Part shown: positions 1 to 64,000 of the stretch, piece by piece
Layout of the letters: every line of letters begins with the position of its first letter
How positions within the stretch are numbered: the stretch's first letter is position 1
Assembly (NCBI RefSeq): GCF_017498565.1
Contig: NZ_CP071794.1
Coordinates: 3,710,001 to 3,774,000, forward strand
Reading direction: 5' to 3'
Source: Parasphingorhabdus cellanae
Lineage (GTDB): Bacteria > Pseudomonadota > Alphaproteobacteria > Sphingomonadales > Sphingomonadaceae
Length of the DNA: 64,000 nt
Notes under the pieces: generated by a model
What the model saw: the letters and a program-made list of their open reading frames with translations, nothing else
Database searches by the model: none
Told to the model about the DNA's origin: nothing
Program-made: the position numbers and the translations under genes

Positions 1-153
1 GGCTATGTTAATTTTTACCTGCTGACCACGCTAGCCGCGTTTCCTGGTGTCATTATGTTCTGGCTGATGATCCGGTCTGGATTGGTCGATCGATCCTTGG
101 GCACGGCCGGTACAGAGCATGCGACGGATAGTGAGGTCAAAGAAGTACCTTAA
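1..153 (+). CDS. C-terminal end of an MFS transporter, AmpG-like (partial)
   Basis: Only the last 50 codons are present, ending in TAA at 151-153. The peptide has one hydrophobic helix (YLLTTLAAFPGVIMFW) followed by a short charged tail. That is how the twelfth helix and cytoplasmic tail of AmpG-type muropeptide permeases look. The AmpG family takes up anhydro-muropeptides across the inner membrane during wall recycling, but this fragment alone cannot prove the substrate. The stop overlaps the stop of folC on the other strand by a few bases, so the two genes converge without a spacer. The 5' part lies outside the window. Confidence 0.55.
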   Translation, partial: GYVNFYLLTTLAAFPGVIMFWLMIRSGLVDRSLGTAGTEHATDSEVKEVP

Positions 154-1472
154 TCTGGCGCTTGCCGATTATCCTCTAACACTCCGCCAGCAAGATAGAG
201 CGTCCCGGCAATCAGGACGGTTTGCGGCTCTCGTTCGGCGATTGCTTTCAAAGCACTTGCGACATTCGCTGCGCTTGAAATCGGGGCCTCGGTTTCGGGG
301 AAATCGCCCACGGCATGGGATGCATGCCCCTCAATGGGGACGACAGTGACGCTGGCGATTTTGGATCGTAGTGGATCTATGATCGCTGCCGGATCTTTAT
401 TGGCGAGCATGCCGGTTATGAGATGGATTGAGCTATCATCATAGCTATCAAAATGCGCGGCCAGCGCTTCGCCTGCGTTTACATTATGCCCGCCATCGAG
501 CCATAATTCAGCTGTTTCCGACAGTAAATCACGTAGGGGCCCAGGTGATAATTTTTGCAATCGTGCGGGCCATTTCGCCCATCCCATGGCGGCGCGGAAG
601 GCGGCTTCGGAAATTGCGATCTCATCTTGATGCCGCAACATGGCAATAGCGAGCGCGGCGTTATCGGCCTGGTGCACGCCGGGCAGGGCGGGGAGGGGAA
701 GTTTCAATTTCCCCCGATCATCGCAATAGTGGAGCTGGTCTTCGTAAATTGCGGCATCCCAAGTTTCGCCGCGCGGTAGATAGTGTGCGCCGGTCGCAGC
801 AGCGTGATCCGCAATTGCCTGCGCCACATTGTTGCGATATTTTTGCGTGAGCAACGGCACTCCGGGCTTTGCAATACCTGCTTTTTCCCAGCCGATGCGC
901 ACCAATGGATCAGTCGGGGTCCCCTTTTCGGGGGACAGCAGAAATTCCTTATGGTCGATGCCAAGCGCGGCCATGCCGGTTGCCGCAGGGGCCGCCACGA
1001 TATTGGTCGCGTCCAACCGGCCGCCCAGACCGACTTCCAATATGCAGGCATCGGCGGGTGTTTCGGCAAATGCTAACATGGCCGCCGCGGTGGTCGCTTC
1101 GAAAAAGCTGGGATTGATATCTTCGCTGGCGTCGAGGACACGCGCCAACAACGCCGCAAGATATTCGTCTTCGATCAATGTCCCGGCCAGCCTGATCCGT
1201 TCATTGAAACGCACCAGATGCGGACTGGAATAGACATGTGCTTTCAGGCCTTCGGCTTCCACTGCCGCGCGCAAAAAGGCGCAGGTGGACCCTTTGCCAT
1301 TGGTTCCGGCGACATGAAAAACCGGTGGCAGGTTCAGATGCGGGTTGCCCACGCGTTCCAGAACCGCGCTGATCCGCTCCAGTCCCAGAACATCGCGTCC
1401 GGGCGATAGCAGCGAAAGCCGATCGAGTTGTTTCTGAACCGCCGGATGGTCGGATCGTGCGCCGTCTGCCAT
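150..1472 (-). CDS. folC: bifunctional folylpolyglutamate synthase / dihydrofolate synthase
   Basis: FolC adds glutamate to dihydropteroate and to reduced folates, using ATP, in the cytoplasm. The 440-residue length is normal for the family. The Mur-ligase-type P-loop (AGTNGKGST, about residues 55-63) follows an N-terminal helix. Downstream is the family's conserved stretch around GRLDATN, and the C-terminal domain contains LDGGHN. The ATG at 1470-1472 has no strong Shine-Dalgarno and sits 17 bp after accD, so it is probably translated from the accD transcript. The accD-folC order is usual in alphaproteobacteria. The 3' end overlaps the convergent transporter gene. Confidence 0.95.
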   Translation of the reverse strand: MADGARSDHPAVQKQLDRLSLLSPGRDVLGLERISAVLERVGNPHLNLPPVFHVAGTNGKGSTCAFLRAAVEAEGLKAHVYSSPHLVRFNERIRLAGTLIEDEYLAALLARVLDASEDINPSFFEATTAAAMLAFAETPADACILEVGLGGRLDATNIVAAPAATGMAALGIDHKEFLLSPEKGTPTDPLVRIGWEKAGIAKPGVPLLTQKYRNNVAQAIADHAAATGAHYLPRGETWDAAIYEDQLHYCDDRGKLKLPLPALPGVHQADNAALAIAMLRHQDEIAISEAAFRAAMGWAKWPARLQKLSPGPLRDLLSETAELWLDGGHNVNAGEALAAHFDSYDDSSIHLITGMLANKDPAAIIDPLRSKIASVTVVPIEGHASHAVGDFPETEAPISSAANVASALKAIAEREPQTVLIAGTLYLAGGVLEDNRQAPD

Positions 1473-1489
1473 GAGTGAATACGGCTGGT

Positions 1490-2344
1490 TTAAGCCGCTG
1501 TCTTCCAGGCCATAAGGTAAGACATGACTTGCGCCAATTGGTTGCGCAACTCCTTGCGGTGGACAACCATGTCGATCATGCCATGTTCCAGCAGATATTC
1601 TGCGGTCTGGAACCCTTCAGGCAGTTTTTCCCGGATGGTGTTTTCAATCACACGCTGGCCAGCAAAACCGATCAGAGCGCCGGGCTCTGATATCTGGACA
1701 TCGCCAAGCATTGCATAGCTTGCCGTAACGCCGCCGGTGGTCGGATCGGTCAGCACAACGATAAACGGCAGACCCGCTTCGCGCAGCATCGATATGGCCA
1801 CGGTGGTCTTGGGCATCTGCATCAGCGACAAAATGCCTTCCTGCATCCGTGCGCCGCCTGCCGCTGTGAAAATAATATAGGGGCATTGCTCTTCTAACGC
1901 ACGGTTTGCGCCGTCAACAAAAGCCTGACCTACGGCGAGACCCATCGAACCACCCATGAAAGCAAAGTCCTGAACACCGACCACACAGGGAATATTGTCG
2001 ATAGTGCCAGTGGCCGTAATCAGTGCATCCTGTTCCTCGGTCTTGGCGCGTGCGGCTTTCAGGCGATCGGTATATTTTTTCTGGTCTTTGAAGCGCAGAG
2101 GATCTTCTTTGACTAATGTGAAGGGAATAATCTTCCAGCTATTCTCGTCCATAATCTGCTCAAAGCGGATCATCGGCCCGATGCGGTCATGATGCTCGCA
2201 TTTCGGGCAGACTTGCATATTCTCCTCAAACTCCTTGAGGAAGACCATGGCTTCGCATTTTTTGCATTTGTGCCAGAGATTATCCGGCGATTCTTTCTTG
2301 GTGATCGAAGCGATCTTGTTACGGACATTGCTAAGCCAAGACAT
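1490..2344 (-). CDS. accD: acetyl-CoA carboxylase carboxyltransferase subunit beta
   Basis: AccD forms the carboxyltransferase half of acetyl-CoA carboxylase with AccA, making malonyl-CoA for fatty acid synthesis. The 284-residue protein opens with the four-cysteine zinc ribbon (Cys27, Cys30, Cys46, Cys49). A crotonase-fold carboxyltransferase domain follows, with the GGSMG and GGARMQEG oxyanion-hole regions. The start ATG (2342-2344) has a GGGGAA-like ribosome site. It follows trpA by 20 bp on the same strand, so tryptophan and fatty acid genes share a transcript, as is common in this class. Confidence 0.96.
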
Positions 2345-2364
2345 GCGTCAATTCCCCAGATTTT

Positions 2365-3153
2365 TTAGCGTGCGCTTCTGATAGCATCAGAAAGTGATTT
2401 TACATAGTCTTTGACATGTGGAGCAGCGTCGGCGCCATGTTCGGCGATGATCTCGACAATCGCGGAGCCAACGACAACGCCGTCGGCAACGCGCGCGATA
2501 TCAGCGGCTTGCTCCGGCGTGCGAACCCCGAAGCCCACGGCGACGGGCAGGTCTGTGCCCGCTTTCAGGCGAGAGACCGCTTCCTCGATGCTGGCCTGTG
2601 CCGCCTGTTGCAGCCCGGTAATCCCGGCGACAGAAACATAATAGAGAAAGCCCGAAGCGTTGTTGAGGATTTCTGGCAAGCGTTCGGCATCGGTCGTTGG
2701 TGTGGCGAGACGGATTACAGCGACATCCTTTGCGCGCAGACTATCGCCCAAGCTGTCATCTTCCTCCACGGGAATATCGACACAGATAACGCCATCAACG
2801 CCTGCGTTGACGCAAGCATCGGCGAACCAGTCGGCCCCGCGGATCGTCATCGGATTGGCATAGCCCATCAAAACAAGCGGCACCGTAGGATGGCGTTCCC
2901 GAAAGGCTGTGGCGATATTCAATATGTCCGCGGTTTTTGTACCTGCGCTGAGGCTACGGATATTTGCTGCCTGAATGGCGGGACCATCGGCCATGGGATC
3001 GGTGAACGGCATGCCGAGTTCGATAATATCGGCACCGCCATCGACTAGGGCGTCAAGGACAGCGCCAGTATCGGTAGCGGTCGGATCACCGCCGGTTACG
3101 AATGCGACAAGGGCTGCGCGGTCCGTTGGGAAGGCAGAGGCCAGGCGGGTCAT
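2365..3153 (-). CDS. trpA: tryptophan synthase subunit alpha
   Basis: TrpA cleaves indole-3-glycerol phosphate to indole and glyceraldehyde-3-phosphate and channels indole to TrpB. The 262-residue TIM barrel has the family signature IIELGMPFTDPMADGP. This contains the catalytic glutamate (Glu45) and aspartate (Asp56). A GFGVRTPEQA phosphate-binding loop lies near the end. The start ATG overlaps the stop of the preceding small membrane gene (ATGA) and has a GGAGAAGG ribosome site, indicating translational coupling. trpB, its partner, lies just upstream on the same strand, separated by one small gene. Confidence 0.96.
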   Translation of the reverse strand: MTRLASAFPTDRAALVAFVTGGDPTATDTGAVLDALVDGGADIIELGMPFTDPMADGPAIQAANIRSLSAGTKTADILNIATAFRERHPTVPLVLMGYANPMTIRGADWFADACVNAGVDGVICVDIPVEEDDSLGDSLRAKDVAVIRLATPTTDAERLPEILNNASGFLYYVSVAGITGLQQAAQASIEEAVSRLKAGTDLPVAVGFGVRTPEQAADIARVADGVVVGSAIVEIIAEHGADAAPHVKDYVKSLSDAIRSAR

Positions 3154-3356
3154 TTGCCTTCTCCGAGGCCATGTTCTCCAAAGACCCTTTTTCTAACCCA
3201 GTGAGCGATTGTGATCGCAACTAAGACAGCTGGCAAAGTCGTAAAATACTCGTTGTTTCCGAGTTGAGGAACCTGTTTCAACAGCCAAATGAAAACGACA
3301 CCAAGTGGAAGCGCAACAGACAAATAAAGGAGAAATGCCTTCGTTCGCTCAGTCAT
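3150..3356 (-). CDS. small two-helix membrane protein between trpB and trpA
   Basis: I do not recognise this 68-residue protein. It has two predicted membrane helices (roughly residues 7-25 and 40-55) and a short basic tail. It overlaps the trpB stop at its start and the trpA start at its end, both by the ATGA type of overlap. This tight coupling argues that it is a real translated gene, not a chance frame. No motif points to a function. It may simply travel with the trp genes; a link to tryptophan synthesis is not shown by the sequence. Confidence 0.7.
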
Positions 3357-4584
3357 ATCTCCGTCCCCAAAGCCTCAGCGACCGTGAAAATATCCTTGTC
3401 CCCGCGCCCACAGAGGTTGGCCAAGATTATCTGATCCTTGTCCATCTTGACCGCTTCCCGTGCCACGGCGGCAATCGCATGGCTCGGCTCCAGCGCCGGA
3501 ATGATGCCCTCCGTGCCACAGAGCAGTTGAAACGCTTCCAGCGCTTCGGTATCGGTCACGCTGTCATAACGCACTCGGCCGGATTCTTTCAGCCAGCTAT
3601 GTTCCGGACCAATGCCGGGATAGTCGAGACCGGCGCTGATCGAATGGGCTTCGTCAATCTGCCCGTCTTCGTCCTGCAGCAAATATGTTTTGTTGCCGTG
3701 CAAAATGCCGGGTTTCCCGCCCGCCAGCGATGCAGCATGTTCTTTTTCCAGGCCATGGCCCGCCGCCTCAATGCCGAGCATTTCGACATCGGGATCATCC
3801 AGAAATGGATGGAACAGGCCAATAGCGTTAGATCCCCGCCAATGGCTGCAACCAGCATGTCGGGCAGGCGACCTGTACGCGCCAGCATCTGTTCGCGCGC
3901 TTCGCGGCCAATGACACTTTGAAAATCGCGAACCAGTTCAGGATAGGGATGGGGGCCAGCGGCCGTTCCGATGATGTAGAAAGTATCATGCACATTGGCG
4001 ACCCAGTCGCGCAAAGCGTCGTTCATGGCGTCCTTCAGCGTCGCCGAGCCACTGGTCACTGGCACGACCTCTGCGCCTAGCAACCGCATCCGGAAAATAT
4101 TCGGCTTCTGCCGCTCAATATCGGTCGCGCCCATATAGATCACGCAGGGCAGGCCAAAGCGGGCGCAGACAGTCGCCGTTGCCACACCGTGCTGACCCGC
4201 GCCGGTTTCCGCGATGATCCGCGTCTTGCCCATGCGTTTGGCGAGCAATATCTGGCCGATGCAATTGTTAATCTTGTGCGCGCCGGTATGGTTGAGCTCA
4301 TCGCGCTTGAACCAGATTTGCGCGCCTTTGCCTTCTGGCGCGTCTTTCCGGACGTGCTCGGTCAGGCGCTCGGCAAAATAGAGCGGGCTGGGACGACCGA
4401 CATAATGCTCCAGCAGGTCATCAAATTCTTCCGCAAAAGCCGGGTCGGCCTGTGCCGCGCGATAATGCTTTTCCAGGTCGAGAATCAGCGGCATCAGCGT
4501 CTCGGCCACATAACGCCCACCAAATTGGCCGAAATGGCCGCGATCGTCGGGTTGGTTGCGGAAGCTGTTAGGTTGGTCGTTCAT
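3353..4584 (-). pseudogene. trpB: tryptophan synthase subunit beta, broken by a one-base frameshift as given
   Basis: TrpB condenses indole with serine, using PLP. The frame from the ATG at 4582-4584 gives a normal TrpB N-terminus with the PLP lysine region ([10 protein letters not shown]) up to LVAAIGG. It then leaves frame. The correct C-terminal part (NAIGLFHPF through GRGDKDIF) continues in another frame to the TGA at 3353-3355. One extra G in the run at 3834-3837 (CCCC on the plus strand) would restore the expected GGGSNA phosphate-binding loop and a 410-residue protein, a normal length. Both halves are otherwise intact and the gene sits in a conserved trp operon. A homopolymer sequencing error is therefore at least as likely as a genuine mutation. 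Confidence 0.9.
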
Positions 4585-4604
4585 TTTTCAAATTTCCGCT
4601 TATG

Positions 4605-4665
4605 CTGAGCCTGTCGAAACATATTTATCGGTGGCGTTTTGCCAATCATCCTTCGACAGGCTCAG
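4605..4665. repeat. palindromic REP-like element with a 14-bp inverted repeat
   Basis: CTGAGCCTGTCGAA at 4605-4618 is repeated in perfect inverted form at 4652-4665, with a 33-base spacer. The core resembles a dispersed intergenic repeat I remember from sphingomonad genomes. The inner arm enters the 3' end of trpF, so the last codons and the TGA stop of trpF (4662-4664) are made by repeat sequence. It could form a stem-loop in the trpF-trpB mRNA. I saw no second copy in the window. Confidence 0.7.
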
Positions 4666-5312
4666 GACGAACGGCGGTTATCAAAGTCCTGAACCGCTTG
4701 GCAAAAGGCAGCGATTCTGTCCACATCTTTGACGCCCGGCGCGGATTCTACGCCTGAGGAAACATCGACCAGCGGCGGGTTTGTGGCTTCGATGGCTTGC
4801 GCTATGTTGTCGGAATCTAAACCGCCAGCAAGGCCCCATGGCACCTTATGCTTATGGCCTTCCAGCACAGTCCAATCAAAACTTGTTCCTGTGCCGCCGG
4901 GCAGGGCTTTGGCCGGAGCATCGAATAACAGCCGGTCGGCAGCGCCCTCAAAGCGGCTGCTCTTTGCCAATGTCGCTTGGTCTCGCAAACCGAGGGCTTT
5001 CCAGACCTCAACATTGCTCTGATCGCGTACCAGTTTGATCCACTCAGGTGTCTCTCTGCCATGAAATTGGATAACGTCAGGGCGAACGATATGCACCGCT
5101 TGCCCGGTGAGCTTTGGGTCTGCATTGACCAGCAAGAGCACCGTTTTCATCGCCCCCAGCGTGGCTTCCCGCAATTCCGCAGCACGTTCCAGTGATACAT
5201 GGCGCGGGCTTTTCTCGAAATGCACAAGGCCGATATAGTCGGCTCCTGCCTTAGCAGCAGCTGCGATGCTGGCTTCGTTGGACAAGCCACATATTTTGAT
5301 TTCAGTCTTCAT
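4662..5312 (-). CDS. trpF: phosphoribosylanthranilate isomerase
   Basis: TrpF isomerises N-(5'-phosphoribosyl)anthranilate to the carboxyphenylamino-deoxyribulose phosphate, the third tryptophan step. The 216-residue TIM barrel begins with the signature IKICGL. It contains the conserved VQFHG-like stretch (IQFHGRE) and ends with the phosphate-binding LAGGLD and VDVSSGVE motifs. It starts 8 bp after pyrF. Its final residues and stop codon come from the palindromic repeat. The next gene, trpB, starts 77 bp further on. Confidence 0.95.
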   Translation of the reverse strand: MKTEIKICGLSNEASIAAAAKAGADYIGLVHFEKSPRHVSLERAAELREATLGAMKTVLLLVNADPKLTGQAVHIVRPDVIQFHGRETPEWIKLVRDQSNVEVWKALGLRDQATLAKSSRFEGAADRLLFDAPAKALPGGTGTSFDWTVLEGHKHKVPWGLAGGLDSDNIAQAIEATNPPLVDVSSGVESAPGVKDVDRIAAFCQAVQDFDNRRSS

Positions 5313-5320
5313 CGGCTGGC

Positions 5321-5995
5321 TTAGAGCGTGGCCTCAATTGACCGCGCCGCCGCATTGGGGTTCTCTGCTGCAGTAATCGGACGACCGATTACCAACACGC
5401 TGGCGCCATCATCACGCGCTGCACGCGGCGTTACCGTCCGTTTCTGGTCGCCGGCCTTGCCGTTAGCAGGGCGCAGCCCGGGGACAACAAAATAGCCATT
5501 TTTCCAAATTTTATGCGCTGCACCAACTTCATTGCCGGAACAGACAATACCATCCAACCCCGCTTCGCCAGCCAGATTAGCCAGTCGCTCCACCTGATCA
5601 TGGGGACTCCCGCTATAGCCGACCGCCCCCATGTCGCGCTCGTCCAGCGAGGTGAGCAGTGTGACGCCAACAACCTTGGTATGGCTACCCGCTGCGGCTT
5701 TCGCATCCTCCATCATCGCCCGCCCGCCTGACGCGTGGATCGTGACAATGGCCGGCTCCAGGACATTGATGGCCTGCATGGCTTTCGCGACGGTATTGGG
5801 AATATCATGAAGCTTGAGGTCCAGAAAAATCGGTAGGCCGATTTTCTGGATTTCATGTACGCCATGATGACCATTGGCGCAGAAAAATTCCAGGCCAAGT
5901 TTCAGGCCGCCAATATGACCTTTTACGGATTGGGCTAGCTCAATCGCATTGTCCAGTATCGGTGTGTCGAGCGCAACAAATATGGGGTTGGTCAT
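5321..5995 (-). CDS. pyrF: orotidine 5'-phosphate decarboxylase
   Basis: PyrF converts OMP to UMP, the last de novo pyrimidine step. The 224-residue TIM barrel carries the catalytic charge network DLKLHD (Asp59, Lys61, Asp64) and the phosphate-gripper region near VVPGLRP. The start ATG overlaps the lapA-like gene's stop by 4 bp (ATGA), so the two are coupled. It is followed by trpF. The lapA-pyrF-trpF order is a familiar arrangement in alphaproteobacteria. Confidence 0.95.
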   Translation of the reverse strand: MTNPIFVALDTPILDNAIELAQSVKGHIGGLKLGLEFFCANGHHGVHEIQKIGLPIFLDLKLHDIPNTVAKAMQAINVLEPAIVTIHASGGRAMMEDAKAAAGSHTKVVGVTLLTSLDERDMGAVGYSGSPHDQVERLANLAGEAGLDGIVCSGNEVGAAHKIWKNGYFVVPGLRPANGKAGDQKRTVTPRAARDDGASVLVIGRPITAAENPNAAARSIEATL

Positions 5996-6414
5996 GTGCC
6001 TGCTGCCTTGTCATCTTTAGCGGCGGAAGCTGTGATCGGCGAAACCGCTGGTGCCGGTTCAGCAATCTGGTCTTTGCCGAGATCGAGTGGCGCCGATGCG
6101 GGCGGCTTCGGTGATGCCGGGGCCGCCGGAGCAGATGTTGCTGGACGTGTCGTCGGCGTAGCCGGTGTCGGTGCTGGCCGCGCTGCCGCTTCCAATGTCT
6201 TGATCCGCCTGTTCAAACGCCACTTCGATGTACGGTGGATCAGCCATAAAGGCACAAAACCCAGCAAAAAGGCGCCAATTACAAGTACCGGTAATTTGGT
6301 ATCAACGCGGACGTCTTCCCAGATCAACACGGATGTGGGCGACCAGTTATTGACTGCAAATACAACCAATATGACCGCCAATATGACCCAGAAAAGCGTT
6401 TTAATAAACTGCAT
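5992..6414 (-). CDS. lapA: LapA-domain inner-membrane protein (DUF1049)
   Basis: The 140-residue protein has two membrane helices (about residues 4-22 and 43-62) with a short periplasmic loop, then a basic coiled region (RLNRRIKTLEAA). A long Ala/Pro/Thr-rich tail follows. The two-helix unit matches the LapA domain found in an E. coli protein involved in lipopolysaccharide assembly. The E. coli function should not be transferred without evidence, because sphingomonads carry glycosphingolipids in place of typical LPS. A GAGGG ribosome site precedes the ATG. It is the first gene of the run leading to pyrF and trpF. Confidence 0.75.
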   Translation of the reverse strand: MQFIKTLFWVILAVILVVFAVNNWSPTSVLIWEDVRVDTKLPVLVIGAFLLGFVPLWLIHRTSKWRLNRRIKTLEAAARPAPTPATPTTRPATSAPAAPASPKPPASAPLDLGKDQIAEPAPAVSPITASAAKDDKAAGT

Positions 6415-6504
6415 ACGAAACCCTCATTTGCGCATTTTTTTACATATTACGCGTAAATTCGATCAGTGACCAGAGTTGTTACTATTTAGGGTTAAGCTAA
6501 AGAC

Positions 6505-7806
6505 TTATTCACCAAAAACGCGGGCAAAAATCGTATCGATATGCTTGAAGTGATAATCCAGATTAAACCGTTCTTCCAGCTCGGCATCTGACAACTTCCC
6601 GGTGACATCAGGATCGGCTTTGAGCAGATCGAGCAGTGCGATTTCGCCATCCGATTCCCAAACCTTCATAGCGTTGCGTTGAACAATCCGGTAACTGTCT
6701 TCGCGGCTGATACCCGCTTGAGTCAGCGCCAGCAGAACCCGCTGAGAGTGCACAAGGCCGCCCATCCGATCGAGATTTTTCTGCATACGCTCTGGATAGA
6801 TGAGCAGTTTTTCAATGACTCCGGTTAGACGGGCGAGGGCAAAGTCCAAGGTGATCGTGGCATCAGGGCCGATCATGCGCTCGACCGAACTGTGCGAGAT
6901 ATCGCGCTCATGCCACAAGGCGACATTTTCCATCGCGGGCAGAGCATAGCTGCGCACCATGCGAGCAAGACCGGTCAGATTTTCGGTCAGAATCGGGTTG
7001 CGCTTGTGCGGCATTGCGCTGGAGCCTTTTTGACCCGGCGAAAAATATTCCTCGGCTTCCAGCACTTCGGTGCGTTGCAAATGGCGAATTTCAACCGCAA
7101 GTCGCTCTACGGAGGAAGCTACAACCGCCAGCGTGGCAAAATATTGTGCATGGCGGTCGCGGGGAATGACTTGTGTTGAGACAGGCTCAATTTCGAGACC
7201 CATTTTTTCCGCCACATGCGCTTCGACCTTGGGATCGATATTGGCAAACGTGCCGACCGCGCCGGATATGGCACAGGTTGCGACTTCCTTGCGCGCGAGG
7301 ACCAGTCGATCGCGATTTCGTTCAAATTCGGCATAAGCCTGCGCCAGTTTCATTCCGAAGGTGACGGGCTCGCCATGAATACCGTGGCTGCGGCCGATGG
7401 TCGGGGTCAATTTATGCTCATAAGCACGGGTTTTGATCGCCGCGAGCAGCTTGTCCATATCGGCCAGCAAAATATCGGTGGCGCGGGTCAGCTGCACCGC
7501 AACGCACGTGTCGAGTACGTCGCTCGACGTCATGCCTTGATGCATGAAACGCGCCTCTTCACCGACATTTTCGGCAACATTCGTCAGAAAGGCGATGACA
7601 TCATGCTTCACTTCGCGTTCAATCTCGTCAATCCGCGCAACGTCAAATTTCCCTTTGGCCCAGATCGCTGCTGCTGCTTCCTTGGGAACCACGCCTAATT
7701 CAGCGAGCGCATCAGTGGCATGCGCTTCTATTTCAAACCAGATTTGGAACTTGGATTCAGGCTCCCAAATGGCAACCATTTCGGGGCGGGAATAGCGCGG
7801 TATCAT
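6505..7806 (-). CDS. purB: adenylosuccinate lyase
   Basis: PurB catalyses two fumarate-releasing steps, in IMP synthesis and in IMP-to-AMP conversion. The protein is 433 residues from the chosen start. The family signature SSAMPHKRNP is present, along with the substrate-binding TSSDVLDT and GRSHGIHG stretches. An upstream in-frame ATG at 7926 would add 40 unrelated residues. The ATG at 7804-7806 is preferred because it gives the standard N-terminus (IPRYSRPEM) and has an AAGGAAAG ribosome site. It is divergent from pfkA across a 135-bp spacer that must hold both promoters. Confidence 0.96.
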   Translation of the reverse strand: MIPRYSRPEMVAIWEPESKFQIWFEIEAHATDALAELGVVPKEAAAAIWAKGKFDVARIDEIEREVKHDVIAFLTNVAENVGEEARFMHQGMTSSDVLDTCVAVQLTRATDILLADMDKLLAAIKTRAYEHKLTPTIGRSHGIHGEPVTFGMKLAQAYAEFERNRDRLVLARKEVATCAISGAVGTFANIDPKVEAHVAEKMGLEIEPVSTQVIPRDRHAQYFATLAVVASSVERLAVEIRHLQRTEVLEAEEYFSPGQKGSSAMPHKRNPILTENLTGLARMVRSYALPAMENVALWHERDISHSSVERMIGPDATITLDFALARLTGVIEKLLIYPERMQKNLDRMGGLVHSQRVLLALTQAGISREDSYRIVQRNAMKVWESDGEIALLDLLKADPDVTGKLSDAELEERFNLDYHFKHIDTIFARVFGE

Positions 7807-7941
7807 TTTTTCTTTCCTTGAAACTGAAAAAGCTGGTTTAATCCAGACTTTAGATGATCTGAGAATTGCCGCCCCGCTAGCAGCTACATAATGAGTCGGC
7901 AATGTGTGGCGCTGAGGGAATGGCACAACAGGGAGAATAAT

Positions 7942-9042
7942 ATGCGTCTGGCAGTATTAACCGGCGGCGGCGACGTTCCGGGCCTCAACCCTTGCATCCG
8001 GTCAATTGCGATGTCGGCTTGGCAGCGCGGCTGGGATGTTATTGGCCTGCGCCGGGGCTGGGAAGGGGTGCTGGAGACCGATCCGACGGATCCCTGGTCG
8101 CTGGAAAATTCCGCGATGGTGCTCGACAAGGATGCGGTGCGCGGGATTGACCGGCAAGGTGGAACCATATTGCACAGCTCTCGGTGTGACCCGCGGGTAA
8201 CCCCCGACGGAGATCAGACACAAAAGGTTCTCGACATATTGGATGCACTGAAAGTGGATGCTCTCATCACAATGGGCGGTGATGGTACATTGCGGTTTTC
8301 AGCCCATCTCGCCAGTTTGGGGCGCAATGTGATTTCCATCCCGAAGACGATGGATAACGATGTTTTTGGTACCGATTATTGTATCGGCTTTTCCACTGCT
8401 GTCACACGGTCAGTGGAAGCGATTAATGCGCTCCGAACCACGGTAGCGAGCCATGAACGGATAGCCGTTATCGAGCTGTTCGGGCGCCGGTCCGGAGAGA
8501 CCGCTTTGTTATCCGGTTTTCTGTCTCAGGCTGATCGTACCGTTATTGCAGAAGTACCGGTGGATATTGATCAGCTATTGCCGCTATTGCTTGCAGACAA
8601 AGCAAATAATCCGGAAAGTTACGCCATTTGCCTGGTGTCAGAAGGCGCCAAGTTGGCAGGCAACGAAGTTGATGACGCCGAGATCAGCAAATCCAACACC
8701 AATCGTATCGGCGTGAATATCGGTACTCAATTGGCGAGAGAAATCGAGGCGCGGTCGCCCGAACGCACCATCGTGCAGGAATTGGCCTATCTGATGCGCG
8801 CTGGCGAACCCGATGCGATGGATCGGATGGTCGGCTTTGCATTTGGCGCTTTGGCGGTGCAGCTAATAGAGGAGGGCCGGACGTCCAACATGGTTTGCCT
8901 GACCGACGGCAATTATGGCGTTGTGCCTATTGGAACGCTGCTGGAAGGCACCAAAGGCGTGAATGTTTCTGGTTTATATGATGCGCGTCAATATCGCGCC
9001 AATCTTGTGCAGATAGAGGACATGCCGATGTTTCTATATTGA
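7942..9042 (+). CDS. pfkA: 6-phosphofructokinase (phosphoryl donor uncertain)
   Basis: Phosphorylates fructose-6-phosphate in glycolysis. The 366-residue protein has the N-terminal nucleotide loop GGGDVPGLN, the GGDGT motif and PKTMDND, all PfkA-family. The glycine in GGDGT is the residue usual for ATP enzymes. The lysine in PKTMDND is the residue usual for pyrophosphate enzymes or for the mixed ATP subgroup, so the donor cannot be settled here. The ATG at 7942 is chosen over an upstream frame opening at 7891 because of the GGGAG ribosome site and the family N-terminus. Many sphingomonads rely on the Entner-Doudoroff route, so an apparently intact phosphofructokinase is notable. Confidence 0.9.
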   Translation: MRLAVLTGGGDVPGLNPCIRSIAMSAWQRGWDVIGLRRGWEGVLETDPTDPWSLENSAMVLDKDAVRGIDRQGGTILHSSRCDPRVTPDGDQTQKVLDILDALKVDALITMGGDGTLRFSAHLASLGRNVISIPKTMDNDVFGTDYCIGFSTAVTRSVEAINALRTTVASHERIAVIELFGRRSGETALLSGFLSQADRTVIAEVPVDIDQLLPLLLADKANNPESYAICLVSEGAKLAGNEVDDAEISKSNTNRIGVNIGTQLAREIEARSPERTIVQELAYLMRAGEPDAMDRMVGFAFGALAVQLIEEGRTSNMVCLTDGNYGVVPIGTLLEGTKGVNVSGLYDARQYRANLVQIEDMPMFLY

Positions 9043-9106
9043 GCGCATGGGGACGGCTGTAACTATTAAGCCGTCGCGACGAATAGGGTGATGAGGGGAT
9101 CACGAA

Positions 9107-11269
9107 ATGACTATCGACCAAGCTGTTTTGCAAGAAGAACGCCTGTCACCATTTTTGCGAGTTACACTCCGAATATGGGTAAAGACCTATCGCTCAATCA
9201 TATCGTTGATCAGCCCGCTTTTTGATCTACTGGTTCGACTATTTGTCGCGCAGGCTATATTCCGCTCGGGCGTCGTAAAATTGTCTGATTGGGATACAGC
9301 TCTCAATCTCGCACGCTTTGAATATCCGGTGTCATGGATGGCTCCTGAAACGGCTGCTGTGGTTGGCGTAACCATAGAAATTATAGCGCCGATATTGCTG
9401 TTAGCGGGCCTGTTTACGCGTGGCGCAGCCTTGGCGATCTTGACCCTGTTGGCAATTAGTCAGATTGAATATATTCCGACCGATCTGAATCTTTGGTTGA
9501 TTGCCATATCGGGATGGTATGTTTTGCGCGGAGCAGGAGGCTTTTCCTTTGATCGCGCCGTTGCCGGCGGATTGGGCGACAGCGCTTTGCCATTTGCGCG
9601 GCCAGTCATGGGCTTGTTCCGGTTTTTGACCGATAAGGTAGCACCTGTATGGTTGCTCGCCATTCGGATATGGTTAGCAGTAACATTGCTTGCCGTGGTT
9701 GGCATCATCGGTTTGGCAGGTCCGGACGTTTTTCTGCCGGTCAAAAGCTTTGCCGATATTAATCCCGCATTGGCTGTCTGTTTGGCGGTGTTACTCATCA
9801 TCGGACTCGTTGTTCCTGTAACGGGTCTAATGCTTATACTCTCGCTCAGCACATTGGCTGTCATGGGGCTGCATCCTGATCTCACATTTTATCCGATGTT
9901 GCTCTTTGGATTGATCGCCATATTTGGTGCGGGCTATTTGTCGGTCGACCGGATGATTTCCGGCTGGCTGGAATCCAATATATTGTTCGACCGGAAATAT
10001 GAGGATGTGCCCGAGAACTGGCCGCATATTGTTGTTGTGGGCGCTGGCTTTGGCGGTCTGGCCTGCGTTGGTAAACTCAAGAACCTGCCAGTGCGTATCA
10101 CTCTAATTGACCGACATAACTATCATTTGTTTCAGCCGCTGCTCTATCAAATTGCAACGGCTGCGCTGTCGCCAGCGGATGTGGCCACTCCTATACGGGG
10201 GTTGTTCCGCAACGATGGTAACGTCCGCGTATTGCTGGGCGAAGTAAGCAGTATTGATAGCGCCAAGAAAACACTGACCTATGGCCAGAATGGCCTGGAC
10301 TACGATCATCTGGTGCTGGCTACAGGTGCATCGCACAGCTATTTCGGCAAAGATGAATGGGCGCCTTTTGCGCCTGGCTTGAAGACTATCGAGGATGGCG
10401 TTTCGGTCCGAGGTCATGTGCTGCGCGCGTTTGAGCGGGCAGAATCATCCAATGATTCGGAACGGGTTAAACGTCTGCTGACTTTTGTGATTGTCGGTGC
10501 GGGGCCGACCGGTGTTGAGCTGGCTGGTGCCATTGCCGAACTCGCGCATCATGGTCTGAAAGACGAATTTAGCCGGATTGATCCCGCGCAGGCGCAGATC
10601 ATTCTCGTGCAATCGGGTGATCGGATATTGCCAGCCTTTCCCGAAGAGTTGTCGGCTCATGCTGCGGCCTCGCTCAGCAATTTGGGCGTGGATATTCGCT
10701 TGAAATCACGCGTGACAGATATTTCAGCTGATCGGGTGAAAATTGGCGACGATATGGAGATCGCGACCGAGACCGTACTTTGGGCTGCAGGGGTGATTGC
10801 ATCTCCGGCAGGAAAATGGCTGGAAGCCGATACCGATCGGGCAGGGCGGGTCGCAGTAGACGACTATATGCGGGTTGCGGGGCACGAAAATGTCTTTGCA
10901 ATAGGTGATACAGCGGGCAGCAACGCTTGGGATGGCAATCCGGTTCCGGGACTGGCACCTGCAGCCAAGCAAGCCGGCGCATATGTTGCCAGCTACATTC
11001 AAAACCAGCTTCTCGACGACAAACAAATGGCTCCTTTCAAATATAAGCATCAAGGCAGCCTCGCGACCATCGGTCGGAAAAGCGCGGTCGCCGATTTTGG
11101 CTTTATGAAATTACACGGGGCGCTCGCCTGGTGGCTTTGGGGCGCGGTGCACGTTGGCTTCCTTTCTGGCATGCGGAACCGGATAGCGGTATTGGTGAAC
11201 TGGATATGGTCCTATTTCACACTGCAGCTCGGTATCCGGCTGATCACAGGCAAGGATAGCGGCGCTTAG
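9107..11269 (+). CDS. DoxX-like membrane domain fused to type II NADH dehydrogenase
   Basis: A 720-residue fusion. Residues 35-290 form about eight hydrophobic segments in two DoxX-like blocks. From residue 307 a complete NDH-2-type flavoprotein follows, with the FAD loop GAGFGG (312-317), the second Rossmann loop GAGPTGVELAG (about 466-476), and a late FAD motif ending in AIGDTAG. A C-terminal amphipathic/hydrophobic stretch is typical of NDH-2 membrane attachment. NDH-2 passes electrons from NADH to quinone without pumping protons. DoxX proteins include subunits of thiosulfate:quinone oxidoreductase, so the N-terminal part may be a quinone-side or anchoring module (inference). The ribosome site GAGGGGAT precedes the ATG. 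It converges with radC, 8 bp apart. Confidence 0.88.
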   Translation: MTIDQAVLQEERLSPFLRVTLRIWVKTYRSIISLISPLFDLLVRLFVAQAIFRSGVVKLSDWDTALNLARFEYPVSWMAPETAAVVGVTIEIIAPILLLAGLFTRGAALAILTLLAISQIEYIPTDLNLWLIAISGWYVLRGAGGFSFDRAVAGGLGDSALPFARPVMGLFRFLTDKVAPVWLLAIRIWLAVTLLAVVGIIGLAGPDVFLPVKSFADINPALAVCLAVLLIIGLVVPVTGLMLILSLSTLAVMGLHPDLTFYPMLLFGLIAIFGAGYLSVDRMISGWLESNILFDRKYEDVPENWPHIVVVGAGFGGLACVGKLKNLPVRITLIDRHNYHLFQPLLYQIATAALSPADVATPIRGLFRNDGNVRVLLGEVSSIDSAKKTLTYGQNGLDYDHLVLATGASHSYFGKDEWAPFAPGLKTIEDGVSVRGHVLRAFERAESSNDSERVKRLLTFVIVGAGPTGVELAGAIAELAHHGLKDEFSRIDPAQAQIILVQSGDRILPAFPEELSAHAAASLSNLGVDIRLKSRVTDISADRVKIGDDMEIATETVLWAAGVIASPAGKWLEADTDRAGRVAVDDYMRVAGHENVFAIGDTAGSNAWDGNPVPGLAPAAKQAGAYVASYIQNQLLDDKQMAPFKYKHQGSLATIGRKSAVADFGFMKLHGALAWWLWGAVHVGFLSGMRNRIAVLVNWIWSYFTLQLGIRLITGKDSGA

Positions 11270-11277
11270 AGATGTGT

Positions 11278-11982
11278 TTAAATCAAGCCTTTTGACCGGA
11301 AGGACGTGTGTCCGTCCTTGCCGATGATGATATGATCATGCACCGCGATACCCAATTTACGTCCGGCATCGCATATATCTTTGGTAATCGCGATATCCTG
11401 GCGGCTGGGCGCGCTGTCTCCACTGGGATGATTATGGACCAATATAATTGCCGCTGACCCCAGCTCCAGCGCGCGCTTGATCACTTCTCGCGTATATATA
11501 GCAGCCTGATCGATCGACCCTTCGCTGACCAACTCGTCGCGAATCAAACGGTTTTTGCTGTTGAGATGCAGCACCCGGACCCGTTCATGGACCAGATGCG
11601 CCATATCGGCACGGAGATAGTCCAGCAGAGCCTGCCAGCTGGTCAGGATTGGCTGCTCGCGGATGGGTTCAGAAATAAGCCGCAATGCAGCCGCTTGAAC
11701 AATCTTGATGGCCGCAGCGCTGGTCTCGCCCATGCCTGGGACTTTCTGAATCGATTGTCCGTCGGCAGTTAACAAAGCCGATAGACCACCAAATGTTTCG
11801 ATCAGTTCCTTTGCCAGCGGCTTGGTATCGCGGCGTGGGATGGCAATGGCCAGCAGATATTCAACCAATTCATGATCGAGCAGCGTATCGCCGCCGCCAT
11901 TGAGTAGCCGTCCGCGCAGCCTCGCGCGATGGCCTTTTCCATGATGGATTTTGGAAATTTCTGCATCATCCAATTTGGCCAT
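11278..11982 (-). CDS. radC: DNA repair protein RadC family (JAB/MPN domain)
   Basis: A 234-residue protein with an N-terminal helix-hairpin-helix-like part (QKVPGMGETSAAAI) and a C-terminal JAB/MPN metalloprotease-like domain. The metal motif HNHPSGD is intact. RadC is named for DNA repair, but its biochemical role is unsettled. The frame opens upstream with a TTG at 12009. The ATG at 11980-11982 (MAKLDD) is preferred because it is a normal start codon, though the ribosome site is weak. It diverges from the ydbH-like operon and converges on the NDH-2 gene. Confidence 0.9.
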   Translation of the reverse strand: MAKLDDAEISKIHHGKGHRARLRGRLLNGGGDTLLDHELVEYLLAIAIPRRDTKPLAKELIETFGGLSALLTADGQSIQKVPGMGETSAAAIKIVQAAALRLISEPIREQPILTSWQALLDYLRADMAHLVHERVRVLHLNSKNRLIRDELVSEGSIDQAAIYTREVIKRALELGSAAIILVHNHPSGDSAPSRQDIAITKDICDAGRKLGIAVHDHIIIGKDGHTSFRSKGLI

Positions 11983-12078
11983 AACGAAACATAGCCAGTT
12001 TGCGCGCAAATGGGATAAGAAAGCCGATTTTTAGTATTAATTGGCCGAATATGTCCAATCGTGAATAAATATCATAAA

Positions 12079-12090
12079 AACTGTACAGTT
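12079..12090. promoter_or_regulatory. 12-bp perfect palindrome in the radC/ydbH divergent spacer
   Basis: AACTGTACAGTT is a perfect palindrome in the roughly 160-bp spacer between the divergent radC and ydbH-like starts. Its size and place fit a dimeric repressor site. It does not match the GTTC/GAAC-type SOS box of alphaproteobacteria, so the regulator is unknown. Confidence 0.35.
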
Positions 12091-12140
12091 GCTCCACTTG
12101 TACATTGCAACTTAAGCTAGACTTCTGCATTTCAGCTGGG

Positions 12141-15100
12141 ATGGAGGAAGAAATTGAACCAGGCCCTTTGGGCAGCCGATTGCGGCCAAGGCTATTCGTC
12201 TATCTGATCCTCTTTCTATTGCTTGTTGGTTTCATTGTGCTGTGGTTCAGTCGGATTACCATTGCTGACAATTTTGTTCGTGGCGAGTTGGATAAACGGG
12301 GCGTGGAAGCCAGTTACGAAATTGAAGATATCGGTTTTCGCAAACAGACCATTCGCAATCTGGTGATTGGCGATCCCGACAAGCCTGACCTGACCGCTGA
12401 TCTGGTTGAAATCGGCAACAGCCTGGGCACTGACGGCGCTGGCATAAACTGGGTGAGAGCCACTGGGGTCAAGGCCTTTGGTCGCTTGCGCGATGGCAAG
12501 CTATCCTTTGGGGCGCTCGATAAGTTTTCTGACCCAGAGGATGATAGCCCTTTGGCGCTACCCGATATTTCGCTGACGCTTGAAAAGGCCCAACTGCGGA
12601 TCGACAGCGACTACGGTCCGATTGGGCTGGCGCTGAACGGAGCCGGCAATTTGCATAATGGCTTTGAAGGCGAACTTGCTGCTTTGAGCGAAGAGCTCGA
12701 ATTGGGCGGCTGCGCAATTTCGAAGCTCAGCTACTTTGGTGAAATCGCGATTAGCGAGCGCAAGCCCCGCTTGGATGGTCCATTGCGGTTGCCAACCGTC
12801 CAATGTCCGGAATTGGATGTTTCTGCACAAGATGTCGGTGTTCAGCTGGCTTTGGAGTTGGGACAGGATTTTACGAGCTGGACTGGCGATGCGGGGATAT
12901 CAAGCGGACCTGCAGTTTTTTCAGATTACAGTGCCAAAGCAGTTAAATCGACTATTTCCTTTACCGGTGACCTGGATCGCAGCAGCGGGAATATCGACCT
13001 CACGACAAATGACGTGACATCACCATATGGCCGCGCCGAAATTGGACGAGTCAGCGGACCATTTCAAATCGGCTATGGCGATGATCCTATGACAGCACGG
13101 TTTGAAGGCACTCCTGAAATCCGGTCTGCAAAAATATCTAATGGCCTGATGAAGCAAACCGCTGGTTGGGCAGCATCAACTGACGAAACACCAATAGGAC
13201 CAATTGCCAAAAAACTTGCCAATGCGATCCGGAATGCTGGCAACTCGCTCAATCTCACTGGTGATGTGAAGTTTGAGATGGAGGCAGATGGAACCAAGTT
13301 GGCGATCAACGCATTAAACGCAACATCGCGGTCCGGTGGAGAGATGATGCTGGATGACGCCATTTTACTAACCTTTATCGGCGATGATGTGAAGATGCTG
13401 GCAGAAGGCGACCTTCTTTTGAATGGTGGCGGCTTTCCGGATGCACAAATCGACCTAAATGATGGCAGTCTGGTAAACGGTTTTTCCGGCAGCCTGCAAA
13501 TGGCTGCTTATCAAGCGGGCACAGCAAAGCTTAATATCCCTAACCTTGATTTTTCGCCCTCCAGTGGCGGCGGCACTAATATCGATGGCCGTATCATGCT
13601 GTCGGGGCCGTTCGCCGATGGGCAAGTCACCGGGCTGCAAATTCCAATCAAAGGTGTGATTGGCGGACGTGGTGGATTTTCCCTTTATCGTGAATGTGTC
13701 GACCTGCAATTTGCCAGCTTGCGAACAGCTGCTTTTGTCGCTGGTCCGACGCGGACAAGATTATGTCCGGCCGGGAATGCAGGCATCGTCTCAAATAGTG
13801 GTAGCGGAGTGAATATCGCAGCCAATGCTCCGTCATTTGACCTTAACGGTGCAGTTGGCGGCACACCGCTTGCCCTGTCCAGCGGTGCACTCGGTTTTTC
13901 AATGAGCAAAGGCATGACCGCTGAAAATGTCTCTGTTCGCATGGGTACACCGGACAGCATGACAAAGTTCGATATGGCCTTGGTAAGTGCTGCATTTGGC
14001 CGCGTCGTTACCGGCAAAATCAAGGGTGGTGAGGGGCAGATAGCGAATGTTCCGTTATTGTTTGACGATGTAGATGGAGATTGGCGTTTCGTTGACGGGG
14101 CCTTTTTGGCAGATGCACAGCTTCGGGTGCGCGACGCCAAACAAGTAGAGCGCTATCGGCCATTGATCAGCAACAATGTACAGTTGAAATTTGCCGACGG
14201 GGAAATTACCGCAGATGGTCTTTTGCGAGAGCCGACGACCCAGCGCGCAGTCGCAACTGTCAGCATGAACCATAGGCTTGACAACACTACAGGAGAGGCA
14301 ATTATCGATGTCTCAGGGCTGACTTTTGATGATCAGCTTCAACCCGAAATGCTCACGCCATTGACGCTTGGTGTCATCGCAAATGTCAATGGCGCGGTGA
14401 CCGGTACCGGAAGAATTAACTGGGACGCGCAAAAAGACGGCGTTCAGAGTACGGGCGTTTTTCGCACCGATTCTATTAATCTTGCAGCAGCATTTGGACC
14501 AGTCACCGGTCTTGCGGGGGAAATCAGGTTTTCGGACTTGCTCAGTCTGGAGACAGCACCGGGCCAACAGGTTCGAATGGCCGAGGTCAATCCTGGTGTA
14601 GCGGCTTTTAATGGCGAGCTTTTCTATCGTTTGCTGCCGGACTATAAAATGCAGGTTGAGGGAGGCCAATGGCCGTTCGCCGGCGGGATGCTGTATCTGG
14701 AACCCACGATCCTTGACCTTGGAGAGGATGCGGAGAGAAGGCTAGAATTTACAGTTGTGGGTGTCGATGCAGCGCAGTTTCTGACTCAATTTGATTTTGA
14801 AAATCTGACCGCCACAGGCGTTTTTGACGGGAAATTGCCGATGATCTTCGATCAGGATGGTGGTCGGATCGCCGGTGGTTATTTGGTCGCACGAAAAGGC
14901 GGTGGTTCGCTCGCCTATATTGGTGAGTTGACCTATGAAGATATGGGCACTTTTGCAAATTTTGCCTTTAACGCTCTGAAATCGTTAAAATACCAGCAAT
15001 TGACGATCGGCATGGATGGCGCAATTGACGGCGAAATTATCACCGAAGTAAAGTTTGCCGGGCTCCAACAGGGAGATGATGCGAGTAAGAACTTCATTAC

Positions 15101-15326
15101 CAAGCAACTGGCCAAAATTCCGCTGGAATTTAATGTGCGGATCCAGGCACCCTTCATGCAGCTAATGAGCAGTGCAAAGGCTTTTTACGAGCCAGAAATA
15201 TTAGTCGGTCAAAATTTACCGGCTTTGCTCAGGGCGCAGGAAGAGCGGGCTGCGGAGGCCGCCAAAGCATTGGAAAACAATTCTGAATCAACTGTTCAGC
15301 CACGGGAAAGCGACAATGAACCATAA
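12141..15326 (+). CDS. YdbH-like AsmA-family intermembrane protein
   Basis: A 1061-residue protein with a single N-terminal membrane helix (about residues 20-37), then a very long region rich in short beta strands and no catalytic motif. The C-terminal part is typical of YdbH. YdbH, TamB and YhdP are AsmA-like bridges that carry phospholipid between the inner and outer membranes. YdbH works with the lipoprotein YnbE, whose gene follows here, overlapping by 11 bp. The identification rests mainly on this gene order (ydbH-ynbE-ydbL) and on overall protein shape. The ATG at 12141 was chosen; the frame extends upstream to a TTG at 12105 without a ribosome site. Confidence 0.8.
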   Translation: MEEEIEPGPLGSRLRPRLFVYLILFLLLVGFIVLWFSRITIADNFVRGELDKRGVEASYEIEDIGFRKQTIRNLVIGDPDKPDLTADLVEIGNSLGTDGAGINWVRATGVKAFGRLRDGKLSFGALDKFSDPEDDSPLALPDISLTLEKAQLRIDSDYGPIGLALNGAGNLHNGFEGELAALSEELELGGCAISKLSYFGEIAISERKPRLDGPLRLPTVQCPELDVSAQDVGVQLALELGQDFTSWTGDAGISSGPAVFSDYSAKAVKSTISFTGDLDRSSGNIDLTTNDVTSPYGRAEIGRVSGPFQIGYGDDPMTARFEGTPEIRSAKISNGLMKQTAGWAASTDETPIGPIAKKLANAIRNAGNSLNLTGDVKFEMEADGTKLAINALNATSRSGGEMMLDDAILLTFIGDDVKMLAEGDLLLNGGGFPDAQIDLNDGSLVNGFSGSLQMAAYQAGTAKLNIPNLDFSPSSGGGTNIDGRIMLSGPFADGQVTGLQIPIKGVIGGRGGFSLYRECVDLQFASLRTAAFVAGPTRTRLCPAGNAGIVSNSGSGVNIAANAPSFDLNGAVGGTPLALSSGALGFSMSKGMTAENVSVRMGTPDSMTKFDMALVSAAFGRVVTGKIKGGEGQIANVPLLFDDVDGDWRFVDGAFLADAQLRVRDAKQVERYRPLISNNVQLKFADGEITADGLLREPTTQRAVATVSMNHRLDNTTGEAIIDVSGLTFDDQLQPEMLTPLTLGVIANVNGAVTGTGRINWDAQKDGVQSTGVFRTDSINLAAAFGPVTGLAGEIRFSDLLSLETAPGQQVRMAEVNPGVAAFNGELFYRLLPDYKMQVEGGQWPFAGGMLYLEPTILDLGEDAERRLEFTVVGVDAAQFLTQFDFENLTATGVFDGKLPMIFDQDGGRIAGGYLVARKGGGSLAYIGELTYEDMGTFANFAFNALKSLKYQQLTIGMDGAIDGEIITEVKFAGLQQGDDASKNFITKQLAKIPLEFNVRIQAPFMQLMSSAKAFYEPEILVGQNLPALLRAQEERAAEAAKALENNSESTVQPRESDNEP

Positions 15327-15570
15327 GATAAGTCAATTGACGGATGCATCTGGAAATGCGATTCGTTCAATTATGAAGAGTAGGAAGACATCTGGCCTGA
15401 TATCGGGTGTCACCTTGGGGCTAAGTGCCGTTCTGGCAGGATGTGTGCAGGTTTCTGCGCCCGACAAACCCATCGTGATCAACTTGAATATCAACATAAA
15501 ACAGGAAGTCGTCTATCGGCTGGATGGCGACGCAAAAGATTTGATTAACAGTGAAGCGGAGATTTTCTGA
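15316..15570 (+). CDS. YnbE-like small outer-membrane lipoprotein
   Basis: The protein carries a signal sequence ending in the lipobox LAGC, then about 40 residues rich in alternating hydrophobic positions (PIVINLNINIK). That is the YnbE pattern, in which a beta strand extends the YdbH bridge. The ATG at 15316 has a good GGGAAAG ribosome site but puts 19 residues before the signal peptide. The ATG at 15373 would give a cleaner signal peptide and the usual length of about 60 residues, but it lacks a ribosome site. The gene overlaps ydbH by 11 bp, and its stop overlaps the ydbL start by one base. Confidence 0.8.
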   Translation: MNHKISQLTDASGNAIRSIMKSRKTSGLISGVTLGLSAVLAGCVQVSAPDKPIVINLNINIKQEVVYRLDGDAKDLINSEAEIF

Positions 15571-15965
15571 TGTTTGAGTTTATACGGAAAAATAGAGCAG
15601 TTGCCGTTGTTGGCGGATTGGCTTTGACCGCAATAGTTGCGACGCCGGTAATGGCACAGCGCGATCCCGCCTATGCTGCAGCGCGTTCTTCTGGCGTGAT
15701 TGGTGAGAAGCCCGATGGATATCTGGGTTATGTGACATCGCCATCAGCGTCTGTTAAAGCCATGGTCGAGGATTTGAATATTAAGCGTAAGGCGGCTTAC
15801 ACCCGGAAGGCGCAGGAAACAAATTCCACAGTGGAGCAATTTGCATTTACTTCTGGGTGCAATTTAATCATGCGCACGGATGCTGGCGAGAAATACCAGG
15901 CTCCGGACGGCAGCTGGCAGACCAGAACATCGGCAGCTCCCACGCGGGATTCGCGTTGCCCTTAA
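15570..15965 (+). CDS. YdbL-like periplasmic protein (DUF1318)
   Basis: A 131-residue protein with a signal peptide (cleavage expected after VMAQ, near residue 30). A conserved AAR..G.IGEKPDGYLGY segment and a helix rich in charged residues (VKAMVEDLNIKRKAAY) follow, as in YdbL/DUF1318. In E. coli YdbL acts in the periplasm with YdbH and YnbE. Here it is the third gene of the same operon, which supports the assignment. It has two cysteines near the C-terminus that could pair. The operon ends in a strong intrinsic terminator 28 bp downstream. Confidence 0.8.
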   Translation: MFEFIRKNRAVAVVGGLALTAIVATPVMAQRDPAYAAARSSGVIGEKPDGYLGYVTSPSASVKAMVEDLNIKRKAAYTRKAQETNSTVEQFAFTSGCNLIMRTDAGEKYQAPDGSWQTRTSAAPTRDSRCP

Positions 15966-15993
15966 GTTCAATTGAACACAATATTTTTACATC

Positions 15994-16026
15994 AAGCGCG
16001 CCAGCAATTTTGGCGCGCTTTTTTTT
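15994..16026 (+). terminator. Rho-independent terminator of the ydbH-ynbE-ydbL operon
   Basis: A perfect 9-bp stem (AAGCGCGCC at 15994-16002 with GGCGCGCTT at 16012-16020) closes a 9-base loop and runs directly into a series of T residues. This is the clearest intrinsic terminator in the window. Confidence 0.9.
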
Positions 16027-16076
16027 GATTTAAATTCCTGAATTTTTATCGAAATTTCTGCAGTGCAGCATCGCTG

Positions 16077-16105
16077 TTGACTTGGCGCACCCGCTTTTCT
16101 AAACG
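16077..16105 (+). promoter_or_regulatory. candidate promoter of the F0 ATP synthase operon
   Basis: TTGACT (16077-16082) and TAAACG (16100-16105) are separated by 17 bp, about 100 bp before atpI and just after the preceding terminator. The -35 is good and the -10 is weak. This is the only promoter-like pair I noticed in the spacer. Confidence 0.35.
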
Positions 16106-16202
16106 GGCGCGGTTAGCGGGGCTACTCGCTGTCGTGAGTAGAACCAAGTTAATCGGCTTTGTCGCTGATTTTCAACAGTTTTTCACAGAATCACGACAGA
16201 GA

Positions 16203-16517
16203 ATGGACCCGGTAAGTCTGATGGACGATGATGCTAAGATAGACGCGTTAAAAAAGCGGATCGATCAAGCGACGTCGGAAGAAGCCGTTAGATCAGGCAA
16301 AACCCAAAAAGGGGTCGATGATAATTATCGGCTCGGAAACCGGGTTTTGGCGGATTTGATTGCGGGTATTGGTGGCGGTGCATTGGTCGGCTGGGTGCTG
16401 GACCATTTTATCGGAACCTCGCCTTGGCTTCTTTTGGTATTCCTGTTTCTAGGGATCATCGTGGCGTTCAGAAATATTATTAAACTCTCAAATGAGAGCG
16501 CAAAAAAGCACAAGTGA
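16203..16517 (+). CDS. atpI: ATP synthase assembly protein AtpI family
   Basis: The protein is about 104 residues. It has a charged N-terminal part with a helical KIDALKKRIDQA segment, then two membrane helices (GGALVGWVLDHF and WLLLVFLFLGIIVAF). This is the AtpI/AtpZ pattern, linked to assembly of the c-ring. It heads the F0 operon as usual. The frame runs back to a TTG at 16077, but the ATG at 16203 (or the one at 16221) fits the family better. Neither has a strong ribosome site. Confidence 0.85.
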   Translation: MDPVSLMDDDAKIDALKKRIDQATSEEAVRSGKTQKGVDDNYRLGNRVLADLIAGIGGGALVGWVLDHFIGTSPWLLLVFLFLGIIVAFRNIIKLSNESAKKHK

Positions 16518-16552
16518 TTTTGCGTACCATTTGAAAAACAGGGGTCCCTTGC

Positions 16553-17335
16553 GTGGCGACTGAAGAAGGTAAAATCGATCCAATGTACCAGTTCGAGGTA
16601 CAGACGATTTTTGAGGGCTTTTCGTTGGGCGGTCAACAGATCGCTTTAACCAATAGCGCCGTATGGATGATGTTTTCCGTAGCCGCTTTATGGGCTTTTA
16701 TGCTTGGCGGTATGAAGCGCGAGCTCGTGCCGGGGCGCTGGCAAATGATGGTCGAGGGCTTTACCGGCTTTATCGACAATATGATGGATGCGAATATCGG
16801 TCCGGCTGGCCGGAAATATGCGCCTTATGTATTTTCGCTCTTTATGTTCATATTATTTTCCAACGTTTTGGGCCTGCTGCCGGTAGGCGTGCTGGGTCTG
16901 CATCCCTTTACAGTGACCAGTCATTTGACGGTGACCGGTGTATTGGCAATTATCAGCTTCTCGATTGTTTTGATCGTTGGTTTTGCCAAGCATAAGCTTC
17001 ACTTTTTCTCACTATTCGTTCCGCATGGCACGCCACTCCCAATGATTCCGTTTATTTTCATTGTTGAGCTATTGTCCTTCCTGGTTCGTCCTTTCAGCCT
17101 TGCACTGCGTTTGTTTGTAGCCATGACTGCGGGCCACATATTGCTGAAGGTTTTGGCGGGCTTTGTCATCAACAGTTCCAACGCAGGCGCCGGTTATGGC
17201 GTGCTCGTCGGTATCCCAAGTTTTGCGCTAATGATTGGTATTAGTGCTCTCGAATTGCTGGTGGCGGTTGTGCAGGCCTATGTGTTTGCGTTGCTGACAT
17301 CGCTTTACATAAATGATGCAGAAAACCTGCATTGA
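16553..17335 (+). CDS. atpB: F0F1 ATP synthase subunit a
   Basis: Subunit a forms the proton half-channels beside the c-ring. The protein is 260 residues with at least five membrane helices. The essential arginine lies in the fourth helix region (SLALRLFVAMTAGH), followed by the conserved last helix (ISALELLVAVVQAYVFALL). The start is GTG at 16553, supported by an AGGGG ribosome site. It gives the usual alphaproteobacterial opening with KIDPMYQF. It lies 35 bp after atpI and 52 bp before atpE. Confidence 0.95.
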   Translation: MATEEGKIDPMYQFEVQTIFEGFSLGGQQIALTNSAVWMMFSVAALWAFMLGGMKRELVPGRWQMMVEGFTGFIDNMMDANIGPAGRKYAPYVFSLFMFILFSNVLGLLPVGVLGLHPFTVTSHLTVTGVLAIISFSIVLIVGFAKHKLHFFSLFVPHGTPLPMIPFIFIVELLSFLVRPFSLALRLFVAMTAGHILLKVLAGFVINSSNAGAGYGVLVGIPSFALMIGISALELLVAVVQAYVFALLTSLYINDAENLH

Positions 17336-17387
17336 TTTGAAACAAGACTTTATTTCCAAACGATATTTTTGAACAGGAGTTATTATC

Positions 17388-17615
17388 ATGGACGCAGAAG
17401 CAGCAAAATTATTGGGCGCAGGTCTGGCAGCAATTGGTGCCGGTGTAGCCGCCGTAGGTGTGGGTAACGTATTCGGAAGCTTCCTGGAAAGCGCATTGCG
17501 CAATCCATCAGCTGCTGACGGCCAACAGGGCCGTTTGTTCATCGGCTTTGCCGCTGCCGAGCTTTTGGGTCTGCTGGCATTTGTTGTCGCAATGATCCTG
17601 ATTTTCGTTGCCTAA
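17388..17615 (+). CDS. atpE: F0F1 ATP synthase subunit c
   Basis: Subunit c forms the rotating proton ring. The 75-residue hairpin has a glycine-rich first helix (GAGLAAIGAGVAAVGVG) and a second helix carrying the proton-binding glutamate (AAELLGLLAFVVA). The connecting loop contains the expected polar RNP region (LRNPSAADGQQ). A strong CAGGAG ribosome site precedes the ATG, fitting its high stoichiometry. A large hairpin follows the stop. Confidence 0.96.
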   Translation: MDAEAAKLLGAGLAAIGAGVAAVGVGNVFGSFLESALRNPSAADGQQGRLFIGFAAAELLGLLAFVVAMILIFVA

Positions 17616-17623
17616 TAATGATG

Positions 17624-17664
17624 TGAAACGAGCGGGGCGGCATTTGAACCGCTCCGCTGTTTCA
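17624..17664 (+). other. long mRNA hairpin between atpE and the b' gene
   Basis: TGAAAC..AGCGGGGCGG (17624-17640) pairs with CCGCTCCGCTGTTTCA (17649-17664) across an 8-base loop. There is one bulged base and one mismatch, giving a stem of about 15 pairs. No T tract follows, so it is probably not a full terminator. A stem here could protect the atpE message or reduce read-through to the b subunits, which would suit the excess of subunit c needed (inference). Confidence 0.6.
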
Positions 17665-17686
17665 AAATATTGGAGCCTCTGGTTCA

Positions 17687-18181
17687 ATGCCACAAATTGA
17701 TCAAATCGCCGCAACCTATGGATCTCAGATTTTCTGGCTTTTGCTGACATTCGGGATTACATTTTTTGTCATCGGTTTAGGCATGTTTCCGAAAATTCAA
17801 GGTACGGTTGATGCCCGGGATAAGCGGATTGCCGATGATCTTGAAGCGGCGCGTGCCGCTAATGTGACAGCGGACGAACTGGAAGAAAGCTACCGTGTCA
17901 AAATGGAAAATGACCGTAGCGAAGCGCAGGCCCTGGTAGAAGCGAGCAAGGCGAAGGCCAATGCCGCTGCGGAAAAGCGCAAAGATAAAGCCAATGCTGA
18001 TATTGCCACCAAACTGGCGGCAGCAGAAGCGGACATCAAGGCGCGTGCCGGCGAAGCGTTAAAAGAGATTGAAGGCGTTTCCGCCGAAGTGGCGCAGGAT
18101 ATGGTTGCCAAAATTTCCGGTGCGAAAGTAACCAAAGCGGCAGCATTGAAAGAAACAAAGGCAGCTTTGAAACATGGTTGA
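17687..18181 (+). CDS. F0F1 ATP synthase subunit b' (second b-type stalk subunit)
   Basis: This 164-residue protein has one N-terminal membrane helix (about residues 14-34). A long charged, alanine-rich coiled coil follows and forms part of the peripheral stalk. Alphaproteobacteria encode two different b subunits. The short polar N-terminus and position right after atpE mark this one as b'. Its end overlaps the start of the b gene by 8 bp. Symbols in use include atpF' and atpG, so none is assigned here. Confidence 0.9.
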   Translation: MPQIDQIAATYGSQIFWLLLTFGITFFVIGLGMFPKIQGTVDARDKRIADDLEAARAANVTADELEESYRVKMENDRSEAQALVEASKAKANAAAEKRKDKANADIATKLAAAEADIKARAGEALKEIEGVSAEVAQDMVAKISGAKVTKAAALKETKAALKHG

Positions 18182-18836
18182 AGCACAAGCACAGACAGAT
18201 CAATCCAGTTCCGGACCAGAGGCCATGGACGCGGCGTCTGAAACGGTAGCAGAGCGGCTTGATACGCCGTTGGATAACGAACCTATGCCTGTTACCGGAG
18301 TGGAAGCGCTGGAAACAGGATCAACCGACGCGCATGTTTCGCCAGCGGTATTCGGTTTGGATGCAACCGTTTTTGTATCATTGTCGATGTTGGTTGTCGT
18401 TGCCCTAGTGCTTTGGAAAAAGGTGCCGGCGCTTATTGGTGCATCACTGGACAAGAAAATCGCCGATATTCGTGAGCAATTGGACGAAGCGAAAAAGCTG
18501 CGTGAAGAATCCGAAGAGCTGCGCGCAAAATATGAATCCCGTTTGCGAGCTGCCGACGACGAAGCAGCTGAAATCTTGGCGCAAGCAGAAAGCGAAGCCG
18601 AATTGGTGGTTGCGGATGCCAAAAAAGCCACGACCGATCTTATCGCTCGCCGCAAAAAAATGGCCGAAGATAAAATTGCCGCTGCCGAACGTGCCGCGGT
18701 TGCCGATGTTCGGGCAAAAGCAGCCAGTGCGGCCACGGTTGCGGCGCAGAACTTAATTGCCGCAAAGCATGATGCAGCTGCAGACAAGAGCCTGATCGAC
18801 AAAACGATCAGCGATTTGGGTACTAAACTTAACTAA
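18174..18836 (+). CDS. atpF: F0F1 ATP synthase subunit b
   Basis: The second b-type stalk subunit: a membrane helix at about residues 63-81 (VFVSLSMLVVVALVLW) and a coiled coil rich in Ala, Glu and Lys to the end. At 220 residues it is longer than usual. About 60 acidic, low-complexity residues precede the helix, ending in a pattern (SPAVFGLDATVF) that resembles a normal b N-terminus. The frame is certain because it overlaps b' in a coupled ATG. The F1 genes are not in this window, as expected for the class. Confidence 0.92.
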   Translation: MVEAQAQTDQSSSGPEAMDAASETVAERLDTPLDNEPMPVTGVEALETGSTDAHVSPAVFGLDATVFVSLSMLVVVALVLWKKVPALIGASLDKKIADIREQLDEAKKLREESEELRAKYESRLRAADDEAAEILAQAESEAELVVADAKKATTDLIARRKKMAEDKIAAAERAAVADVRAKAASAATVAAQNLIAAKHDAAADKSLIDKTISDLGTKLN

Positions 18837-18858
18837 TTCAGAGCATTTTGGCTTGGAT

Positions 18859-18884
18859 TGGGCGCTGGTAATCATCAGCGCTCA
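18859..18884 (+). other. hairpin after the ATP synthase b gene
   Basis: TGGGCGCTG pairs with CAGCGCTCA (18876-18884) over an 8-base loop, nine pairs including one G-T. It lies in the 64-bp spacer between atpF and uvrC. No T tract follows, so termination would need help or may not occur. Confidence 0.4.
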
Positions 18885-18900
18885 CGCTTAGATATAGATC

Positions 18901-20817
18901 ATGTCAGGCCCACAATCTCCCGACCGTTTTAACGAAGACAAGGCGACCTATGCCGTACGCGGCAATGAAACACCGGACCTTGAAACGGGCATGGCGGCGA
19001 TCCGTGAGACCTTAAATACACTACCGACCCGACCGGGCGTCTACAGGATGCAGGATAGTCGCGGCGATGTCCTTTACGTCGGCAAGGCCCGTTCCCTGAA
19101 AAACCGGGTCGGGTCCTATGTCCAGATGAACCGACTACCGCACAGATTGCTTCGTATGGTCGCGCAAACCCGGTCCATGACCATCGTGACGACGGGCAGC
19201 GAGGCAGAAGCACTGCTGCTTGAAGCGCAGTTGATTAAAAAATTTCGTCCCGCCTATAATGTGCTACTGCGCGACGACAAAAGCTTTCCCTTCATCTTGT
19301 TACGCGAGGATCATGACTTTCCGCGTATCCAGAAACATCGCGGGGCGCAAAAAGCGAAGGGCAGATATTTCGGACCCTTTGCCAGCGCAGGATCAGTCAA
19401 TCAAACGCTGAACGCTTTGCAAAAGCTGTTTCTACTCAGATCCTGTACCGACAGTTTTTTCAACAACCGCTCGCGGCCTTGCTTGCTCTATCAAATCAAA
19501 CGCTGCTCGGCGCCTTGCGTGGACCGGATTTCCAAGAATGATTATGCAGAGTTGGTTGAGGATTCGCGCAACTTCCTCTCTGGAAAATCTACGGAGGTGC
19601 AACAAAAACTGGGCGCGCAGATGGAGAAAGCGGCGGAAGATCTCGATTTCGAGATGGCGGCGCTTTATCGCGACCGCTTAAAGGCGCTTACCTTCATTCA
19701 GGGTAATCAGGCTGTTAACGCTGCAGGTCTGCCAGACGCAGATATATTCGCGCTGGCGGCCAAGGGTTCTACGGTTTGCGTACAGGCGTTTTTTATCCGC
19801 GGTGGGCAGAATTGGGGGCATCGCAGCTTCTTTCCGGCGCATACAACCCATGTTGAGATCGAAGAGGTGTTCTCCAGTTTCCTGATGCAATTTTATGATC
19901 GGATGCCGCCGCCGAAACTGGTATTGCTGGATCGCGAACTGCCTGATGAGGCTTTGTTGTCGGAAGCGCTTGGTACCCGCGCGGATTACAAGGTTAGCGT
20001 TTCAAAGCCCCAGCGGGGTGATCGCTTGAAGCTGCTCAAACAAGCGAGCCGAAACGCTGAGGAGGCGCTGGACCGGCGTTTGGCCGAATCATCTACCCAA
20101 GCGAAGATTATGCGTGAAATGGTCGATCTGCTGGAACTGGAAACAGTGCCAGACCGCATCGAGATTTACGATAACAGTCATATTCAAGGAACAAATATGG
20201 TCGGCGGTATGGTTGTTGCCGGGCCCGAGGGTTTTCGTAAAAATGCTTATCGCAAGTTCAACATCAAAAACCCTGACACCAAGCCCGGTGATGATTTCGC
20301 GATGATGCGAGAGGTGCTCGAACGGCGTTTCGCGCGTGCCCAAAAAGAGGATCCGGATCGGGAGAAGGGTGAATGGCCGGATCTCGTTCTGATCGACGGC
20401 GGTAAGGGGCAGATGAGTGCTGCGAAGGACGCGCTAGCGGAAATTGGAGTCGAAGATGTCAATATGATCGGCGTGTCCAAGGGGCCGGATCGCAATGCTG
20501 GGCGCGAGACTTTTCATTTTATCGACGGCCGAGAACTGAACTTGCCGATTAACAGCCCGGTGCTGTTTTACCTTCAACGCTTGCGCGACGAAGCACACAG
20601 GTTCGCGATTGGCGCGCATCGTCAGAAACGCGCTAAAACCGTTGGTCACAGTTCGCTCGATGATGTGCCGGGTATCGGTCCGGCTCGGAAAAAGGCGATG
20701 TTGCTGCATTTCGGAACCGCGCGGGCTGTGAAGAATGCATCGTTGGAAGACCTGCAGGGTGCACCCGGAGTTTCTGCAACTGTGGCGCAAAAAGTATATG
20801 ACTATTTCCATGGCTAG
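18901..20817 (+). CDS. uvrC: excinuclease ABC subunit C
   Basis: UvrC makes both incisions in nucleotide excision repair. The 638-residue protein has the N-terminal GIY-YIG nuclease (LPTRPGVYRM ... VLYVGKA), then a UVR motif near residues 235-270. The RNase-H-like nuclease comes next (EIYDNSHIQGTNMVGGMVV), and a C-terminal helix-hairpin-helix (DDVPGIGPARKKAML) closes the protein. The first 45 residues before the GIY-YIG domain are an unremarkable extension. The ribosome site before the ATG is weak. Its end overlaps recO by 8 bp. I saw no SOS box upstream. Confidence 0.97.
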   Translation: MSGPQSPDRFNEDKATYAVRGNETPDLETGMAAIRETLNTLPTRPGVYRMQDSRGDVLYVGKARSLKNRVGSYVQMNRLPHRLLRMVAQTRSMTIVTTGSEAEALLLEAQLIKKFRPAYNVLLRDDKSFPFILLREDHDFPRIQKHRGAQKAKGRYFGPFASAGSVNQTLNALQKLFLLRSCTDSFFNNRSRPCLLYQIKRCSAPCVDRISKNDYAELVEDSRNFLSGKSTEVQQKLGAQMEKAAEDLDFEMAALYRDRLKALTFIQGNQAVNAAGLPDADIFALAAKGSTVCVQAFFIRGGQNWGHRSFFPAHTTHVEIEEVFSSFLMQFYDRMPPPKLVLLDRELPDEALLSEALGTRADYKVSVSKPQRGDRLKLLKQASRNAEEALDRRLAESSTQAKIMREMVDLLELETVPDRIEIYDNSHIQGTNMVGGMVVAGPEGFRKNAYRKFNIKNPDTKPGDDFAMMREVLERRFARAQKEDPDREKGEWPDLVLIDGGKGQMSAAKDALAEIGVEDVNMIGVSKGPDRNAGRETFHFIDGRELNLPINSPVLFYLQRLRDEAHRFAIGAHRQKRAKTVGHSSLDDVPGIGPARKKAMLLHFGTARAVKNASLEDLQGAPGVSATVAQKVYDYFHG

Positions 20818-21544
20818 CCTGCGAACCTCTGCGATTATCTGTTCCGTCCGGCAACATGGCGAACATGGTGCGGTGGTGCGCTCACTGACCCCGAGAAATG
20901 GATTGATGGCGGGCTATGTACGCGGTGCACGTTCACGAACGATGCGACCGGTGTTGATTCCTTCCAACATCGTGCAAGCCGATTATCGCGTGCGGACCGA
21001 GGCTCAACTCGCGTCGATGACGGCCGAATTGCAGCAAAGCCGGGGGCCGTATCTTGGGGAGCCTTTGGCCAGTTCCGCGCTGGGCTGGGTAACCGCGCTG
21101 ACCGCTGCGATATTACCGGAAGAGCAAAATTATCCGCAGCTTCACTCGGCTCTGTCTGCCTTGCTGGATGCAATATGCGGTGCGCCATCGGCCAAGGGTT
21201 GGGCTGTAGCGTTGGTGCGCTATGAGCTGTTATTGTTGTCAGAGCTGGGATTTGGCTTGTCGCTCGATAGATGCGCAGTGACGGGCAGCGCGGATGATTT
21301 GGTCTATATTAGTCCCAAAAGTGCGACAGCGGTAAGCCAAGGGGCAGGGCAGATTTACAAGGATAGGCTCTTACCGTTACCAGACTTTCTAAAGGGCACA
21401 GCGAGTCCTGAATGGGATGATATTTTTGATGGTTTGAAGGTCACAGGGTTTTTTCTCAAACGTCACTTTTTCGAAGACAGCCGGAATGACGTCATGGCGG
21501 CGCGCTCGGTTTTGGTAGATCGATTAAAAAGGGTGGTTGCCTAA
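20810..21544 (+). CDS. recO: DNA repair protein RecO
   Basis: RecO anneals single-stranded DNA and helps load RecA with RecR. The 244-residue protein has the N-terminal OB-fold ([18 protein letters not shown] and [12 protein letters not shown]) and the helical C-terminal domain ([22 protein letters not shown]). The usual zinc-finger cysteines are reduced to the single one in DRCAVTG, as in many alphaproteobacteria. The frame extends upstream into uvrC. The ATG at 20810 is chosen because it gives the standard N-terminus and an 8-bp coupled overlap. Confidence 0.92.
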
Positions 21545-21603
21545 TCCCGTTGAGCGGGGCAGGGAGTAGCGGAAACTTGGCCAAGAATTCTGGGGAGAAT
21601 AAC

Positions 21604-22653
21604 ATGCATATTGCGGTGCTTGCAGGTGACGGCATTGGTCAGGAAATCATGGTCGAAGCCTTGCGGGTATTGGACGCTCTGGGACTCCCTGATTTGCGTT
21701 TGGATCATGCGGATGTCGGCGGCGTGGCATACAAGAACCACGGTCATCCATTGCCGCCAGAGACCCTGGAATTGGTCATGGCCGCCGATGCCGTATTATT
21801 TGGAGCGGTGGGTGATCCCGAATGCGATGATCTGGAACGCCATTTGCGCCCGGAACAAGCCGTGCTTGGATTGCGCAAGGAAATGCAGACATTCGCCAAC
21901 TTGCGCCCTGCGAAAGCTTTTGCCGGGCTTGAAAACCTCTCTGCCCTGAAGCCGGATATCGCGGGTGCGATTAATCTATTGATTTTCCGGGAACTGACCG
22001 GCGATATCTATTTCGGTGAAAAAGGCCAACGCACCACAGACGCAGGGTTACGCGAAGGCTATGATATCATGGCCTATGATGAGGAAGAGATCAGCCGTAT
22101 CGCCCATATCGCGTTCAATGCGGCACAGGGGCGCCGCAAAAAGCTATGCTCAGTGGACAAAGCGAATGTGTTGCAAACATCGGTTTTGTGGCGGGCAGTC
22201 GTTAATGAAGTTGCCGCCGATTACCCGGATGTCGAACTCAGTCATATGTATGTCGACAATGCTGCGATGCAGCTGGTGCGCAATCCAGGGCAGTTTGATG
22301 TTATGCTAACCGGGAATATTTTCGGTGATATCCTCTCTGACCAGGCCAGCATGTGTGTCGGATCGATTGGGCTACTGGCGTCCGCGTCTTTGGGCACCGG
22401 AACCCGCGGACTCTATGAGCCGATTCATGGCAGTGCGCCGGACATAGCCGGGCAGGGTATTGCCAACCCCTCTGCGATGATCTTGTCCGCTGCGATGATG
22501 CTGCGCCACAGTTTCGATATGGAAGAAAAAGCTTCGCAGATTGAAAGGGCTGTGGCTGACGTTCTGCAGCAGGGGATACTCGGCCATGATCTGGGCGGCA
22601 GGGCATCGACATGTGAAATTGGCGATGCGGTTGTTGCACGGCTTGCCAGCTAA
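21604..22653 (+). CDS. leuB: 3-isopropylmalate dehydrogenase
   Basis: LeuB oxidises and decarboxylates 3-isopropylmalate with NAD in leucine synthesis. The 349-residue protein shows the family's [10 protein letters not shown]-terminus, [15 protein letters not shown], and a metal-binding region ending in [13 protein letters not shown]. The NAD loop is [13 protein letters not shown]. The ATG at 21604 has a GGGGAG ribosome site. An earlier in-frame start at 21550 would add 18 unsupported residues. No other leu genes are nearby. Confidence 0.96.
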
Positions 22654-22677
22654 GCGCCAAGGGGCTTAAGAAAAGAT

Positions 22678-23886
22678 ATGAAAAGAGATACCGGTCAAGA
22701 TCGCGCGATTACGAAAAACTGGCGCCCAGCAACGAAAGCCATTCGTAGCGGCACGATGCGCAGTGAATTTGGCGAGACATCGGAAGCCTTGTTCCTGACA
22801 TCCGGTTACACTTATGACTGTGCCGAAGATGCGGCAGCCCGTTTTAATGGTGAGCAATCCGGCATGACTTACAGCCGCTTGCAAAACCCGACGGTGCAGA
22901 TGTTGGAAGAGCGGATTGCGGTGATGGAAGGTGCGGAGGCCTGCCGTGCAACAGCGTCCGGTATGGCAGCAATGACTGCCGCATTGTTGTGCCAATTGGA
23001 AGCCGGTGATCATGTCGTGGCGAGCCGTGCCCTTTTTGGTTCTTGCCGCTGGTTGACCGACAGTCTGTTACCGAAATTCGGTATAGAGACCACGGTTATC
23101 GATGGCCGCGATATCGATAATTGGGAACAAGCGATCACGCCCAAGACAAAAGTATTCTTCTTTGAAACGCCAGCGAACCCGACCATGGACGTCATCGACC
23201 TGCGGTCTGTTTGCGATCTGGCACGGGCGAAAGGTATTATAAGTGTTGTCGACAATGCTTTCGCCACCAATGTTCTTCAGCGGCCGATGGAATTTGGTGC
23301 CGATATTGTAGCCTATAGCGCAACCAAGATGATGGACGGGCAGGGGCGCGTATTGGCTGGTGCTGTTTGTGGTACGGAAGAGTTTATCGAGGAAATTTTG
23401 CTGGCTTTTACCCGCAACACAGGTCCGACTCTAAGTGCGTTTAATGCCTGGGTTGTTCTGAAAGGACTCGAGACTCTTGACCTGCGTATCCGCAAGCAGA
23501 GCAATAATGCCTTAGAGGTGGGTAAGTTTTTGGAGCAACGGGTAGAAAAAATATTGCACCCTGGCCTACCCAGTCATCCGCAACATAATCTTGCGATGAG
23601 CCAGATGGAAGCGGCAGGACCGATCTTTTCGCTCTATGTTGGCGGCGGTCGCAAGCAAGCGCATAATCTACTTAACGCATTGAATCTTATAGATATATCG
23701 AATAATATAGGGGATAGTCGATCGTTAATGTGTCATCCCGCGTCGACGACTCATCATGGTCTGGGGGAGGACGCACGGTTAGAAATCGGGATCACTGAAG
23801 ATATGTTAAGGATCAATGTCGGACTGGAAGACCCTATCGATTTGATCGAAGATTTGGATCAAGCCCTTTCGTCTGTTGGTCTTTGA
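22678..23886 (+). CDS. metZ: O-succinylhomoserine sulfhydrylase
   Basis: MetZ makes homocysteine directly from O-succinylhomoserine and sulfide, using PLP. The 402-residue protein belongs to the Cys/Met metabolism PLP family. The PLP lysine is Lys217 (YSATKMMDGQG), with the VDNAFATNV segment that carries the cofactor-facing aspartate. MetZ is preferred over MetB or MetC because this subfamily is standard in sphingomonads and because of the family-like opening NWRPATKAIRSG. It lies 24 bp after leuB, too close for a SAM riboswitch of its own. Confidence 0.9.
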   Translation: MKRDTGQDRAITKNWRPATKAIRSGTMRSEFGETSEALFLTSGYTYDCAEDAAARFNGEQSGMTYSRLQNPTVQMLEERIAVMEGAEACRATASGMAAMTAALLCQLEAGDHVVASRALFGSCRWLTDSLLPKFGIETTVIDGRDIDNWEQAITPKTKVFFFETPANPTMDVIDLRSVCDLARAKGIISVVDNAFATNVLQRPMEFGADIVAYSATKMMDGQGRVLAGAVCGTEEFIEEILLAFTRNTGPTLSAFNAWVVLKGLETLDLRIRKQSNNALEVGKFLEQRVEKILHPGLPSHPQHNLAMSQMEAAGPIFSLYVGGGRKQAHNLLNALNLIDISNNIGDSRSLMCHPASTTHHGLGEDARLEIGITEDMLRINVGLEDPIDLIEDLDQALSSVGL

Positions 23887-23901
23887 CGCTATTATAAATA
23901 G

Positions 23902-24303
23902 ATGATGCAGGCGTTCTTCCCATTCTCAGAAACCACCGACGGGGTCACCGTAAGGGTATCGGTCACGTTTTTACCGGAGCAGTCAGACATAGATGGCCTG
24001 CGCTGGTTCTGGGCTTATCATATACGTATTGAAAACGAGCGTGATAGCGCGGTTCAACTACTAACCCGTCATTGGCGTATTTCTGACGCGCGCGGAGCTT
24101 TGCACAGAGTCGATGGTGACGGGGTGATTGGTGAACAACCTGTCATCCAACCGGGAAAATCGCATGACTATGTCTCTGGCTGCCCGCTCAATACGCCAAG
24201 CGGTGCGATGGCGGGTCATTTTATGTTTGTGGGTTCTGCACCGGACGCCTTTGAAGTTCGTATTCCTCACTTCCCTCTTACAGCACCAACTGTAGAGCAA
24301 TGA
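23902..24303 (+). CDS. apaG: ApaG domain protein
   Basis: A 133-residue single-domain ApaG protein with the FnIII-like beta fold. The characteristic HxWxI (LTRHWRISDA), VDGDGVIGEQPVIQPG and FEVRIPHFPL stretches are present. ApaG homologues have been linked to cobalt/magnesium effects and bind nucleotides or pyrophosphates, but the role is not settled. The start is 15 bp after metZ. The stop overlaps the next start (ATGA). Confidence 0.93.
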   Translation: MMQAFFPFSETTDGVTVRVSVTFLPEQSDIDGLRWFWAYHIRIENERDSAVQLLTRHWRISDARGALHRVDGDGVIGEQPVIQPGKSHDYVSGCPLNTPSGAMAGHFMFVGSAPDAFEVRIPHFPLTAPTVEQ

Positions 24304-25094
24304 AGCGTACCCATTTGCCGTTAAACGGGCTGCGTGTGCTCGATGCAGCGGCACGGCATCTCAGCTTCACACGGGCCGCAGATGAGCTTGCAGTCACGCC
24401 GGCGGCTGTCGGGCAGCAGATTAGAGCGCTCGAAGATATGCTGGGCGTTGTTATGTTTCGGCGCACACCGAAAGGACTGGAGCTGACCGATGAGGCGGCC
24501 GCAGGTCTGGACGCGCTGCGGTCAGGCTTTCTGGAATTTGAAGATGCTGTTCGGGCGATGCAAGCTGGTCAGTCTTCTCATAAACTGACCATCGCTGCAC
24601 CGCGTGATCTGACGGCTAAATGGTTGAACGAGAGGCTGGCGAAATTCTCGCAGGACAATAAAGACGTCAGTTTTGCTGTTGTTGCTTCCGAAGGTGGCGC
24701 CGATTTTACCGAAGCCAATCTTGATGTGGCAATTGGTCTGACAGACGGACCTGGGGATAACGAAGGCGTGATCATTGGCGACACCATGTTCGTTAAAGTC
24801 GCTGCACCCGGCGGCAAGGCGGGTCAGAAAATTGACTGGCCCGGTTGTCCGATTTCTGAAGGCGAAGAAACGCTGATGCGGGTCGCTGATGGCGGATTAG
24901 CAATAGAGGCTGCTGCCAACGACTTTGGCCATGCATGGGTGCCAAAGATGCTGGTGCAGCAAGATATTGCAGCAGGTCGGGTTGAGGTGATCGGTGAGGA
25001 TAGTAAATCCTCTCGCGGCTATTGGTTGGTTGCTCCGCTCCCGCAATGGCGGCAGAAAAAGGTCAAGGCACTAGTTGCAGCGCTTTCGGCATGA
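24300..25094 (+). CDS. LysR-family transcriptional regulator, GcvA-like
   Basis: An N-terminal winged helix (residues 8-66, LRVLDAAARHLSFTRAADELAVTPAAVGQQI) matches the LysR family, subgroup of GcvA. The effector domain is short. The whole protein has 264 residues against the usual 290-310, and the part after residue 90 lacks much of the second lobe. It overlaps apaG and the next acetyltransferase by ATGA. It is therefore embedded in an operon, not divergent from a target, and its target cannot be guessed from position. Confidence 0.88.
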   Translation: MKRTHLPLNGLRVLDAAARHLSFTRAADELAVTPAAVGQQIRALEDMLGVVMFRRTPKGLELTDEAAAGLDALRSGFLEFEDAVRAMQAGQSSHKLTIAAPRDLTAKWLNERLAKFSQDNKDVSFAVVASEGGADFTEANLDVAIGLTDGPGDNEGVIIGDTMFVKVAAPGGKAGQKIDWPGCPISEGEETLMRVADGGLAIEAAANDFGHAWVPKMLVQQDIAAGRVEVIGEDSKSSRGYWLVAPLPQWRQKKVKALVAALSA

Positions 25095-25615
25095 CCTTCT
25101 CCGTTTTGTTGACGGAACGGCTGCGTTTGCGCCCGTTGCGACTGGAAGATGCCGATGCCCTTCATCCTGTCTTTGCAGATGCGGACCTAATGCGCTGGTG
25201 GTCCAGCGGGCCCCATAAATCTGTTTCAGAAACGCGGGAATATGTGGCGCAAAATTGCGAAGGGGAGCCTTGGCAAACTTGGGCGATAACCAGAATGCAA
25301 GACGATACGGCACTGGGTTGGGTAGTTTTCATTCATTCGAAAGACCGCCCGAATGTTAGAGAAATTGGTTATATCTTGAACCGTTCCGCTTGGGGAGCGG
25401 GAATAGCGCGAGAGGCGGTTAGCCGGGTGATCCGATATGGATTCGAAGAACTAGGTCTCCGACGCATCTACGCAGATGTTGATCCCGAGAATATGTCTTC
25501 GATCAAGCTATTAAAAGTTCTTGGTTTTCAACAGGAAGCGCATTTGCGGCAGGAATCAAAAACACATATCGGAATCCGCGACAGTTTGATATTCGGGTTG
25601 CTGCAAGATGACTGA
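25091..25615 (+). CDS. GNAT-family N-acetyltransferase, RimJ/RimL type
   Basis: A 174-residue acetyltransferase with the opening LLTERLRLRPLRLEDAD, typical of RimJ/RimL enzymes. The acetyl-CoA region reads AWGAGIAREAV, in place of the classical RxxGxG/A loop, and is followed by LGLRRIYADVDPENMSSIKLLKVLGF. Substrates in this subgroup range from ribosomal proteins to small molecules, so none is proposed. The ATG at 25091 overlaps the LysR stop. It converges with the serine hydrolase gene. Confidence 0.9.
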   Translation: MTFSVLLTERLRLRPLRLEDADALHPVFADADLMRWWSSGPHKSVSETREYVAQNCEGEPWQTWAITRMQDDTALGWVVFIHSKDRPNVREIGYILNRSAWGAGIAREAVSRVIRYGFEELGLRRIYADVDPENMSSIKLLKVLGFQQEAHLRQESKTHIGIRDSLIFGLLQDD

Positions 25616-25628
25616 CAAAACGTCAGTC
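25610..25628. terminator. short hairpin between convergent genes
   Basis: GACTGAC (25610-25616) and GTCAGTC (25622-25628) form a perfect 7-bp stem with a 5-base loop. It spans the stop of the acetyltransferase in the 19-bp gap to the convergent serine hydrolase. There is no clear T run in either direction, so a shared terminator role is only a guess. Confidence 0.35.
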
Positions 25629-25634
25629 CGTAAT

Positions 25635-26951
25635 CTAACGAGCCGCAACCAGGTTCAACAATCGGTTCATCATCAAAGTGAATTTGTCATTATCGACAGG
25701 CGCCTTGCTGTTGTTCCAGCTTCCCGAAACCACATAGCTTCTGCCTGATTTTGACTTGGTCAAAAAGGCCAAGGAAATGACGCCAGGTTCCGAACCACCT
25801 TTGCCGCCAATATAGCTCCATCGCAAAGCATCTCCTGGCGGGATCAAAGGGTTGATCTTGAGGATATTCTTTACCACTGGGTCCTCAATTTCTTCGATAA
25901 TCTTTAGCAGCCCGGTAATATCGGAAGGTGCGGCAAACCATTCTATCGTGTCGATATGTTGGGGTTTGTTCGCCAGGTTGCTGATTTCGATCGATTCCGG
26001 GGAGAGCCCGATGCCATGTTTGCTGAGCAAATTCCTTTGTTCATTGTTGCTTGCAGCAATGTAGAGATCCCGAACATCTGCACTATTTGGCATTTTTAGG
26101 TCAAAAAACTCTACGGTGTTCAACATCGGAAGTATCTTGTCAGGCGCACGATGGCCGCTTTTATACACCATATCATCAATGGCCTTACTGCCGAGTTCGG
26201 TCATTAAAATATCTGTTGCGGTATTGTCGCTTACGGAAATCATTAGCGTCGCCAGGGCTTGCAGTGTCATCGGTGTTCCGTCCGGCCAGGTTTGTAAAAC
26301 TCCGGACGGTAAGGACTTTCTATAGAGTGGAACAACATCGCTCCAACTTCGGTCGCTATTGGTTATCTTGGATGAGAGCGCGGCAAGGACATAGAGTTTG
26401 AACGTTGAGCCGATGGCAAGTTGCCGATCAGCATTTAGAGATGCCATGATGCTCGTCTGATCGGCGCTGATTTCGGCGATCTCAAATCCAGCAGCGCCAG
26501 GTAATGCTTCCATCTCGCGCTTGATCTTTTCGATGCTGTCGTCAGTCATATTGGCACCAGTGACTTGCAGTCCGATCACGGGATAAGGTGCAGAGCCATC
26601 CAGAACCATGCGCATTGCCAAAGTCGCCTTGGCATAAGCAATTTCGACCGTCCCATCCTGATTGCTCGCAGGAATGACACGGGCGATGGTGAGAGGTTCT
26701 CCATATTGTGTCTCAAGCTGTGCCACCAACGTCCGAAACTGAGTCACGGGGATTGCATCGAGAAACGAACTGGCAAAGAAACTTTCTTCTTGTTCTGAGC
26801 CTTTCAGAATTTCGAGTAATTGGGACGCGCGGTCTTGATATTCGGAAGAAGCAGTCGACATTTGTTCCGCCCTTGCTGGGGAGGGAACCCCTGCGGCGGC
26901 CATAATCGCAAACGCCAAGAAAATCCAGAACCGGCTTAGCCGATCAAGCAT
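25635..26951 (-). CDS. class A beta-lactamase-like serine hydrolase, exported
   Basis: A 438-residue protein with a signal peptide (cleavage near residue 28, SPARAEQ). An N-terminal alpha/beta module of about 110 residues precedes a class-A-beta-lactamase-like domain. That domain has the SxxK motif STFK (Ser182, Lys185), the SDN triad (SVSDNTA) and a KGG in place of the KTG triad (GGKGGSEPG). The domain order resembles penicillin-binding-like serine hydrolases more than true lactamases, so an antibiotic resistance role is not claimed. The ATG at 26951 overlaps parE by 8 bp. An upstream ATG at 26981 is possible but lacks a signal-like start. Confidence 0.82.
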   Translation of the reverse strand: MLDRLSRFWIFLAFAIMAAAGVPSPARAEQMSTASSEYQDRASQLLEILKGSEQEESFFASSFLDAIPVTQFRTLVAQLETQYGEPLTIARVIPASNQDGTVEIAYAKATLAMRMVLDGSAPYPVIGLQVTGANMTDDSIEKIKREMEALPGAAGFEIAEISADQTSIMASLNADRQLAIGSTFKLYVLAALSSKITNSDRSWSDVVPLYRKSLPSGVLQTWPDGTPMTLQALATLMISVSDNTATDILMTELGSKAIDDMVYKSGHRAPDKILPMLNTVEFFDLKMPNSADVRDLYIAASNNEQRNLLSKHGIGLSPESIEISNLANKPQHIDTIEWFAAPSDITGLLKIIEEIEDPVVKNILKINPLIPPGDALRWSYIGGKGGSEPGVISLAFLTKSKSGRSYVVSGSWNNSKAPVDNDKFTLMMNRLLNLVAAR

Positions 26952-28944
26952 CAATGGCTTCCTCGTCAAGACTGGCGGCATTTTGTTGGATGAAATTAAA
27001 TCGATGTTCGGGGTTTTTACCCATCAGCCGGTCGACAAGGTCCTTTACGACAGCCCGGTTTTCATATTCTTGCGGCAAAGTCACCCGGTACAGGGACCGC
27101 GTTTCGGGATCCATCGTAGTTTCTTTGAGTTGGCCCGGGTTCATCTCGCCGAGGCCTTTGAACCGACTGACGTCAACTTTCTTTCCTTTAAACGGACCGT
27201 TCTCAATTTCTGCGCGTGCTTCATCATCCTGTGCATACAGGCTCTTGCCACTGGCGGTCAGGCGATAAAGCGGAGGACGGGCAAGAAACAAATGGCCCTG
27301 ACGAACCAATTCCGGCATTTCCTGAAAGAAATAGGTCATCAGCAGCGTAGCGATATGCGCGCCATCGACATCTGCATCCGTCATGATGATCACGCGTTCA
27401 TAGCGTAAATTGTCCGGATCACAGTCTTTGCGAGTACCGCAACCAAGTGCCAATGTCAGATCGGCTATCTCCGAATTGGCAAAAATCTTGGCGCTATTGG
27501 CCGAAGCAACGTTGAGGATTTTGCCGCGTATGGGCAAAATGGCTTGGGTTTTACGATTTCGCGCCTGTTTTGCAGACCCGCCAGCGCTGTCTCCTTCGAC
27601 AATAAATATTTCTGTGCCGTCTGCGTCATTGCCAGAACAATCGGTGAGCTTACCAGGCAAACGCACTTTGCGTCCACTGGTAGCGGTTTTGCGTTTGACT
27701 TCGCGTTCGGCTTTGCGTTTTAGCCGCTCGTCCATCCGTTCCATGACAAAACCAAGCAGCGCCTTGCCGCGGTCCATATTATCGGTCAGGAAATGGTCGA
27801 AATGATCGCGCACGGCATTTTCAACATATTTCGCGGCTTCGGGAGATGTCAGCCGGTCCTTGGTCTGGCTCTGGAACTGCGGATCACGGATGAAAACGGA
27901 CAGCATCATCTCCCCGCCTGAGATAATATCGTCGGCAGTCAGCTGCGATGCCTTTTTTAGCTGCACCAATTCTCCAAAGGTTCGCATACCCTTAACCAGC
28001 GCGTTCCGCAGGCCGGTTTCATGAGTGCCGCCATTAGGTGTCGGAATGGTGTTGCAATACCAGCTGTAGCTGCCATCGGTCCAGATGGGCCAGGTTATGG
28101 CCCATTCAACACGCCCAGCATTATCAGGAAAATCCTGATTACCCGCGAAAAAGTCGGTTGTGACACATTCACGGCCACTCAATTGTTCGCGCAAATGATC
28201 AGATAAGCCACCAGGAAATTGAAACACGGCTTCTGCCGGAACATCTTCACTGGCCTGTTCTGGATCGCATTTCCAACGAATTTCAACGCCGGCGTAAAGA
28301 TAGGCTTTAGACCGCGCCATCTTGAATAAGCGTGCCGGTTTAAACTTATTGCCGTTGCCAAAAATTTCAGTGTCGGGAATGAATGAAATGCTGGTTCCAC
28401 GGCGATTGGGCGTGCTGCCGACTTCTTCTAGCTTGGATACGGCATTGCCCTGTGAAAAAGACTGTCGATAAATGGTTTTATTGCGCGCCACTTCGACAAT
28501 AGTATCGGAAGACAGGGCGTTGACTACCGACACGCCAACACCATGCAAACCGCCTGATGTCGCATAAGCCTTGTCAGAGAATTTACCACCGGAATGCAAC
28601 GTCGTCATGATAACTTCTAACGCTGATTTGTCGGGAAATTTGGGATGGGGGTCGACCGGAATTCCGCGACCATTGTCGGTGACGGTTAGGCGATTTTCGC
28701 TATCAAGGGTAATCTCGATGCGGCTCGCATGGCCGGCGACGGCCTCGTCCATGCTGTTATCGATGACTTCTGCAGCCAGGTGATGGAGTGCGCGTTCATC
28801 AATGCCGCCAATATACATTCCAGGGCGTTTGCGAACGGGTTCGAGACCTTCCAATACCTCAATAGCAGAGGCATCATATTCACCGGACTTCGAAGCGGGC
28901 GCTGAGCCATTTGGGGTATCGGCGCCGAAAAGATCATCAGACAT
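26944..28944 (-). CDS. parE: DNA topoisomerase IV subunit B
   Basis: ParE is the ATPase half of topoisomerase IV, which separates linked daughter chromosomes. The 666-residue protein has the GHKL ATPase N-box (AAEVIDNSMDEA), G1/G2 boxes (DNGRGIP and GGLHGVGVSVVNAL), and the TOPRIM domain (EGDSAGGS and DADVDGAHI). The length without a GyrB-type insertion, and the C-terminus, favour ParE over GyrB. A TAGGATC ribosome site precedes the ATG. It lies downstream of gcrA on the same strand, behind a hairpin. Confidence 0.93.
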   Translation of the reverse strand: MSDDLFGADTPNGSAPASKSGEYDASAIEVLEGLEPVRKRPGMYIGGIDERALHHLAAEVIDNSMDEAVAGHASRIEITLDSENRLTVTDNGRGIPVDPHPKFPDKSALEVIMTTLHSGGKFSDKAYATSGGLHGVGVSVVNALSSDTIVEVARNKTIYRQSFSQGNAVSKLEEVGSTPNRRGTSISFIPDTEIFGNGNKFKPARLFKMARSKAYLYAGVEIRWKCDPEQASEDVPAEAVFQFPGGLSDHLREQLSGRECVTTDFFAGNQDFPDNAGRVEWAITWPIWTDGSYSWYCNTIPTPNGGTHETGLRNALVKGMRTFGELVQLKKASQLTADDIISGGEMMLSVFIRDPQFQSQTKDRLTSPEAAKYVENAVRDHFDHFLTDNMDRGKALLGFVMERMDERLKRKAEREVKRKTATSGRKVRLPGKLTDCSGNDADGTEIFIVEGDSAGGSAKQARNRKTQAILPIRGKILNVASANSAKIFANSEIADLTLALGCGTRKDCDPDNLRYERVIIMTDADVDGAHIATLLMTYFFQEMPELVRQGHLFLARPPLYRLTASGKSLYAQDDEARAEIENGPFKGKKVDVSRFKGLGEMNPGQLKETTMDPETRSLYRVTLPQEYENRAVVKDLVDRLMGKNPEHRFNFIQQNAASLDEEAIDA

Positions 28945-28974
28945 AATGATCCTATAAGAGCGTGGGAGTCAGAC

Positions 28975-29003
28975 TGGCAAGAGGCTTATTAGGCCTCTTG
29001 CCA
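28975..29003. terminator. 11-bp inverted repeat between gcrA and parE
   Basis: TGGCAAGAGGC (28975-28985) and GCCTCTTGCCA (28993-29003) form a perfect 11-bp stem around a 7-base loop, just after the gcrA stop. No T run follows on the minus strand. It could attenuate or end gcrA transcription before parE. Confidence 0.5.
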
Positions 29004-29036
29004 AATGGTCTGTAAAATATCGTCTTGTGGGCTGAT

Positions 29037-29711
29037 TTAGCGGACTCGCGGACCACCAAAAGGCAGTGGTGGAGGCGCGCGCCGTGCGCCACGCGGCAAT
29101 TGTGCCTGAAACGCCCGGCCGCAATGCTCAACACAATAAGGAAAGCCCGGATTCACCTCTTCACCACAAAAATGAAAATCTGGCTCTCCAGGATGGTTCA
29201 TCGGCCAGCGACATATTCTGTCATTCAAATCAAGCAAGCTAGTTTTGTCAGCAATCTCTTCGCTTGGCTTCGCGGGAACCAAGCGCCGCGGTGGTGCCGG
29301 TGGTATTGGTGCCTGCTGATCGCCCGGGCCTTGCCGCAAAAAGCCGCCGGGCCCAACAGACACAATTTTCGGACCATCTGGTTTCGGCATCTTGGACTGT
29401 TGCGCAGCATGCGTACGAGCAGCCGGTGTTGGCGGCGGCATTGCGCGGCGAGCGACATGCTCTTCTTTTTGCTTTGGTTTCTTGGTCGCTTTAACCGCGG
29501 CCTTTTTCGGTTTTGCGGCTGGTTTGGCGCCTTTTGCCGTCTTGGCTTTGGCTTTTACCGGGGAAGGACGTGATTTCAGGCCGAGCCGATGTGCTTTGCC
29601 AATAACGGCATTGCGGCTAACACCGCCTAATTCTTCCGCGATCTGACTAGCTGTCAGGCCTTTTTCCCACATCTGTTTCAGATGATCGATACGTTCGTCG
29701 GTCCAAGCCAT
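29037..29711 (-). CDS. gcrA: GcrA cell cycle regulator
   Basis: GcrA is the alphaproteobacterial cell-cycle factor that binds sigma70-RNA polymerase and activates promoters with CcrM-methylated GANTC sites. The 224-residue protein starts with the diagnostic helix-turn-helix (WTDERIDHLKQMWEKGLTASQ). A long Lys/Ala/Pro-rich linker follows, then the C-terminal cysteine/tryptophan module (CRWPMNHP ... FCGEEVNPGFPYCVEHCG). The ATG at 29709-29711 is chosen over a longer frame because MAWTDE is the family start. The neighbour parE fits a chromosome-cycle context. Confidence 0.95.
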   Translation of the reverse strand: MAWTDERIDHLKQMWEKGLTASQIAEELGGVSRNAVIGKAHRLGLKSRPSPVKAKAKTAKGAKPAAKPKKAAVKATKKPKQKEEHVARRAMPPPTPAARTHAAQQSKMPKPDGPKIVSVGPGGFLRQGPGDQQAPIPPAPPRRLVPAKPSEEIADKTSLLDLNDRICRWPMNHPGEPDFHFCGEEVNPGFPYCVEHCGRAFQAQLPRGARRAPPPLPFGGPRVR

Positions 29712-29749
29712 GCAAAATCCTACTATAATCCAATATCTAACCCAATATA

Positions 29750-29761
29750 AGCCAGCTGGCT
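29750..29761. promoter_or_regulatory. 12-bp perfect palindrome in the gcrA / ABC permease spacer
   Basis: AGCCAGCTGGCT is a perfect palindrome 39 bp upstream of the gcrA start, in the divergent spacer with the ABC-2 permease. It could be an operator acting on either gene. I know no regulator for it. Confidence 0.3.
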
Positions 29762-29825
29762 GTATATTCAATCATACATAATATGGGGTTGTGATTGCTG
29801 TCGGTAGCCGATAGGCGAAAAGCCT

Positions 29826-30683
29826 ATGTTAGACCAGCCCCAAAATAGCGACTCTGATCAACCTGAATTTATCGCACAAACTTATGCAGAGCCTGGGGTA
29901 GCCGTTATTCGTGGCGTCAACTGGGGTGGCTTTCTCGCGCTCTACTGGAAAGAAGTGCGCCGCTTTTTCAAGGTTCAGCTGCAAACTGTTTGGGCGCCTT
30001 CGATTACCACGCTGCTATTTTTGGTGATTTTCACCGTGGCATTGGGCAGGGGGGACCGCACCGTTTTGGGCGTACCATTTGCTGATTTCATTGCGCCCGG
30101 ACTAATTTGCATGGGCATGATTCAAAACGCCTTCGCGAATAGCAGTTTCGCGCTTCTGGTCGGGAAGATTCAGGGGACGATTGTAGATTATTTGATGCCA
30201 CCTCTGTCCGTTGGCGAGTTGCTGGCTGGTTTGGTAGCAGCATCAATCACGCGCGCGGCGTTGGTGGGTTTTGCTGTCTGGCTCGCTATGGCTCTTTGGC
30301 CCGGTGTAAATGTCAGTGTCAACCATTGGTGGGCGGTCATCTGGTTCGGTTTCATGGGCTCCGCAATGCTGGCTCTATTGGGCGTACTGACATCGATTTG
30401 GGCGGAAAAATTTGATCATGCAGCAGCAGTCACCAACTTTGTTGTGGCTCCAGCGGCTTTATTATCGGGAACATTTTATTCTATCGACAGATTGGCTCCT
30501 GCGTTTCAGGCCGCCAGCCATGCGAACCCGTTCTTCTATGCAATATCTGGCTTCCGCTATGGATTTTTAGGCGAGGCCGATTCGCCAGTGATAATCGGAT
30601 CTCTCGTTTTACTCGGAATAAATGTCGGATTGACGGCGCTGTGCTATTTCCTGCTCAAAAAAGGCTGGAAGATCAAATCTTAG
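29826..30683 (+). CDS. ABC-2 type transporter permease
   Basis: The 285-residue permease has six membrane segments. It has the ABC-2 family signature around NFVVAPAALLSGTFYSIDRLAP and the following helix with NPFFYAISGFRYGF. This is the YadH/NodJ-like group, which exports drugs, lipids or polysaccharides with a partner ATPase. No ATPase gene is adjacent in this window, so the partner must be encoded elsewhere and the substrate is unknown. The N-terminal 30 residues are polar and cytoplasmic. It converges with hspQ, 15 bp apart. Confidence 0.9.
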   Translation: MLDQPQNSDSDQPEFIAQTYAEPGVAVIRGVNWGGFLALYWKEVRRFFKVQLQTVWAPSITTLLFLVIFTVALGRGDRTVLGVPFADFIAPGLICMGMIQNAFANSSFALLVGKIQGTIVDYLMPPLSVGELLAGLVAASITRAALVGFAVWLAMALWPGVNVSVNHWWAVIWFGFMGSAMLALLGVLTSIWAEKFDHAAAVTNFVVAPAALLSGTFYSIDRLAPAFQAASHANPFFYAISGFRYGFLGEADSPVIIGSLVLLGINVGLTALCYFLLKKGWKIKS

Positions 30684-30698
30684 CTATTTGAAGGAGAT

Positions 30699-31079
30699 TT
30701 AGTGGCGGTGGATTCGGTGTAGCTGATATTTACCGCCATCTACCGCTTTGAACATGCGCCCTACCTCAGGATGCATAACCGGTTCTCCGCTATCATCTTC
30801 TAGCAGGTTTTGTTGGCTGACATAGGCGACGTAGCTGCTATCAGCATTTTCCGCCAAAAGGTGGTAAAAAGGCTGGTCTTTCGAAGGCTGCAGGTCCTTG
30901 GGAATGGCATCATACCATTCGTCGCTATTGGCAAAAACCGGATCAATATCATAAATCACGCCGCGAAAATCAAATAAGCGATGTTTAACCACATCGCCAA
31001 TCGTGAAGCTGGCGTTCAGGACAGACGGCGTATCCTTGGGTAGGGGATTGGTGGAAGCGAGATGTTTGGTTTGAACCAT
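30699..31079 (-). CDS. hspQ: heat shock protein HspQ (YccV-like)
   Basis: HspQ binds hemimethylated DNA and acts as a specificity factor for Lon protease in E. coli. The protein has the YccV-like core FTIGDVVKHRLFDFRGVIYDIDP, then PFYHLLAEN and YVSQQNL. At 126 residues it is about 20 longer than E. coli HspQ, the extra being a polar N-terminus. The ribosome site (GGGGAT) sits very close to the ATG at 31077-31079, so the true start may be slightly downstream. Confidence 0.9.
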   Translation of the reverse strand: MVQTKHLASTNPLPKDTPSVLNASFTIGDVVKHRLFDFRGVIYDIDPVFANSDEWYDAIPKDLQPSKDQPFYHLLAENADSSYVAYVSQQNLLEDDSGEPVMHPEVGRMFKAVDGGKYQLHRIHRH

Positions 31080-31240
31080 ATCCCCAATTTAGTCAGTTAC
31101 AGGGCAGATGCAAGCGCTTGCCATTTGTTTGTCGCTAAGGTTTCTCGCTTGGCAAATTGCAGATCATAGTCTAAGCGCGCCGCACGTTCGACACCGATGG
31201 TCTTCAAGATCATGGCTTCCGAGGTTATTTGCCGACGTGC

Positions 31241-31330
31241 GGAGAGGTGCCAGAGTGGTCGAATGGGGCGGTCTCGAAAACCGTTGTGCGAGCGATCGTA
31301 CCCAGGGTTCGAATCCCTGTCTCTCCGCCA
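31241..31330 (+). tRNA. tRNA-Ser (anticodon CGA)
   Basis: Ninety bases fold as a class II tRNA. The acceptor stem is GGAGAGG with TCTCTCC (last pair G-T). There is a D arm, an anticodon loop CTCGAAA with anticodon CGA, a long variable arm typical of serine tRNA, and the T arm AGGGTTCGAATCCCT. The discriminator G and the 3' CCA are encoded. No integrase or duplicated 3' end is visible nearby, so it is not shown to be an attachment site. Confidence 0.96.
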
Positions 31331-31485
31331 CTTGCTGCTCGTTGAACCAAATTTGAACATCGATGAACCGTAGCAATACTAGTACATTTCTCGCCGCGAA
31401 GACCCCTCGACATGATCCAAAAAGACAGTTGATCGCTACGACCAGATACTTGACTATCTAGCATAGCAAATATGAAGGAGTGGAA

Positions 31486-32010
31486 GTGGATCGTCTGGCC
31501 ATAGCCGCGGATAAATTGGAATGTACCGAGTTGGTAACCCGGGTTGCTCGTGCGATCGACCGCTGCGACGCAGAATTGTTGAAGACGCTTTTTCATCCCG
31601 ACGCGACTGATGATCATGGTATTTTCGTTGGTTCGGTTGATGAATTTATCGAGTGGGTCATGCCTTTGCTCGCTACAATGAAACGCACGCAACATATCAT
31701 TGGGCAAGTGCTGATTGAGGTCGACGGTGACCATGCAGTTGGTGAGAGCTACTTCATCGCGCACCATGCTATGAACAGCCCGGAGGGTGATATCTTGATG
31801 ATCGCGGCAGGGCGTTATCTCGATCGCTTCGAACGCCGTGACGGCTGTTGGAAAATTTCTCATCGCCATGCTGTTTATGACTGGAATAGCGTAGAGCCGA
31901 TGACTGACAGTTATGATCGCGCCAACCCGGCGTCGATGACATTGGGAACGCGAGGTACAAGTGACGCATCATATTCGCATCTTGCGAGTCAAGGAATTAC
32001 TGCATCTTGA
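31486..32010 (+). CDS. SnoaL-like / NTF2-fold protein
   Basis: A 174-residue protein of the NTF2/SnoaL fold. It has an N-terminal helix pair around ELVTRVARAIDRCDAELLKTLFHPDATDDHG, then the mixed sheet ending in GRYLDRFERRDGCWKISHRHAVYDW. That ending is typical of small enzymes such as dehydratases, isomerases and the beta subunits of ring-hydroxylating oxygenases. It is followed by a Rieske oxygenase gene 75 bp away, so a shared pathway is likely. GTG at 31486 is taken as start because AAGGAG lies 6 bases upstream. GTG at 31480 overlaps that site. Confidence 0.78.
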   Translation: MDRLAIAADKLECTELVTRVARAIDRCDAELLKTLFHPDATDDHGIFVGSVDEFIEWVMPLLATMKRTQHIIGQVLIEVDGDHAVGESYFIAHHAMNSPEGDILMIAAGRYLDRFERRDGCWKISHRHAVYDWNSVEPMTDSYDRANPASMTLGTRGTSDASYSHLASQGITAS

Positions 32011-32085
32011 TGGGATCCCAGATCGGTGGGCGCTAACTCACTACGCGGCGTTGACGACGAACAGACGTGCAAAGGAAAACCTATT

Positions 32086-33423
32086 ATGGCTGACTACGAT
32101 TCCGGCGAAATGGAAAGCAGGCGTGCTGATATTTCCAAACAACCCGAACCGGCGCTACGAGGAACGCCCATCACGCCGGACCGCTATTTCTCTAAAGAAT
32201 TTATGGATCGGGAATGGGATACTATCTGGACGCGCACTTGGCAGATTGCCGGTATGGATCGTGAGTTAGAGAAGAGTGGCGACTATATTACCACGTCATT
32301 AGGCAAAGAACGTATTTTGTGCACGCGCGGAAATGATGGAAAGATTCGAGCATTTTACAATGTATGTCAGCACCGCGGATTGCAGCTTATGTCGGAACCT
32401 TCGGGTAACACTCGGCGATTGACGTGCCCATATCATGGCTGGGCTTATAATTTATCGGGCGAATTGAAAGCGGTGCCAGATGAAGCGGACTATCCTCAGG
32501 GCAGCCCTTGTGGAAAACTAAACCTGGTCGAAATTCCATGCGAAAGTTGGGCAGGCTTTGTTTGGTATAATATGGACGAAAACTGTGTGTCTTTGAAAGC
32601 GTTTCTAGGCCCTATTGCAGATCAGATTGATTCCTATCCAATGGAAGAAATGCGGCGTACCCACTGGGTGACCATCGAAGGCGATTTCAACTGGAAACTT
32701 GTGCAGGACAATTTCAGTGAATCCTATCATGTACCCTTCGTTCATCCGAGTTCCAAATTCGTCATCGAATATAGCCATCACCACTGTCAATTCGATCATT
32801 ACCCCCAAGGCCATTGTCGTATGTTCATGCCCGGTGCCGGGCCAGCAGAATCGATTAAAGGCGGTGAGAAAGAAACGCTCGCTTCAATGAGTGAAGAATT
32901 GCAGCGTTGGGAGTTGAATCCGGATGACTATCGCGGCGGCAAGACACGCAATATTCGAAAGGATTTGCAGCGCCAGAAAAGAAAACTTGGTAAATCGAAA
33001 GGCTATGATTTCTCAACCTATCATGATGATCAACTCACCGATAACTGGCACTATACGATATTCCCCAATCTCTCGTTTAGTTTAAAACCGGATGGCAATA
33101 TTTGGCTTCGAGCTCGTCCGCATGAGACAGACCCAGAAAAATGCTATTTCGATATGTGGTATATGACGCTCTTTCCCAAAGGCGAGACCGAATATTATTC
33201 ATGGGTTATGCGCGAATTTGTTGGAATAGATACTCCGGTGGAGCACGTGCAAGGCAAAGCTGGTGAAATTTCTGCAGGTCCGGCTATTGATGAGGATTTG
33301 GAGATTTGGCCGCTACAGCAGCGGGGACTCCATTCGCGAGGATATAAACGTGACTATCTAGCCGGCCAAGAAAGCAGGATGCGCTATTTTCACGAAACAT
33401 TGGAAGACTGGATGGATCGGTAG
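32086..33423 (+). CDS. Rieske-type ring-hydroxylating oxygenase, alpha subunit
   Basis: A 445-residue oxygenase. The Rieske cluster motif is Cys94-x-His96 and Cys114-x2-His117 (CQHRG and CPYHGW). The mononuclear iron site begins with NWKLVQDNFSESYHVPFVH (His215, His220). It catalyses O2-dependent hydroxylation or demethylation, with electrons from a ferredoxin/reductase not encoded here. The substrate cannot be read from sequence. The ATG at 32086 has an AAAGGAAAA ribosome site. The upstream SnoaL-like protein may be a partner. Confidence 0.93.
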   Translation: MADYDSGEMESRRADISKQPEPALRGTPITPDRYFSKEFMDREWDTIWTRTWQIAGMDRELEKSGDYITTSLGKERILCTRGNDGKIRAFYNVCQHRGLQLMSEPSGNTRRLTCPYHGWAYNLSGELKAVPDEADYPQGSPCGKLNLVEIPCESWAGFVWYNMDENCVSLKAFLGPIADQIDSYPMEEMRRTHWVTIEGDFNWKLVQDNFSESYHVPFVHPSSKFVIEYSHHHCQFDHYPQGHCRMFMPGAGPAESIKGGEKETLASMSEELQRWELNPDDYRGGKTRNIRKDLQRQKRKLGKSKGYDFSTYHDDQLTDNWHYTIFPNLSFSLKPDGNIWLRARPHETDPEKCYFDMWYMTLFPKGETEYYSWVMREFVGIDTPVEHVQGKAGEISAGPAIDEDLEIWPLQQRGLHSRGYKRDYLAGQESRMRYFHETLEDWMDR

Positions 33424-33458
33424 ATTAGATCGCTTTTTGGCTGTCAAATGGTAACGAC

Positions 33459-36077
33459 TTAACCAACCTGGCGCTTGAGTTCGGTATTTGAGAATGGAAC
33501 GATGTCAGCTACCGAGACTCTATTGTCGACCCGGCCGGATACTGTTTCCGTTGGCCGCGAAAATAAATAGCCTTGTAATTGCGTACAACCAAGGTCTCGC
33601 ATAACGTCCATTTCCCTAATGCTCTCAATGCCTTCTGCGGTTGTCTTCATGCCCAATTCTTCGGCCATTGTTACAATGGCTCGGATGATCGCTAAGCTTT
33701 CAGTAGATCCCCGAGTGGCAGATTTCACGAAACCCCGGTCAATTTTTATGGTCGAAAAACTGGCGCGGCGGAGATAGCCGAGCGATGAATAACCGGTGCC
33801 AAAATCGTCCAGGACGAGATTGATACCCAGCGAACGCAGATTTTCCAATGTCGCGTCGGTTTTCTCGTGATTATCGAGGAACACACTCTCGGTCACTTCC
33901 AATTCGAGACGCTCAGGGCTCAGGCCGCTTGCTGCCAAGGCACCGATTATGCTGTTGGCCAGGCCGCCGCCCTCTACCTGAAGCGCTGAAACGTTGACAG
34001 ACAGCCTGACATGGTCCGGCCAAGTTTTCGCTTGTGCACAGGCGGTCCGCAATACCCAGTTACCGATATTGCCGATTAATCGTGCCTCTTCGGCAATCGG
34101 TATAAAGACGGCAGGGGAAATTTCTCCACGCGTGGGGTGGTTCCAACGCAATAGCGCCTCATAACCGATGACTTGTTCGCTATTGGCATCCACGATGGAT
34201 TGATAGGCCACGGACAAATCACCATTTTCCAGCGCCCCGCGCAGGTCATTTTCCAGAATATGCCGCTCATCGGCTTCAATCTGCATGAATTGCTTATAAC
34301 GGACGCATTGACCGCGACCTGATTCCTTGCCGTGATAGAGTGCGAGATCAGCACAACGCGTAAGCGTTTGAACATCGTCACTATCTTGTGGTCCAACCGC
34401 AACACCGATCGTAGCGCCGATATTTACGGACGTTCCATTGATAGAATGCGTGCCACAGAGTTTTTCGATGACTTTTTGACCAAGCTCTTCGATTTCCCGG
34501 TCGCTTTCAATGTGCGGGATCACCAAAGCAAATTCATCACCACCAAGGCGCACGGCGTGGACTGTATCGCCGGCAGCTTGTTTGAGATGTTCTGCGATGT
34601 GGCAAAGAAGTTGATCGCCGATATTGTGACCGAGCGTGTCGTTCACCGTTTTGAATCGATCAAGATCGATTAGCATGACCGCACAACGATCACTATTCTC
34701 GTGGGCGCTGGCGAGCGCATCCGATAGCAGATCCCTGAAATAACGACGGTTAGCAAGGCCGGTAAGCAGATCGTGGCGAGCGGCATGCGATAGCTTCGCG
34801 TTCGCAGCACTCACGGCTTTTCTTCTCCGTCGGATAGATACTACCGCGAAAAATAGCGCACCGATGACAGCAAAGGCGACGACCAGTACCAAGCTGGTGT
34901 AGCGCAAGATGGTCTGCGACTGGGCGAGCATCAGATCGCGCTGTGCCTGTTTGGCTTCCAGCTTGGAAATTTCAAGTTCACGATTGGCATCATCAAATTG
35001 CGCCGCAAGCAGCGCTGAATTGGTCGATGCAGCCAATTCCCTACCTGTATCGTCAAGGCGCTTGAACGCACTGAGATGTTGGAGCGCTTCCTTATAGCGC
35101 CCTAAAGCGCTGAACACTTGGAATGCCGTCGAATGATAATCCCGATAGGACATTGTCGAGCTCTGCAAATCGACGCCGCGGAAGGCTTTGCCGACAAAAT
35201 TCTCTGCTTCCGAGAGCCTATTTCCTGCCAACGCGATTTGTGCACGCGTGCCCCAAAGAAATGGCTCCCAGTCAGTCGCTCCGGACTGAGCAATATTCAA
35301 ACCAGATAGTGTCGTCTTCTCCGCTTTTGCGAGATCGCCCTGAGCATATTGAGCGAAAGCCAAATTTGTTAATATTCGGGTTTGAAGGAGGGGGCTGTCC
35401 ATCTCTTTTGCGACGTCCAGGGCTTTGGCATATTCTTTTTCCGCTTCACCAAATTGCCCCATATCTCTCAAAGCGTTACCGCGATTGTTGTAAGAGGAGA
35501 GGTTTAACGCTGGATCGTCAGCATAGACCGATTTGGCTTGATCATAATAGTCCAGAACTCTCGGATAATCACGCGCCTCGTAATAAATCGAGCCGATGTT
35601 ATGCAGAATGATCGCCTGACTACGTTTCTCATCCAGCTCTCCATATATCCGGTAAGCATCGTAGAGCATAGGTAGAGCTTGCTCTACCCGGCCGGTTTGG
35701 ATAGCAATCGCAGATGAGGATTTCAGCAAATCGGCATTTAACTTGCTACCGGGTGCGACGCGTTTGACTGTTTTCAAGGCGCTGGCGATAACCGGCATTG
35801 CCTGTTTCGGTTTATTGAGCCGTGTAAGAGCTTCCCCTTCCAGCCACTGACTTGTTGCGATAGCCAATGCCGACTCTGTTTTCGGCATTGCGTTTGCAAT
35901 TAGCGCAGCTTTGCGAGCTGACTTAAGCGCGTCACCGGGGTTCGACATCATCGCAGACTTGGTATCTGCAATCTGTGCTTCAAATGCTGATGGTCTCGGC
36001 TCTGTCTGCGCACTTGCTAAGGGGATGTTGAGCGCTGAGCCTAGCAGCAACGCTGCAATTATCTTTCGTCCCACCAT
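33459..36077 (-). CDS. TPR sensor with GGDEF and EAL domains (c-di-GMP turnover)
   Basis: An 872-residue protein with a signal peptide (cleavage near residue 24) and several tetratricopeptide-like helical pairs (about 35-345). A coiled coil and one membrane helix near residue 400 follow. The GGDEF domain has an intact GGDEF motif (512-516). The EAL domain has the catalytic EAL (from Glu640), DDFGTGYSS, IKIDRGFV and AEGIE motifs. The repeats are therefore periplasmic and the catalytic domains cytoplasmic. Both activities look possible, and the net direction cannot be told. A GGGGGG-type ribosome site precedes the ATG. Confidence 0.93.
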   Translation of the reverse strand: MVGRKIIAALLLGSALNIPLASAQTEPRPSAFEAQIADTKSAMMSNPGDALKSARKAALIANAMPKTESALAIATSQWLEGEALTRLNKPKQAMPVIASALKTVKRVAPGSKLNADLLKSSSAIAIQTGRVEQALPMLYDAYRIYGELDEKRSQAIILHNIGSIYYEARDYPRVLDYYDQAKSVYADDPALNLSSYNNRGNALRDMGQFGEAEKEYAKALDVAKEMDSPLLQTRILTNLAFAQYAQGDLAKAEKTTLSGLNIAQSGATDWEPFLWGTRAQIALAGNRLSEAENFVGKAFRGVDLQSSTMSYRDYHSTAFQVFSALGRYKEALQHLSAFKRLDDTGRELAASTNSALLAAQFDDANRELEISKLEAKQAQRDLMLAQSQTILRYTSLVLVVAFAVIGALFFAVVSIRRRRKAVSAANAKLSHAARHDLLTGLANRRYFRDLLSDALASAHENSDRCAVMLIDLDRFKTVNDTLGHNIGDQLLCHIAEHLKQAAGDTVHAVRLGGDEFALVIPHIESDREIEELGQKVIEKLCGTHSINGTSVNIGATIGVAVGPQDSDDVQTLTRCADLALYHGKESGRGQCVRYKQFMQIEADERHILENDLRGALENGDLSVAYQSIVDANSEQVIGYEALLRWNHPTRGEISPAVFIPIAEEARLIGNIGNWVLRTACAQAKTWPDHVRLSVNVSALQVEGGGLANSIIGALAASGLSPERLELEVTESVFLDNHEKTDATLENLRSLGINLVLDDFGTGYSSLGYLRRASFSTIKIDRGFVKSATRGSTESLAIIRAIVTMAEELGMKTTAEGIESIREMDVMRDLGCTQLQGYLFSRPTETVSGRVDNRVSVADIVPFSNTELKRQVG

Positions 36078-36148
36078 AAGCCCCCCGCTTTTGTAATCCG
36101 ATTAGTCAGGGGCAAACATGGTTACGCAGTCCATCCCCAATAAATCTT

Positions 36149-39100
36149 TTAGAATGGGAGGCTTAGCACACCACCTGCTATTATTTCGTTAACATTGTTT
36201 CTAGCTGATGCATCATATTGAGCCCGTCCGAAGAAGGATAGTTCCCCGCCGCCCATGACCGGTGTTGCATAGAGCAATTCCCCGGTAAATCGGCGATTAT
36301 TGTCAGCAATATTAAAGTCACGCGTCACAGAGCCAATTTCGCCTGTGGAACGATCTATGACTTCAACCGCAGTATATTCCAACGTGCCATTTTCCACATG
36401 CAATGGTTGGGTGAAAGACATCCTTAGACGGTCGTCTTTCCGCATCAATCCCTGCTTGCCGATCGAGAACGCATAAGCTGAACTTCTTACATTACCGTTG
36501 GTACGCAGGTTCTGATTCAAGCCGCCATTTGATTTGGTCATCGCAGCGGTTGCAGACGCGGCGATATTTATACCATGAGGCAGATCAAAACTGGCACCCA
36601 CGGTGATCGTTTTACTGTTCGAACCGTGCCGCAAGTCATTTTCAAGAGCGGACTGAACACCCAGCAAGCCATCTTTTTCGTTCAACGAGGCAAAGCTTAC
36701 GCTTACCGTCGCCGCTTTAAAGGGCTTGTGGGTCATACGAAGGTTGAATGCGCTGGCTTGATAGTCTTTTGCGCCGCGCAATTGCATCCGCTCAGCCTCG
36801 CTTAACGCCTGGTTTTCGGAATGATCCAAACGGCGACTAGTCAAGCCAAATGCGACGGTTGTATTCTTAACAATCGCAAATTCCGCGTCAAGAAATCCTC
36901 CACCTGAGGCAAGGCCGAGTACAGGGTTCAAACCGCCAGTAGCCGTGTCGTAATCGGATGTCAGGCCAAATGATTGCTGACCAAGCAATGCAATAGCGCC
37001 ATGGCCATAGCCTGCGTTAAAAGAGAATTGACCGGCAGCATCGCCAAATTTGATGGCGCTATGGGGTAATTCGCCTTGACGGCCGTTGGTTAAATAGCGC
37101 GTCGGGTTGCTAGCTGAGATTGCAAAATGCCAACCTTCCCGTTTTGGGCTGTCATAGCTTGCAACATCGGTAAATCCGCCGACAGCTTTTGATGATGTAA
37201 GATTAGGGGTCGACCAGTCAACAAAACGATCCGTAATGTAGGACTGAAAATACTCGTTAGAGCCGGTGACACTAGTTTTCTGGCCGATAAGCTGGCTGGA
37301 AAAAGGAACCGCAAAATCGCGATGCGTACCGCCAATTTTCTCAAACATGGTCAGGAAAACACCTTGTGCGTTCCAGGTTGCACCAACGCCTGTTTTTTGG
37401 AGGTCCGCTGCCTTGCGTTTCAATTTCTTGTTTCCCCGATATTCGTAGAATTCAAGAGAATTGAAATCGAGAGGTGATTGCGAAGCCTCTACGTCTAGCA
37501 GTCCCACGCCATAAACATCGTCAACACCTGGTGCGCCCAAGTCTTGGGCTGAGTCCAAGATGATGCTGACCGTTTCTTCAGGATGCTCGGTAAGCCACTG
37601 CCAACGATCATGTAGCAGCGTGATAGCGCCAGATACCAGAGGTGCAGCAAAAGAAGTACCTGAACGGCGGGTTACACCGCCATTTCCGTCGGCCATGAGG
37701 ATAAGCTCCCCGGGGGCAACGATAAATATATCTTTCAGGTCATAGCCATCTTTGCACTTCCCGCCATCGCTCAGGCAAACCGATCCGGGTTTGTTAGAAA
37801 GGCTAGAGATATTGCCGACTGGATCAACTGCACCCACCACGATTAAGCCAATGTCTGAATTGCGTTTAAATTCAACATTTTGCGTTTGTGTAATACCATC
37901 GTTACCGGCGGCGATTACAAAAACGGTATCTTTGGCGACCTTTTTAACATCGCTATTGTTGAAAACGTTATTCCACTCCGGATGCAACGTCCAACCTGAA
38001 ACACCCAGCGACATGTTGATCACGCTCGCGTTGGCATTTTTAAGCGACACAATACCGTCAGTGATGTCATTCCAAGACGCACTTCCGGTGTGATCGAACG
38101 GGTTATAGGTTGCAACAGATGCATTCGGCGCGATGCCCATGATGCCGCGGCCATCATGCGCTGCGATCAATAGGCTGGCTACACCTGTACCATGGCCGCC
38201 GACTTGCGCAGAATAGCCGCCGGAGTGGAAAACATTATCAGTCAGATCAGGATCATTCACGAACGAAGAGTCCAGAATGCCGATAACACTATCAGCGCCG
38301 CTACCCTGAATTTTTGTCAATTCAGGCGTCCAGTTTATGGTCCTCATCCAGTGGTCCACATGATCACGGCCACTATATCCCATTAAACCGTCATACCATT
38401 CGCTGACCAGCTGCGCACGCTGTGCTTGGCTAAGTGAGCGGAAGCCCCAGACGCGGTTATTGCTGATCCCGAATTTTGCGAATAAAGGGTTGAGGAAGCT
38501 AGCTTCAAATGTTTGCCCGGTGCGAGCCTCTACAGCTGTGCCCCAAAGGTTTTTGGATTGGTTGATCAGGCTATTAATCTGATTTTCAAGCACGGTTCTT
38601 TTTGCGTTGGTATTACCATTTACAGCAATGTCGTTTAGCTGCAAATTGGTCTCTCTCCAAGTCGCGCCGAAACTGTGCCAGAAGCTATTTGTTTCTATGT
38701 AGCTGGGCAGTACGGTGCCTGAGAGCGGATCAATCTCGCCCTGAAAAGGATCGAGATTACCGTAAAACGGATCAACATTGCCGGCAAATGGGTCCACGTT
38801 GCCAGCAAACGGATCAAGATTGCCGCCAAATGGATCGATAGCGCCCCAGAGTGCTCTAATTTCACCATGAAATGGATTCAGGTTTCCAGAGAACGGGTCG
38901 ATATTGCCTTCAAACGGATTGATATTGCCAGCGAAAGGATCGATTGAGCCGCTAAATGGATCAAGCGATCCAGAAAAAGGATCTATGCTGCCTGAAAAAG
39001 GGTCAATGCTGCCACCCATCGGAACGATCGGTCGTACGTCTGTATGTACCGAAGGTGCAGGATTTTCGGATTGTTCGGTAACCGGTTGTTCTACGATAGG

Positions 39101-39193
39101 ATCGATAGTCTGCGCCATTGATGGCACAGCCGTCCCGAATATGATCAATGCTATAGCCAGCTTGCTAGAGCGATAGTTAGATGGTCGTTTCAT
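36149..39193 (-). CDS. subtilisin-like autotransporter with N-terminal heptapeptide repeats
   Basis: A 1014-residue secreted protein. It has a signal peptide (residues 1-28, MAQ cleavage), then 14 heptapeptide repeats of the form G-[NS]-[ILV]-[DN]-P-F-x (about 61-159). A linker and an S8 peptidase domain follow, with Asp308 (GILDSSF), His334 (GHGTGVASLL) and Ser514 (GTSFAAP). The C-terminal part is beta-rich and ends in a phenylalanine (GGVLSLPF), as autotransporter barrels do. It should be placed in the outer membrane with the protease exposed or released. The ATG at 39191-39193, with GGGG upstream, is preferred over GTG at 39208. The first 250 residues before the protease, including the repeats, have no function I recognise. 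Confidence 0.92.
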   Translation of the reverse strand: MKRPSNYRSSKLAIALIIFGTAVPSMAQTIDPIVEQPVTEQSENPAPSVHTDVRPIVPMGGSIDPFSGSIDPFSGSLDPFSGSIDPFAGNINPFEGNIDPFSGNLNPFHGEIRALWGAIDPFGGNLDPFAGNVDPFAGNVDPFYGNLDPFQGEIDPLSGTVLPSYIETNSFWHSFGATWRETNLQLNDIAVNGNTNAKRTVLENQINSLINQSKNLWGTAVEARTGQTFEASFLNPLFAKFGISNNRVWGFRSLSQAQRAQLVSEWYDGLMGYSGRDHVDHWMRTINWTPELTKIQGSGADSVIGILDSSFVNDPDLTDNVFHSGGYSAQVGGHGTGVASLLIAAHDGRGIMGIAPNASVATYNPFDHTGSASWNDITDGIVSLKNANASVINMSLGVSGWTLHPEWNNVFNNSDVKKVAKDTVFVIAAGNDGITQTQNVEFKRNSDIGLIVVGAVDPVGNISSLSNKPGSVCLSDGGKCKDGYDLKDIFIVAPGELILMADGNGGVTRRSGTSFAAPLVSGAITLLHDRWQWLTEHPEETVSIILDSAQDLGAPGVDDVYGVGLLDVEASQSPLDFNSLEFYEYRGNKKLKRKAADLQKTGVGATWNAQGVFLTMFEKIGGTHRDFAVPFSSQLIGQKTSVTGSNEYFQSYITDRFVDWSTPNLTSSKAVGGFTDVASYDSPKREGWHFAISASNPTRYLTNGRQGELPHSAIKFGDAAGQFSFNAGYGHGAIALLGQQSFGLTSDYDTATGGLNPVLGLASGGGFLDAEFAIVKNTTVAFGLTSRRLDHSENQALSEAERMQLRGAKDYQASAFNLRMTHKPFKAATVSVSFASLNEKDGLLGVQSALENDLRHGSNSKTITVGASFDLPHGINIAASATAAMTKSNGGLNQNLRTNGNVRSSAYAFSIGKQGLMRKDDRLRMSFTQPLHVENGTLEYTAVEVIDRSTGEIGSVTRDFNIADNNRRFTGELLYATPVMGGGELSFFGRAQYDASARNNVNEIIAGGVLSLPF
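38717..39013 (-). repeat. 14 tandem heptapeptide (21-bp) repeats in the autotransporter
   Basis: The translated units are mostly GSIDPFS, GNIDPFS, GNLDPFA and GNVDPFA. One deviant unit (GEIRALW) lies in the middle and a decayed one (GEIDPLS) at the end. The DNA copies differ at many third positions. The protein repeat has therefore been kept by selection and is not a recent slippage product. Confidence 0.92.
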
Positions 39194-39546
39194 TTGTTCC
39201 CCGTTCACCCACGAACTTATAATGAACGAATTAGGGGTCGTTTGTTAACCAGTGCGAAAAAAGATGGATTAATGACATTGTAACCAAAGAAGACCGCAAA
39301 CTTCCGGTTTATTTTTTTGATGAAGCCAAGTTGTGGCAGTCTCTAACCACCAGAATTCAATCAATTTTCCTGCTTTTTGAAGAGATTCGAGCCCTATTTC
39401 TTAATCGCTTTTGCTGGTTCAGATCGGGCCATCGAAGTTTTAATAGTGGTTTAATATCTCCGGAAGCCAATAAAGACTGTGAAACGCCGCATTTTTTTGG
39501 CAGGATAAAATTTGGTCGTGGGGGCCAAGTTGATTTGAGGGACAAT
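39194..39546. promoter_or_regulatory. 353-bp divergent intergenic region with a CtrA-like box
   Basis: This spacer separates the autotransporter (minus) from the lipid operon (plus), so it should hold both promoters. TTAA-N7-TTAA at 39440-39454 fits the core spacing of a CtrA site except that the final base after the second TTAA is T in place of the preferred C. A long frame (39331 onward) runs in from upstream into the HAD-PlsC gene, but it lacks a start signal before 39547. Nothing else stands out. Confidence 0.45.
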
Positions 39547-41325
39547 ATGGCTGATCGGGATTCTCATCTGCAAGATGTGCTTAAGGCGCCTGAAGGGCCG
39601 CATATCGCGGCTTTGTTCGATTTTGATGGCACTATTATCGCCGGATATTCTGCCACTGCTATGTTGTGGGAAAAAATCAAGCGCCGGGAAATGACGGCCG
39701 AGGAATTGGTCGAAACCGCAAATGTGATGGCTCAGTACAGCATGGGGAGCATGGGCTTTTCTGGCCTGATGATGGCTGCGTCCAAATTCATGAAGGGCGT
39801 TACCGAAGACAGCTATTTTGAATTTGGTGAAGAACTTTATCAGAAGCATATAGCGCGAAAGGTTTACCCGGAATCACGCGATCTTATAGAAGCGCACATA
39901 GCGAAAGGGCATACGGTTGCGATTGTTTCGTCCGCCACGATCTATCAGATTGAGCCTACCGCACGTGATCTGAATATTGAGCATGTACTTTGTTCTCAAT
40001 ATGAGGTTGAGAATGGCGAGTTTACCGGAAACATTATTCGCCCGCTTTGCTTTGGCGAAGGCAAAGTTATCGCCGCCGAAAAACTCGCCAAAGAGTATAA
40101 GCTCGATCTGAAGAAGAGCTATTTTTATTCTGATAGCGACGATGATATTGAATTGCTGGAACGGGTTGGCAAACCGCGTCCGTTAAACCCTAACAGCAAG
40201 CTGACGGAAATTTCGAAAGAACGCGGCTGGCCGTTGCAAAAATTTGATAGCCGCGGGCAGGGCAAACCGGTCGACTATTTGCGAACAATTTATGCGACCG
40301 GATCGCTGGTTACATCTTTTGTAGCCGGATTGCCTATCTGGGCGTTGACGGGGTCACAGCGTGAGGCGACAAATTTCTCTACTGGACTGTTCGGCGATAT
40401 TGCCACGGCGCTAACTGGCGTGGAACTGGATATCAACGGTGAGGAAAATCTTTGGGTCAACCGGCCCTGCATTTTTGTGTTCAATCATCAGAGCAAAGCT
40501 GATGTGATGATCATGGCAAAGCTGGTGCGCAAGGATGTCGGCGGGATTGCCAAGAAAGAGGTTAAAGACACGCCGGTAATCGGCAAGGTCATGGAAATGG
40601 CTGGTACCGTGTTTGTTGATCGAGCGGATGGTCGCAATGCCATAAAAGCGATGGAGCCCTTGGTCGATGCCATCAAGATCGACGGAAAGTCCATCTGCAT
40701 AGCGCCCGAAGGAACCCGCACCCTGTCTCCCAAAATAGGGCCGTTTAAAAAAGGGGCTTTCCATCTGGCGATGCAAGCCGGCGTGCCGATGGTTCCGATA
40801 GTGATACACAATGCGGGTGATGTCGCGCCAAAAAATGAATTTGTAATGCGCCCCGCGACGGTGAAAGTTGATATCCTTCCACCGGTTGATACCAGCAATT
40901 GGAAAAAAGCGACATTGAATGATCATGTTGCCGAAGTGCGCGGCATGTTCCTGAAAGCACTCGGTCAAAGTGCTGAAGATGCTGCAATGGCTGAAATTGC
41001 TGAATCCTCAGCGTCTTCGCTCCGGCAGCCCGCTGTAAAGCAAACAACGCCTGTGAAGACAAGAAGAGGAAAAACAGCGGCAAAAGCTGTTCCAAAGAAG
41101 GCGGCTCCTAAAGCAAGAAAAACCGCGCAGCGGCAAGCGCCCGTAGCCAAAACAGCAACATCGCGAACTGCTACTGTCCAAAAAAATGTGAGCAAACCCG
41201 CTGTATCCAAAGCAGTCACCGCCAAAAAAACGGCCACCAAAAAAACAATCGTTAAAAAACCAGCCGCAAAGAAAACTGCAGCCCGGAAGGCTCCGCCCAA
41301 GAAGTCAGTTGTGGCGAAAAAATAG
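39547..41325 (+). CDS. HAD-IB phosphatase fused to 1-acylglycerol-3-phosphate acyltransferase, with a histone-H1-like tail
   Basis: A 592-residue fusion. Residues 20-240 are a SerB-like HAD-IB phosphatase (DFDGT with Asp25 and Asp27; SDSDDD at the metal site). Residues 275-480 are a PlsC acyltransferase with NHQSKAD (His314-x4-Asp319) and EGTR (388-391). The last 100 residues are almost only Lys, Ala, Thr and Pro, resembling eukaryotic H1 tails. PlsC makes phosphatidate from lysophosphatidate. The HAD domain could release diacylglycerol, which would complete a route to triacylglycerol (inference). The ATG at 39547 has GAGGG upstream. The gene opens the lipid operon. The domain pair matches M. 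tuberculosis Rv2483c. Confidence 0.9.
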   Translation: MADRDSHLQDVLKAPEGPHIAALFDFDGTIIAGYSATAMLWEKIKRREMTAEELVETANVMAQYSMGSMGFSGLMMAASKFMKGVTEDSYFEFGEELYQKHIARKVYPESRDLIEAHIAKGHTVAIVSSATIYQIEPTARDLNIEHVLCSQYEVENGEFTGNIIRPLCFGEGKVIAAEKLAKEYKLDLKKSYFYSDSDDDIELLERVGKPRPLNPNSKLTEISKERGWPLQKFDSRGQGKPVDYLRTIYATGSLVTSFVAGLPIWALTGSQREATNFSTGLFGDIATALTGVELDINGEENLWVNRPCIFVFNHQSKADVMIMAKLVRKDVGGIAKKEVKDTPVIGKVMEMAGTVFVDRADGRNAIKAMEPLVDAIKIDGKSICIAPEGTRTLSPKIGPFKKGAFHLAMQAGVPMVPIVIHNAGDVAPKNEFVMRPATVKVDILPPVDTSNWKKATLNDHVAEVRGMFLKALGQSAEDAAMAEIAESSASSLRQPAVKQTTPVKTRRGKTAAKAVPKKAAPKARKTAQRQAPVAKTATSRTATVQKNVSKPAVSKAVTAKKTATKKTIVKKPAAKKTAARKAPPKKSVVAKK

Positions 41326-41334
41326 TGAGGCAGA

Positions 41335-43680
41335 ATGGATGAATCCGCGGCAATAGCAAAAGCGGTTCCTCTGCTGACACAGGGGCCGAAATTATTTGTT
41401 TTAGATGCGCGTAACCGTGTCGAGCGCCGCTATTTACTGGATTGGCTTCATACATCTCTTGCAGAGGGCGGGCCTGACCGGGAAATAAACTGGGTCAGTC
41501 TTCCGATATCTGACGAACGGGCTCGTTTGCGGTTGAAAGAATTGATCCGGAAACTGGATGCTGACCCGGATACTACCGTAATACCGGTGCGGATCGCTTG
41601 GCGAATTCCTAATTTTGAGAAAGGCCGGGCACTTCAAAAGCGCCACGCCTTGTTCGGTGATCCCCGGATGCCAGGAAGTTTTCGGGCACGGACGATCTTG
41701 CTTCGTAACAAGCGCCGGGCACACTGCCTGACAGGGCAACCAGCAACAATTAGCGACCTCCGGCAACGCTTTGCGCAGCAGAATGCAGTTGAAGTTCAAA
41801 GCGATGATGAGCATGAATTTGCTGGTTTTGTGGTGCGTCAAGCTGGCCTTGTTCTTGATATCGAAGAGCGCGGCCTTCGCGGACGTCGATACAAAGTACC
41901 GCGCTTTGTCGCTGACGGCCTCAGAACAAGTCCGAAATTCAGAGCAGCGATGACCGAACTGGCAGCCGATCTCGATAAGCCGGAAACGGCGCTTTACGAA
42001 GAAGCGAGCAAATACATGAAAGAGCTAATCGCTCGTCCAAGTGCGTTCTTCATTGATATGAAGGCAAAGCTCGACCGTTTCATGTTGTCGCAGGGTTACG
42101 AAGACAAGGTGGTTTTCAAAAAAAGTGAGCTGGCACGATTGCGCAAAACAATGCGGGACCATCCGACGCTGCTTCTGTTCACGCACAAAACTTATATTGA
42201 TGGGGTAACGCCCACCGATCTGGCCTATCAAAATGATTTGCCGATGGTGCATGTATTTGGCGGGATTAATCTCGATTTCTTTGGCCTTGGCTTTGTCTTG
42301 CGCCGTGCAGGTACGATTTTCATTCGCCGAAGCTTTGAGAATAACCCGGTCTACAAGCTCGTGCTGCGCCACTATGTCAGCTATTTGCTTGAGAAACGCT
42401 TTCCCATGACTTGGGCATTTGAAGGCACGCGCTCCCGGCTCGGAAAATTAATGCCGCCGCGTTACGGCTTGCTAAAATATGTGATGGATAGCGCTAATGT
42501 GAACGATATTAAGAATGTGCATATCATTCCGGTCGTGACCAGTTTTGACCTCATCCGCGACGTCGAAGAATATGCAAGCGAACAAACAGGGCGTGCCAAG
42601 AAAGCGGAATCACTGAGCTGGTTTATCGGTTATCTTCGAAGCCTGCGTGAGCCAATGGGGAAGGTTTATGTTGATTTCGGCAAGCCGGTGGTCATCAAGC
42701 AGGCACCTGAGCCCAATGATCGCATTGGCTTATCCAAAATTGCCTTTGAAGTGGCTGTGGAGGCCAATCGTGCGACACCGCTGACTTTGACCTCTCTTAT
42801 GTGCCTAAGCTTGTTGGGCACTGCTCCTCGTGCAATGACCGCAGATGAATTGCGTGCGGTGATCAATTTCTTTGTCGAATGGGCGCAAGAACGCAAAATC
42901 CGGTTTAGCGAGGATTTGACCCGGCAAAATCTGGAGGGCATCCAAAAAGTTGTGGATACACTGGTCAACAGCGGATTGTTTATGCGCTATGATCAGGGGT
43001 CAACCACGGTTTATGCGATCCAGCCTGAAAAACATCCGTTGGCGAGCTATTACCGCAATTCTATTATCCACCATTTTCTTGATAAGGCAATAATTGAACT
43101 ATCGCTGCTAAAGGCACGGGAAAATAAGGATAATGTACCTAAAGATGTGTTTTGGGCCGAAACGGAACGATTGCGCGATCTGTTTAAATTCGAATTTTTC
43201 TACCCACCGAAAAAAGAATATCGCAAAAACCTCAAAGCGGAATTGACACGCGCCTGTGCTGATTGGGAAATGAAGCTCGATAAAGGTGGGGTGTTGTTAA
43301 AAAGCCTGACCAACCGTTTCCAGCCTCTAATTGGCCATGCTGTTTTCCTTCCGTTCGTTGAATCATACACCGTTGTGCTAGATATATTGTCGCGGCTGGA
43401 GCCCGGCCAGGCAATTGACAAGAAGACTTGTGTTGAAGAGGCCCTGAAAGAAGGACGCCAAGCCTATTTGCTGCGGCGCATTACGAGCGAGGCCTCAATC
43501 GGCAAGATCTTGTTCGAAAACGGCTTCAAAATGGCTACAAGTCAAGGCCTGACGGGTGAAACAACCGATGAAACTATCATGAAGCGCAAGGCTTTGCTCC
43601 GCAAATTCCGAGCGTTGTCACGGCGAATGGAAAAATCACGCTTGGAGGTACTAAATCTCGCCGACAAGATTTTTGACTGA
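41335..43680 (+). CDS. plsB: PlsB-type glycerol-3-phosphate acyltransferase
   Basis: This 781-residue protein acylates glycerol-3-phosphate at position 1. The acyltransferase blocks are clear. Block I is FTHKTYIDG (His284-x4-Asp289), block II is GTIFIRRSF, block III is FEGTRSR from Glu363, and a block IV-like VHIIPVVTSFD follows. Most alphaproteobacteria use the PlsX/PlsY route, so a full PlsB beside storage-lipid genes suggests a special role. It starts 9 bp after the HAD-PlsC stop, with a GAGG ribosome site. Length and neighbours match mycobacterial PlsB2. Confidence 0.93.
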   Translation: MDESAAIAKAVPLLTQGPKLFVLDARNRVERRYLLDWLHTSLAEGGPDREINWVSLPISDERARLRLKELIRKLDADPDTTVIPVRIAWRIPNFEKGRALQKRHALFGDPRMPGSFRARTILLRNKRRAHCLTGQPATISDLRQRFAQQNAVEVQSDDEHEFAGFVVRQAGLVLDIEERGLRGRRYKVPRFVADGLRTSPKFRAAMTELAADLDKPETALYEEASKYMKELIARPSAFFIDMKAKLDRFMLSQGYEDKVVFKKSELARLRKTMRDHPTLLLFTHKTYIDGVTPTDLAYQNDLPMVHVFGGINLDFFGLGFVLRRAGTIFIRRSFENNPVYKLVLRHYVSYLLEKRFPMTWAFEGTRSRLGKLMPPRYGLLKYVMDSANVNDIKNVHIIPVVTSFDLIRDVEEYASEQTGRAKKAESLSWFIGYLRSLREPMGKVYVDFGKPVVIKQAPEPNDRIGLSKIAFEVAVEANRATPLTLTSLMCLSLLGTAPRAMTADELRAVINFFVEWAQERKIRFSEDLTRQNLEGIQKVVDTLVNSGLFMRYDQGSTTVYAIQPEKHPLASYYRNSIIHHFLDKAIIELSLLKARENKDNVPKDVFWAETERLRDLFKFEFFYPPKKEYRKNLKAELTRACADWEMKLDKGGVLLKSLTNRFQPLIGHAVFLPFVESYTVVLDILSRLEPGQAIDKKTCVEEALKEGRQAYLLRRITSEASIGKILFENGFKMATSQGLTGETTDETIMKRKALLRKFRALSRRMEKSRLEVLNLADKIFD

Positions 43681-43706
43681 CTGATCCTATCAGAAAGGAC
43701 TCGCCC

Positions 43707-45260
43707 ATGACCGACAAGCAGCAACCTCATCAGCTTAGTGCGCAGGATGCGCAGTTTGTCTATATGCAGACGCCCGACAATCTTACTCATGTCATGGCCG
43801 TCTATATCTATGATCCATCTTCCGCGCCTGGCGGGAAAGTTCGCTTCAAAGATATTATTGAACATATGCGCAAACGCATGGTGGTTTCACCCATGTTTAA
43901 GCGCAGACTTTACCGGCTACCGCTGGATATTGATCATCCTTACTGGGTCGAAGACGAACATTTCGACCTGGAAGCGCATATCTCCCATAGTCGATTGCCA
44001 GAACCGGGCGATTGGCGCCAGTTTTGCATCCATGTCGCGCGCCACCACAGCAAACCGCTTGATATGAACCGGCCTCTCTGGGACATGTATGTGGTCGAAG
44101 GTCTGGACAATATCGAGGGCGTTGCGAAAGGCAGCTATGCCATTTTAACGCGGATACATCATTCGACAATTGACGGCACGTCAGGGGCTCATTTCTTTGC
44201 GTCTATTTCCGATATTGACACAAAAGGGACACCGGCCATTCCACTCCCAAAGAAAGAGGCGGAGATGGCACCGCTTCCTGAACCAGCGGAAATATTGAGC
44301 CGCGCTGTCAACAGCACCGTGACATCGCCAGTCAAACTCACGCAAGCGCTTTTGAAACTTACACCAGCGATATTGAAAAATGCTCAGAAAAACATCGCTA
44401 GTGATAGTGAGGGTGGTGAAGGAAAAGTACCGGAAACGCGGTTTAACGGTGCTGTTTCACCCCATAAAATGTTTGAAGCAGTCACGTTCGATCTTGATGA
44501 TCTGAAAGCCATTAGACTGAAAGTAGATGGCGCGACTATCAATGATGTTGTGCTCGCCATTTGTAGTGGGGCGCTGCGTAAATATCTGACGAAACATAAA
44601 GAGCTTCCGGATGAATCGCTAGTGGCGGTCGCGCCAATCAACGCGCGTAGCAGAACAGGGGAGGAAGCCAATCCGGGCACCAACATAACCGCCATGACTG
44701 TCAAAATCTGGTCGAACATCGCTAACCCCATAGAGCGTTTGGAAGCCATCAGAGATACAACCCGCGAGACCAAAGCGGCCAAATCAGGTCTGAGCGCGCG
44801 GATCATGACGGATCTTACAAAACATATTCCTGGCGCGACCATGTCAGGTGTCGCACGGGTTCTGAATAGCGAGCGCTTCGCTCAAAAAGTGAGCAATCTA
44901 TTCGTATCCAACGTGCCAGGGCCGCAGGTCCAGCTTTATATGAACGGCGCTAAACTAACTCATCAATATGGATTAGGGCCATTGGGCAACGGTATGGGCC
45001 TGTTTATTGCCACGCCGAGCTATCACGGAACGATTTCATTCAGCATTATTTCTGACCGAAAAATCATGCCAGACATTGAGTTTTTCCGCGAATGCCTCCA
45101 AACAGCGTTCGTACAGCTTCGAGATGCAAAGCCGGTAAAGGGCAGGGCCAAAGCAAAGGTGCCTCAATCAAAACCGGAAGCAAAACCGCAAGATGGCTCG
45201 GTTATGTATCGCCGGGTTTCAAAAAATCCGCGAAAAACGAAGCCAGAAAAGACTAAATAG
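43707..45260 (+). CDS. wax ester synthase / diacylglycerol O-acyltransferase (WS/DGAT)
   Basis: A 517-residue member of the WS/DGAT family, which joins acyl-CoA to diacylglycerol or to fatty alcohols and makes storage triacylglycerol or wax esters. The active-site motif HHSTIDG (His151, His152, Asp156, Gly157) is intact, and the C-terminal VSNVPGP-like signature (FVSNVPGPQVQLYMNG) is present. Roughly the last 50 residues are a basic, Pro/Lys-rich tail, echoing the tail of the PlsC fusion. AGAAAGGA lies before the ATG. The substrate preference is unknown. Confidence 0.95.
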   Translation: MTDKQQPHQLSAQDAQFVYMQTPDNLTHVMAVYIYDPSSAPGGKVRFKDIIEHMRKRMVVSPMFKRRLYRLPLDIDHPYWVEDEHFDLEAHISHSRLPEPGDWRQFCIHVARHHSKPLDMNRPLWDMYVVEGLDNIEGVAKGSYAILTRIHHSTIDGTSGAHFFASISDIDTKGTPAIPLPKKEAEMAPLPEPAEILSRAVNSTVTSPVKLTQALLKLTPAILKNAQKNIASDSEGGEGKVPETRFNGAVSPHKMFEAVTFDLDDLKAIRLKVDGATINDVVLAICSGALRKYLTKHKELPDESLVAVAPINARSRTGEEANPGTNITAMTVKIWSNIANPIERLEAIRDTTRETKAAKSGLSARIMTDLTKHIPGATMSGVARVLNSERFAQKVSNLFVSNVPGPQVQLYMNGAKLTHQYGLGPLGNGMGLFIATPSYHGTISFSIISDRKIMPDIEFFRECLQTAFVQLRDAKPVKGRAKAKVPQSKPEAKPQDGSVMYRRVSKNPRKTKPEKTK

Positions 45261-45344
45261 GTGAGAAAATTAGAGCGCGATACTCAAAAAGGGTGCGTTT
45301 CCTCATCAATCTCTCTATTCGATCATACAGTAAGTGAGTGATAT

Positions 45345-46823
45345 ATGATTTTGAATACTAGTTTGAAGATTGAAAAGGCGATGGCGCAGGCGGAAAACTA
45401 CTCCGACTGGTCAGATGCAGCAGCGCGGCATGATCGCTCGACGGGAGTGGACGTCTGGAAATCTGAAGATGAAAGTAAGCATTTCGACTATAAGTCGATC
45501 CGCCGCCGCCTGAAACGTTTATCCCGGCTTTGGAAGGCGCAAGACAATGCAGGACTGCTCTATGCCTTGAATGAAGGTATTCACGGGAATATGGACGGCA
45601 TGGGCAATGACAGGCTGCACCAAAAGGCGAAATTCGGCACTAAGCAGCTGATCCAGGATTATGTCGATGCGATCGTAAATTCGCTGGAATATTTAGCGAG
45701 TGACAAAGTTACAGATATTCCTTTCGAAGAGAAGCTCGATTTTTTTCGCCGCGCTCAGCATTGCTATGGTCGTTCCGCCTTTTTGATGAGCGGTTCGGGT
45801 GCTTTTTTATACTTCCATATGGGCGTCGTGAAGGCGCTATGGTCTGAAGGACTGCTGCCGCATATTTTGTCTGGATCAAGTGGCGGCTCGGTCGTTGGGG
45901 CGCTGGTGAGTACCCATGTTGATAACGAGATACCGCCATTTTTCGAACCTGAAAATCTGGTCACTGAGGGGCGAGATGAACTGGTAGAACATACTGGTTT
46001 TGGAATGCTGGGAAGTACTAAGCGCCTGAAGATTGACGAAGTCCGGGAACGGATCAGCTCCATGATCCCAGACCTGACGTTTCAGGAAGCTTATGAGTTG
46101 ACTGGCCGACATTTGAACGTTTCGATCGCGCCTGCTGAAAAACATCAAACATCCAGACTGCTAAACGCTATCGCTTCGCCTAATGTCTATGTACGTGAAG
46201 CCGTCATGGCGTCTTGCGCGGTTCCTGGTATTTATCCCCCGGTCACTTTGGCTGCCAAAGATCATAAAGGTGTGCGCAAGCCATATTTGCCAAACCGCAA
46301 ATGGGTTGACGGATCGGTGACTCATGATCTTCCTGCAAAACGCCTCGGTCGACTTTACGGCGTGAATCATCATATTGTGAGTCAGGCAAATCCACTGATC
46401 ACGCCTTTTGCCACCGACGTTAAGCAGCAAAAAACGCCTATAGGGGCGATCAGAAATGCCACGACCTCTACGATGAAGGCTTGGCTTAATGCCAATGTAG
46501 AGATTATGCAAAAACCGCTATCGTATTTTCCAAGACTGAACACGATGGCGAACATGACTTTATCGGTGATCAATCAGGATTATACGGGGGATATAAATAT
46601 TATCCGGCCCAGCATGTTCTGGAGCCCGAATAAATTACTCAGCGATCTGTCGCTAGAGGACATTACCGAACTTATTCAGCTAGGCGAGCGCACAACCTGG
46701 CCGAAAATCGAAATGGTTCGAACGCAGACGAAGATCAGTCAGACGCTAGACCGAATTTTGTTCGAATATGAAACTGAGTTGGCTCATGATCATGTTACGG
46801 CGATGAAAAGGAAAATCGCTTGA
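45345..46823 (+). CDS. patatin-like phospholipase / triacylglycerol lipase
   Basis: A 492-residue patatin with the DUF3336-type N-terminal helical region (about 1-135), as in fungal TGL3/4/5 and plant SDP1 lipases. The oxyanion loop is followed by the nucleophile elbow GSSGGS (Ser179) and the dyad aspartate in VDGSVTHDLP (Asp322). That relationship to storage-lipid lipases fits its place right after the WS/DGAT gene, and it probably releases fatty acids from triacylglycerol. The ATG at 45345 has a weak ribosome site, and an in-frame ATG at 45381 is an alternative. It lies 84 bp after the previous gene. Confidence 0.92.
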   Translation: MILNTSLKIEKAMAQAENYSDWSDAAARHDRSTGVDVWKSEDESKHFDYKSIRRRLKRLSRLWKAQDNAGLLYALNEGIHGNMDGMGNDRLHQKAKFGTKQLIQDYVDAIVNSLEYLASDKVTDIPFEEKLDFFRRAQHCYGRSAFLMSGSGAFLYFHMGVVKALWSEGLLPHILSGSSGGSVVGALVSTHVDNEIPPFFEPENLVTEGRDELVEHTGFGMLGSTKRLKIDEVRERISSMIPDLTFQEAYELTGRHLNVSIAPAEKHQTSRLLNAIASPNVYVREAVMASCAVPGIYPPVTLAAKDHKGVRKPYLPNRKWVDGSVTHDLPAKRLGRLYGVNHHIVSQANPLITPFATDVKQQKTPIGAIRNATTSTMKAWLNANVEIMQKPLSYFPRLNTMANMTLSVINQDYTGDINIIRPSMFWSPNKLLSDLSLEDITELIQLGERTTWPKIEMVRTQTKISQTLDRILFEYETELAHDHVTAMKRKIA

Positions 46824-47674
46824 AGCGTCAGGAGGGGAGCCTAACGCTGGCATCACCGTCTGTTGCTGTTGGTGCAAAGCTCTATTGCCAGAATTGGATA
46901 CCAGACGAGGCGCCTAAGGCAGTTATCATATTGGTCCATGGCTATGATGAGCATAGCGGTCGATATGCTTATTTCGCAGAGCATTGTGTAAATAATGGGT
47001 TTGCGGTTCATACATTGGACCACTGGGGGCACGGAAAATCAGATGGCGTGCATGGTTTTGTGCCCGATTTCACGGTCTATCATGATGGTTTGGACGCGCT
47101 CCTTGATCAGTTACCAGAGGACCAGCGGGCATTGCCGTTGATATTGGTGGGCCATAGCCTTGGCGGTTTGATCAGCGCATCATATTTACTCGAAAATCAA
47201 TCTCAATTCGCAGCGGCTGTACTATCGGGGCCAGCGATCAAAGCAACCGAAGAGCCATCTTCTTTCATGAAGGGCTTGAGCCGTTTTCTGTCTAACGTTG
47301 CTCCAAAAATGGGCGTATTGAGTCTTGATGCCACGGGCGTTAGCCGAGATCCGCAAGTGGTTGCTGACTATCTTGCGGACCCGTTAGTGTCTGGCACAAA
47401 GATCAGTGCGCGGCTGGCGGCAGAGATGATGGGTTATATGGAAGTCGTTCAAAACAAGGCGGATCATATTAAGCTGCCGATGCTGTTGCTACATGGCGAA
47501 GATGACAGTCTCACAGCACCGGAAGGGTCGGTATTCCTGCACGAACATATTGGTTCAGACAAAAAAATGTTAAAAATCTATCCTAGGCTGTTTCATGAGA
47601 TTTTTAACGAGCCGGAAAAAGATGCCGTGCTGACAGATATGACCGACTGGATTAATCGCATATTGGCAAAATAG
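46820..47674 (+). CDS. alpha/beta hydrolase, monoacylglycerol-lipase type
   Basis: A 284-residue alpha/beta hydrolase of the serine aminopeptidase S33 / MGL group. The oxyanion region is LVHGYDEHSGRY, the nucleophile GHSLGG (Ser113), the acid GEDDSLTAPEG and the histidine RLFHEIFNEP. These sequences match monoacylglycerol lipases closely. The frame opens with a TTG that overlaps the patatin TGA, with AAAAGG upstream. No better start exists before the HGY motif, so coupled TTG initiation is accepted. It probably completes triacylglycerol breakdown. Confidence 0.88.
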   Translation: MKRQEGSLTLASPSVAVGAKLYCQNWIPDEAPKAVIILVHGYDEHSGRYAYFAEHCVNNGFAVHTLDHWGHGKSDGVHGFVPDFTVYHDGLDALLDQLPEDQRALPLILVGHSLGGLISASYLLENQSQFAAAVLSGPAIKATEEPSSFMKGLSRFLSNVAPKMGVLSLDATGVSRDPQVVADYLADPLVSGTKISARLAAEMMGYMEVVQNKADHIKLPMLLLHGEDDSLTAPEGSVFLHEHIGSDKKMLKIYPRLFHEIFNEPEKDAVLTDMTDWINRILAK

Positions 47675-47704
47675 GCGCAAGAATGCAAATGGGGGAATGC
47701 CGCA

Positions 47705-48634
47705 ATGATGATTATATTATATGTCTTGGGTGCAATAATTCTGGCCTTGCTGGTCAGTTATTTCGTTCTTCCTAAAGCGCTTTATGACCTAATGACTGCT
47801 CTACTTCGCCTACGCGGCGGTATGCGGCTGAAAAAGATCAGGGTAGGGGACAATATATGGCCTTATCTTGAGGGTGGTCGCAGAGACGGAGTGCCAATCA
47901 TTCTGCTCCATGGCTTTGGCGGCGATAAGGACAACTGGTCCATTTATGCGCCGCATATCACCAAACATCACCGTGTGATCGCACCTGACTTGCCGGGATT
48001 TGGAGAGAATGATCGTTCACTGGATCGCGACTATGATGTTGCGACACAGGCGCACCGGTTAAACGCCTTTCTGGATGCGATGAATATAAACAAATGTCAT
48101 ATTGGCGGTAACAGCATGGGCGGTTTTATCGCGCTGCAATTTGCGCTGGAATATCCGCAGAAAATATCGTCGCTTACCTTGTTCAATAATGCTGGCGTGG
48201 TCGGCGAAAACAAGAGTGAATTGCAGGTCGCCGCTGAGAAAGGCGAAAATGTATTGGCGCTGGAAAGTCTCTCTGATGTTGATCGGCTGATGTCTTTTGT
48301 CGCTTACAAACCTGTTGCGATGCCGAAGAATTTCAAAAAGCTATTCTATGCCGAAGCTGCAGAACATCGAGATCTTCTGGATAAGATTTTCTGGCAGATA
48401 GCCGGTTCTGGCATAAACCACCCCCTCAACGACCGTTTGAGTGAAGTTACAGCACCGAGCCTTATCATATGGGGTAGACACGATCGGCTGATCGATGTGA
48501 GCTGTGTTGATGTTCTGGATCAGGGGTTAAAAAATAGCGAAGCAGTGATCTTGGAAGAAACAGGACATATACCGATGATTGAAAAACCCAAGGATACCGC
48601 ATCCGCGCAACTCGCATTTCTTGCAAAACACTGA
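47705..48634 (+). CDS. membrane-anchored alpha/beta hydrolase
   Basis: This 309-residue alpha/beta hydrolase has one N-terminal membrane helix (about residues 2-20). The oxyanion LLHGFGGDKDNW, nucleophile GGNSMGG (Ser137), an acid in IIWGRHDRLID, and a late histidine in ETGHIPMIEKP follow. The fold is like that of esterases and C-C hydrolases. In this operon a lipid ester is the best guess for substrate, perhaps at the membrane face where lipid droplets form. It starts 30 bp after the MGL-like gene. Confidence 0.88.
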   Translation: MMIILYVLGAIILALLVSYFVLPKALYDLMTALLRLRGGMRLKKIRVGDNIWPYLEGGRRDGVPIILLHGFGGDKDNWSIYAPHITKHHRVIAPDLPGFGENDRSLDRDYDVATQAHRLNAFLDAMNINKCHIGGNSMGGFIALQFALEYPQKISSLTLFNNAGVVGENKSELQVAAEKGENVLALESLSDVDRLMSFVAYKPVAMPKNFKKLFYAEAAEHRDLLDKIFWQIAGSGINHPLNDRLSEVTAPSLIIWGRHDRLIDVSCVDVLDQGLKNSEAVILEETGHIPMIEKPKDTASAQLAFLAKH

Positions 48635-48703
48635 ATTTCCAGCCAGTTTAGCCGGAAAGAGCTTCTTGCTAAGAGGAGTCGCTAGAAATGTGGGGAGATT
48701 AGC

Positions 48704-49705
48704 ATGAAATTGCGCGTCGGGTTATTGGGTGGTGGTTCCTGGGGAACAACGGTGGCTTCTTTGGTGTCACGCAATGCGCCGATTAAGATTTGGGCGCGCG
48801 ATAACGATACCGTCCGGGACATAAACGAAAACCATCGCAACAGTAAATATCTGCCCGACGCCACACTGCCAGAGGCATTGCAAGCGACAGGCGATATCGG
48901 TGAAGCGGTTAAAGATGCCGACGTACTGGTGATGGGAATCCCATCCAATAATTTTCGGGATGTTCTGAAAGAAGCAAAATCCTATTTACGGCCCTGGGTT
49001 CCGGTCATTAGCCTGACCAAGGGTTTAGAGCTTTCTACTGGAAAGCGGATGACAGAAGTGATTGAAGAAGTTTTGCCCGGTCATCCCGTTGGTGTTTTGA
49101 CCGGACCCAATCTGGCGCGAGAAATAATGGCTGGCCAGGCGGCGGCCAGTGTGATTTCAATGGAAGACGAGATTATCGTCAAACAATTGCAACAGCTTTT
49201 CCATTCCGGTTTGTTTCGTGTTTATACAAATACGGATTTGCTTGGCTGTGAGCTTGGCGGCGTGCTGAAAAATATTATCGCAATAGCTGTCGGTATGGGT
49301 GATGGGCTCGGGGCAGGAGATAATACGCGCTCTGCTCTGATCACACGCGGCTTGGCAGAAATTACCCGCTTGGGTGTGGCTATCGGAGGACGCCCTGAAA
49401 CTTTTTCCGGTTTAACAGGCATGGGGGATATGATTGCGACTTGCACCAGCCCGTTAAGCAGAAACCGGCATGTCGGCGTAGAGCTAGGGAAAGGTCGTAA
49501 GATTGACGATATTATTGAAGATATGCTGATGGTGGCAGAGGGCGTTAAAAGTGCACCCACTGTTATGGCGTTGGCAAAAAAATATAATGTCGCAATGCCG
49601 ATTGCGGAAGATGTTTATGAAGTGACGAAAGGAACGCGATCTGCTGTACGCGCTTATCGGGGTCTGATTAGCGCATCGGCCGGGTCCGAGGCTGATGCCG
49701 GATGA
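48704..49705 (+). CDS. gpsA: glycerol-3-phosphate dehydrogenase [NAD(P)+]
   Basis: GpsA reduces dihydroxyacetone phosphate to sn-glycerol-3-phosphate, the backbone for phospholipids and triacylglycerol. The 333-residue protein has the NAD loop GGGSWGTT and the SLTKGLE and TGPNLAREI stretches. The catalytic lysine region is GGVLKNIIAIAVGMGDGLG. A GGGGAG ribosome site precedes the ATG. Its place at the end of the lipid run ties precursor supply to the acyltransferases. A transcript from upstream is likely but there is a 69-bp gap. Confidence 0.96.
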   Translation: MKLRVGLLGGGSWGTTVASLVSRNAPIKIWARDNDTVRDINENHRNSKYLPDATLPEALQATGDIGEAVKDADVLVMGIPSNNFRDVLKEAKSYLRPWVPVISLTKGLELSTGKRMTEVIEEVLPGHPVGVLTGPNLAREIMAGQAAASVISMEDEIIVKQLQQLFHSGLFRVYTNTDLLGCELGGVLKNIIAIAVGMGDGLGAGDNTRSALITRGLAEITRLGVAIGGRPETFSGLTGMGDMIATCTSPLSRNRHVGVELGKGRKIDDIIEDMLMVAEGVKSAPTVMALAKKYNVAMPIAEDVYEVTKGTRSAVRAYRGLISASAGSEADAG

Positions 49706-50059
49706 ATCATACAGCAGTATAAGCATCCAAAACGATCAATCTGAGCAGAGTATCCAGCTTTGATTTATTTTTATTTTTTGTGATCGATCATTAAATAAAC
49801 AATTGAGTCATGCGCCAACAGATGGACCAGAATTGCTTAATCATGTCCGTTAACCCTTAATTTACCAAATTTTACAACTAGGTATCGGGTATTAAGTATC
49901 GCCAAAGACTAAGAAATAAGTTGGTCCATTTTGGACTCTTCTTAACAATGTTGCTTTTACTTGCTTCTTTTTGGGGCGTGCCATAAAAATATCCACCAAG
50001 CACATCGGAAATTGTTACGTCTGTGTATCGACGCGGCACCGATTTTGTGGAGAGTATAT
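49706..50059. promoter_or_regulatory. 354-bp AT-rich intergenic region before the rpfF-like gene
   Basis: No credible gene lies here. It contains a 10-bp palindrome TGATCGATCA (49781-49790) after a T-rich stretch that may end the gpsA message. It also holds two GANTC sites (GAGTC at 49805, GACTC at 49934), the CcrM methylation target used by GcrA. The promoter of the rpfF-like gene must lie here. I could not pick a convincing -35/-10 pair. Confidence 0.5.
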
Positions 50060-51013
50060 ATGGATTTGAGAAGCCAAGCCGTAAATGATGTTGAGGGTGA
50101 TTTGATCCTTGATGAGACGGAATCCTTGATCTTTCAGCAGCACGGTTTCGGCCAGGATATACTCCAGCAGCAATTTAATGAGATCGACTTACGGTTCGAC
50201 AAATCAGATGAAATATTCTGGTGTTATATGAACCAGAAATCCCGACCCAGTTACACTTATGCTCTGGGTGATGAAATTCAGCTTGTTCAAGACTGGGTTC
50301 AGACGAACTATGGACCTAGTGCTGCCAAGGCTGCTGATCCTTTGAGATATTTTGTATGTGGATCACATACTCCCGGCATTTATAATCTCGGCGGGGATTT
50401 AAAGCATTTTGCTGATTGCATCAGGCGCCGGGACTTGGGCGCGCTAAAGAAATACGCGCGGACCTGTGTTCATATGCAATATGCAAATAGCACCGGCTTT
50501 GGCGCACCGATTATCACTATGGCATTGGTCCAGGGAGATGCATTGGGCGGAGGGTTCGAACATGCTCTGGCATTCGACCTTTTGGTAGCCGAGAAAAGCG
50601 CAAGATTGGGGTTGCCCGAGATTTTGTTCAATCTTTTTCCCGGTATGGGCGCTTATAGTTATCTGCGGCAACGGCTTAGCCGTCGGGAGACGGAACGGTT
50701 CATATTAGAAGGTAAATTATTCACAGCGGAAGAGCTCTATGACATGGGGGTTGTCGACATTCTCGCCGAAGATGGCAAGGGTGAGCAGGCAATAATCGAA
50801 TATACCAAGGAAAATCGTAAACGTTTCCATGCGGAACGCGCTGTTTATAAAGCTCGTCGCTTAGCCAATCCGGTAACGCTAGATGAATTGCTAGAGATTA
50901 CCGATATGTGGGCAGAAACGGCACTGCATCTTGAAGATGCAGATGTACGCAAAATGGAGCGTTTGGCAAACGCTCAGCAACGCCGGATGGAACGTTCGCT
51001 TCTGGCAGTTTAA
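50060..51013 (+). CDS. RpfF-like enoyl-CoA hydratase (DSF-family signal synthase)
   Basis: A 317-residue crotonase-fold protein. The two glutamates essential in RpfF are present 20 residues apart, as in that family: Glu167 in LGGGFE and Glu187 in LGLPE, followed by the diagnostic LFNLFPGMGAYS. The oxyanion loop is NLGGDLKHF. RpfF makes cis-2-unsaturated fatty acid signals from acyl-ACP. The ATG at 50060 has GGAGAG upstream, and a longer frame from 49961 lacks support. It converges on an RpfC-like kinase gene with a 3-bp gap. That neighbour makes the signal-synthase call much stronger than the enzyme alone. Confidence 0.88.
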   Translation: MDLRSQAVNDVEGDLILDETESLIFQQHGFGQDILQQQFNEIDLRFDKSDEIFWCYMNQKSRPSYTYALGDEIQLVQDWVQTNYGPSAAKAADPLRYFVCGSHTPGIYNLGGDLKHFADCIRRRDLGALKKYARTCVHMQYANSTGFGAPIITMALVQGDALGGGFEHALAFDLLVAEKSARLGLPEILFNLFPGMGAYSYLRQRLSRRETERFILEGKLFTAEELYDMGVVDILAEDGKGEQAIIEYTKENRKRFHAERAVYKARRLANPVTLDELLEITDMWAETALHLEDADVRKMERLANAQQRRMERSLLAV

Positions 51014-51016
51014 ACC

Positions 51017-53623
51017 TTAGCCCGCAGCGCTGAAACCGCTGTCCGCGACCCTAGTGTGGCGCGGGGATGGTTTGCTTAAGAAATCAGTAATTCTGGATAA
51101 TTCTGTTTTTATCTCGTCGAGATAAACAAACCGTTTTTCGGTGAATTCTGCTTCAGTAATAACTTCAAGGACGCCGCACATTTGGGCGAGCTTGTTCGCT
51201 CCAACATTATTGGCACCGCTTTTAAAAGCATGTGCCTGAAAGCGAAAGTCATCGACATTTGATTGTTTCACCGATTGTTCAAATAGCAGCATAATTTCCT
51301 GCGTATCCTCGATATAGGCATCAATAATTGATTGAATAAAAACTTCATCCCCAATGGATTTGAGATAGTCCATTTGGACACCATCTATCGGTGGTTCTGA
51401 TTGGTTGGTTGCTTTTGTTCCGATATTGCGAACGACATTGAAGGGATCATTAGTATCGCTCATTGCCTGCGCTGTGTTGGCCTCAAGGAAGTTACCCGTC
51501 TGTTCTGCGACCGTATCCAGTAAAACCCCGGCTTCAATTGGCTTGGTAAGGCGAAGATCCATCCCGGCATCGAGACACTTCTTTTCTGTTTCCGGGGTTG
51601 AGTCAGCCGTCAAGCCGATTATTGGCACATGATTGCGAGGGCCTTCAATCTGGCGCCATAATTTACAGCACTCAATACCATCAATATTGGGCATATTGAC
51701 GTCGAGAAATACGATATCAAAAGAATATTTTTCGAGTTCATCCAACGCCAACTCACCGTCGGAAACCGCAACGACCTTGTGTCCGGCATTGACCAGGATG
51801 GTCTGCAAAACCATTTGATTGGTTCGGTTATCGTCCGCGATTAATATGTCGAGAGATACGTCGTTGCGAATAATCCGATCTGGATCATCTTCTTCGTTAT
51901 TGTTGGTGCGATTAAATGAACAGCCGATCTGGACGACGCTGCGCACCGCATCAAAGTCTGGTGAGGCAGGTAAAACGGAAGCGAACGCAGCACGCAATTT
52001 TATTTCGTCCAGACTTTTACTGCTGTCATTGGAGAGTAGGACAGGGGGCAGATTGGCTTCTTGGAAAATATCCCAGAGCGCGGAGTTATCCCTTTGCTGC
52101 TCTGCTATCATATCGTCCAGCAAAGCCAGATCATAAGAATGAAGCGCACGTTTCTCGAGTATCACTTCGAGTTTGTCATCGGTTAAACACTGGATATGGT
52201 CGACCTCAACATCACCTGCGTCCGAGCCACTTATCTCGGGACCATTTTGCCCAAAACCAAGTGATAAAATTTTGAGATTGTCTGAGTCTGCGGCATTCTG
52301 GACGGCCTTTATAATCTCAATCGGGCATGATAGCATAAAAGTGCTGCCCTCTCCCAATGTGCTATCGAGACTGACATGTCCGTCCATCTGTATCGCCAAT
52401 TGCTGACAAATCGCCAATCCAAGACCAGTTCCTCCAAAATTGTCGATGATAGTTTCATCGGCTTGTTGGAAAACTCCGAAAATCTTGTCATGGGCGTCGG
52501 CCGCGATGCCAGGTCCGGTGTCAGTAACCGAACACCAAAGCAGAGGAACATCGGCGTCGGTGTCGATACCGCATTTCAATGTTATTGAGCCGGTTTCAGT
52601 GAATTTTACAGCATTGCTGGTGAGATTGATCAATATGTTACGGATATATTCCAATTGTCCGCTAACAAGTTGATCACTCATCGCTTCGGCCTGCAAATGA
52701 ATGGTCAAGGCTTTTTCATCGGCCGCCAATTGCATGATGTCTCGGACTTCGGTGAGCACATCCACAATGCTGAACGTCTTCGGTTCCGGCAGCTCCTCTT
52801 GTGTGTCCGAGCGCGCAAAACTGAGCAGTTGATTGATCAAATGTAAAAGATGCTGACCGGCAGAAACGCTTGTGCTTACCATTTTTTGCTGCGCTTCCGG
52901 CAAGTTCATGTCCAGCAAATGCGTGCCATAACCGATAATAGCGTTGAGCGGGGTCCGCAGTTCGTGACTGATACTGGCAAGAAACAGACTTTTGGCTTTG
53001 TTCGCCTCTTCGGCCTCTTTCGTTGCTTTGGATATTTTTATAATCAGCGTCGAACAATAGGCAGGAATGATGATTAGCCCGAAAAGAAGCCCCAATGAGA
53101 GTGAAAGGTTTTGCTGCCAGAACGGGACACTGTAAACAGTCCAGCCAAATGATAGTGTCCCCATCGCGGCGGCAACGGCAAGCCACTTTATGCCAAAGCG
53201 GAAACCGTAACCTAGGATCACCCATAAGTATAACGGATAGAGGGCGGCCACCGCGCTACCGCCTATGTCGAAGAGGTACGTTGCCACTCCAAAATCCGTC
53301 ACTAGCCCGGCCAATCGCCTGGGATTGCTGGGGCCAGGTTCAAGGCGATACGCTATGTAGATGGTCAAGCTTGCCATCAGATGGAGCTTGAGGCCAAGCA
53401 TTATGGGTTGTGTTGCATCAAGGAACAACGAAATGGAAAGGGTTATAACAATCAAAACCAACCGGTTTATGATCATTTCCCGTTCGCGGTCCCGGCCGCG
53501 TGTCGCTAAACTATTGTGATGGCGACCGTGGTGATGGCGCCCGTTATGATGACGACTGTGATGATGATGAGGCTTACCATGACTATGTTTCTTGTGCCGC
53601 GTTTTCGGGTTGAATGTAAACAT
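51017..53623 (-). CDS. RpfC-like hybrid sensor histidine kinase with histidine-rich N-terminus
   Basis: An 868-residue kinase. Residues 9-37 are unusually rich in His and Arg. Four or five membrane helices follow (about 52-195), then HisKA (His220 in ISHELRTP) and HATPase (N box about 337, GTGLGL 398-403). A degenerate receiver-like segment (about 450-570), a true receiver (Asp641) and an HPt domain (His798, AHAFKSGANNVGA) complete it. This order and the membrane part match RpfC, the DSF sensor. The gene lies 5 bp after the response regulator gene in one operon. The first ATG has only a short-spaced AGGCGG site, and a second ATG at residue 50 would remove the His-rich stretch. Confidence 0.88.
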   Translation of the reverse strand: MFTFNPKTRHKKHSHGKPHHHHSRHHNGRHHHGRHHNSLATRGRDREREMIINRLVLIVITLSISLFLDATQPIMLGLKLHLMASLTIYIAYRLEPGPSNPRRLAGLVTDFGVATYLFDIGGSAVAALYPLYLWVILGYGFRFGIKWLAVAAAMGTLSFGWTVYSVPFWQQNLSLSLGLLFGLIIIPAYCSTLIIKISKATKEAEEANKAKSLFLASISHELRTPLNAIIGYGTHLLDMNLPEAQQKMVSTSVSAGQHLLHLINQLLSFARSDTQEELPEPKTFSIVDVLTEVRDIMQLAADEKALTIHLQAEAMSDQLVSGQLEYIRNILINLTSNAVKFTETGSITLKCGIDTDADVPLLWCSVTDTGPGIAADAHDKIFGVFQQADETIIDNFGGTGLGLAICQQLAIQMDGHVSLDSTLGEGSTFMLSCPIEIIKAVQNAADSDNLKILSLGFGQNGPEISGSDAGDVEVDHIQCLTDDKLEVILEKRALHSYDLALLDDMIAEQQRDNSALWDIFQEANLPPVLLSNDSSKSLDEIKLRAAFASVLPASPDFDAVRSVVQIGCSFNRTNNNEEDDPDRIIRNDVSLDILIADDNRTNQMVLQTILVNAGHKVVAVSDGELALDELEKYSFDIVFLDVNMPNIDGIECCKLWRQIEGPRNHVPIIGLTADSTPETEKKCLDAGMDLRLTKPIEAGVLLDTVAEQTGNFLEANTAQAMSDTNDPFNVVRNIGTKATNQSEPPIDGVQMDYLKSIGDEVFIQSIIDAYIEDTQEIMLLFEQSVKQSNVDDFRFQAHAFKSGANNVGANKLAQMCGVLEVITEAEFTEKRFVYLDEIKTELSRITDFLSKPSPRHTRVADSGFSAAG

Positions 53624-53628
53624 TCCGC

Positions 53629-55785
53629 CTAACCTTTTGCCGCGCTAGACGCTTGCTCTTGCGGTTTAAGAAATAGTTTGGGCAAATCCTCCACTCGCTG
53701 TGGACGAGCAATTTGATATCCCTGTATCTCGTCAACGCCTGAAACTTGAAGCAGCTCAAGTTGTGCATCGTTTTCAACGCCCTCGGCAATGACGCGCATA
53801 TCAAGCGCGTGAGCGAGATGCGAGATTGTCCCAATAATGGCGCGATCGGCGGCTGAATGTTCGATGCGCGATATAAAGGTGCGATCAATTTTGAGGCAAT
53901 TTGCTGGCAAATCACGCAGATATTGCAACGATGAATAGCCAGTGCCGAAATCATCGATGGAGATCCCGACACCGGTTTGGCGCAGACGATTTAAAGTCTC
54001 ACGGACATGATCGTTATTATCGAGCAATAGCTCTTCAGTAATTTCGACCACGATCTTCGATGGATCAATTCCGTTTTTCTGGATATTCTTCAATATCTCT
54101 TCGCAGACATTCTGGTTTTGAAACTGGCGCGGCGATACGTTTATGGCGACACGCGGCAGATCGATGCCTTCCTCCGCAAATTGTCGGATCTGTTTGCAAA
54201 CCTCGGCAATAACCCATTTGCCCAAGCTATCCATAATACCTGTGTCATCGGCTACTCTTATAAACTGTACCGGCAGCAAACGCCCGCGGGTCGGATGGTC
54301 CCAGCGAATTAACGCTTCCAGTCCGACATAGTTTAAGGTCTTCGCATCAACAATCGGTTGATATTCGAGGGCAAACTGATCCTGTCCCAGCGCGTCGCGC
54401 AACTCTATTTCCAGAGCAGCATCAGCCTGAGCGATTTGGTTCATACCTTCCGAGAAAAAGCGGTGGCAATTACGGCCATTGGCTTTCGCATCATACATTG
54501 CGAGATCGGCGAGGCGCAGCAACTCTTCATAATCATCACCATCGTTTGGAATTAAGCTGACGCCGATACTCGCGCCGATGACTTGCTCTATCCCGCTTAT
54601 GGAATATGGTTGATTGATCGCTTTCAATATTTTGGTACACCGCGAGTTGATGGCGTCTGCGCCTTCCACTTTGCCCAAAATGATCGCAAACTCATCACCG
54701 CCTATGCGTGCTGCGAAGTCGTCTGGACCGATCATCTCGAGAAGGCGGTCAGCCACTTCCCGCAGCAACGTGTCACCGCTATGATGGCCGCGCGTGTCGT
54801 TGATTACTTTGAAGCGATCGAGGTCCAGCAGCAGCAAAGCCGCTTCCTGTCCGGTTTTCGCGCAGGTATCGATCGCTTTGCGAACCTTTTCGGCCAACAG
54901 TGCGCGATTGGGTAGGCCCGTCAACATGTCATGGAGAGCAAGATGCGTGCGGTGCTCTTCAGCAAATTTACGGGCGGTAATATCCACTGCTGTCGTCAAT
55001 ACTCCGATGGTTTCACCATTGTGATTGAGCAGCGGAGATTTGTTGCAGTGGAAGATCAACTCAACGCCGTCACTTGTGAACTTCTCTTCATAATGCGGTA
55101 TTGGCTGTTCCGATTTCAGCACGCTTTTATTTCTGCGTTCAGAATTCTGTGCAAGGTCCGGCCCCAGCAATTCGCCAAAATCCTTGCCAACCATTTGATC
55201 GGGCGTCTTGTCGAACAGGGCCGATTGATAAGCATTGGTGAACAGACACCGACCTGACCGATCGGTGGCGTTGATCATGATTGGTATGGTATCAATAATC
55301 TGCTCGAGCATGCTTTTGCTTGCCGGCGTGTCTTGATCTACGGCATCAGAGAGCGCCGCATGTTTGCGTTCAATCTCGGAAGCGCGCTTTCTCAGATTGA
55401 CGCTTTTTTCGTTTTTCGTCAAAAGCGACATCGCCCGTTTGCAAAACTCAACGTGGGATACCGGACTTTGTAGGAAGTCGGTCGCGCCGGCATCCAGCGC
55501 AGACAACCGGCACTCGCGGTCCTGATGTGCTGTGATCACGATTGCGGGAACGTCGCTGCAAGAGGACATCTTGCGCACTTTTCTGATAAATTCCGCGCCA
55601 TTCATTTGTGGCATCCGATAATCCACCACCAGCAATTCAGCGCTGTTATTCCCCAACCATTCCAGCGCTTCGATGGGATCGGCAAATGTCACGGAGGAGT
55701 ATTTCTCCCCCATGATTGTCACAAACTGGGCATAAATCCTTAGATTTGTTGGCCGGTCATCGACGATGAGAACGCGCGTTGTCAT
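53629..55785 (-). CDS. response regulator with RpfG-like receiver and PAS-GGDEF-EAL output
   Basis: A 718-residue protein. Its receiver (1-120, Asp55 in VVDYRMP, FADPIEALEW, GATDFL) is very similar to that of RpfG. The usual lysine is replaced by Ser107 (LQSPV). A linker, a PAS domain (about 160-275), GGDEF (intact at 362-366, no RxxD inhibitory site seen) and EAL (Glu490; EITEELL, DDFGTGYSS, LKIDRTF, AEGVE all present) follow. It probably makes or degrades c-di-GMP under control of the kinase encoded next in the operon. RpfG itself carries HD-GYP here, so the output domain has been exchanged. Confidence 0.9.
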   Translation of the reverse strand: MTTRVLIVDDRPTNLRIYAQFVTIMGEKYSSVTFADPIEALEWLGNNSAELLVVDYRMPQMNGAEFIRKVRKMSSCSDVPAIVITAHQDRECRLSALDAGATDFLQSPVSHVEFCKRAMSLLTKNEKSVNLRKRASEIERKHAALSDAVDQDTPASKSMLEQIIDTIPIMINATDRSGRCLFTNAYQSALFDKTPDQMVGKDFGELLGPDLAQNSERRNKSVLKSEQPIPHYEEKFTSDGVELIFHCNKSPLLNHNGETIGVLTTAVDITARKFAEEHRTHLALHDMLTGLPNRALLAEKVRKAIDTCAKTGQEAALLLLDLDRFKVINDTRGHHSGDTLLREVADRLLEMIGPDDFAARIGGDEFAIILGKVEGADAINSRCTKILKAINQPYSISGIEQVIGASIGVSLIPNDGDDYEELLRLADLAMYDAKANGRNCHRFFSEGMNQIAQADAALEIELRDALGQDQFALEYQPIVDAKTLNYVGLEALIRWDHPTRGRLLPVQFIRVADDTGIMDSLGKWVIAEVCKQIRQFAEEGIDLPRVAINVSPRQFQNQNVCEEILKNIQKNGIDPSKIVVEITEELLLDNNDHVRETLNRLRQTGVGISIDDFGTGYSSLQYLRDLPANCLKIDRTFISRIEHSAADRAIIGTISHLAHALDMRVIAEGVENDAQLELLQVSGVDEIQGYQIARPQRVEDLPKLFLKPQEQASSAAKG

Positions 55786-55892
55786 AGGTTCGCATTACGC
55801 AGCGATAATCAAAATAAGGTTAACGTATCATTGGTATTGTGCATCGTTGTTTTTAACGGTCAAATCTATGCATTTGCTGGAAAATAGACTCT

Positions 55893-58800
55893 TCAAGCAT
55901 TCAGCAAAGACACGTCCCCGCCGGCGGCTGCGATATTGCGTGTAATTGTCTTCTCATGGACAAACCGATCATGCGTATCAGCCATCGTTAAAATGGGGGG
56001 GATCGATCCTTTTCTTGACGCGATCGCTACCCCAATAGCCTTGATATTAGCGTCATTCGGTTCGGTTATGAGGGCACCAAAAGGTGCATCTTGCAGCTGA
56101 CTGGTCAAATCATCCAACGTGGATATTGTCCGTTGAACAAATCTGTCGATACCAATGGTCCGGTTTATGGCTGTGAACACCGGATCAATATCGCTCGTCG
56201 AACCGCCTTGATCGATCTGCAAAAAACTATTGCCGGTAACTATGGCGCGCGCGCAAGCGACAAGAATCGCATCGTCATCCTGCATCACCGAAATGATCAG
56301 GCCGCGCCCTTGAAGATGGTAAGCGTTCGTTTCGCCGGCAGGTGATGCGAGAGCGCCATCATTTGTGAGAAGATGTTTTCTGGATTGAAGTTCGCGACCA
56401 ATGAGTTCGCCAAATTCACTTCCGATATCTCTAGCCAATGTGGTAATCACTTCATCAGACGGGAAACCGCCATCTGTTTCGTTATAGGCAGCGATGCCAT
56501 CTGAAACGGCCCGGGAAAGATCGCCCAAGATAGTTTTGTCGTCACTGTCTGTGACAGCGACAGGTTTATTCGAAATATCTATTTTCGATCCTATTTTTTT
56601 CGAAAGACGAGGCAAATAAAGTGGGCCGCCAGCTTTGGGTCCTGTCCCTGACATTCCTTGGCCGCCAAAAGGCTGAACGCCGACCACGGCACCGATCTGG
56701 TTGCGGTTGATATAGATATTACCAACATGGGCCTGTTTGGCCATCGCATCACATATGCTGTCAATCCGGCTGTGGATACCAAGTGTTAAGCCGAATCCGC
56801 TGTTGTTGATCTTGTCGATCATACCCATTTTTTCATGGGCAGAAAACCGGACGATATGCAGTACGGGGCCAAAAATTTCCCGGTCAATATCGGAAAAACG
56901 ATCCAGTTCGTAAGCGACAGGACGGATGAAATGACCTTCTGGGATAAGACCTGTTGTTGTCTCTCCAACCTTTCGTCCTATTTCATCTAGTCGCTTGATA
57001 TGGCTGACGATATTCTGCTTCGCGTCGGCATCAATAACCGGACCGATATCGCAATCCATTTGATCGGGATTGCCAATCCTTAATGCATCCATCGCACCGC
57101 TCAGTAATTCCATAAAAGCATCCGCTATGTCCTCTTGCACGCATAGGACGCGCAGCGCTGAACAACGCTGTCCGGCACTTTGAAAAGCCGAGGATACGAC
57201 GTCATCGACCGTTTGCTCCAAGAGGGCAGAAGAGTCGACTATCATAGCATTAATGCCGCCGGTTTCAGCAATAAGGGGAGTGAGCGCGCGCCCTTGGTCG
57301 GCCAGACGGCTTGCTATGCGTTTGGCTGTTGCCGTCGAGCCGGTAAAACAAACGGCTGCAACTGCCGGATTGGAAATCAAGGCTTCGCCAATATGCGCGC
57401 CATCACCGGGAACCAAATTAATCGCCGCCGGATCAATTCCCGCATCATGCAACAACCGCACTGCCTCTGCCGCTATCAGCGGTGTCTGTTCAGCGGGCTT
57501 CGCAACTACCGTATTCCCGGCCGCCAGGGCTGCCGTGATCTGACCGAGAAATATCGCAAGCGGAAAATTCCATGGGGAAATGCATATTGTTACGCCGAGC
57601 GCTTCCCGATCCGCAAAAGACGCCGCTCTCGCTTGTTGGGCATAGTAGCGACAGAAATCCACAGCCTCTCGCACTTCATCTATTGCATCTGACCATGTTT
57701 TTCCTGCCTCTTTGACCGCCAGATAATGGAAAGTTCCGGCCCGCAGCTCAAGCAAATCAGCGGCCTTTTCCAGCGCAGCAGCGCGTTCGGAAACGGGGCG
57801 GCTAGACCATCCCTTAAAAGCCAGGTTAGCCGCTTCAACCGCTGTCTCAGCTTGTTTTTCGTCAGCGGAAACAACATGGCCTATAACCTCATGTAACATC
57901 GCTGGATTGGCGACCGCTTGCTGATCGCCTGTGGCTTCTTCGCCGATGATATTTGGTGCAGCAAGAAAGGTGTCTTGCGCAGCATGATTCAAACCCTTTT
58001 TGAAACGAGACTGAATTTCCGGATTGGATAGATCCCAACCAGCTGCGATTTCCCGTGTGCCTAGCAGATAACGTCGTGGTTTCGGGATAATATCATTTGT
58101 GACGGATTGATATTGCGTCAGCTCAGTGACTGGATCGCGCGCAAGCGTGAATAGCGGGATGTCCTGATCGGCTAGCTTGTTTACGAAAGAGCTATTGGCA
58201 CCATTTTCGAGCAATCGTCGGATCAAATAAGATAACAGATCTTTTTGTGTGCCCACCGGCGCATATATTCGACTGCTGGCGTTGGGCTGGGTCAATATAA
58301 TATCGTGCAGCTGTTGGCCCATGCCGAAGAGGCGTTGAAATTCAATATCGTGGTCATTGCCTGCCAACTCCTGCACCGCCGCGGCGCTATACGCATTATG
58401 CGTGGCAAATTGTGGGTGAAAACAATCGGGATGGTCCAACAGTTTTTGTGCGCAGGCCAGATAGCTGAGATCTGTCATTTCCTTTCGAGTGAACACGGGA
58501 TAGCTCTCGAGTCCCATCTCCTGAGCGCGTTTTATCTCGCTGTCCCAATAGGCGCCTTTCACGAGCCTTATAAATAGAGGTGCTTCGAGTTGGCGGGATT
58601 TTTCCGTCAGCCAGTCAAGCAAGGGTAGGGCGCGTCGCTGATAGGCTTGCACCACAAAGCCTAGGCCTTGCCAGCCCCTGAGTTCAGGACTGGCGATCAG
58701 GGCTGCAAGAACATCCATCGATATGTCAAGCCGCTCGGTTTCTTCCGCATCAATGGTAATTTGAACATTTGCTTTTTTTGCTTTGATAGCAAGCGTCAGC

Positions 58801-59597
58801 AATTTGCGCGCAATTTGGGGAACAACATGTTTTGCTTGGGCATATTCATATCGAGGGTGCAAGGCCGATAATTTTATCGATATGCCATGGTTGAATCGAG
58901 GGTCATGAGACTGGGCGTTTTGCGCTACTTTGTCCAAGGCTTGCGTATAAGCCGCGTAATATTTTTCTGCATCAGACATGGTACGTGCCGCTTCACCGAG
59001 CATATCAAAAGAGAAAAGATAACCCGTTTGGCCATATTGCTTGGCGCGCTTCAGCGCTTGATCGAGAGTTTCGGCAAACACAAATTGCGAGGATAGGGCT
59101 TTGATTGCCGTTCGGGTCGCGAAGCGGAGTTTTGCATTGCCGGTCTTCGCCAGTGGGTTTCTGGCGTTCTTTGTCCACTGCAGCCATTTGTCAGTCAGAT
59201 GCAATGCTCTGCCAGAGAGGCTCATCGCGAGCGTATGGCCCGACCCGGCGTGAGAAAGCCAGCGGCGCCCCTTAAGCTTATCGCGGATGAGTTCGTTAGC
59301 GGTGACAGGGTCGGTTGTTCGAGACAAGGCTTCTGCAAGGCGCATGAGCTGCACACCTTCGTCACTTGATAAGCCATATTCTGTCAGAAACTGATCGATT
59401 AAGGGTATATTGGTGTTGGCGCGTAGCTGCTCCATCAAGCTGCTGCTGCTAGCTGATATCTTGTCCCAGGCCGCGCCGTCGAGCCGCAAATCGTTTTGCA
59501 TCTTTGCCTTTAAGGCTTTTTCGCAGCGCCACGTCGCAGCGGAGATATCGTTTCGAAGCTTTTGTTCGGATGAGTGGATCGGGGTTTGCTGATTCAT
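55893..59597 (-). CDS. putA: bifunctional proline dehydrogenase / L-glutamate-gamma-semialdehyde dehydrogenase
   Basis: PutA oxidises proline to glutamate in two channelled steps, with electrons to quinone and NAD. The 1234-residue protein has a helical N-terminus, the flavin barrel (about 140-480, with LVKGAYWD) and the aldehyde dehydrogenase (about 545-1010). The latter contains ISPWNFPL, AETGGINAM and the catalytic Cys812 in GQRCSALR. A C-terminal domain of about 200 residues is present, as in long PutAs. There is no ribbon-helix-helix repressor domain at the start, so it should not self-regulate. Control probably falls to the divergent PutR. The ribosome site is weak. Confidence 0.96.
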   Translation of the reverse strand: MNQQTPIHSSEQKLRNDISAATWRCEKALKAKMQNDLRLDGAAWDKISASSSSLMEQLRANTNIPLIDQFLTEYGLSSDEGVQLMRLAEALSRTTDPVTANELIRDKLKGRRWLSHAGSGHTLAMSLSGRALHLTDKWLQWTKNARNPLAKTGNAKLRFATRTAIKALSSQFVFAETLDQALKRAKQYGQTGYLFSFDMLGEAARTMSDAEKYYAAYTQALDKVAQNAQSHDPRFNHGISIKLSALHPRYEYAQAKHVVPQIARKLLTLAIKAKKANVQITIDAEETERLDISMDVLAALIASPELRGWQGLGFVVQAYQRRALPLLDWLTEKSRQLEAPLFIRLVKGAYWDSEIKRAQEMGLESYPVFTRKEMTDLSYLACAQKLLDHPDCFHPQFATHNAYSAAAVQELAGNDHDIEFQRLFGMGQQLHDIILTQPNASSRIYAPVGTQKDLLSYLIRRLLENGANSSFVNKLADQDIPLFTLARDPVTELTQYQSVTNDIIPKPRRYLLGTREIAAGWDLSNPEIQSRFKKGLNHAAQDTFLAAPNIIGEEATGDQQAVANPAMLHEVIGHVVSADEKQAETAVEAANLAFKGWSSRPVSERAAALEKAADLLELRAGTFHYLAVKEAGKTWSDAIDEVREAVDFCRYYAQQARAASFADREALGVTICISPWNFPLAIFLGQITAALAAGNTVVAKPAEQTPLIAAEAVRLLHDAGIDPAAINLVPGDGAHIGEALISNPAVAAVCFTGSTATAKRIASRLADQGRALTPLIAETGGINAMIVDSSALLEQTVDDVVSSAFQSAGQRCSALRVLCVQEDIADAFMELLSGAMDALRIGNPDQMDCDIGPVIDADAKQNIVSHIKRLDEIGRKVGETTTGLIPEGHFIRPVAYELDRFSDIDREIFGPVLHIVRFSAHEKMGMIDKINNSGFGLTLGIHSRIDSICDAMAKQAHVGNIYINRNQIGAVVGVQPFGGQGMSGTGPKAGGPLYLPRLSKKIGSKIDISNKPVAVTDSDDKTILGDLSRAVSDGIAAYNETDGGFPSDEVITTLARDIGSEFGELIGRELQSRKHLLTNDGALASPAGETNAYHLQGRGLIISVMQDDDAILVACARAIVTGNSFLQIDQGGSTSDIDPVFTAINRTIGIDRFVQRTISTLDDLTSQLQDAPFGALITEPNDANIKAIGVAIASRKGSIPPILTMADTHDRFVHEKTITRNIAAAGGDVSLLNA

Positions 59598-59705
59598 CTT
59601 GCGAACTTAATGATTTGCATTAGATGTGTAATATCGAATTATGGCCTTATATGGGCATAATTTCTAATTTATTATACTTTCATAGGATGAAAGGACTAAT
59701 ATAAA
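59598..59705. promoter_or_regulatory. putA/putR divergent promoter region with putative PutR site
   Basis: The 108-bp AT-rich spacer contains the imperfect palindrome TTATGGCC-N-GGGCATAA (around 59640-59660). The right part, ATATGGGCATAAT (59649-59661), recurs exactly at 60240-60252 beyond putR. Lrp-family regulators bind AT-rich palindromes in divergent spacers, so this is the best candidate for PutR binding. The assignment is inference. Confidence 0.5.
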
Positions 59706-60185
59706 ATGGAAGATAGGGAAATCGATAAGTTTGATTGGCGCATATTAAATGCAGTTCAGGCTGATGGTCGGCTTTCGCTTTCTTCGCTTTCTGCACAAGT
59801 CGGACTATCGAAAACACCATGTCAGATACGCCTCAAACGCCTTGAAGAAGATGGTTATATAACTGGCTATCACGCACGCCTGAATATGCGAAAGATACGA
59901 AAAAACTATGTCGTTTTCATTCAAGTGAAACTTGAGGCAACCAGTCGGCGACATCTTGAGCAATTTAATAATGCTGCAAGAAAAATAGACGCGATCCAGT
60001 CCTGCCACATGATGGCTGGCGGCTTTGACTATCTACTCAAAGTTCGCTGCCGCAATATGGAAGAATATCGTTCCATCCTTACAGATTCCATCAATGATCT
60101 ACCGGGTGTCTATCAGACAACAACCTTCCCAGTTATGGAAGAGGTGAAGCGAGTGGCCGATGTGGATCTAACCAGTTCGATTTAG
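59706..60185 (+). CDS. putR: Lrp/AsnC-family regulator of proline use (PutR-like)
   Basis: A 159-residue Lrp/AsnC protein. The N-terminal helix-turn-helix is DWRILNAVQADGRLSLSSLSAQVGLSKTP. The C-terminal RAM effector domain ends in DLPGVYQTTTFPVMEEVK, with a ligand-loop-like GGFDYLLKVRC. Divergent placement next to putA is the standard PutR arrangement in alphaproteobacteria, where PutR activates putA with proline. The ATG at 59706 has AAGGA upstream at a slightly long spacing. The symbol rests on context. Confidence 0.88.
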   Translation: MEDREIDKFDWRILNAVQADGRLSLSSLSAQVGLSKTPCQIRLKRLEEDGYITGYHARLNMRKIRKNYVVFIQVKLEATSRRHLEQFNNAARKIDAIQSCHMMAGGFDYLLKVRCRNMEEYRSILTDSINDLPGVYQTTTFPVMEEVKRVADVDLTSSI

Positions 60186-60239
60186 GGTTAAAGCGTAAGT
60201 CACGAATTAATGTTCTAATCGACATATTCGAAGTAACCG

Positions 60240-60252
60240 ATATGGGCATAAT
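60240..60252 (+). promoter_or_regulatory. second copy of the putA/putR 13-mer
   Basis: ATATGGGCATAAT repeats the sequence at 59649-59661 exactly. It lies 55 bp after the putR stop and 120 bp before the unidentified gene at 60372. If the first copy is a PutR site, this one may link the downstream gene to the same regulator. Confidence 0.4.
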
Positions 60253-60280
60253 GAAGCTTGAAATATTCAGATAACTCAAG

Positions 60281-60316
60281 CAGATGATGAACAATAACAA
60301 TATTGTTCATCATCTG
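60281..60316. repeat. perfect 16-bp inverted repeat with 4-base loop
   Basis: CAGATGATGAACAATA (60281-60296) and TATTGTTCATCATCTG (60301-60316) pair without mismatch around ACAA. No T tract follows, so it is not a standard terminator. It lies 56 bp before the start of the unidentified gene. It could be a strong 5' RNA hairpin, an operator, or a transcription end for putR. Confidence 0.85.
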
Positions 60317-60371
60317 GAATCGCGATTTTCGATTGAGAGTTGAGCGATCACAATAATATCGGGGACATGCG

Positions 60372-60962
60372 GTGGAATTCTCTTATGCTGATATATTGGA
60401 TATGCTTTCGATAAAGCATAACGTGACTAAAGATAAGGTGGTGGCATTTCGCGGAAGGCTACAGCATTTCCAGCGTCTTGGTTTTCCGGCTGGTGCAAAT
60501 ACCGGCAAAGGTCACATGGTTGCCTATTCATGGCGGGAACTGTTCCTAATTGGTCTTGCTTTGGATTGCTTGGAAATTGGTTCAACGCCCGACCGTAGTG
60601 TCAATGAAATCGTGAAATTCGAAGATGTTTTTCTGTCAGCCGTGGCGCGCGTCGCAAGAGGCGGCCAAGCGGATGACGGTGGAGAGTTTGCATGCTTTTT
60701 AATTGTTGAATTGTCTAACTTGATGTCGCTGAAAGCTGAGAATGATTGGAGCCAAACCGTTAAATTGCTGTCACATAGCGATCTGATGGAAATATTATCG
60801 AGTGAGGGTTTGGATGCTCATCGCTCACCTTATGCGTTGATAGATTTGCGTCAGTTTTTGGCTGGCATTTTAAATGCATCTTTTGAAACTCTTGATGGCT
60901 CGAAAACAAAAATCATTAGTGATTTGAAAAATTGGGCCAGCCAGCAACCTGACGTTGATTAG
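60372..60962 (+). CDS. uncharacterised 196-residue protein, possibly DNA-binding
   Basis: I do not recognise a named family. The protein is soluble, with no signal or membrane segment. The first 75 residues (SYADILDMLSIKHNVTKDKVVAFRGRLQHFQRLG, then GHMVAYSWRELFLIGLALDCLEIG) look like a winged-helix/MerR-like arrangement, which would suit a regulator. The rest is helical without motifs. The start is GTG at 60372 with CGGGGA upstream at good spacing. A large inverted repeat and the repeated PutR-like 13-mer lie in its leader. It stands alone between putR and thyA. Confidence 0.72.
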   Translation: MEFSYADILDMLSIKHNVTKDKVVAFRGRLQHFQRLGFPAGANTGKGHMVAYSWRELFLIGLALDCLEIGSTPDRSVNEIVKFEDVFLSAVARVARGGQADDGGEFACFLIVELSNLMSLKAENDWSQTVKLLSHSDLMEILSSEGLDAHRSPYALIDLRQFLAGILNASFETLDGSKTKIISDLKNWASQQPDVD

Positions 60963-61039
60963 TTTCGTTTGTGGTTGCGTAGGTTGATCAATTACGATCA
61001 ATTGCCTGGTTGAGGAAAGCAGGAGAGCCGTATAGCGTC

Positions 61040-61999
61040 ATGGCGAATATATTTGGAGTGAACGTTGTGAGTCCTAGCCAGCATTATGAGCAGCAATATC
61101 TTGATCTCATGCAGCATATTTGGATGAATGGCGACGAGCGAGTGGATCGGACGGGTGTCGGCACTCGAGCAGTATTTGGTGCAACAATGCGATTTGATCT
61201 TGCGGAAGAGGCGATTCCTCTTCTTACAACAAAGCGTGTGTTCTGGAAAACGGCCACCAGAGAAATGCTGTGGTTTCTTACTGGCGATACGAATATCCGT
61301 TCGTTGGTTGAGCAAAAGGTGCATATTTGGACCGACTGGCCCTTGGACAAATATCGCAAGGAAACAGGTCAAAAAATAAACCGAGATGAATTCGAGCAGC
61401 GGATCATCGAAGACAAAGCGTTTGCAGAGCAATGGGGCGATTTGGGGCCCGTCTATGGGAAGCAATGGGTCGATTGGCCACGCTACACACCAGCCGGTGA
61501 AGGGCTGTACCGGCGAGAAAAAAACGGTATCAATCAGATCAAATTACTTATCAATGGTTTAAAAAATAATCCAGGTTCCCGGCGCCATATTTTCACAGGA
61601 TGGAACGTCGCTGAATTGGATCAGATGGCACTGCCGCCTTGCCACAAAACTTATCAGTTCTACGTGTCGGACGGTAAATTATCGGCAATCCTCTATCAGC
61701 GCAGTTGTGATCTTGGGCTGGGGTTTGCATTCAACATTTATTCCGCCGCTTTGCTTGTGCGCATGATTGCACAGCAATGTAATTTGGACGCAGGCGAACT
61801 GGTTTGGAATGGTGGAGATGTGCATCTATACTTGAATCATACTGAACTTGTTGAAGAACAACTGTCACGCAAACCCTCTGGTGCGCCCAAATTCAAAATA
61901 TTACAAAAGCCAGATTCTATATTTAACTATCAAATCACTGACTTTGCAGTGGAGAATTATGCGCCGCAACCTCACATTTCCGCACCGGTTGCCGTATAA
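61040..61999 (+). CDS. thyA: thymidylate synthase
   Basis: ThyA methylates dUMP to dTMP with methylene-tetrahydrofolate. The 319-residue protein has the N-terminal DRTGVGT loop and a longer-than-E. coli middle insert (about residues 85-130). The catalytic Cys201 lies in LPPCHKTYQFYV, and RSCDLGLGFAFNI and NGGDVHLYLNH follow. The frame opens with TTG at 61010; the ATG at 61040 gives the better start. An AGGAGA lies about 13 bases upstream, a little far. No folA gene follows, though it is a common neighbour. Confidence 0.95.
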   Translation: MANIFGVNVVSPSQHYEQQYLDLMQHIWMNGDERVDRTGVGTRAVFGATMRFDLAEEAIPLLTTKRVFWKTATREMLWFLTGDTNIRSLVEQKVHIWTDWPLDKYRKETGQKINRDEFEQRIIEDKAFAEQWGDLGPVYGKQWVDWPRYTPAGEGLYRREKNGINQIKLLINGLKNNPGSRRHIFTGWNVAELDQMALPPCHKTYQFYVSDGKLSAILYQRSCDLGLGFAFNIYSAALLVRMIAQQCNLDAGELVWNGGDVHLYLNHTELVEEQLSRKPSGAPKFKILQKPDSIFNYQITDFAVENYAPQPHISAPVAV

Positions 62000-62082
62000 T
62001 TTTTGATGGCAAATAATTCTTCAAAATTGCGTTCGTCAGATACGGGATTCCGTAGCGGTGTAATTTTATTCCATTACATGAG

Positions 62083-62094
62083 TGTAAATTTACA
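62083..62094. promoter_or_regulatory. 12-bp perfect palindrome upstream of the secreted protease
   Basis: TGTAAATTTACA is a perfect palindrome about 93 bp before the protease start, seven bases ahead of a TATGAT that could be a -10. It is placed as an operator would be. The regulator is unknown. Confidence 0.4.
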
Positions 62095-62113
62095 ATAAAA
62101 TATGATATTCACA

Positions 62114-62147
62114 CTGTTCTTGTGAGTCGCAGGGATTCTCAGAACAG
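62114..62147 (+). other. leader hairpin before the secreted protease
   Basis: CTGTTCT (62114-62120) and AGAACAG (62141-62147) form a 7-bp stem, extendable by GAG/CTC past a bulge. It would lie in the 5' leader of the protease message. It may affect translation or stability. Confidence 0.35.
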
Positions 62148-62187
62148 TAGTACAGAGTAGTTCAACCACCTCTTAGGGAGAGCTAGA

Positions 62188-64000
62188 ATGTCATTTCGTA
62201 CCATCAGTCGTTTTCTATTCGTTACTGTATCTTCAACAGCCTGCGTTGCCGGATTAGCAGCGCCAGCCCAAGCGCAAACAGGGCCAACTGTCTCAGACAA
62301 TTCTGCTCAATCTCGCCCTGTCATGGTTGAAGATGCCCCCAAGATTGTCATTCGCGATGATCTTACTCTAGATGACCCACCTCCCGTTGGTGTTTTTGAT
62401 AATATAGTTGATGTCACAGGCGTGGGACAAATGACCGTCCGTGGTGATCAAAATTCTTTCGGACTCGGCCTTTGTACTGGCACGCTCATCAATCCACGTA
62501 CCGTTATATTCGCGGCTCATTGCGTCAATAGCCGGGAAGCTGATGATTATGGTTTTGCGTCCGGTGGTACGGCGATTGCCTTTGGTTTTAGTGCCGACAA
62601 CCGTCCCGCTGTGCGCCGCTGGGTTGGGCTTGATGACGGCGTTGCAAACCAGACTGATGTGGATTTCAATATCTATAATGTAGAACAGGTCTGGTATGAT
62701 GAACGGTCTATACCGACCGGATTTCTAGAAGCAGATGTGGCGCTCGCAACGCTGGACACCCACGCAGATGGCGTTCCAACCTGGACTCTCTTATTTTCTC
62801 CGTTGAGAGAAGAAACACACGGCGTTATCAATGGTTATGGGGCGAGAGGATTGGGGCCTGATGGATCCAATCTTGGCATCGACTTCCGCCGGCGTATAGC
62901 AGAGAACATGATTTCGTCCGCTAGTTCCCTGGATGACCGCAATAATTTTCTCTTTGGTCCCGATGATCCAAACTTGCCGCAAACACTTTATAATACAGAT
63001 TTTGATAGTCCTGATGGCGAAGCAGTTTTTGATCCTGAAAATGGCCGGTTCGATTTTGATTTATATGATGGGGCCGCTTTGCCACGCGAGGGAACAACGG
63101 CTGGTGGAGATTCTGGCAGCGCATTGGTTGCAGATGAACTATATGATACGCCGGTTATAACTTCGGTCCTGTCTGGTGGTTCGCGGTTTTTTGGCGATGA
63201 GGATGATCCTGAACCGGAACTGACATTTCAGCCGTTTTCATCTTACGGAACCCAGAGTTTTTACCAACCGCTTTATTTGTTCTGGGATCAGATTGTTGCG
63301 AACAACAGCTATGTTTATGCATCTAGTCGCGCTGGAACGCGTAGCTGGATGAATCCGCGGCATTGGGTGCAAGACATGGATCCTAGCTACGCCATTGATG
63401 TTGATGGCGAGCTCGTTAATGCACTCCCTGGCTTTGAAGCGCCGGGTATTACTGGAGATACTCCGAAATTCGGTAATGTTTGTTTCCTTGATGATTGCCT
63501 CGACCTTTCAACGCTTAGTGTAGAGTTCGATGAAGGAACACCAAATAGCGTCTTTATTGAAGGTGGTCCTGGAAGTCGTAATTTCGTTCCGAACAATGTA
63601 GTTGCTGATCCTTCAATGGACATTCGGGCGCGCTATTACGAAGTAACTTTGGCTGCAAACGGAGCAACAAGGTTACGTGATGACGTGACAATTGACCGTC
63701 TGAATATTGAGGGTGCAGCACGTCTTGATATCCGCAGACGCGGTAACCTTAAAGTTTGGGGTGATTATACCCAGACCGGAGGGTGGCTGGATCTTCGTGG
63801 TACCCTTACAACAGGCGAAGCCTTCCTCGGCGTGGGATTGTTAACCGGCAATGGCTTCTTCGATCCGACATTCCTGACCTCGGTCAATGGTTCGATTGCT
63901 CCTGGCCGTGATTTTGGCGATACTGGCACACTGACGATCGCCGGGGACGTCATTTTGGCCTCAGGCACATTGTCTATTTTTGATGTCAACCGTCGCCGCA
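62188..64000 (+). CDS. trypsin-like serine protease, autotransporter type (partial, runs off the window)
   Basis: At least 604 residues are encoded. A signal peptide (cleavage after AQAQ, about residue 30) is followed by a chymotrypsin-fold protease with His111 (IFAAHC), Asp183 (EADVALATL) and Ser309 (GGDSGSALV). From about residue 490 the sequence turns into beta-helix-like short repeats (LNIEGAARLDI, LKVWGDYTQTGG, LDLRGTLTT). The passenger stem of autotransporters has this form. The barrel would lie beyond 64000. GGGAG lies before the ATG at 62188. With the subtilase at 36-39 kb, this is a second putative self-exported protease. Confidence 0.85.
   Translation, partial: MSFRTISRFLFVTVSSTACVAGLAAPAQAQTGPTVSDNSAQSRPVMVEDAPKIVIRDDLTLDDPPPVGVFDNIVDVTGVGQMTVRGDQNSFGLGLCTGTLINPRTVIFAAHCVNSREADDYGFASGGTAIAFGFSADNRPAVRRWVGLDDGVANQTDVDFNIYNVEQVWYDERSIPTGFLEADVALATLDTHADGVPTWTLLFSPLREETHGVINGYGARGLGPDGSNLGIDFRRRIAENMISSASSLDDRNNFLFGPDDPNLPQTLYNTDFDSPDGEAVFDPENGRFDFDLYDGAALPREGTTAGGDSGSALVADELYDTPVITSVLSGGSRFFGDEDDPEPELTFQPFSSYGTQSFYQPLYLFWDQIVANNSYVYASSRAGTRSWMNPRHWVQDMDPSYAIDVDGELVNALPGFEAPGITGDTPKFGNVCFLDDCLDLSTLSVEFDEGTPNSVFIEGGPGSRNFVPNNVVADPSMDIRARYYEVTLAANGATRLRDDVTIDRLNIEGAARLDIRRRGNLKVWGDYTQTGGWLDLRGTLTTGEAFLGVGLLTGNGFFDPTFLTSVNGSIAPGRDFGDTGTLTIAGDVILASGTLSIFDVNRRR

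What the first reader, a model, noticed from the sequence alone, without database searches (positions are those of the whole stretch)
50060..55785. Variant DSF quorum-sensing module: RpfF-like synthase, RpfC-like kinase and an RpfG-like receiver wired to GGDEF-EAL
Seen: a crotonase with both RpfF glutamates and the LFNLFPGMGAYS signature; a membrane hybrid kinase with HisKA, HATPase, receiver and HPt in RpfC order; and, in the kinase's operon, a response regulator. Known: in Xanthomonas, RpfF makes DSF, RpfC senses it, and RpfG (receiver plus HD-GYP) degrades c-di-GMP. Inference: this strain has a complete signal-synthesis, sensing and c-di-GMP output unit in which HD-GYP is replaced by PAS-GGDEF-EAL. 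That could invert or make bidirectional the link between cell density and c-di-GMP. I do not know of a described alphaproteobacterial system of this form.
Basis: partly seen in the sequence, partly recalled or inferred. Interest (0 to 1): 0.9.

Follow-up and report, generated by a model that had tools for sequence, protein, structure and literature searches.

The report
Rewired fatty-acid quorum-sensing gene trio
An alphaproteobacterium carries a three-gene cell-to-cell signalling unit like that of Xanthomonas, in which the usual output enzyme has been exchanged for a different c-di-GMP enzyme; relatives carry the same signal-and-sensor core with still other outputs.

Summary
rpfF (50060-51013, +), an RpfC-type hybrid kinase (51017-53623, -) and a REC-PAS-GGDEF-EAL regulator (53629-55785, -) form a tight unit with the Xanthomonas layout (rpfF convergent with the regulator-kinase operon). 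The crotonase groups with RpfF, apart from 8 ordinary crotonases of the genome. The regulator's receiver is the RpfG receiver: an HMM of 8 RpfG receivers ranks it first of 30 from its genome, 123.6 against 77.1 bits. Synthase and regulator occur in the same 29 of 31 other genus genomes; one complete genome lacks the trio as a block between gpsA and putA. The trio recurs in 42 of the 80 nearest named loci, mostly Alphaproteobacteria by title; an even class sample shows mainly another output, REC-PAS-histidine kinase (15 of 24 loci). So: a new variant of the known DSF system, one core with swapped outputs. Against a plain DSF reading: the window's kinase has S18 to R and Q22 to M in the motif needed for DSF binding in Xanthomonas, and a His-rich tail. 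The sign of the c-di-GMP effect is untested. I ran no experiment and found none in print.

The parts
50060..51013 (+). rpfF-like DSF-type synthase (crotonase fold), 317 aa, glutamates E167 and E187
51017..53623 (-). rpfC-like hybrid histidine kinase, 868 aa: His-rich N-terminus, membrane input domain, HisKA, HATPase_c, REC, HPt
53474..53497 (-). residues 43-50 of the kinase, counterpart of the Xanthomonas RpfC R15-Q22 DSF-docking motif: D45 and E47 kept, R15 place is G43, S18 to R46, Q22 to M50
53629..55785 (-). response regulator REC-PAS-GGDEF-EAL, 718 aa, with RpfG-type receiver, in the place of RpfG (REC-HD-GYP)
48704..49705 (+). gpsA-like flank (named by reading); left border of the block that is absent in G009
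55893..59597 (-). putA-like flank (named by reading); right border of the block that is absent in G009; not next to the trio in every genus genome

Best explanation
It is a DSF-type quorum-sensing unit with a rewired output. RpfF makes a cis-2-unsaturated fatty acid from a 3-hydroxyacyl-ACP (inferred from the family). The membrane kinase RpfC senses a fatty-acid signal at its input domain and passes phosphate through its REC and HPt domains to the receiver of the partner regulator (inferred from RpfC/RpfG). That regulator has an RpfG-type receiver (shown by sequence) joined to PAS-GGDEF-EAL in place of HD-GYP (shown). Phosphorylation, together with whatever the PAS domain binds, sets the balance of a diguanylate cyclase and a c-di-GMP phosphodiesterase whose active-site residues are present (residues shown, activity inferred); net phosphodiesterase activity on signal is the likeliest sign, about 0.6. 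The unit is present or absent whole (shown for one complete genome).
For: RpfF: the four best solved chains are 7zq7, 3m6m, 6dgn and 5fus, two of them named RpfF; E167/E187 conserved; apart from the 8 ordinary crotonases tested, support 100. It scores 225 bits on NCBI's RpfF model, below its 550 cut-off, but an RpfF 95% identical to the 6dgn chain scores only 182, so that cut-off does not exclude DSF synthases. RpfC: its REC domain's best REC-only solved match is the RpfC receiver 3m6m_D, 1.8e-22; the input domain shares near-invariant residues with RpfCs next to RpfG, e.g. E47 in 91 and W169 in 93 of 93 rows. Receiver: 66-90 bits to the 8 RpfG receivers against a median of 26 for 144 controls; first of 30 in its genome with an RpfG-receiver HMM. 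Linkage. Output residues: catalytic EAL places 50 of 50 rows, GGDEF 45-50 of 50 per place. The genome's HD-GYP matches do not coincide with any of its 31 receiver matches.
Against: No biochemistry or chemistry. Of the five RpfC residues needed for DSF binding in Xanthomonas (R15, D17, S18, E19, Q22; PMC5391125 passages) the window keeps D17 and E19 only; S18 is R (every replacement but T lowered the response there) and Q22 is M. The PAS keeps by my reading 2 of the 5 BDSF-contact residues of RpfR, and a sequence search with it listed no RpfR chain. The receiver lacks the usual active-site lysine: S in its place. The window's GGDEF lacks the RxxD inhibitory site.
Confidence: 0.75

Rival explanations
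1. The trio is a signalling unit, but the signal is not a standard DSF: in this genus the input domain has changed (S18R, Q22M, His-rich tail) to sense another fatty acid, or to gate the response by a metal or pH.
For: S18 and Q22 counterparts changed in the window and its genus; the Q22 place is M, I or L in 48 of 49 GGDEF-EAL-linked rows but Q in 21 of 22 kinase-linked and 8 of 8 HD-GYP-linked rows; median 7.5 His in up to 40 residues before the E19 counterpart in 30 genus rows against 0, at most 3, in 76 others.
Against: The Q22 change needs only 1-2 events on the trees, so it marks a clade and gives no independent test. S or T stands at the S18 place in 26 of 49 GGDEF-EAL-linked rows. In Pseudomonas PA1396 much of the N-terminal region can be deleted without loss of DSF sensing (PMC6536496 passages).
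Confidence: 0.3
2. The crotonase is a metabolic enoyl-CoA hydratase or acyl thioesterase whose neighbourhood to a two-component pair is incidental.
For: Flanking genes look metabolic (gpsA, putA by reading). RpfF-like crotonases without an RpfC beside them exist in the same family (G033, G035; the G033 one passes NF006452 with 348 bits).
Against: Grouping with RpfF; both glutamates; convergent linkage to RpfC in 56 of the 60 named loci with an RpfC; same 29 of 31 genus genomes for synthase and regulator; block absence.
Confidence: 0.08
3. The regulator acts mainly as a diguanylate cyclase, so that signal raises c-di-GMP: the inversion proposed by the first reader.
For: GGDEF motif intact and no RxxD inhibitory site in the window.
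Against: The catalytic EAL places are invariant in 50 of 50 rows; RpfR and RpfG, the known outputs, are described as degrading c-di-GMP (PMC4504480, PMC6361424, PMC8357829 passages or sections).
Confidence: 0.3

Closest known systems
RpfF/RpfC/RpfG system of Xanthomonas (rpfGHC convergent with rpfF)
   Same: Synthase, hybrid sensor kinase with HisKA-HATPase-REC-HPt, orthologous receiver, convergent gene order.
   Different: HD-GYP replaced by PAS-GGDEF-EAL; receiver lysine replaced by serine; DSF-docking residues of RpfC changed; RpfF 40% identical to the 3m6m chain.
RpfF/RpfR system of Burkholderia and Cronobacter
   Same: PAS-GGDEF-EAL output, rpfF beside and convergent with the output gene.
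   Different: RpfR has an N-terminal FI domain that binds RpfF; here a receiver stands there and a kinase is present; PAS contact residues mostly differ.
rpfF-rpfC loci with REC-PAS-histidine kinase found here (for example L168-L170, L175-L184)
   Same: Same synthase, sensor, receiver and PAS families.
   Different: Output is a second histidine kinase, no c-di-GMP domain (for L168 and L172).
PA1396 and RpfS DSF sensors
   Different: Other output regulators; the passages seen describe no synthase beside them.

Membership tests
DSF synthase RpfF | Crotonase with the two catalytic glutamates | tested here: met
   E167 and E187 present; each place E in 138 of 139 non-outgroup rows
DSF synthase RpfF | Groups with RpfF and not with ordinary enoyl-CoA hydratases | tested here: met
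   8 of the 16 other ECH_1 matches of the genome form a separate clade, support 100, quick tree
DSF synthase RpfF | NCBI equivalog NF053515 cut-off (550 bits) | tested here: not met
   225 bits. Controls: 182 for one 95% identical to the 6dgn RpfF chain; 361, 370 and 238 for three beside RpfG; 235 beside a REC-PAS-kinase; 199 for one without RpfC. None of the six reaches 550
DSF synthase RpfF | Makes a cis-2-unsaturated fatty acid | not testable with these tools
   needs LC-MS
RpfC | Membrane input domain of the RpfC type followed by HisKA-HATPase-REC-HPt | tested here: met
RpfC | R15, D17, S18, E19, Q22 of the DSF-docking motif | tested here: not met
   D17 and E19 kept; R15 place G, S18 to R, Q22 to M
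RpfG | RpfG-type receiver | tested here: met
   first of 30 own-genome receivers with an RpfG-receiver HMM
RpfG | HD-GYP output domain | tested here: not met
   PAS-GGDEF-EAL instead
RpfR | PAS-GGDEF-EAL | tested here: met
RpfR | N-terminal FI domain binding RpfF | tested here: not met
   a receiver occupies the N-terminus
RpfR | BDSF-contact residues S169, N172, Y183, R187, N202 of the PAS | tested here: not met
   2 of 5 kept (S169, N202 places) by reading of the alignment
c-di-GMP cyclase/phosphodiesterase | Catalytic EAL and GGDEF motifs | tested here: met

The most novel reading that the evidence does not exclude
The RpfF-RpfC-receiver core is an old, exchangeable quorum-sensing cassette. 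Its RpfG receiver has been joined in evolution to different outputs: HD-GYP, PAS-GGDEF-EAL, PAS-histidine kinase. In the alphaproteobacterial branch a shared PAS after the receiver adds a second cytosolic input, the receiver switches without its lysine, and in the window's genus the sensor has been retuned (S18R, Q22M, His-rich tail) to a different or gated signal, so that the same circuit carries another message and may act with either sign on c-di-GMP.
Probability: 0.3. Interest if true: 0.8.

Novelty: new variant of a known kind. Interest (0 to 1): 0.65.

Why it matters
DSF signalling is known mainly from Xanthomonas, Burkholderia and relatives. If this reading is right, a DSF-type circuit occurs in many Alphaproteobacteria, a class for which my ten searches of the held library showed no experimentally described rpfF-rpfC unit. 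The set of loci with the same receiver and different outputs is a natural experiment on how one signalling core is rewired, and it makes the question whether quorum sensing raises or lowers c-di-GMP directly testable in culturable species.

Tried and rejected
Ordinary enoyl-CoA hydratase: rejected by the tree and the linkage. RpfR ortholog: rejected, receiver in the place of the FI domain, 2 of 5 PAS contacts. A separate RpfG elsewhere in the genome: three HD_5 matches in two genes, none at the place of a receiver match. Independent co-evolution of sensor motif and output: not shown; the motif changed 2 times on the RpfF tree and once on the RpfC tree, and the independent-pairs test had 2 pairs and no power. 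Structure prediction of the RpfC input domain (A2) and of REC-PAS (A3) was tried; each time the machine was busy, so no model was made and no fold search run. Plasmid records: 14 hold an RpfF-like protein; in the three annotated regions opened (Methylobacterium, Bosea, Sphingomonas) it sits by an EAL protein and not by this trio; the M. extorquens AM1 region carries no annotation.

Results that limit the claim. The 80 named loci are the best by similarity to the window out of 406 confirmed relatives in a capped scan, so 42 of 80 overstates the share of this output. In the evenly drawn class sample 24 of 385 genomes, the window's own among them, have an RpfF-like protein; the 23 others gave 24 loci (one genome has two), of which 15 have REC-PAS-kinase, 1 REC-PAS-GGDEF-EAL and 8 neither or run off the contig; one of the 8, L174, has REC-PAS-HisKA_2. 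In the phylum sample 63 of 398 genomes have a match; I fetched 20 loci of my choice, so I give no rate for it. Genus loci were thinned before trees and alignments: 7 of 29 kept, 3 of 29. Several loci occur twice under two names, judged by equal contig lengths: L072/L040, L073/L041, L074/L065, L118/L195, L122/L197, L069/L132, L082/L170, L104/L177, L135/L212; the 8 HD-GYP rows are therefore 7 distinct loci, and the row counts are slightly inflated. Domain calls rest on phmmer with window seeds and a regular expression for HD-GYP, on ORFs found mechanically; they can miss divergent or frameshifted genes. The 144 receiver controls include RpfC receivers and some cut members of the regulator family itself.
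Full report
What is there. rpfF runs 50060-51013 (+); the kinase 51017-53623 (-); the regulator 53629-55785 (-). The stop codons of rpfF and rpfC are 3 bp apart, and the regulator's stop lies 5 bp before the rpfC start. Pfam gives HisKA, HATPase_c, Response_reg and Hpt for the kinase, and Response_reg, PAS, GGDEF and EAL for the regulator. The genome is one contig of 3.78 Mb; its nearest named relatives in the scan are two uncultured Sphingomonadaceae (93% identical RpfF). The gene order, with rpfF convergent with a regulator-kinase operon, is the one described for Xanthomonas rpfGHC and rpfF (passages of PMC4504480).

Is the crotonase an RpfF? Its best solved relatives are 7zq7 (named only crotonase/enoyl-CoA hydratase family protein), 3m6m and 6dgn (named RpfF) and 5fus (that 3m6m is from Xanthomonas and 6dgn and 5fus from Burkholderia is from the literature and recall). 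It passes NCBI's broad model NF006452 (350 bits, cut-off 177) and fails the RpfF equivalog NF053515 (225 bits, cut-off 550). As a control I scored six others: one 95% identical to the 6dgn chain gives 182; three beside RpfG give 361, 370 and 238; one beside a REC-PAS-kinase 235; one without RpfC 199. None reaches 550, so that cut-off excludes likely synthases, and the score does not separate RpfC-linked from unlinked ones. In a quick maximum-likelihood tree of 147 rows the 8 other crotonases of the genome that I had fetched, of 16 other ECH_1 matches, form their own clade with support 100. E167 and E187 are each E in 138 of 139 non-outgroup rows.

Is the kinase an RpfC? Its receiver's best REC-only match among solved chains is the RpfC receiver 3m6m_D. 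The membrane input domain aligns with those of RpfCs next to RpfG; E47, R54, R102, W134, G140, R142, G144 and W169 are kept in 90-93 of 93 rows. In Xanthomonas R15, D17, S18, E19 and Q22 are needed for DSF sensing, and their replacement abolished binding (PMC5391125, passages). In the window the matching stretch keeps D and E, but R15 is G, S18 is R and Q22 is M. In rows linked to GGDEF-EAL the Q22 place is M 34, I 10, L 4, Q 1 of 49; in kinase-linked rows Q in 21 of 22; in HD-GYP-linked rows Q in 8 of 8. On the trees this needs 1-2 changes, so it is a clade mark, not repeated co-evolution. The genus also has a His-rich N-terminus: median 7.5 His in up to 40 residues before the E19 counterpart in 30 rows, 14 in the window, against 0 (at most 3) in 76 other RpfCs. 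In PA1396, a DSF sensor with the same type of input domain, much of the N-terminus is dispensable and two transmembrane helices are needed (PMC6536496, passages), so change of the motif does not by itself exclude DSF sensing.

Is the receiver RpfG's? The window's receiver scores 66-90 bits against 8 RpfG receivers, 84-118 against 22 receivers of REC-PAS-kinases, and a median of 26 against 144 control sequences, many of them RpfC receivers. The top-scoring controls belong to the same family, cut or divergent. An HMM of the 8 RpfG receivers ranks the window's regulator first of 30 sequences from its genome (30 of its 31 receiver matches were fetched), 123.6 against 77.1 bits for the next. The active-site lysine of receivers (a family feature that I recall) is S in 68 and T in 2 of 72 GGDEF-EAL rows (2 not matched by the pattern), S in 21 and T in 1 of 22 kinase rows, and K in 5 and R in 3 of 8 RpfG rows by reading; of 30 receivers of the genome 28 have K, the window's has S, one is a gap. 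So the receiver and RpfC were kept while the output changed. The HD-GYP matches of the genome lie at places where no receiver was found.

Linkage and distribution. In the genus, RpfF is found in 29 of 31 other genomes and the regulator in the same 29. The two without, G009 and G022, also give no RpfC at 1e-40. G022 is 73% complete and says little. G009 is rated 100% complete, and there a putA-like gene follows gpsA directly: the block from rpfF to the regulator is missing as one piece; the putA match there covers residues 1-1003 of 1234, so the junction may lie in its 3' end. Whether this is loss or never gained I cannot tell. Of 29 genus loci 28 show RpfC and 27 the regulator beside rpfF; the exceptions, L058 and L061, are at contig ends, and their regulators lie on other contigs, in G026 with an RpfC. 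In 80 named loci 60 have a detected RpfC, 56 of them convergent and downstream of rpfF with gaps of -72 to 885 bp; 42 have REC-PAS-GGDEF-EAL, 5 REC-PAS-kinase, 2 REC-HD-GYP (titles: Zetaproteobacteria, Thioalkalivibrio), 6 a GGDEF-EAL protein without receiver, and 25 no recognised output (11 of these with RpfC), some of them cut by contig ends. Carriers of the GGDEF-EAL form include Ancylobacter, Roseomonas, Inquilinus, Microvirga, Gluconacetobacter, Rhizobium, Aureimonas, Stappia and Pseudovibrio by record title; one title says Burkholderiales and one Mycobacterium. In an even sample of the class, 24 of 385 genomes, the window's own among them, have an RpfF-like protein; of 24 loci from the 23 others 15 have REC-PAS-kinase, 1 the GGDEF-EAL form, 8 neither or cut off, none HD-GYP. 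With receiver-linked rows only, GGDEF-EAL against the other two outputs needs at least 4 changes on the RpfF tree and 3 on the RpfC tree.

How it probably works. From the family: RpfF turns 3-hydroxyacyl-ACP into a free cis-2-unsaturated fatty acid; RpfC autophosphorylates on signal and passes phosphate on. Here the acceptor is a REC-PAS-GGDEF-EAL protein. The catalytic EAL places (E490, N549, E581, D611, D612, K632, E668, Q688; their roles from recall) are invariant in 50 of 50 rows, while two neighbours in DDFGTG vary (46 and 48 of 50); GGDEF is kept in 45-50 of 50 at each place; the window lacks RxxD. The best-matching solved GGDEF-EAL proteins are 4rnh/4rnf and 5m3c. The PAS keeps 2 of 5 RpfR BDSF contacts by my reading, the S169 and N202 places (contacts from PMC6361424, Results section read). 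What the PAS binds is open. The sign of the c-di-GMP effect cannot be told from sequence; I put 0.6 on net degradation.

What is in print. Ten searches of the held library were made. They returned the Xanthomonas, Stenotrophomonas, Burkholderia, Cronobacter, Pseudomonas and Leptospirillum systems, a survey that says alpha- and betaproteobacteria and Nitrospira contain the RpfC-RpfG pair by KEGG orthology (PMC8895600, passages), a c-di-GMP sensory review that lists RpfR (PMC8846402, passages) and a Bradyrhizobium paper on an RpfB-like FadD (PMC10226988, passages). None in the listings, abstracts or passages seen describes RpfF-RpfC with a REC-PAS-GGDEF-EAL or REC-PAS-kinase output. Most hits were seen only as listings, and the library holds only open-licence papers, so this is weak evidence of absence. 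Verdict: new variant of a known kind.

Noticed in passing
window 53504-53623 (RpfC residues 1-40): His-rich tail before the sensor motif, 14 His in the window; enriched in the genus, not in 76 other RpfCs. May bind metal.
   Followed up: partly
L068 7782-9848 and L069 7104-8996: RpfF fused to a C-terminal haem-oxygenase-like domain (PF14518 in L069; L068 by reading), near REC-PAS-kinase and RpfC.
   Followed up: partly
L201 9852-11789: RpfF followed by a MerR-PAS-GGDEF-EAL protein: a DNA-binding type N-terminus in the place of the receiver.
   Followed up: no
L070 and L071: RpfF-like crotonases without RpfC beside them, near genes that look like an exosortase-A exopolysaccharide cluster by reading of the frames.
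   Followed up: no
L083 2646-4178, L086 2608-4131, L174 10261-11799, L136 7403-9241: REC-PAS-HisKA_2 regulators beside rpfF (first three) and a REC-PAS-GAF-PAS protein (L136): further output types.
   Followed up: partly
L247 (G009) around 2999-3413: Site between gpsA and putA without the trio that stands there in relatives.
   Followed up: yes
L249, L250, L251: Large plasmids of Methylobacterium, Bosea and Sphingomonas carry an RpfF-like gene next to an EAL protein.
   Followed up: partly
L172 2699-3697 and 8977-11199: Two RpfF-like genes flank REC-PAS-kinase and RpfC in one locus.
   Followed up: no
L089: Record titled Mycobacterium sp. KBS0706 carries the alphaproteobacterial-type trio; the title may be a wrong label.
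   Followed up: no
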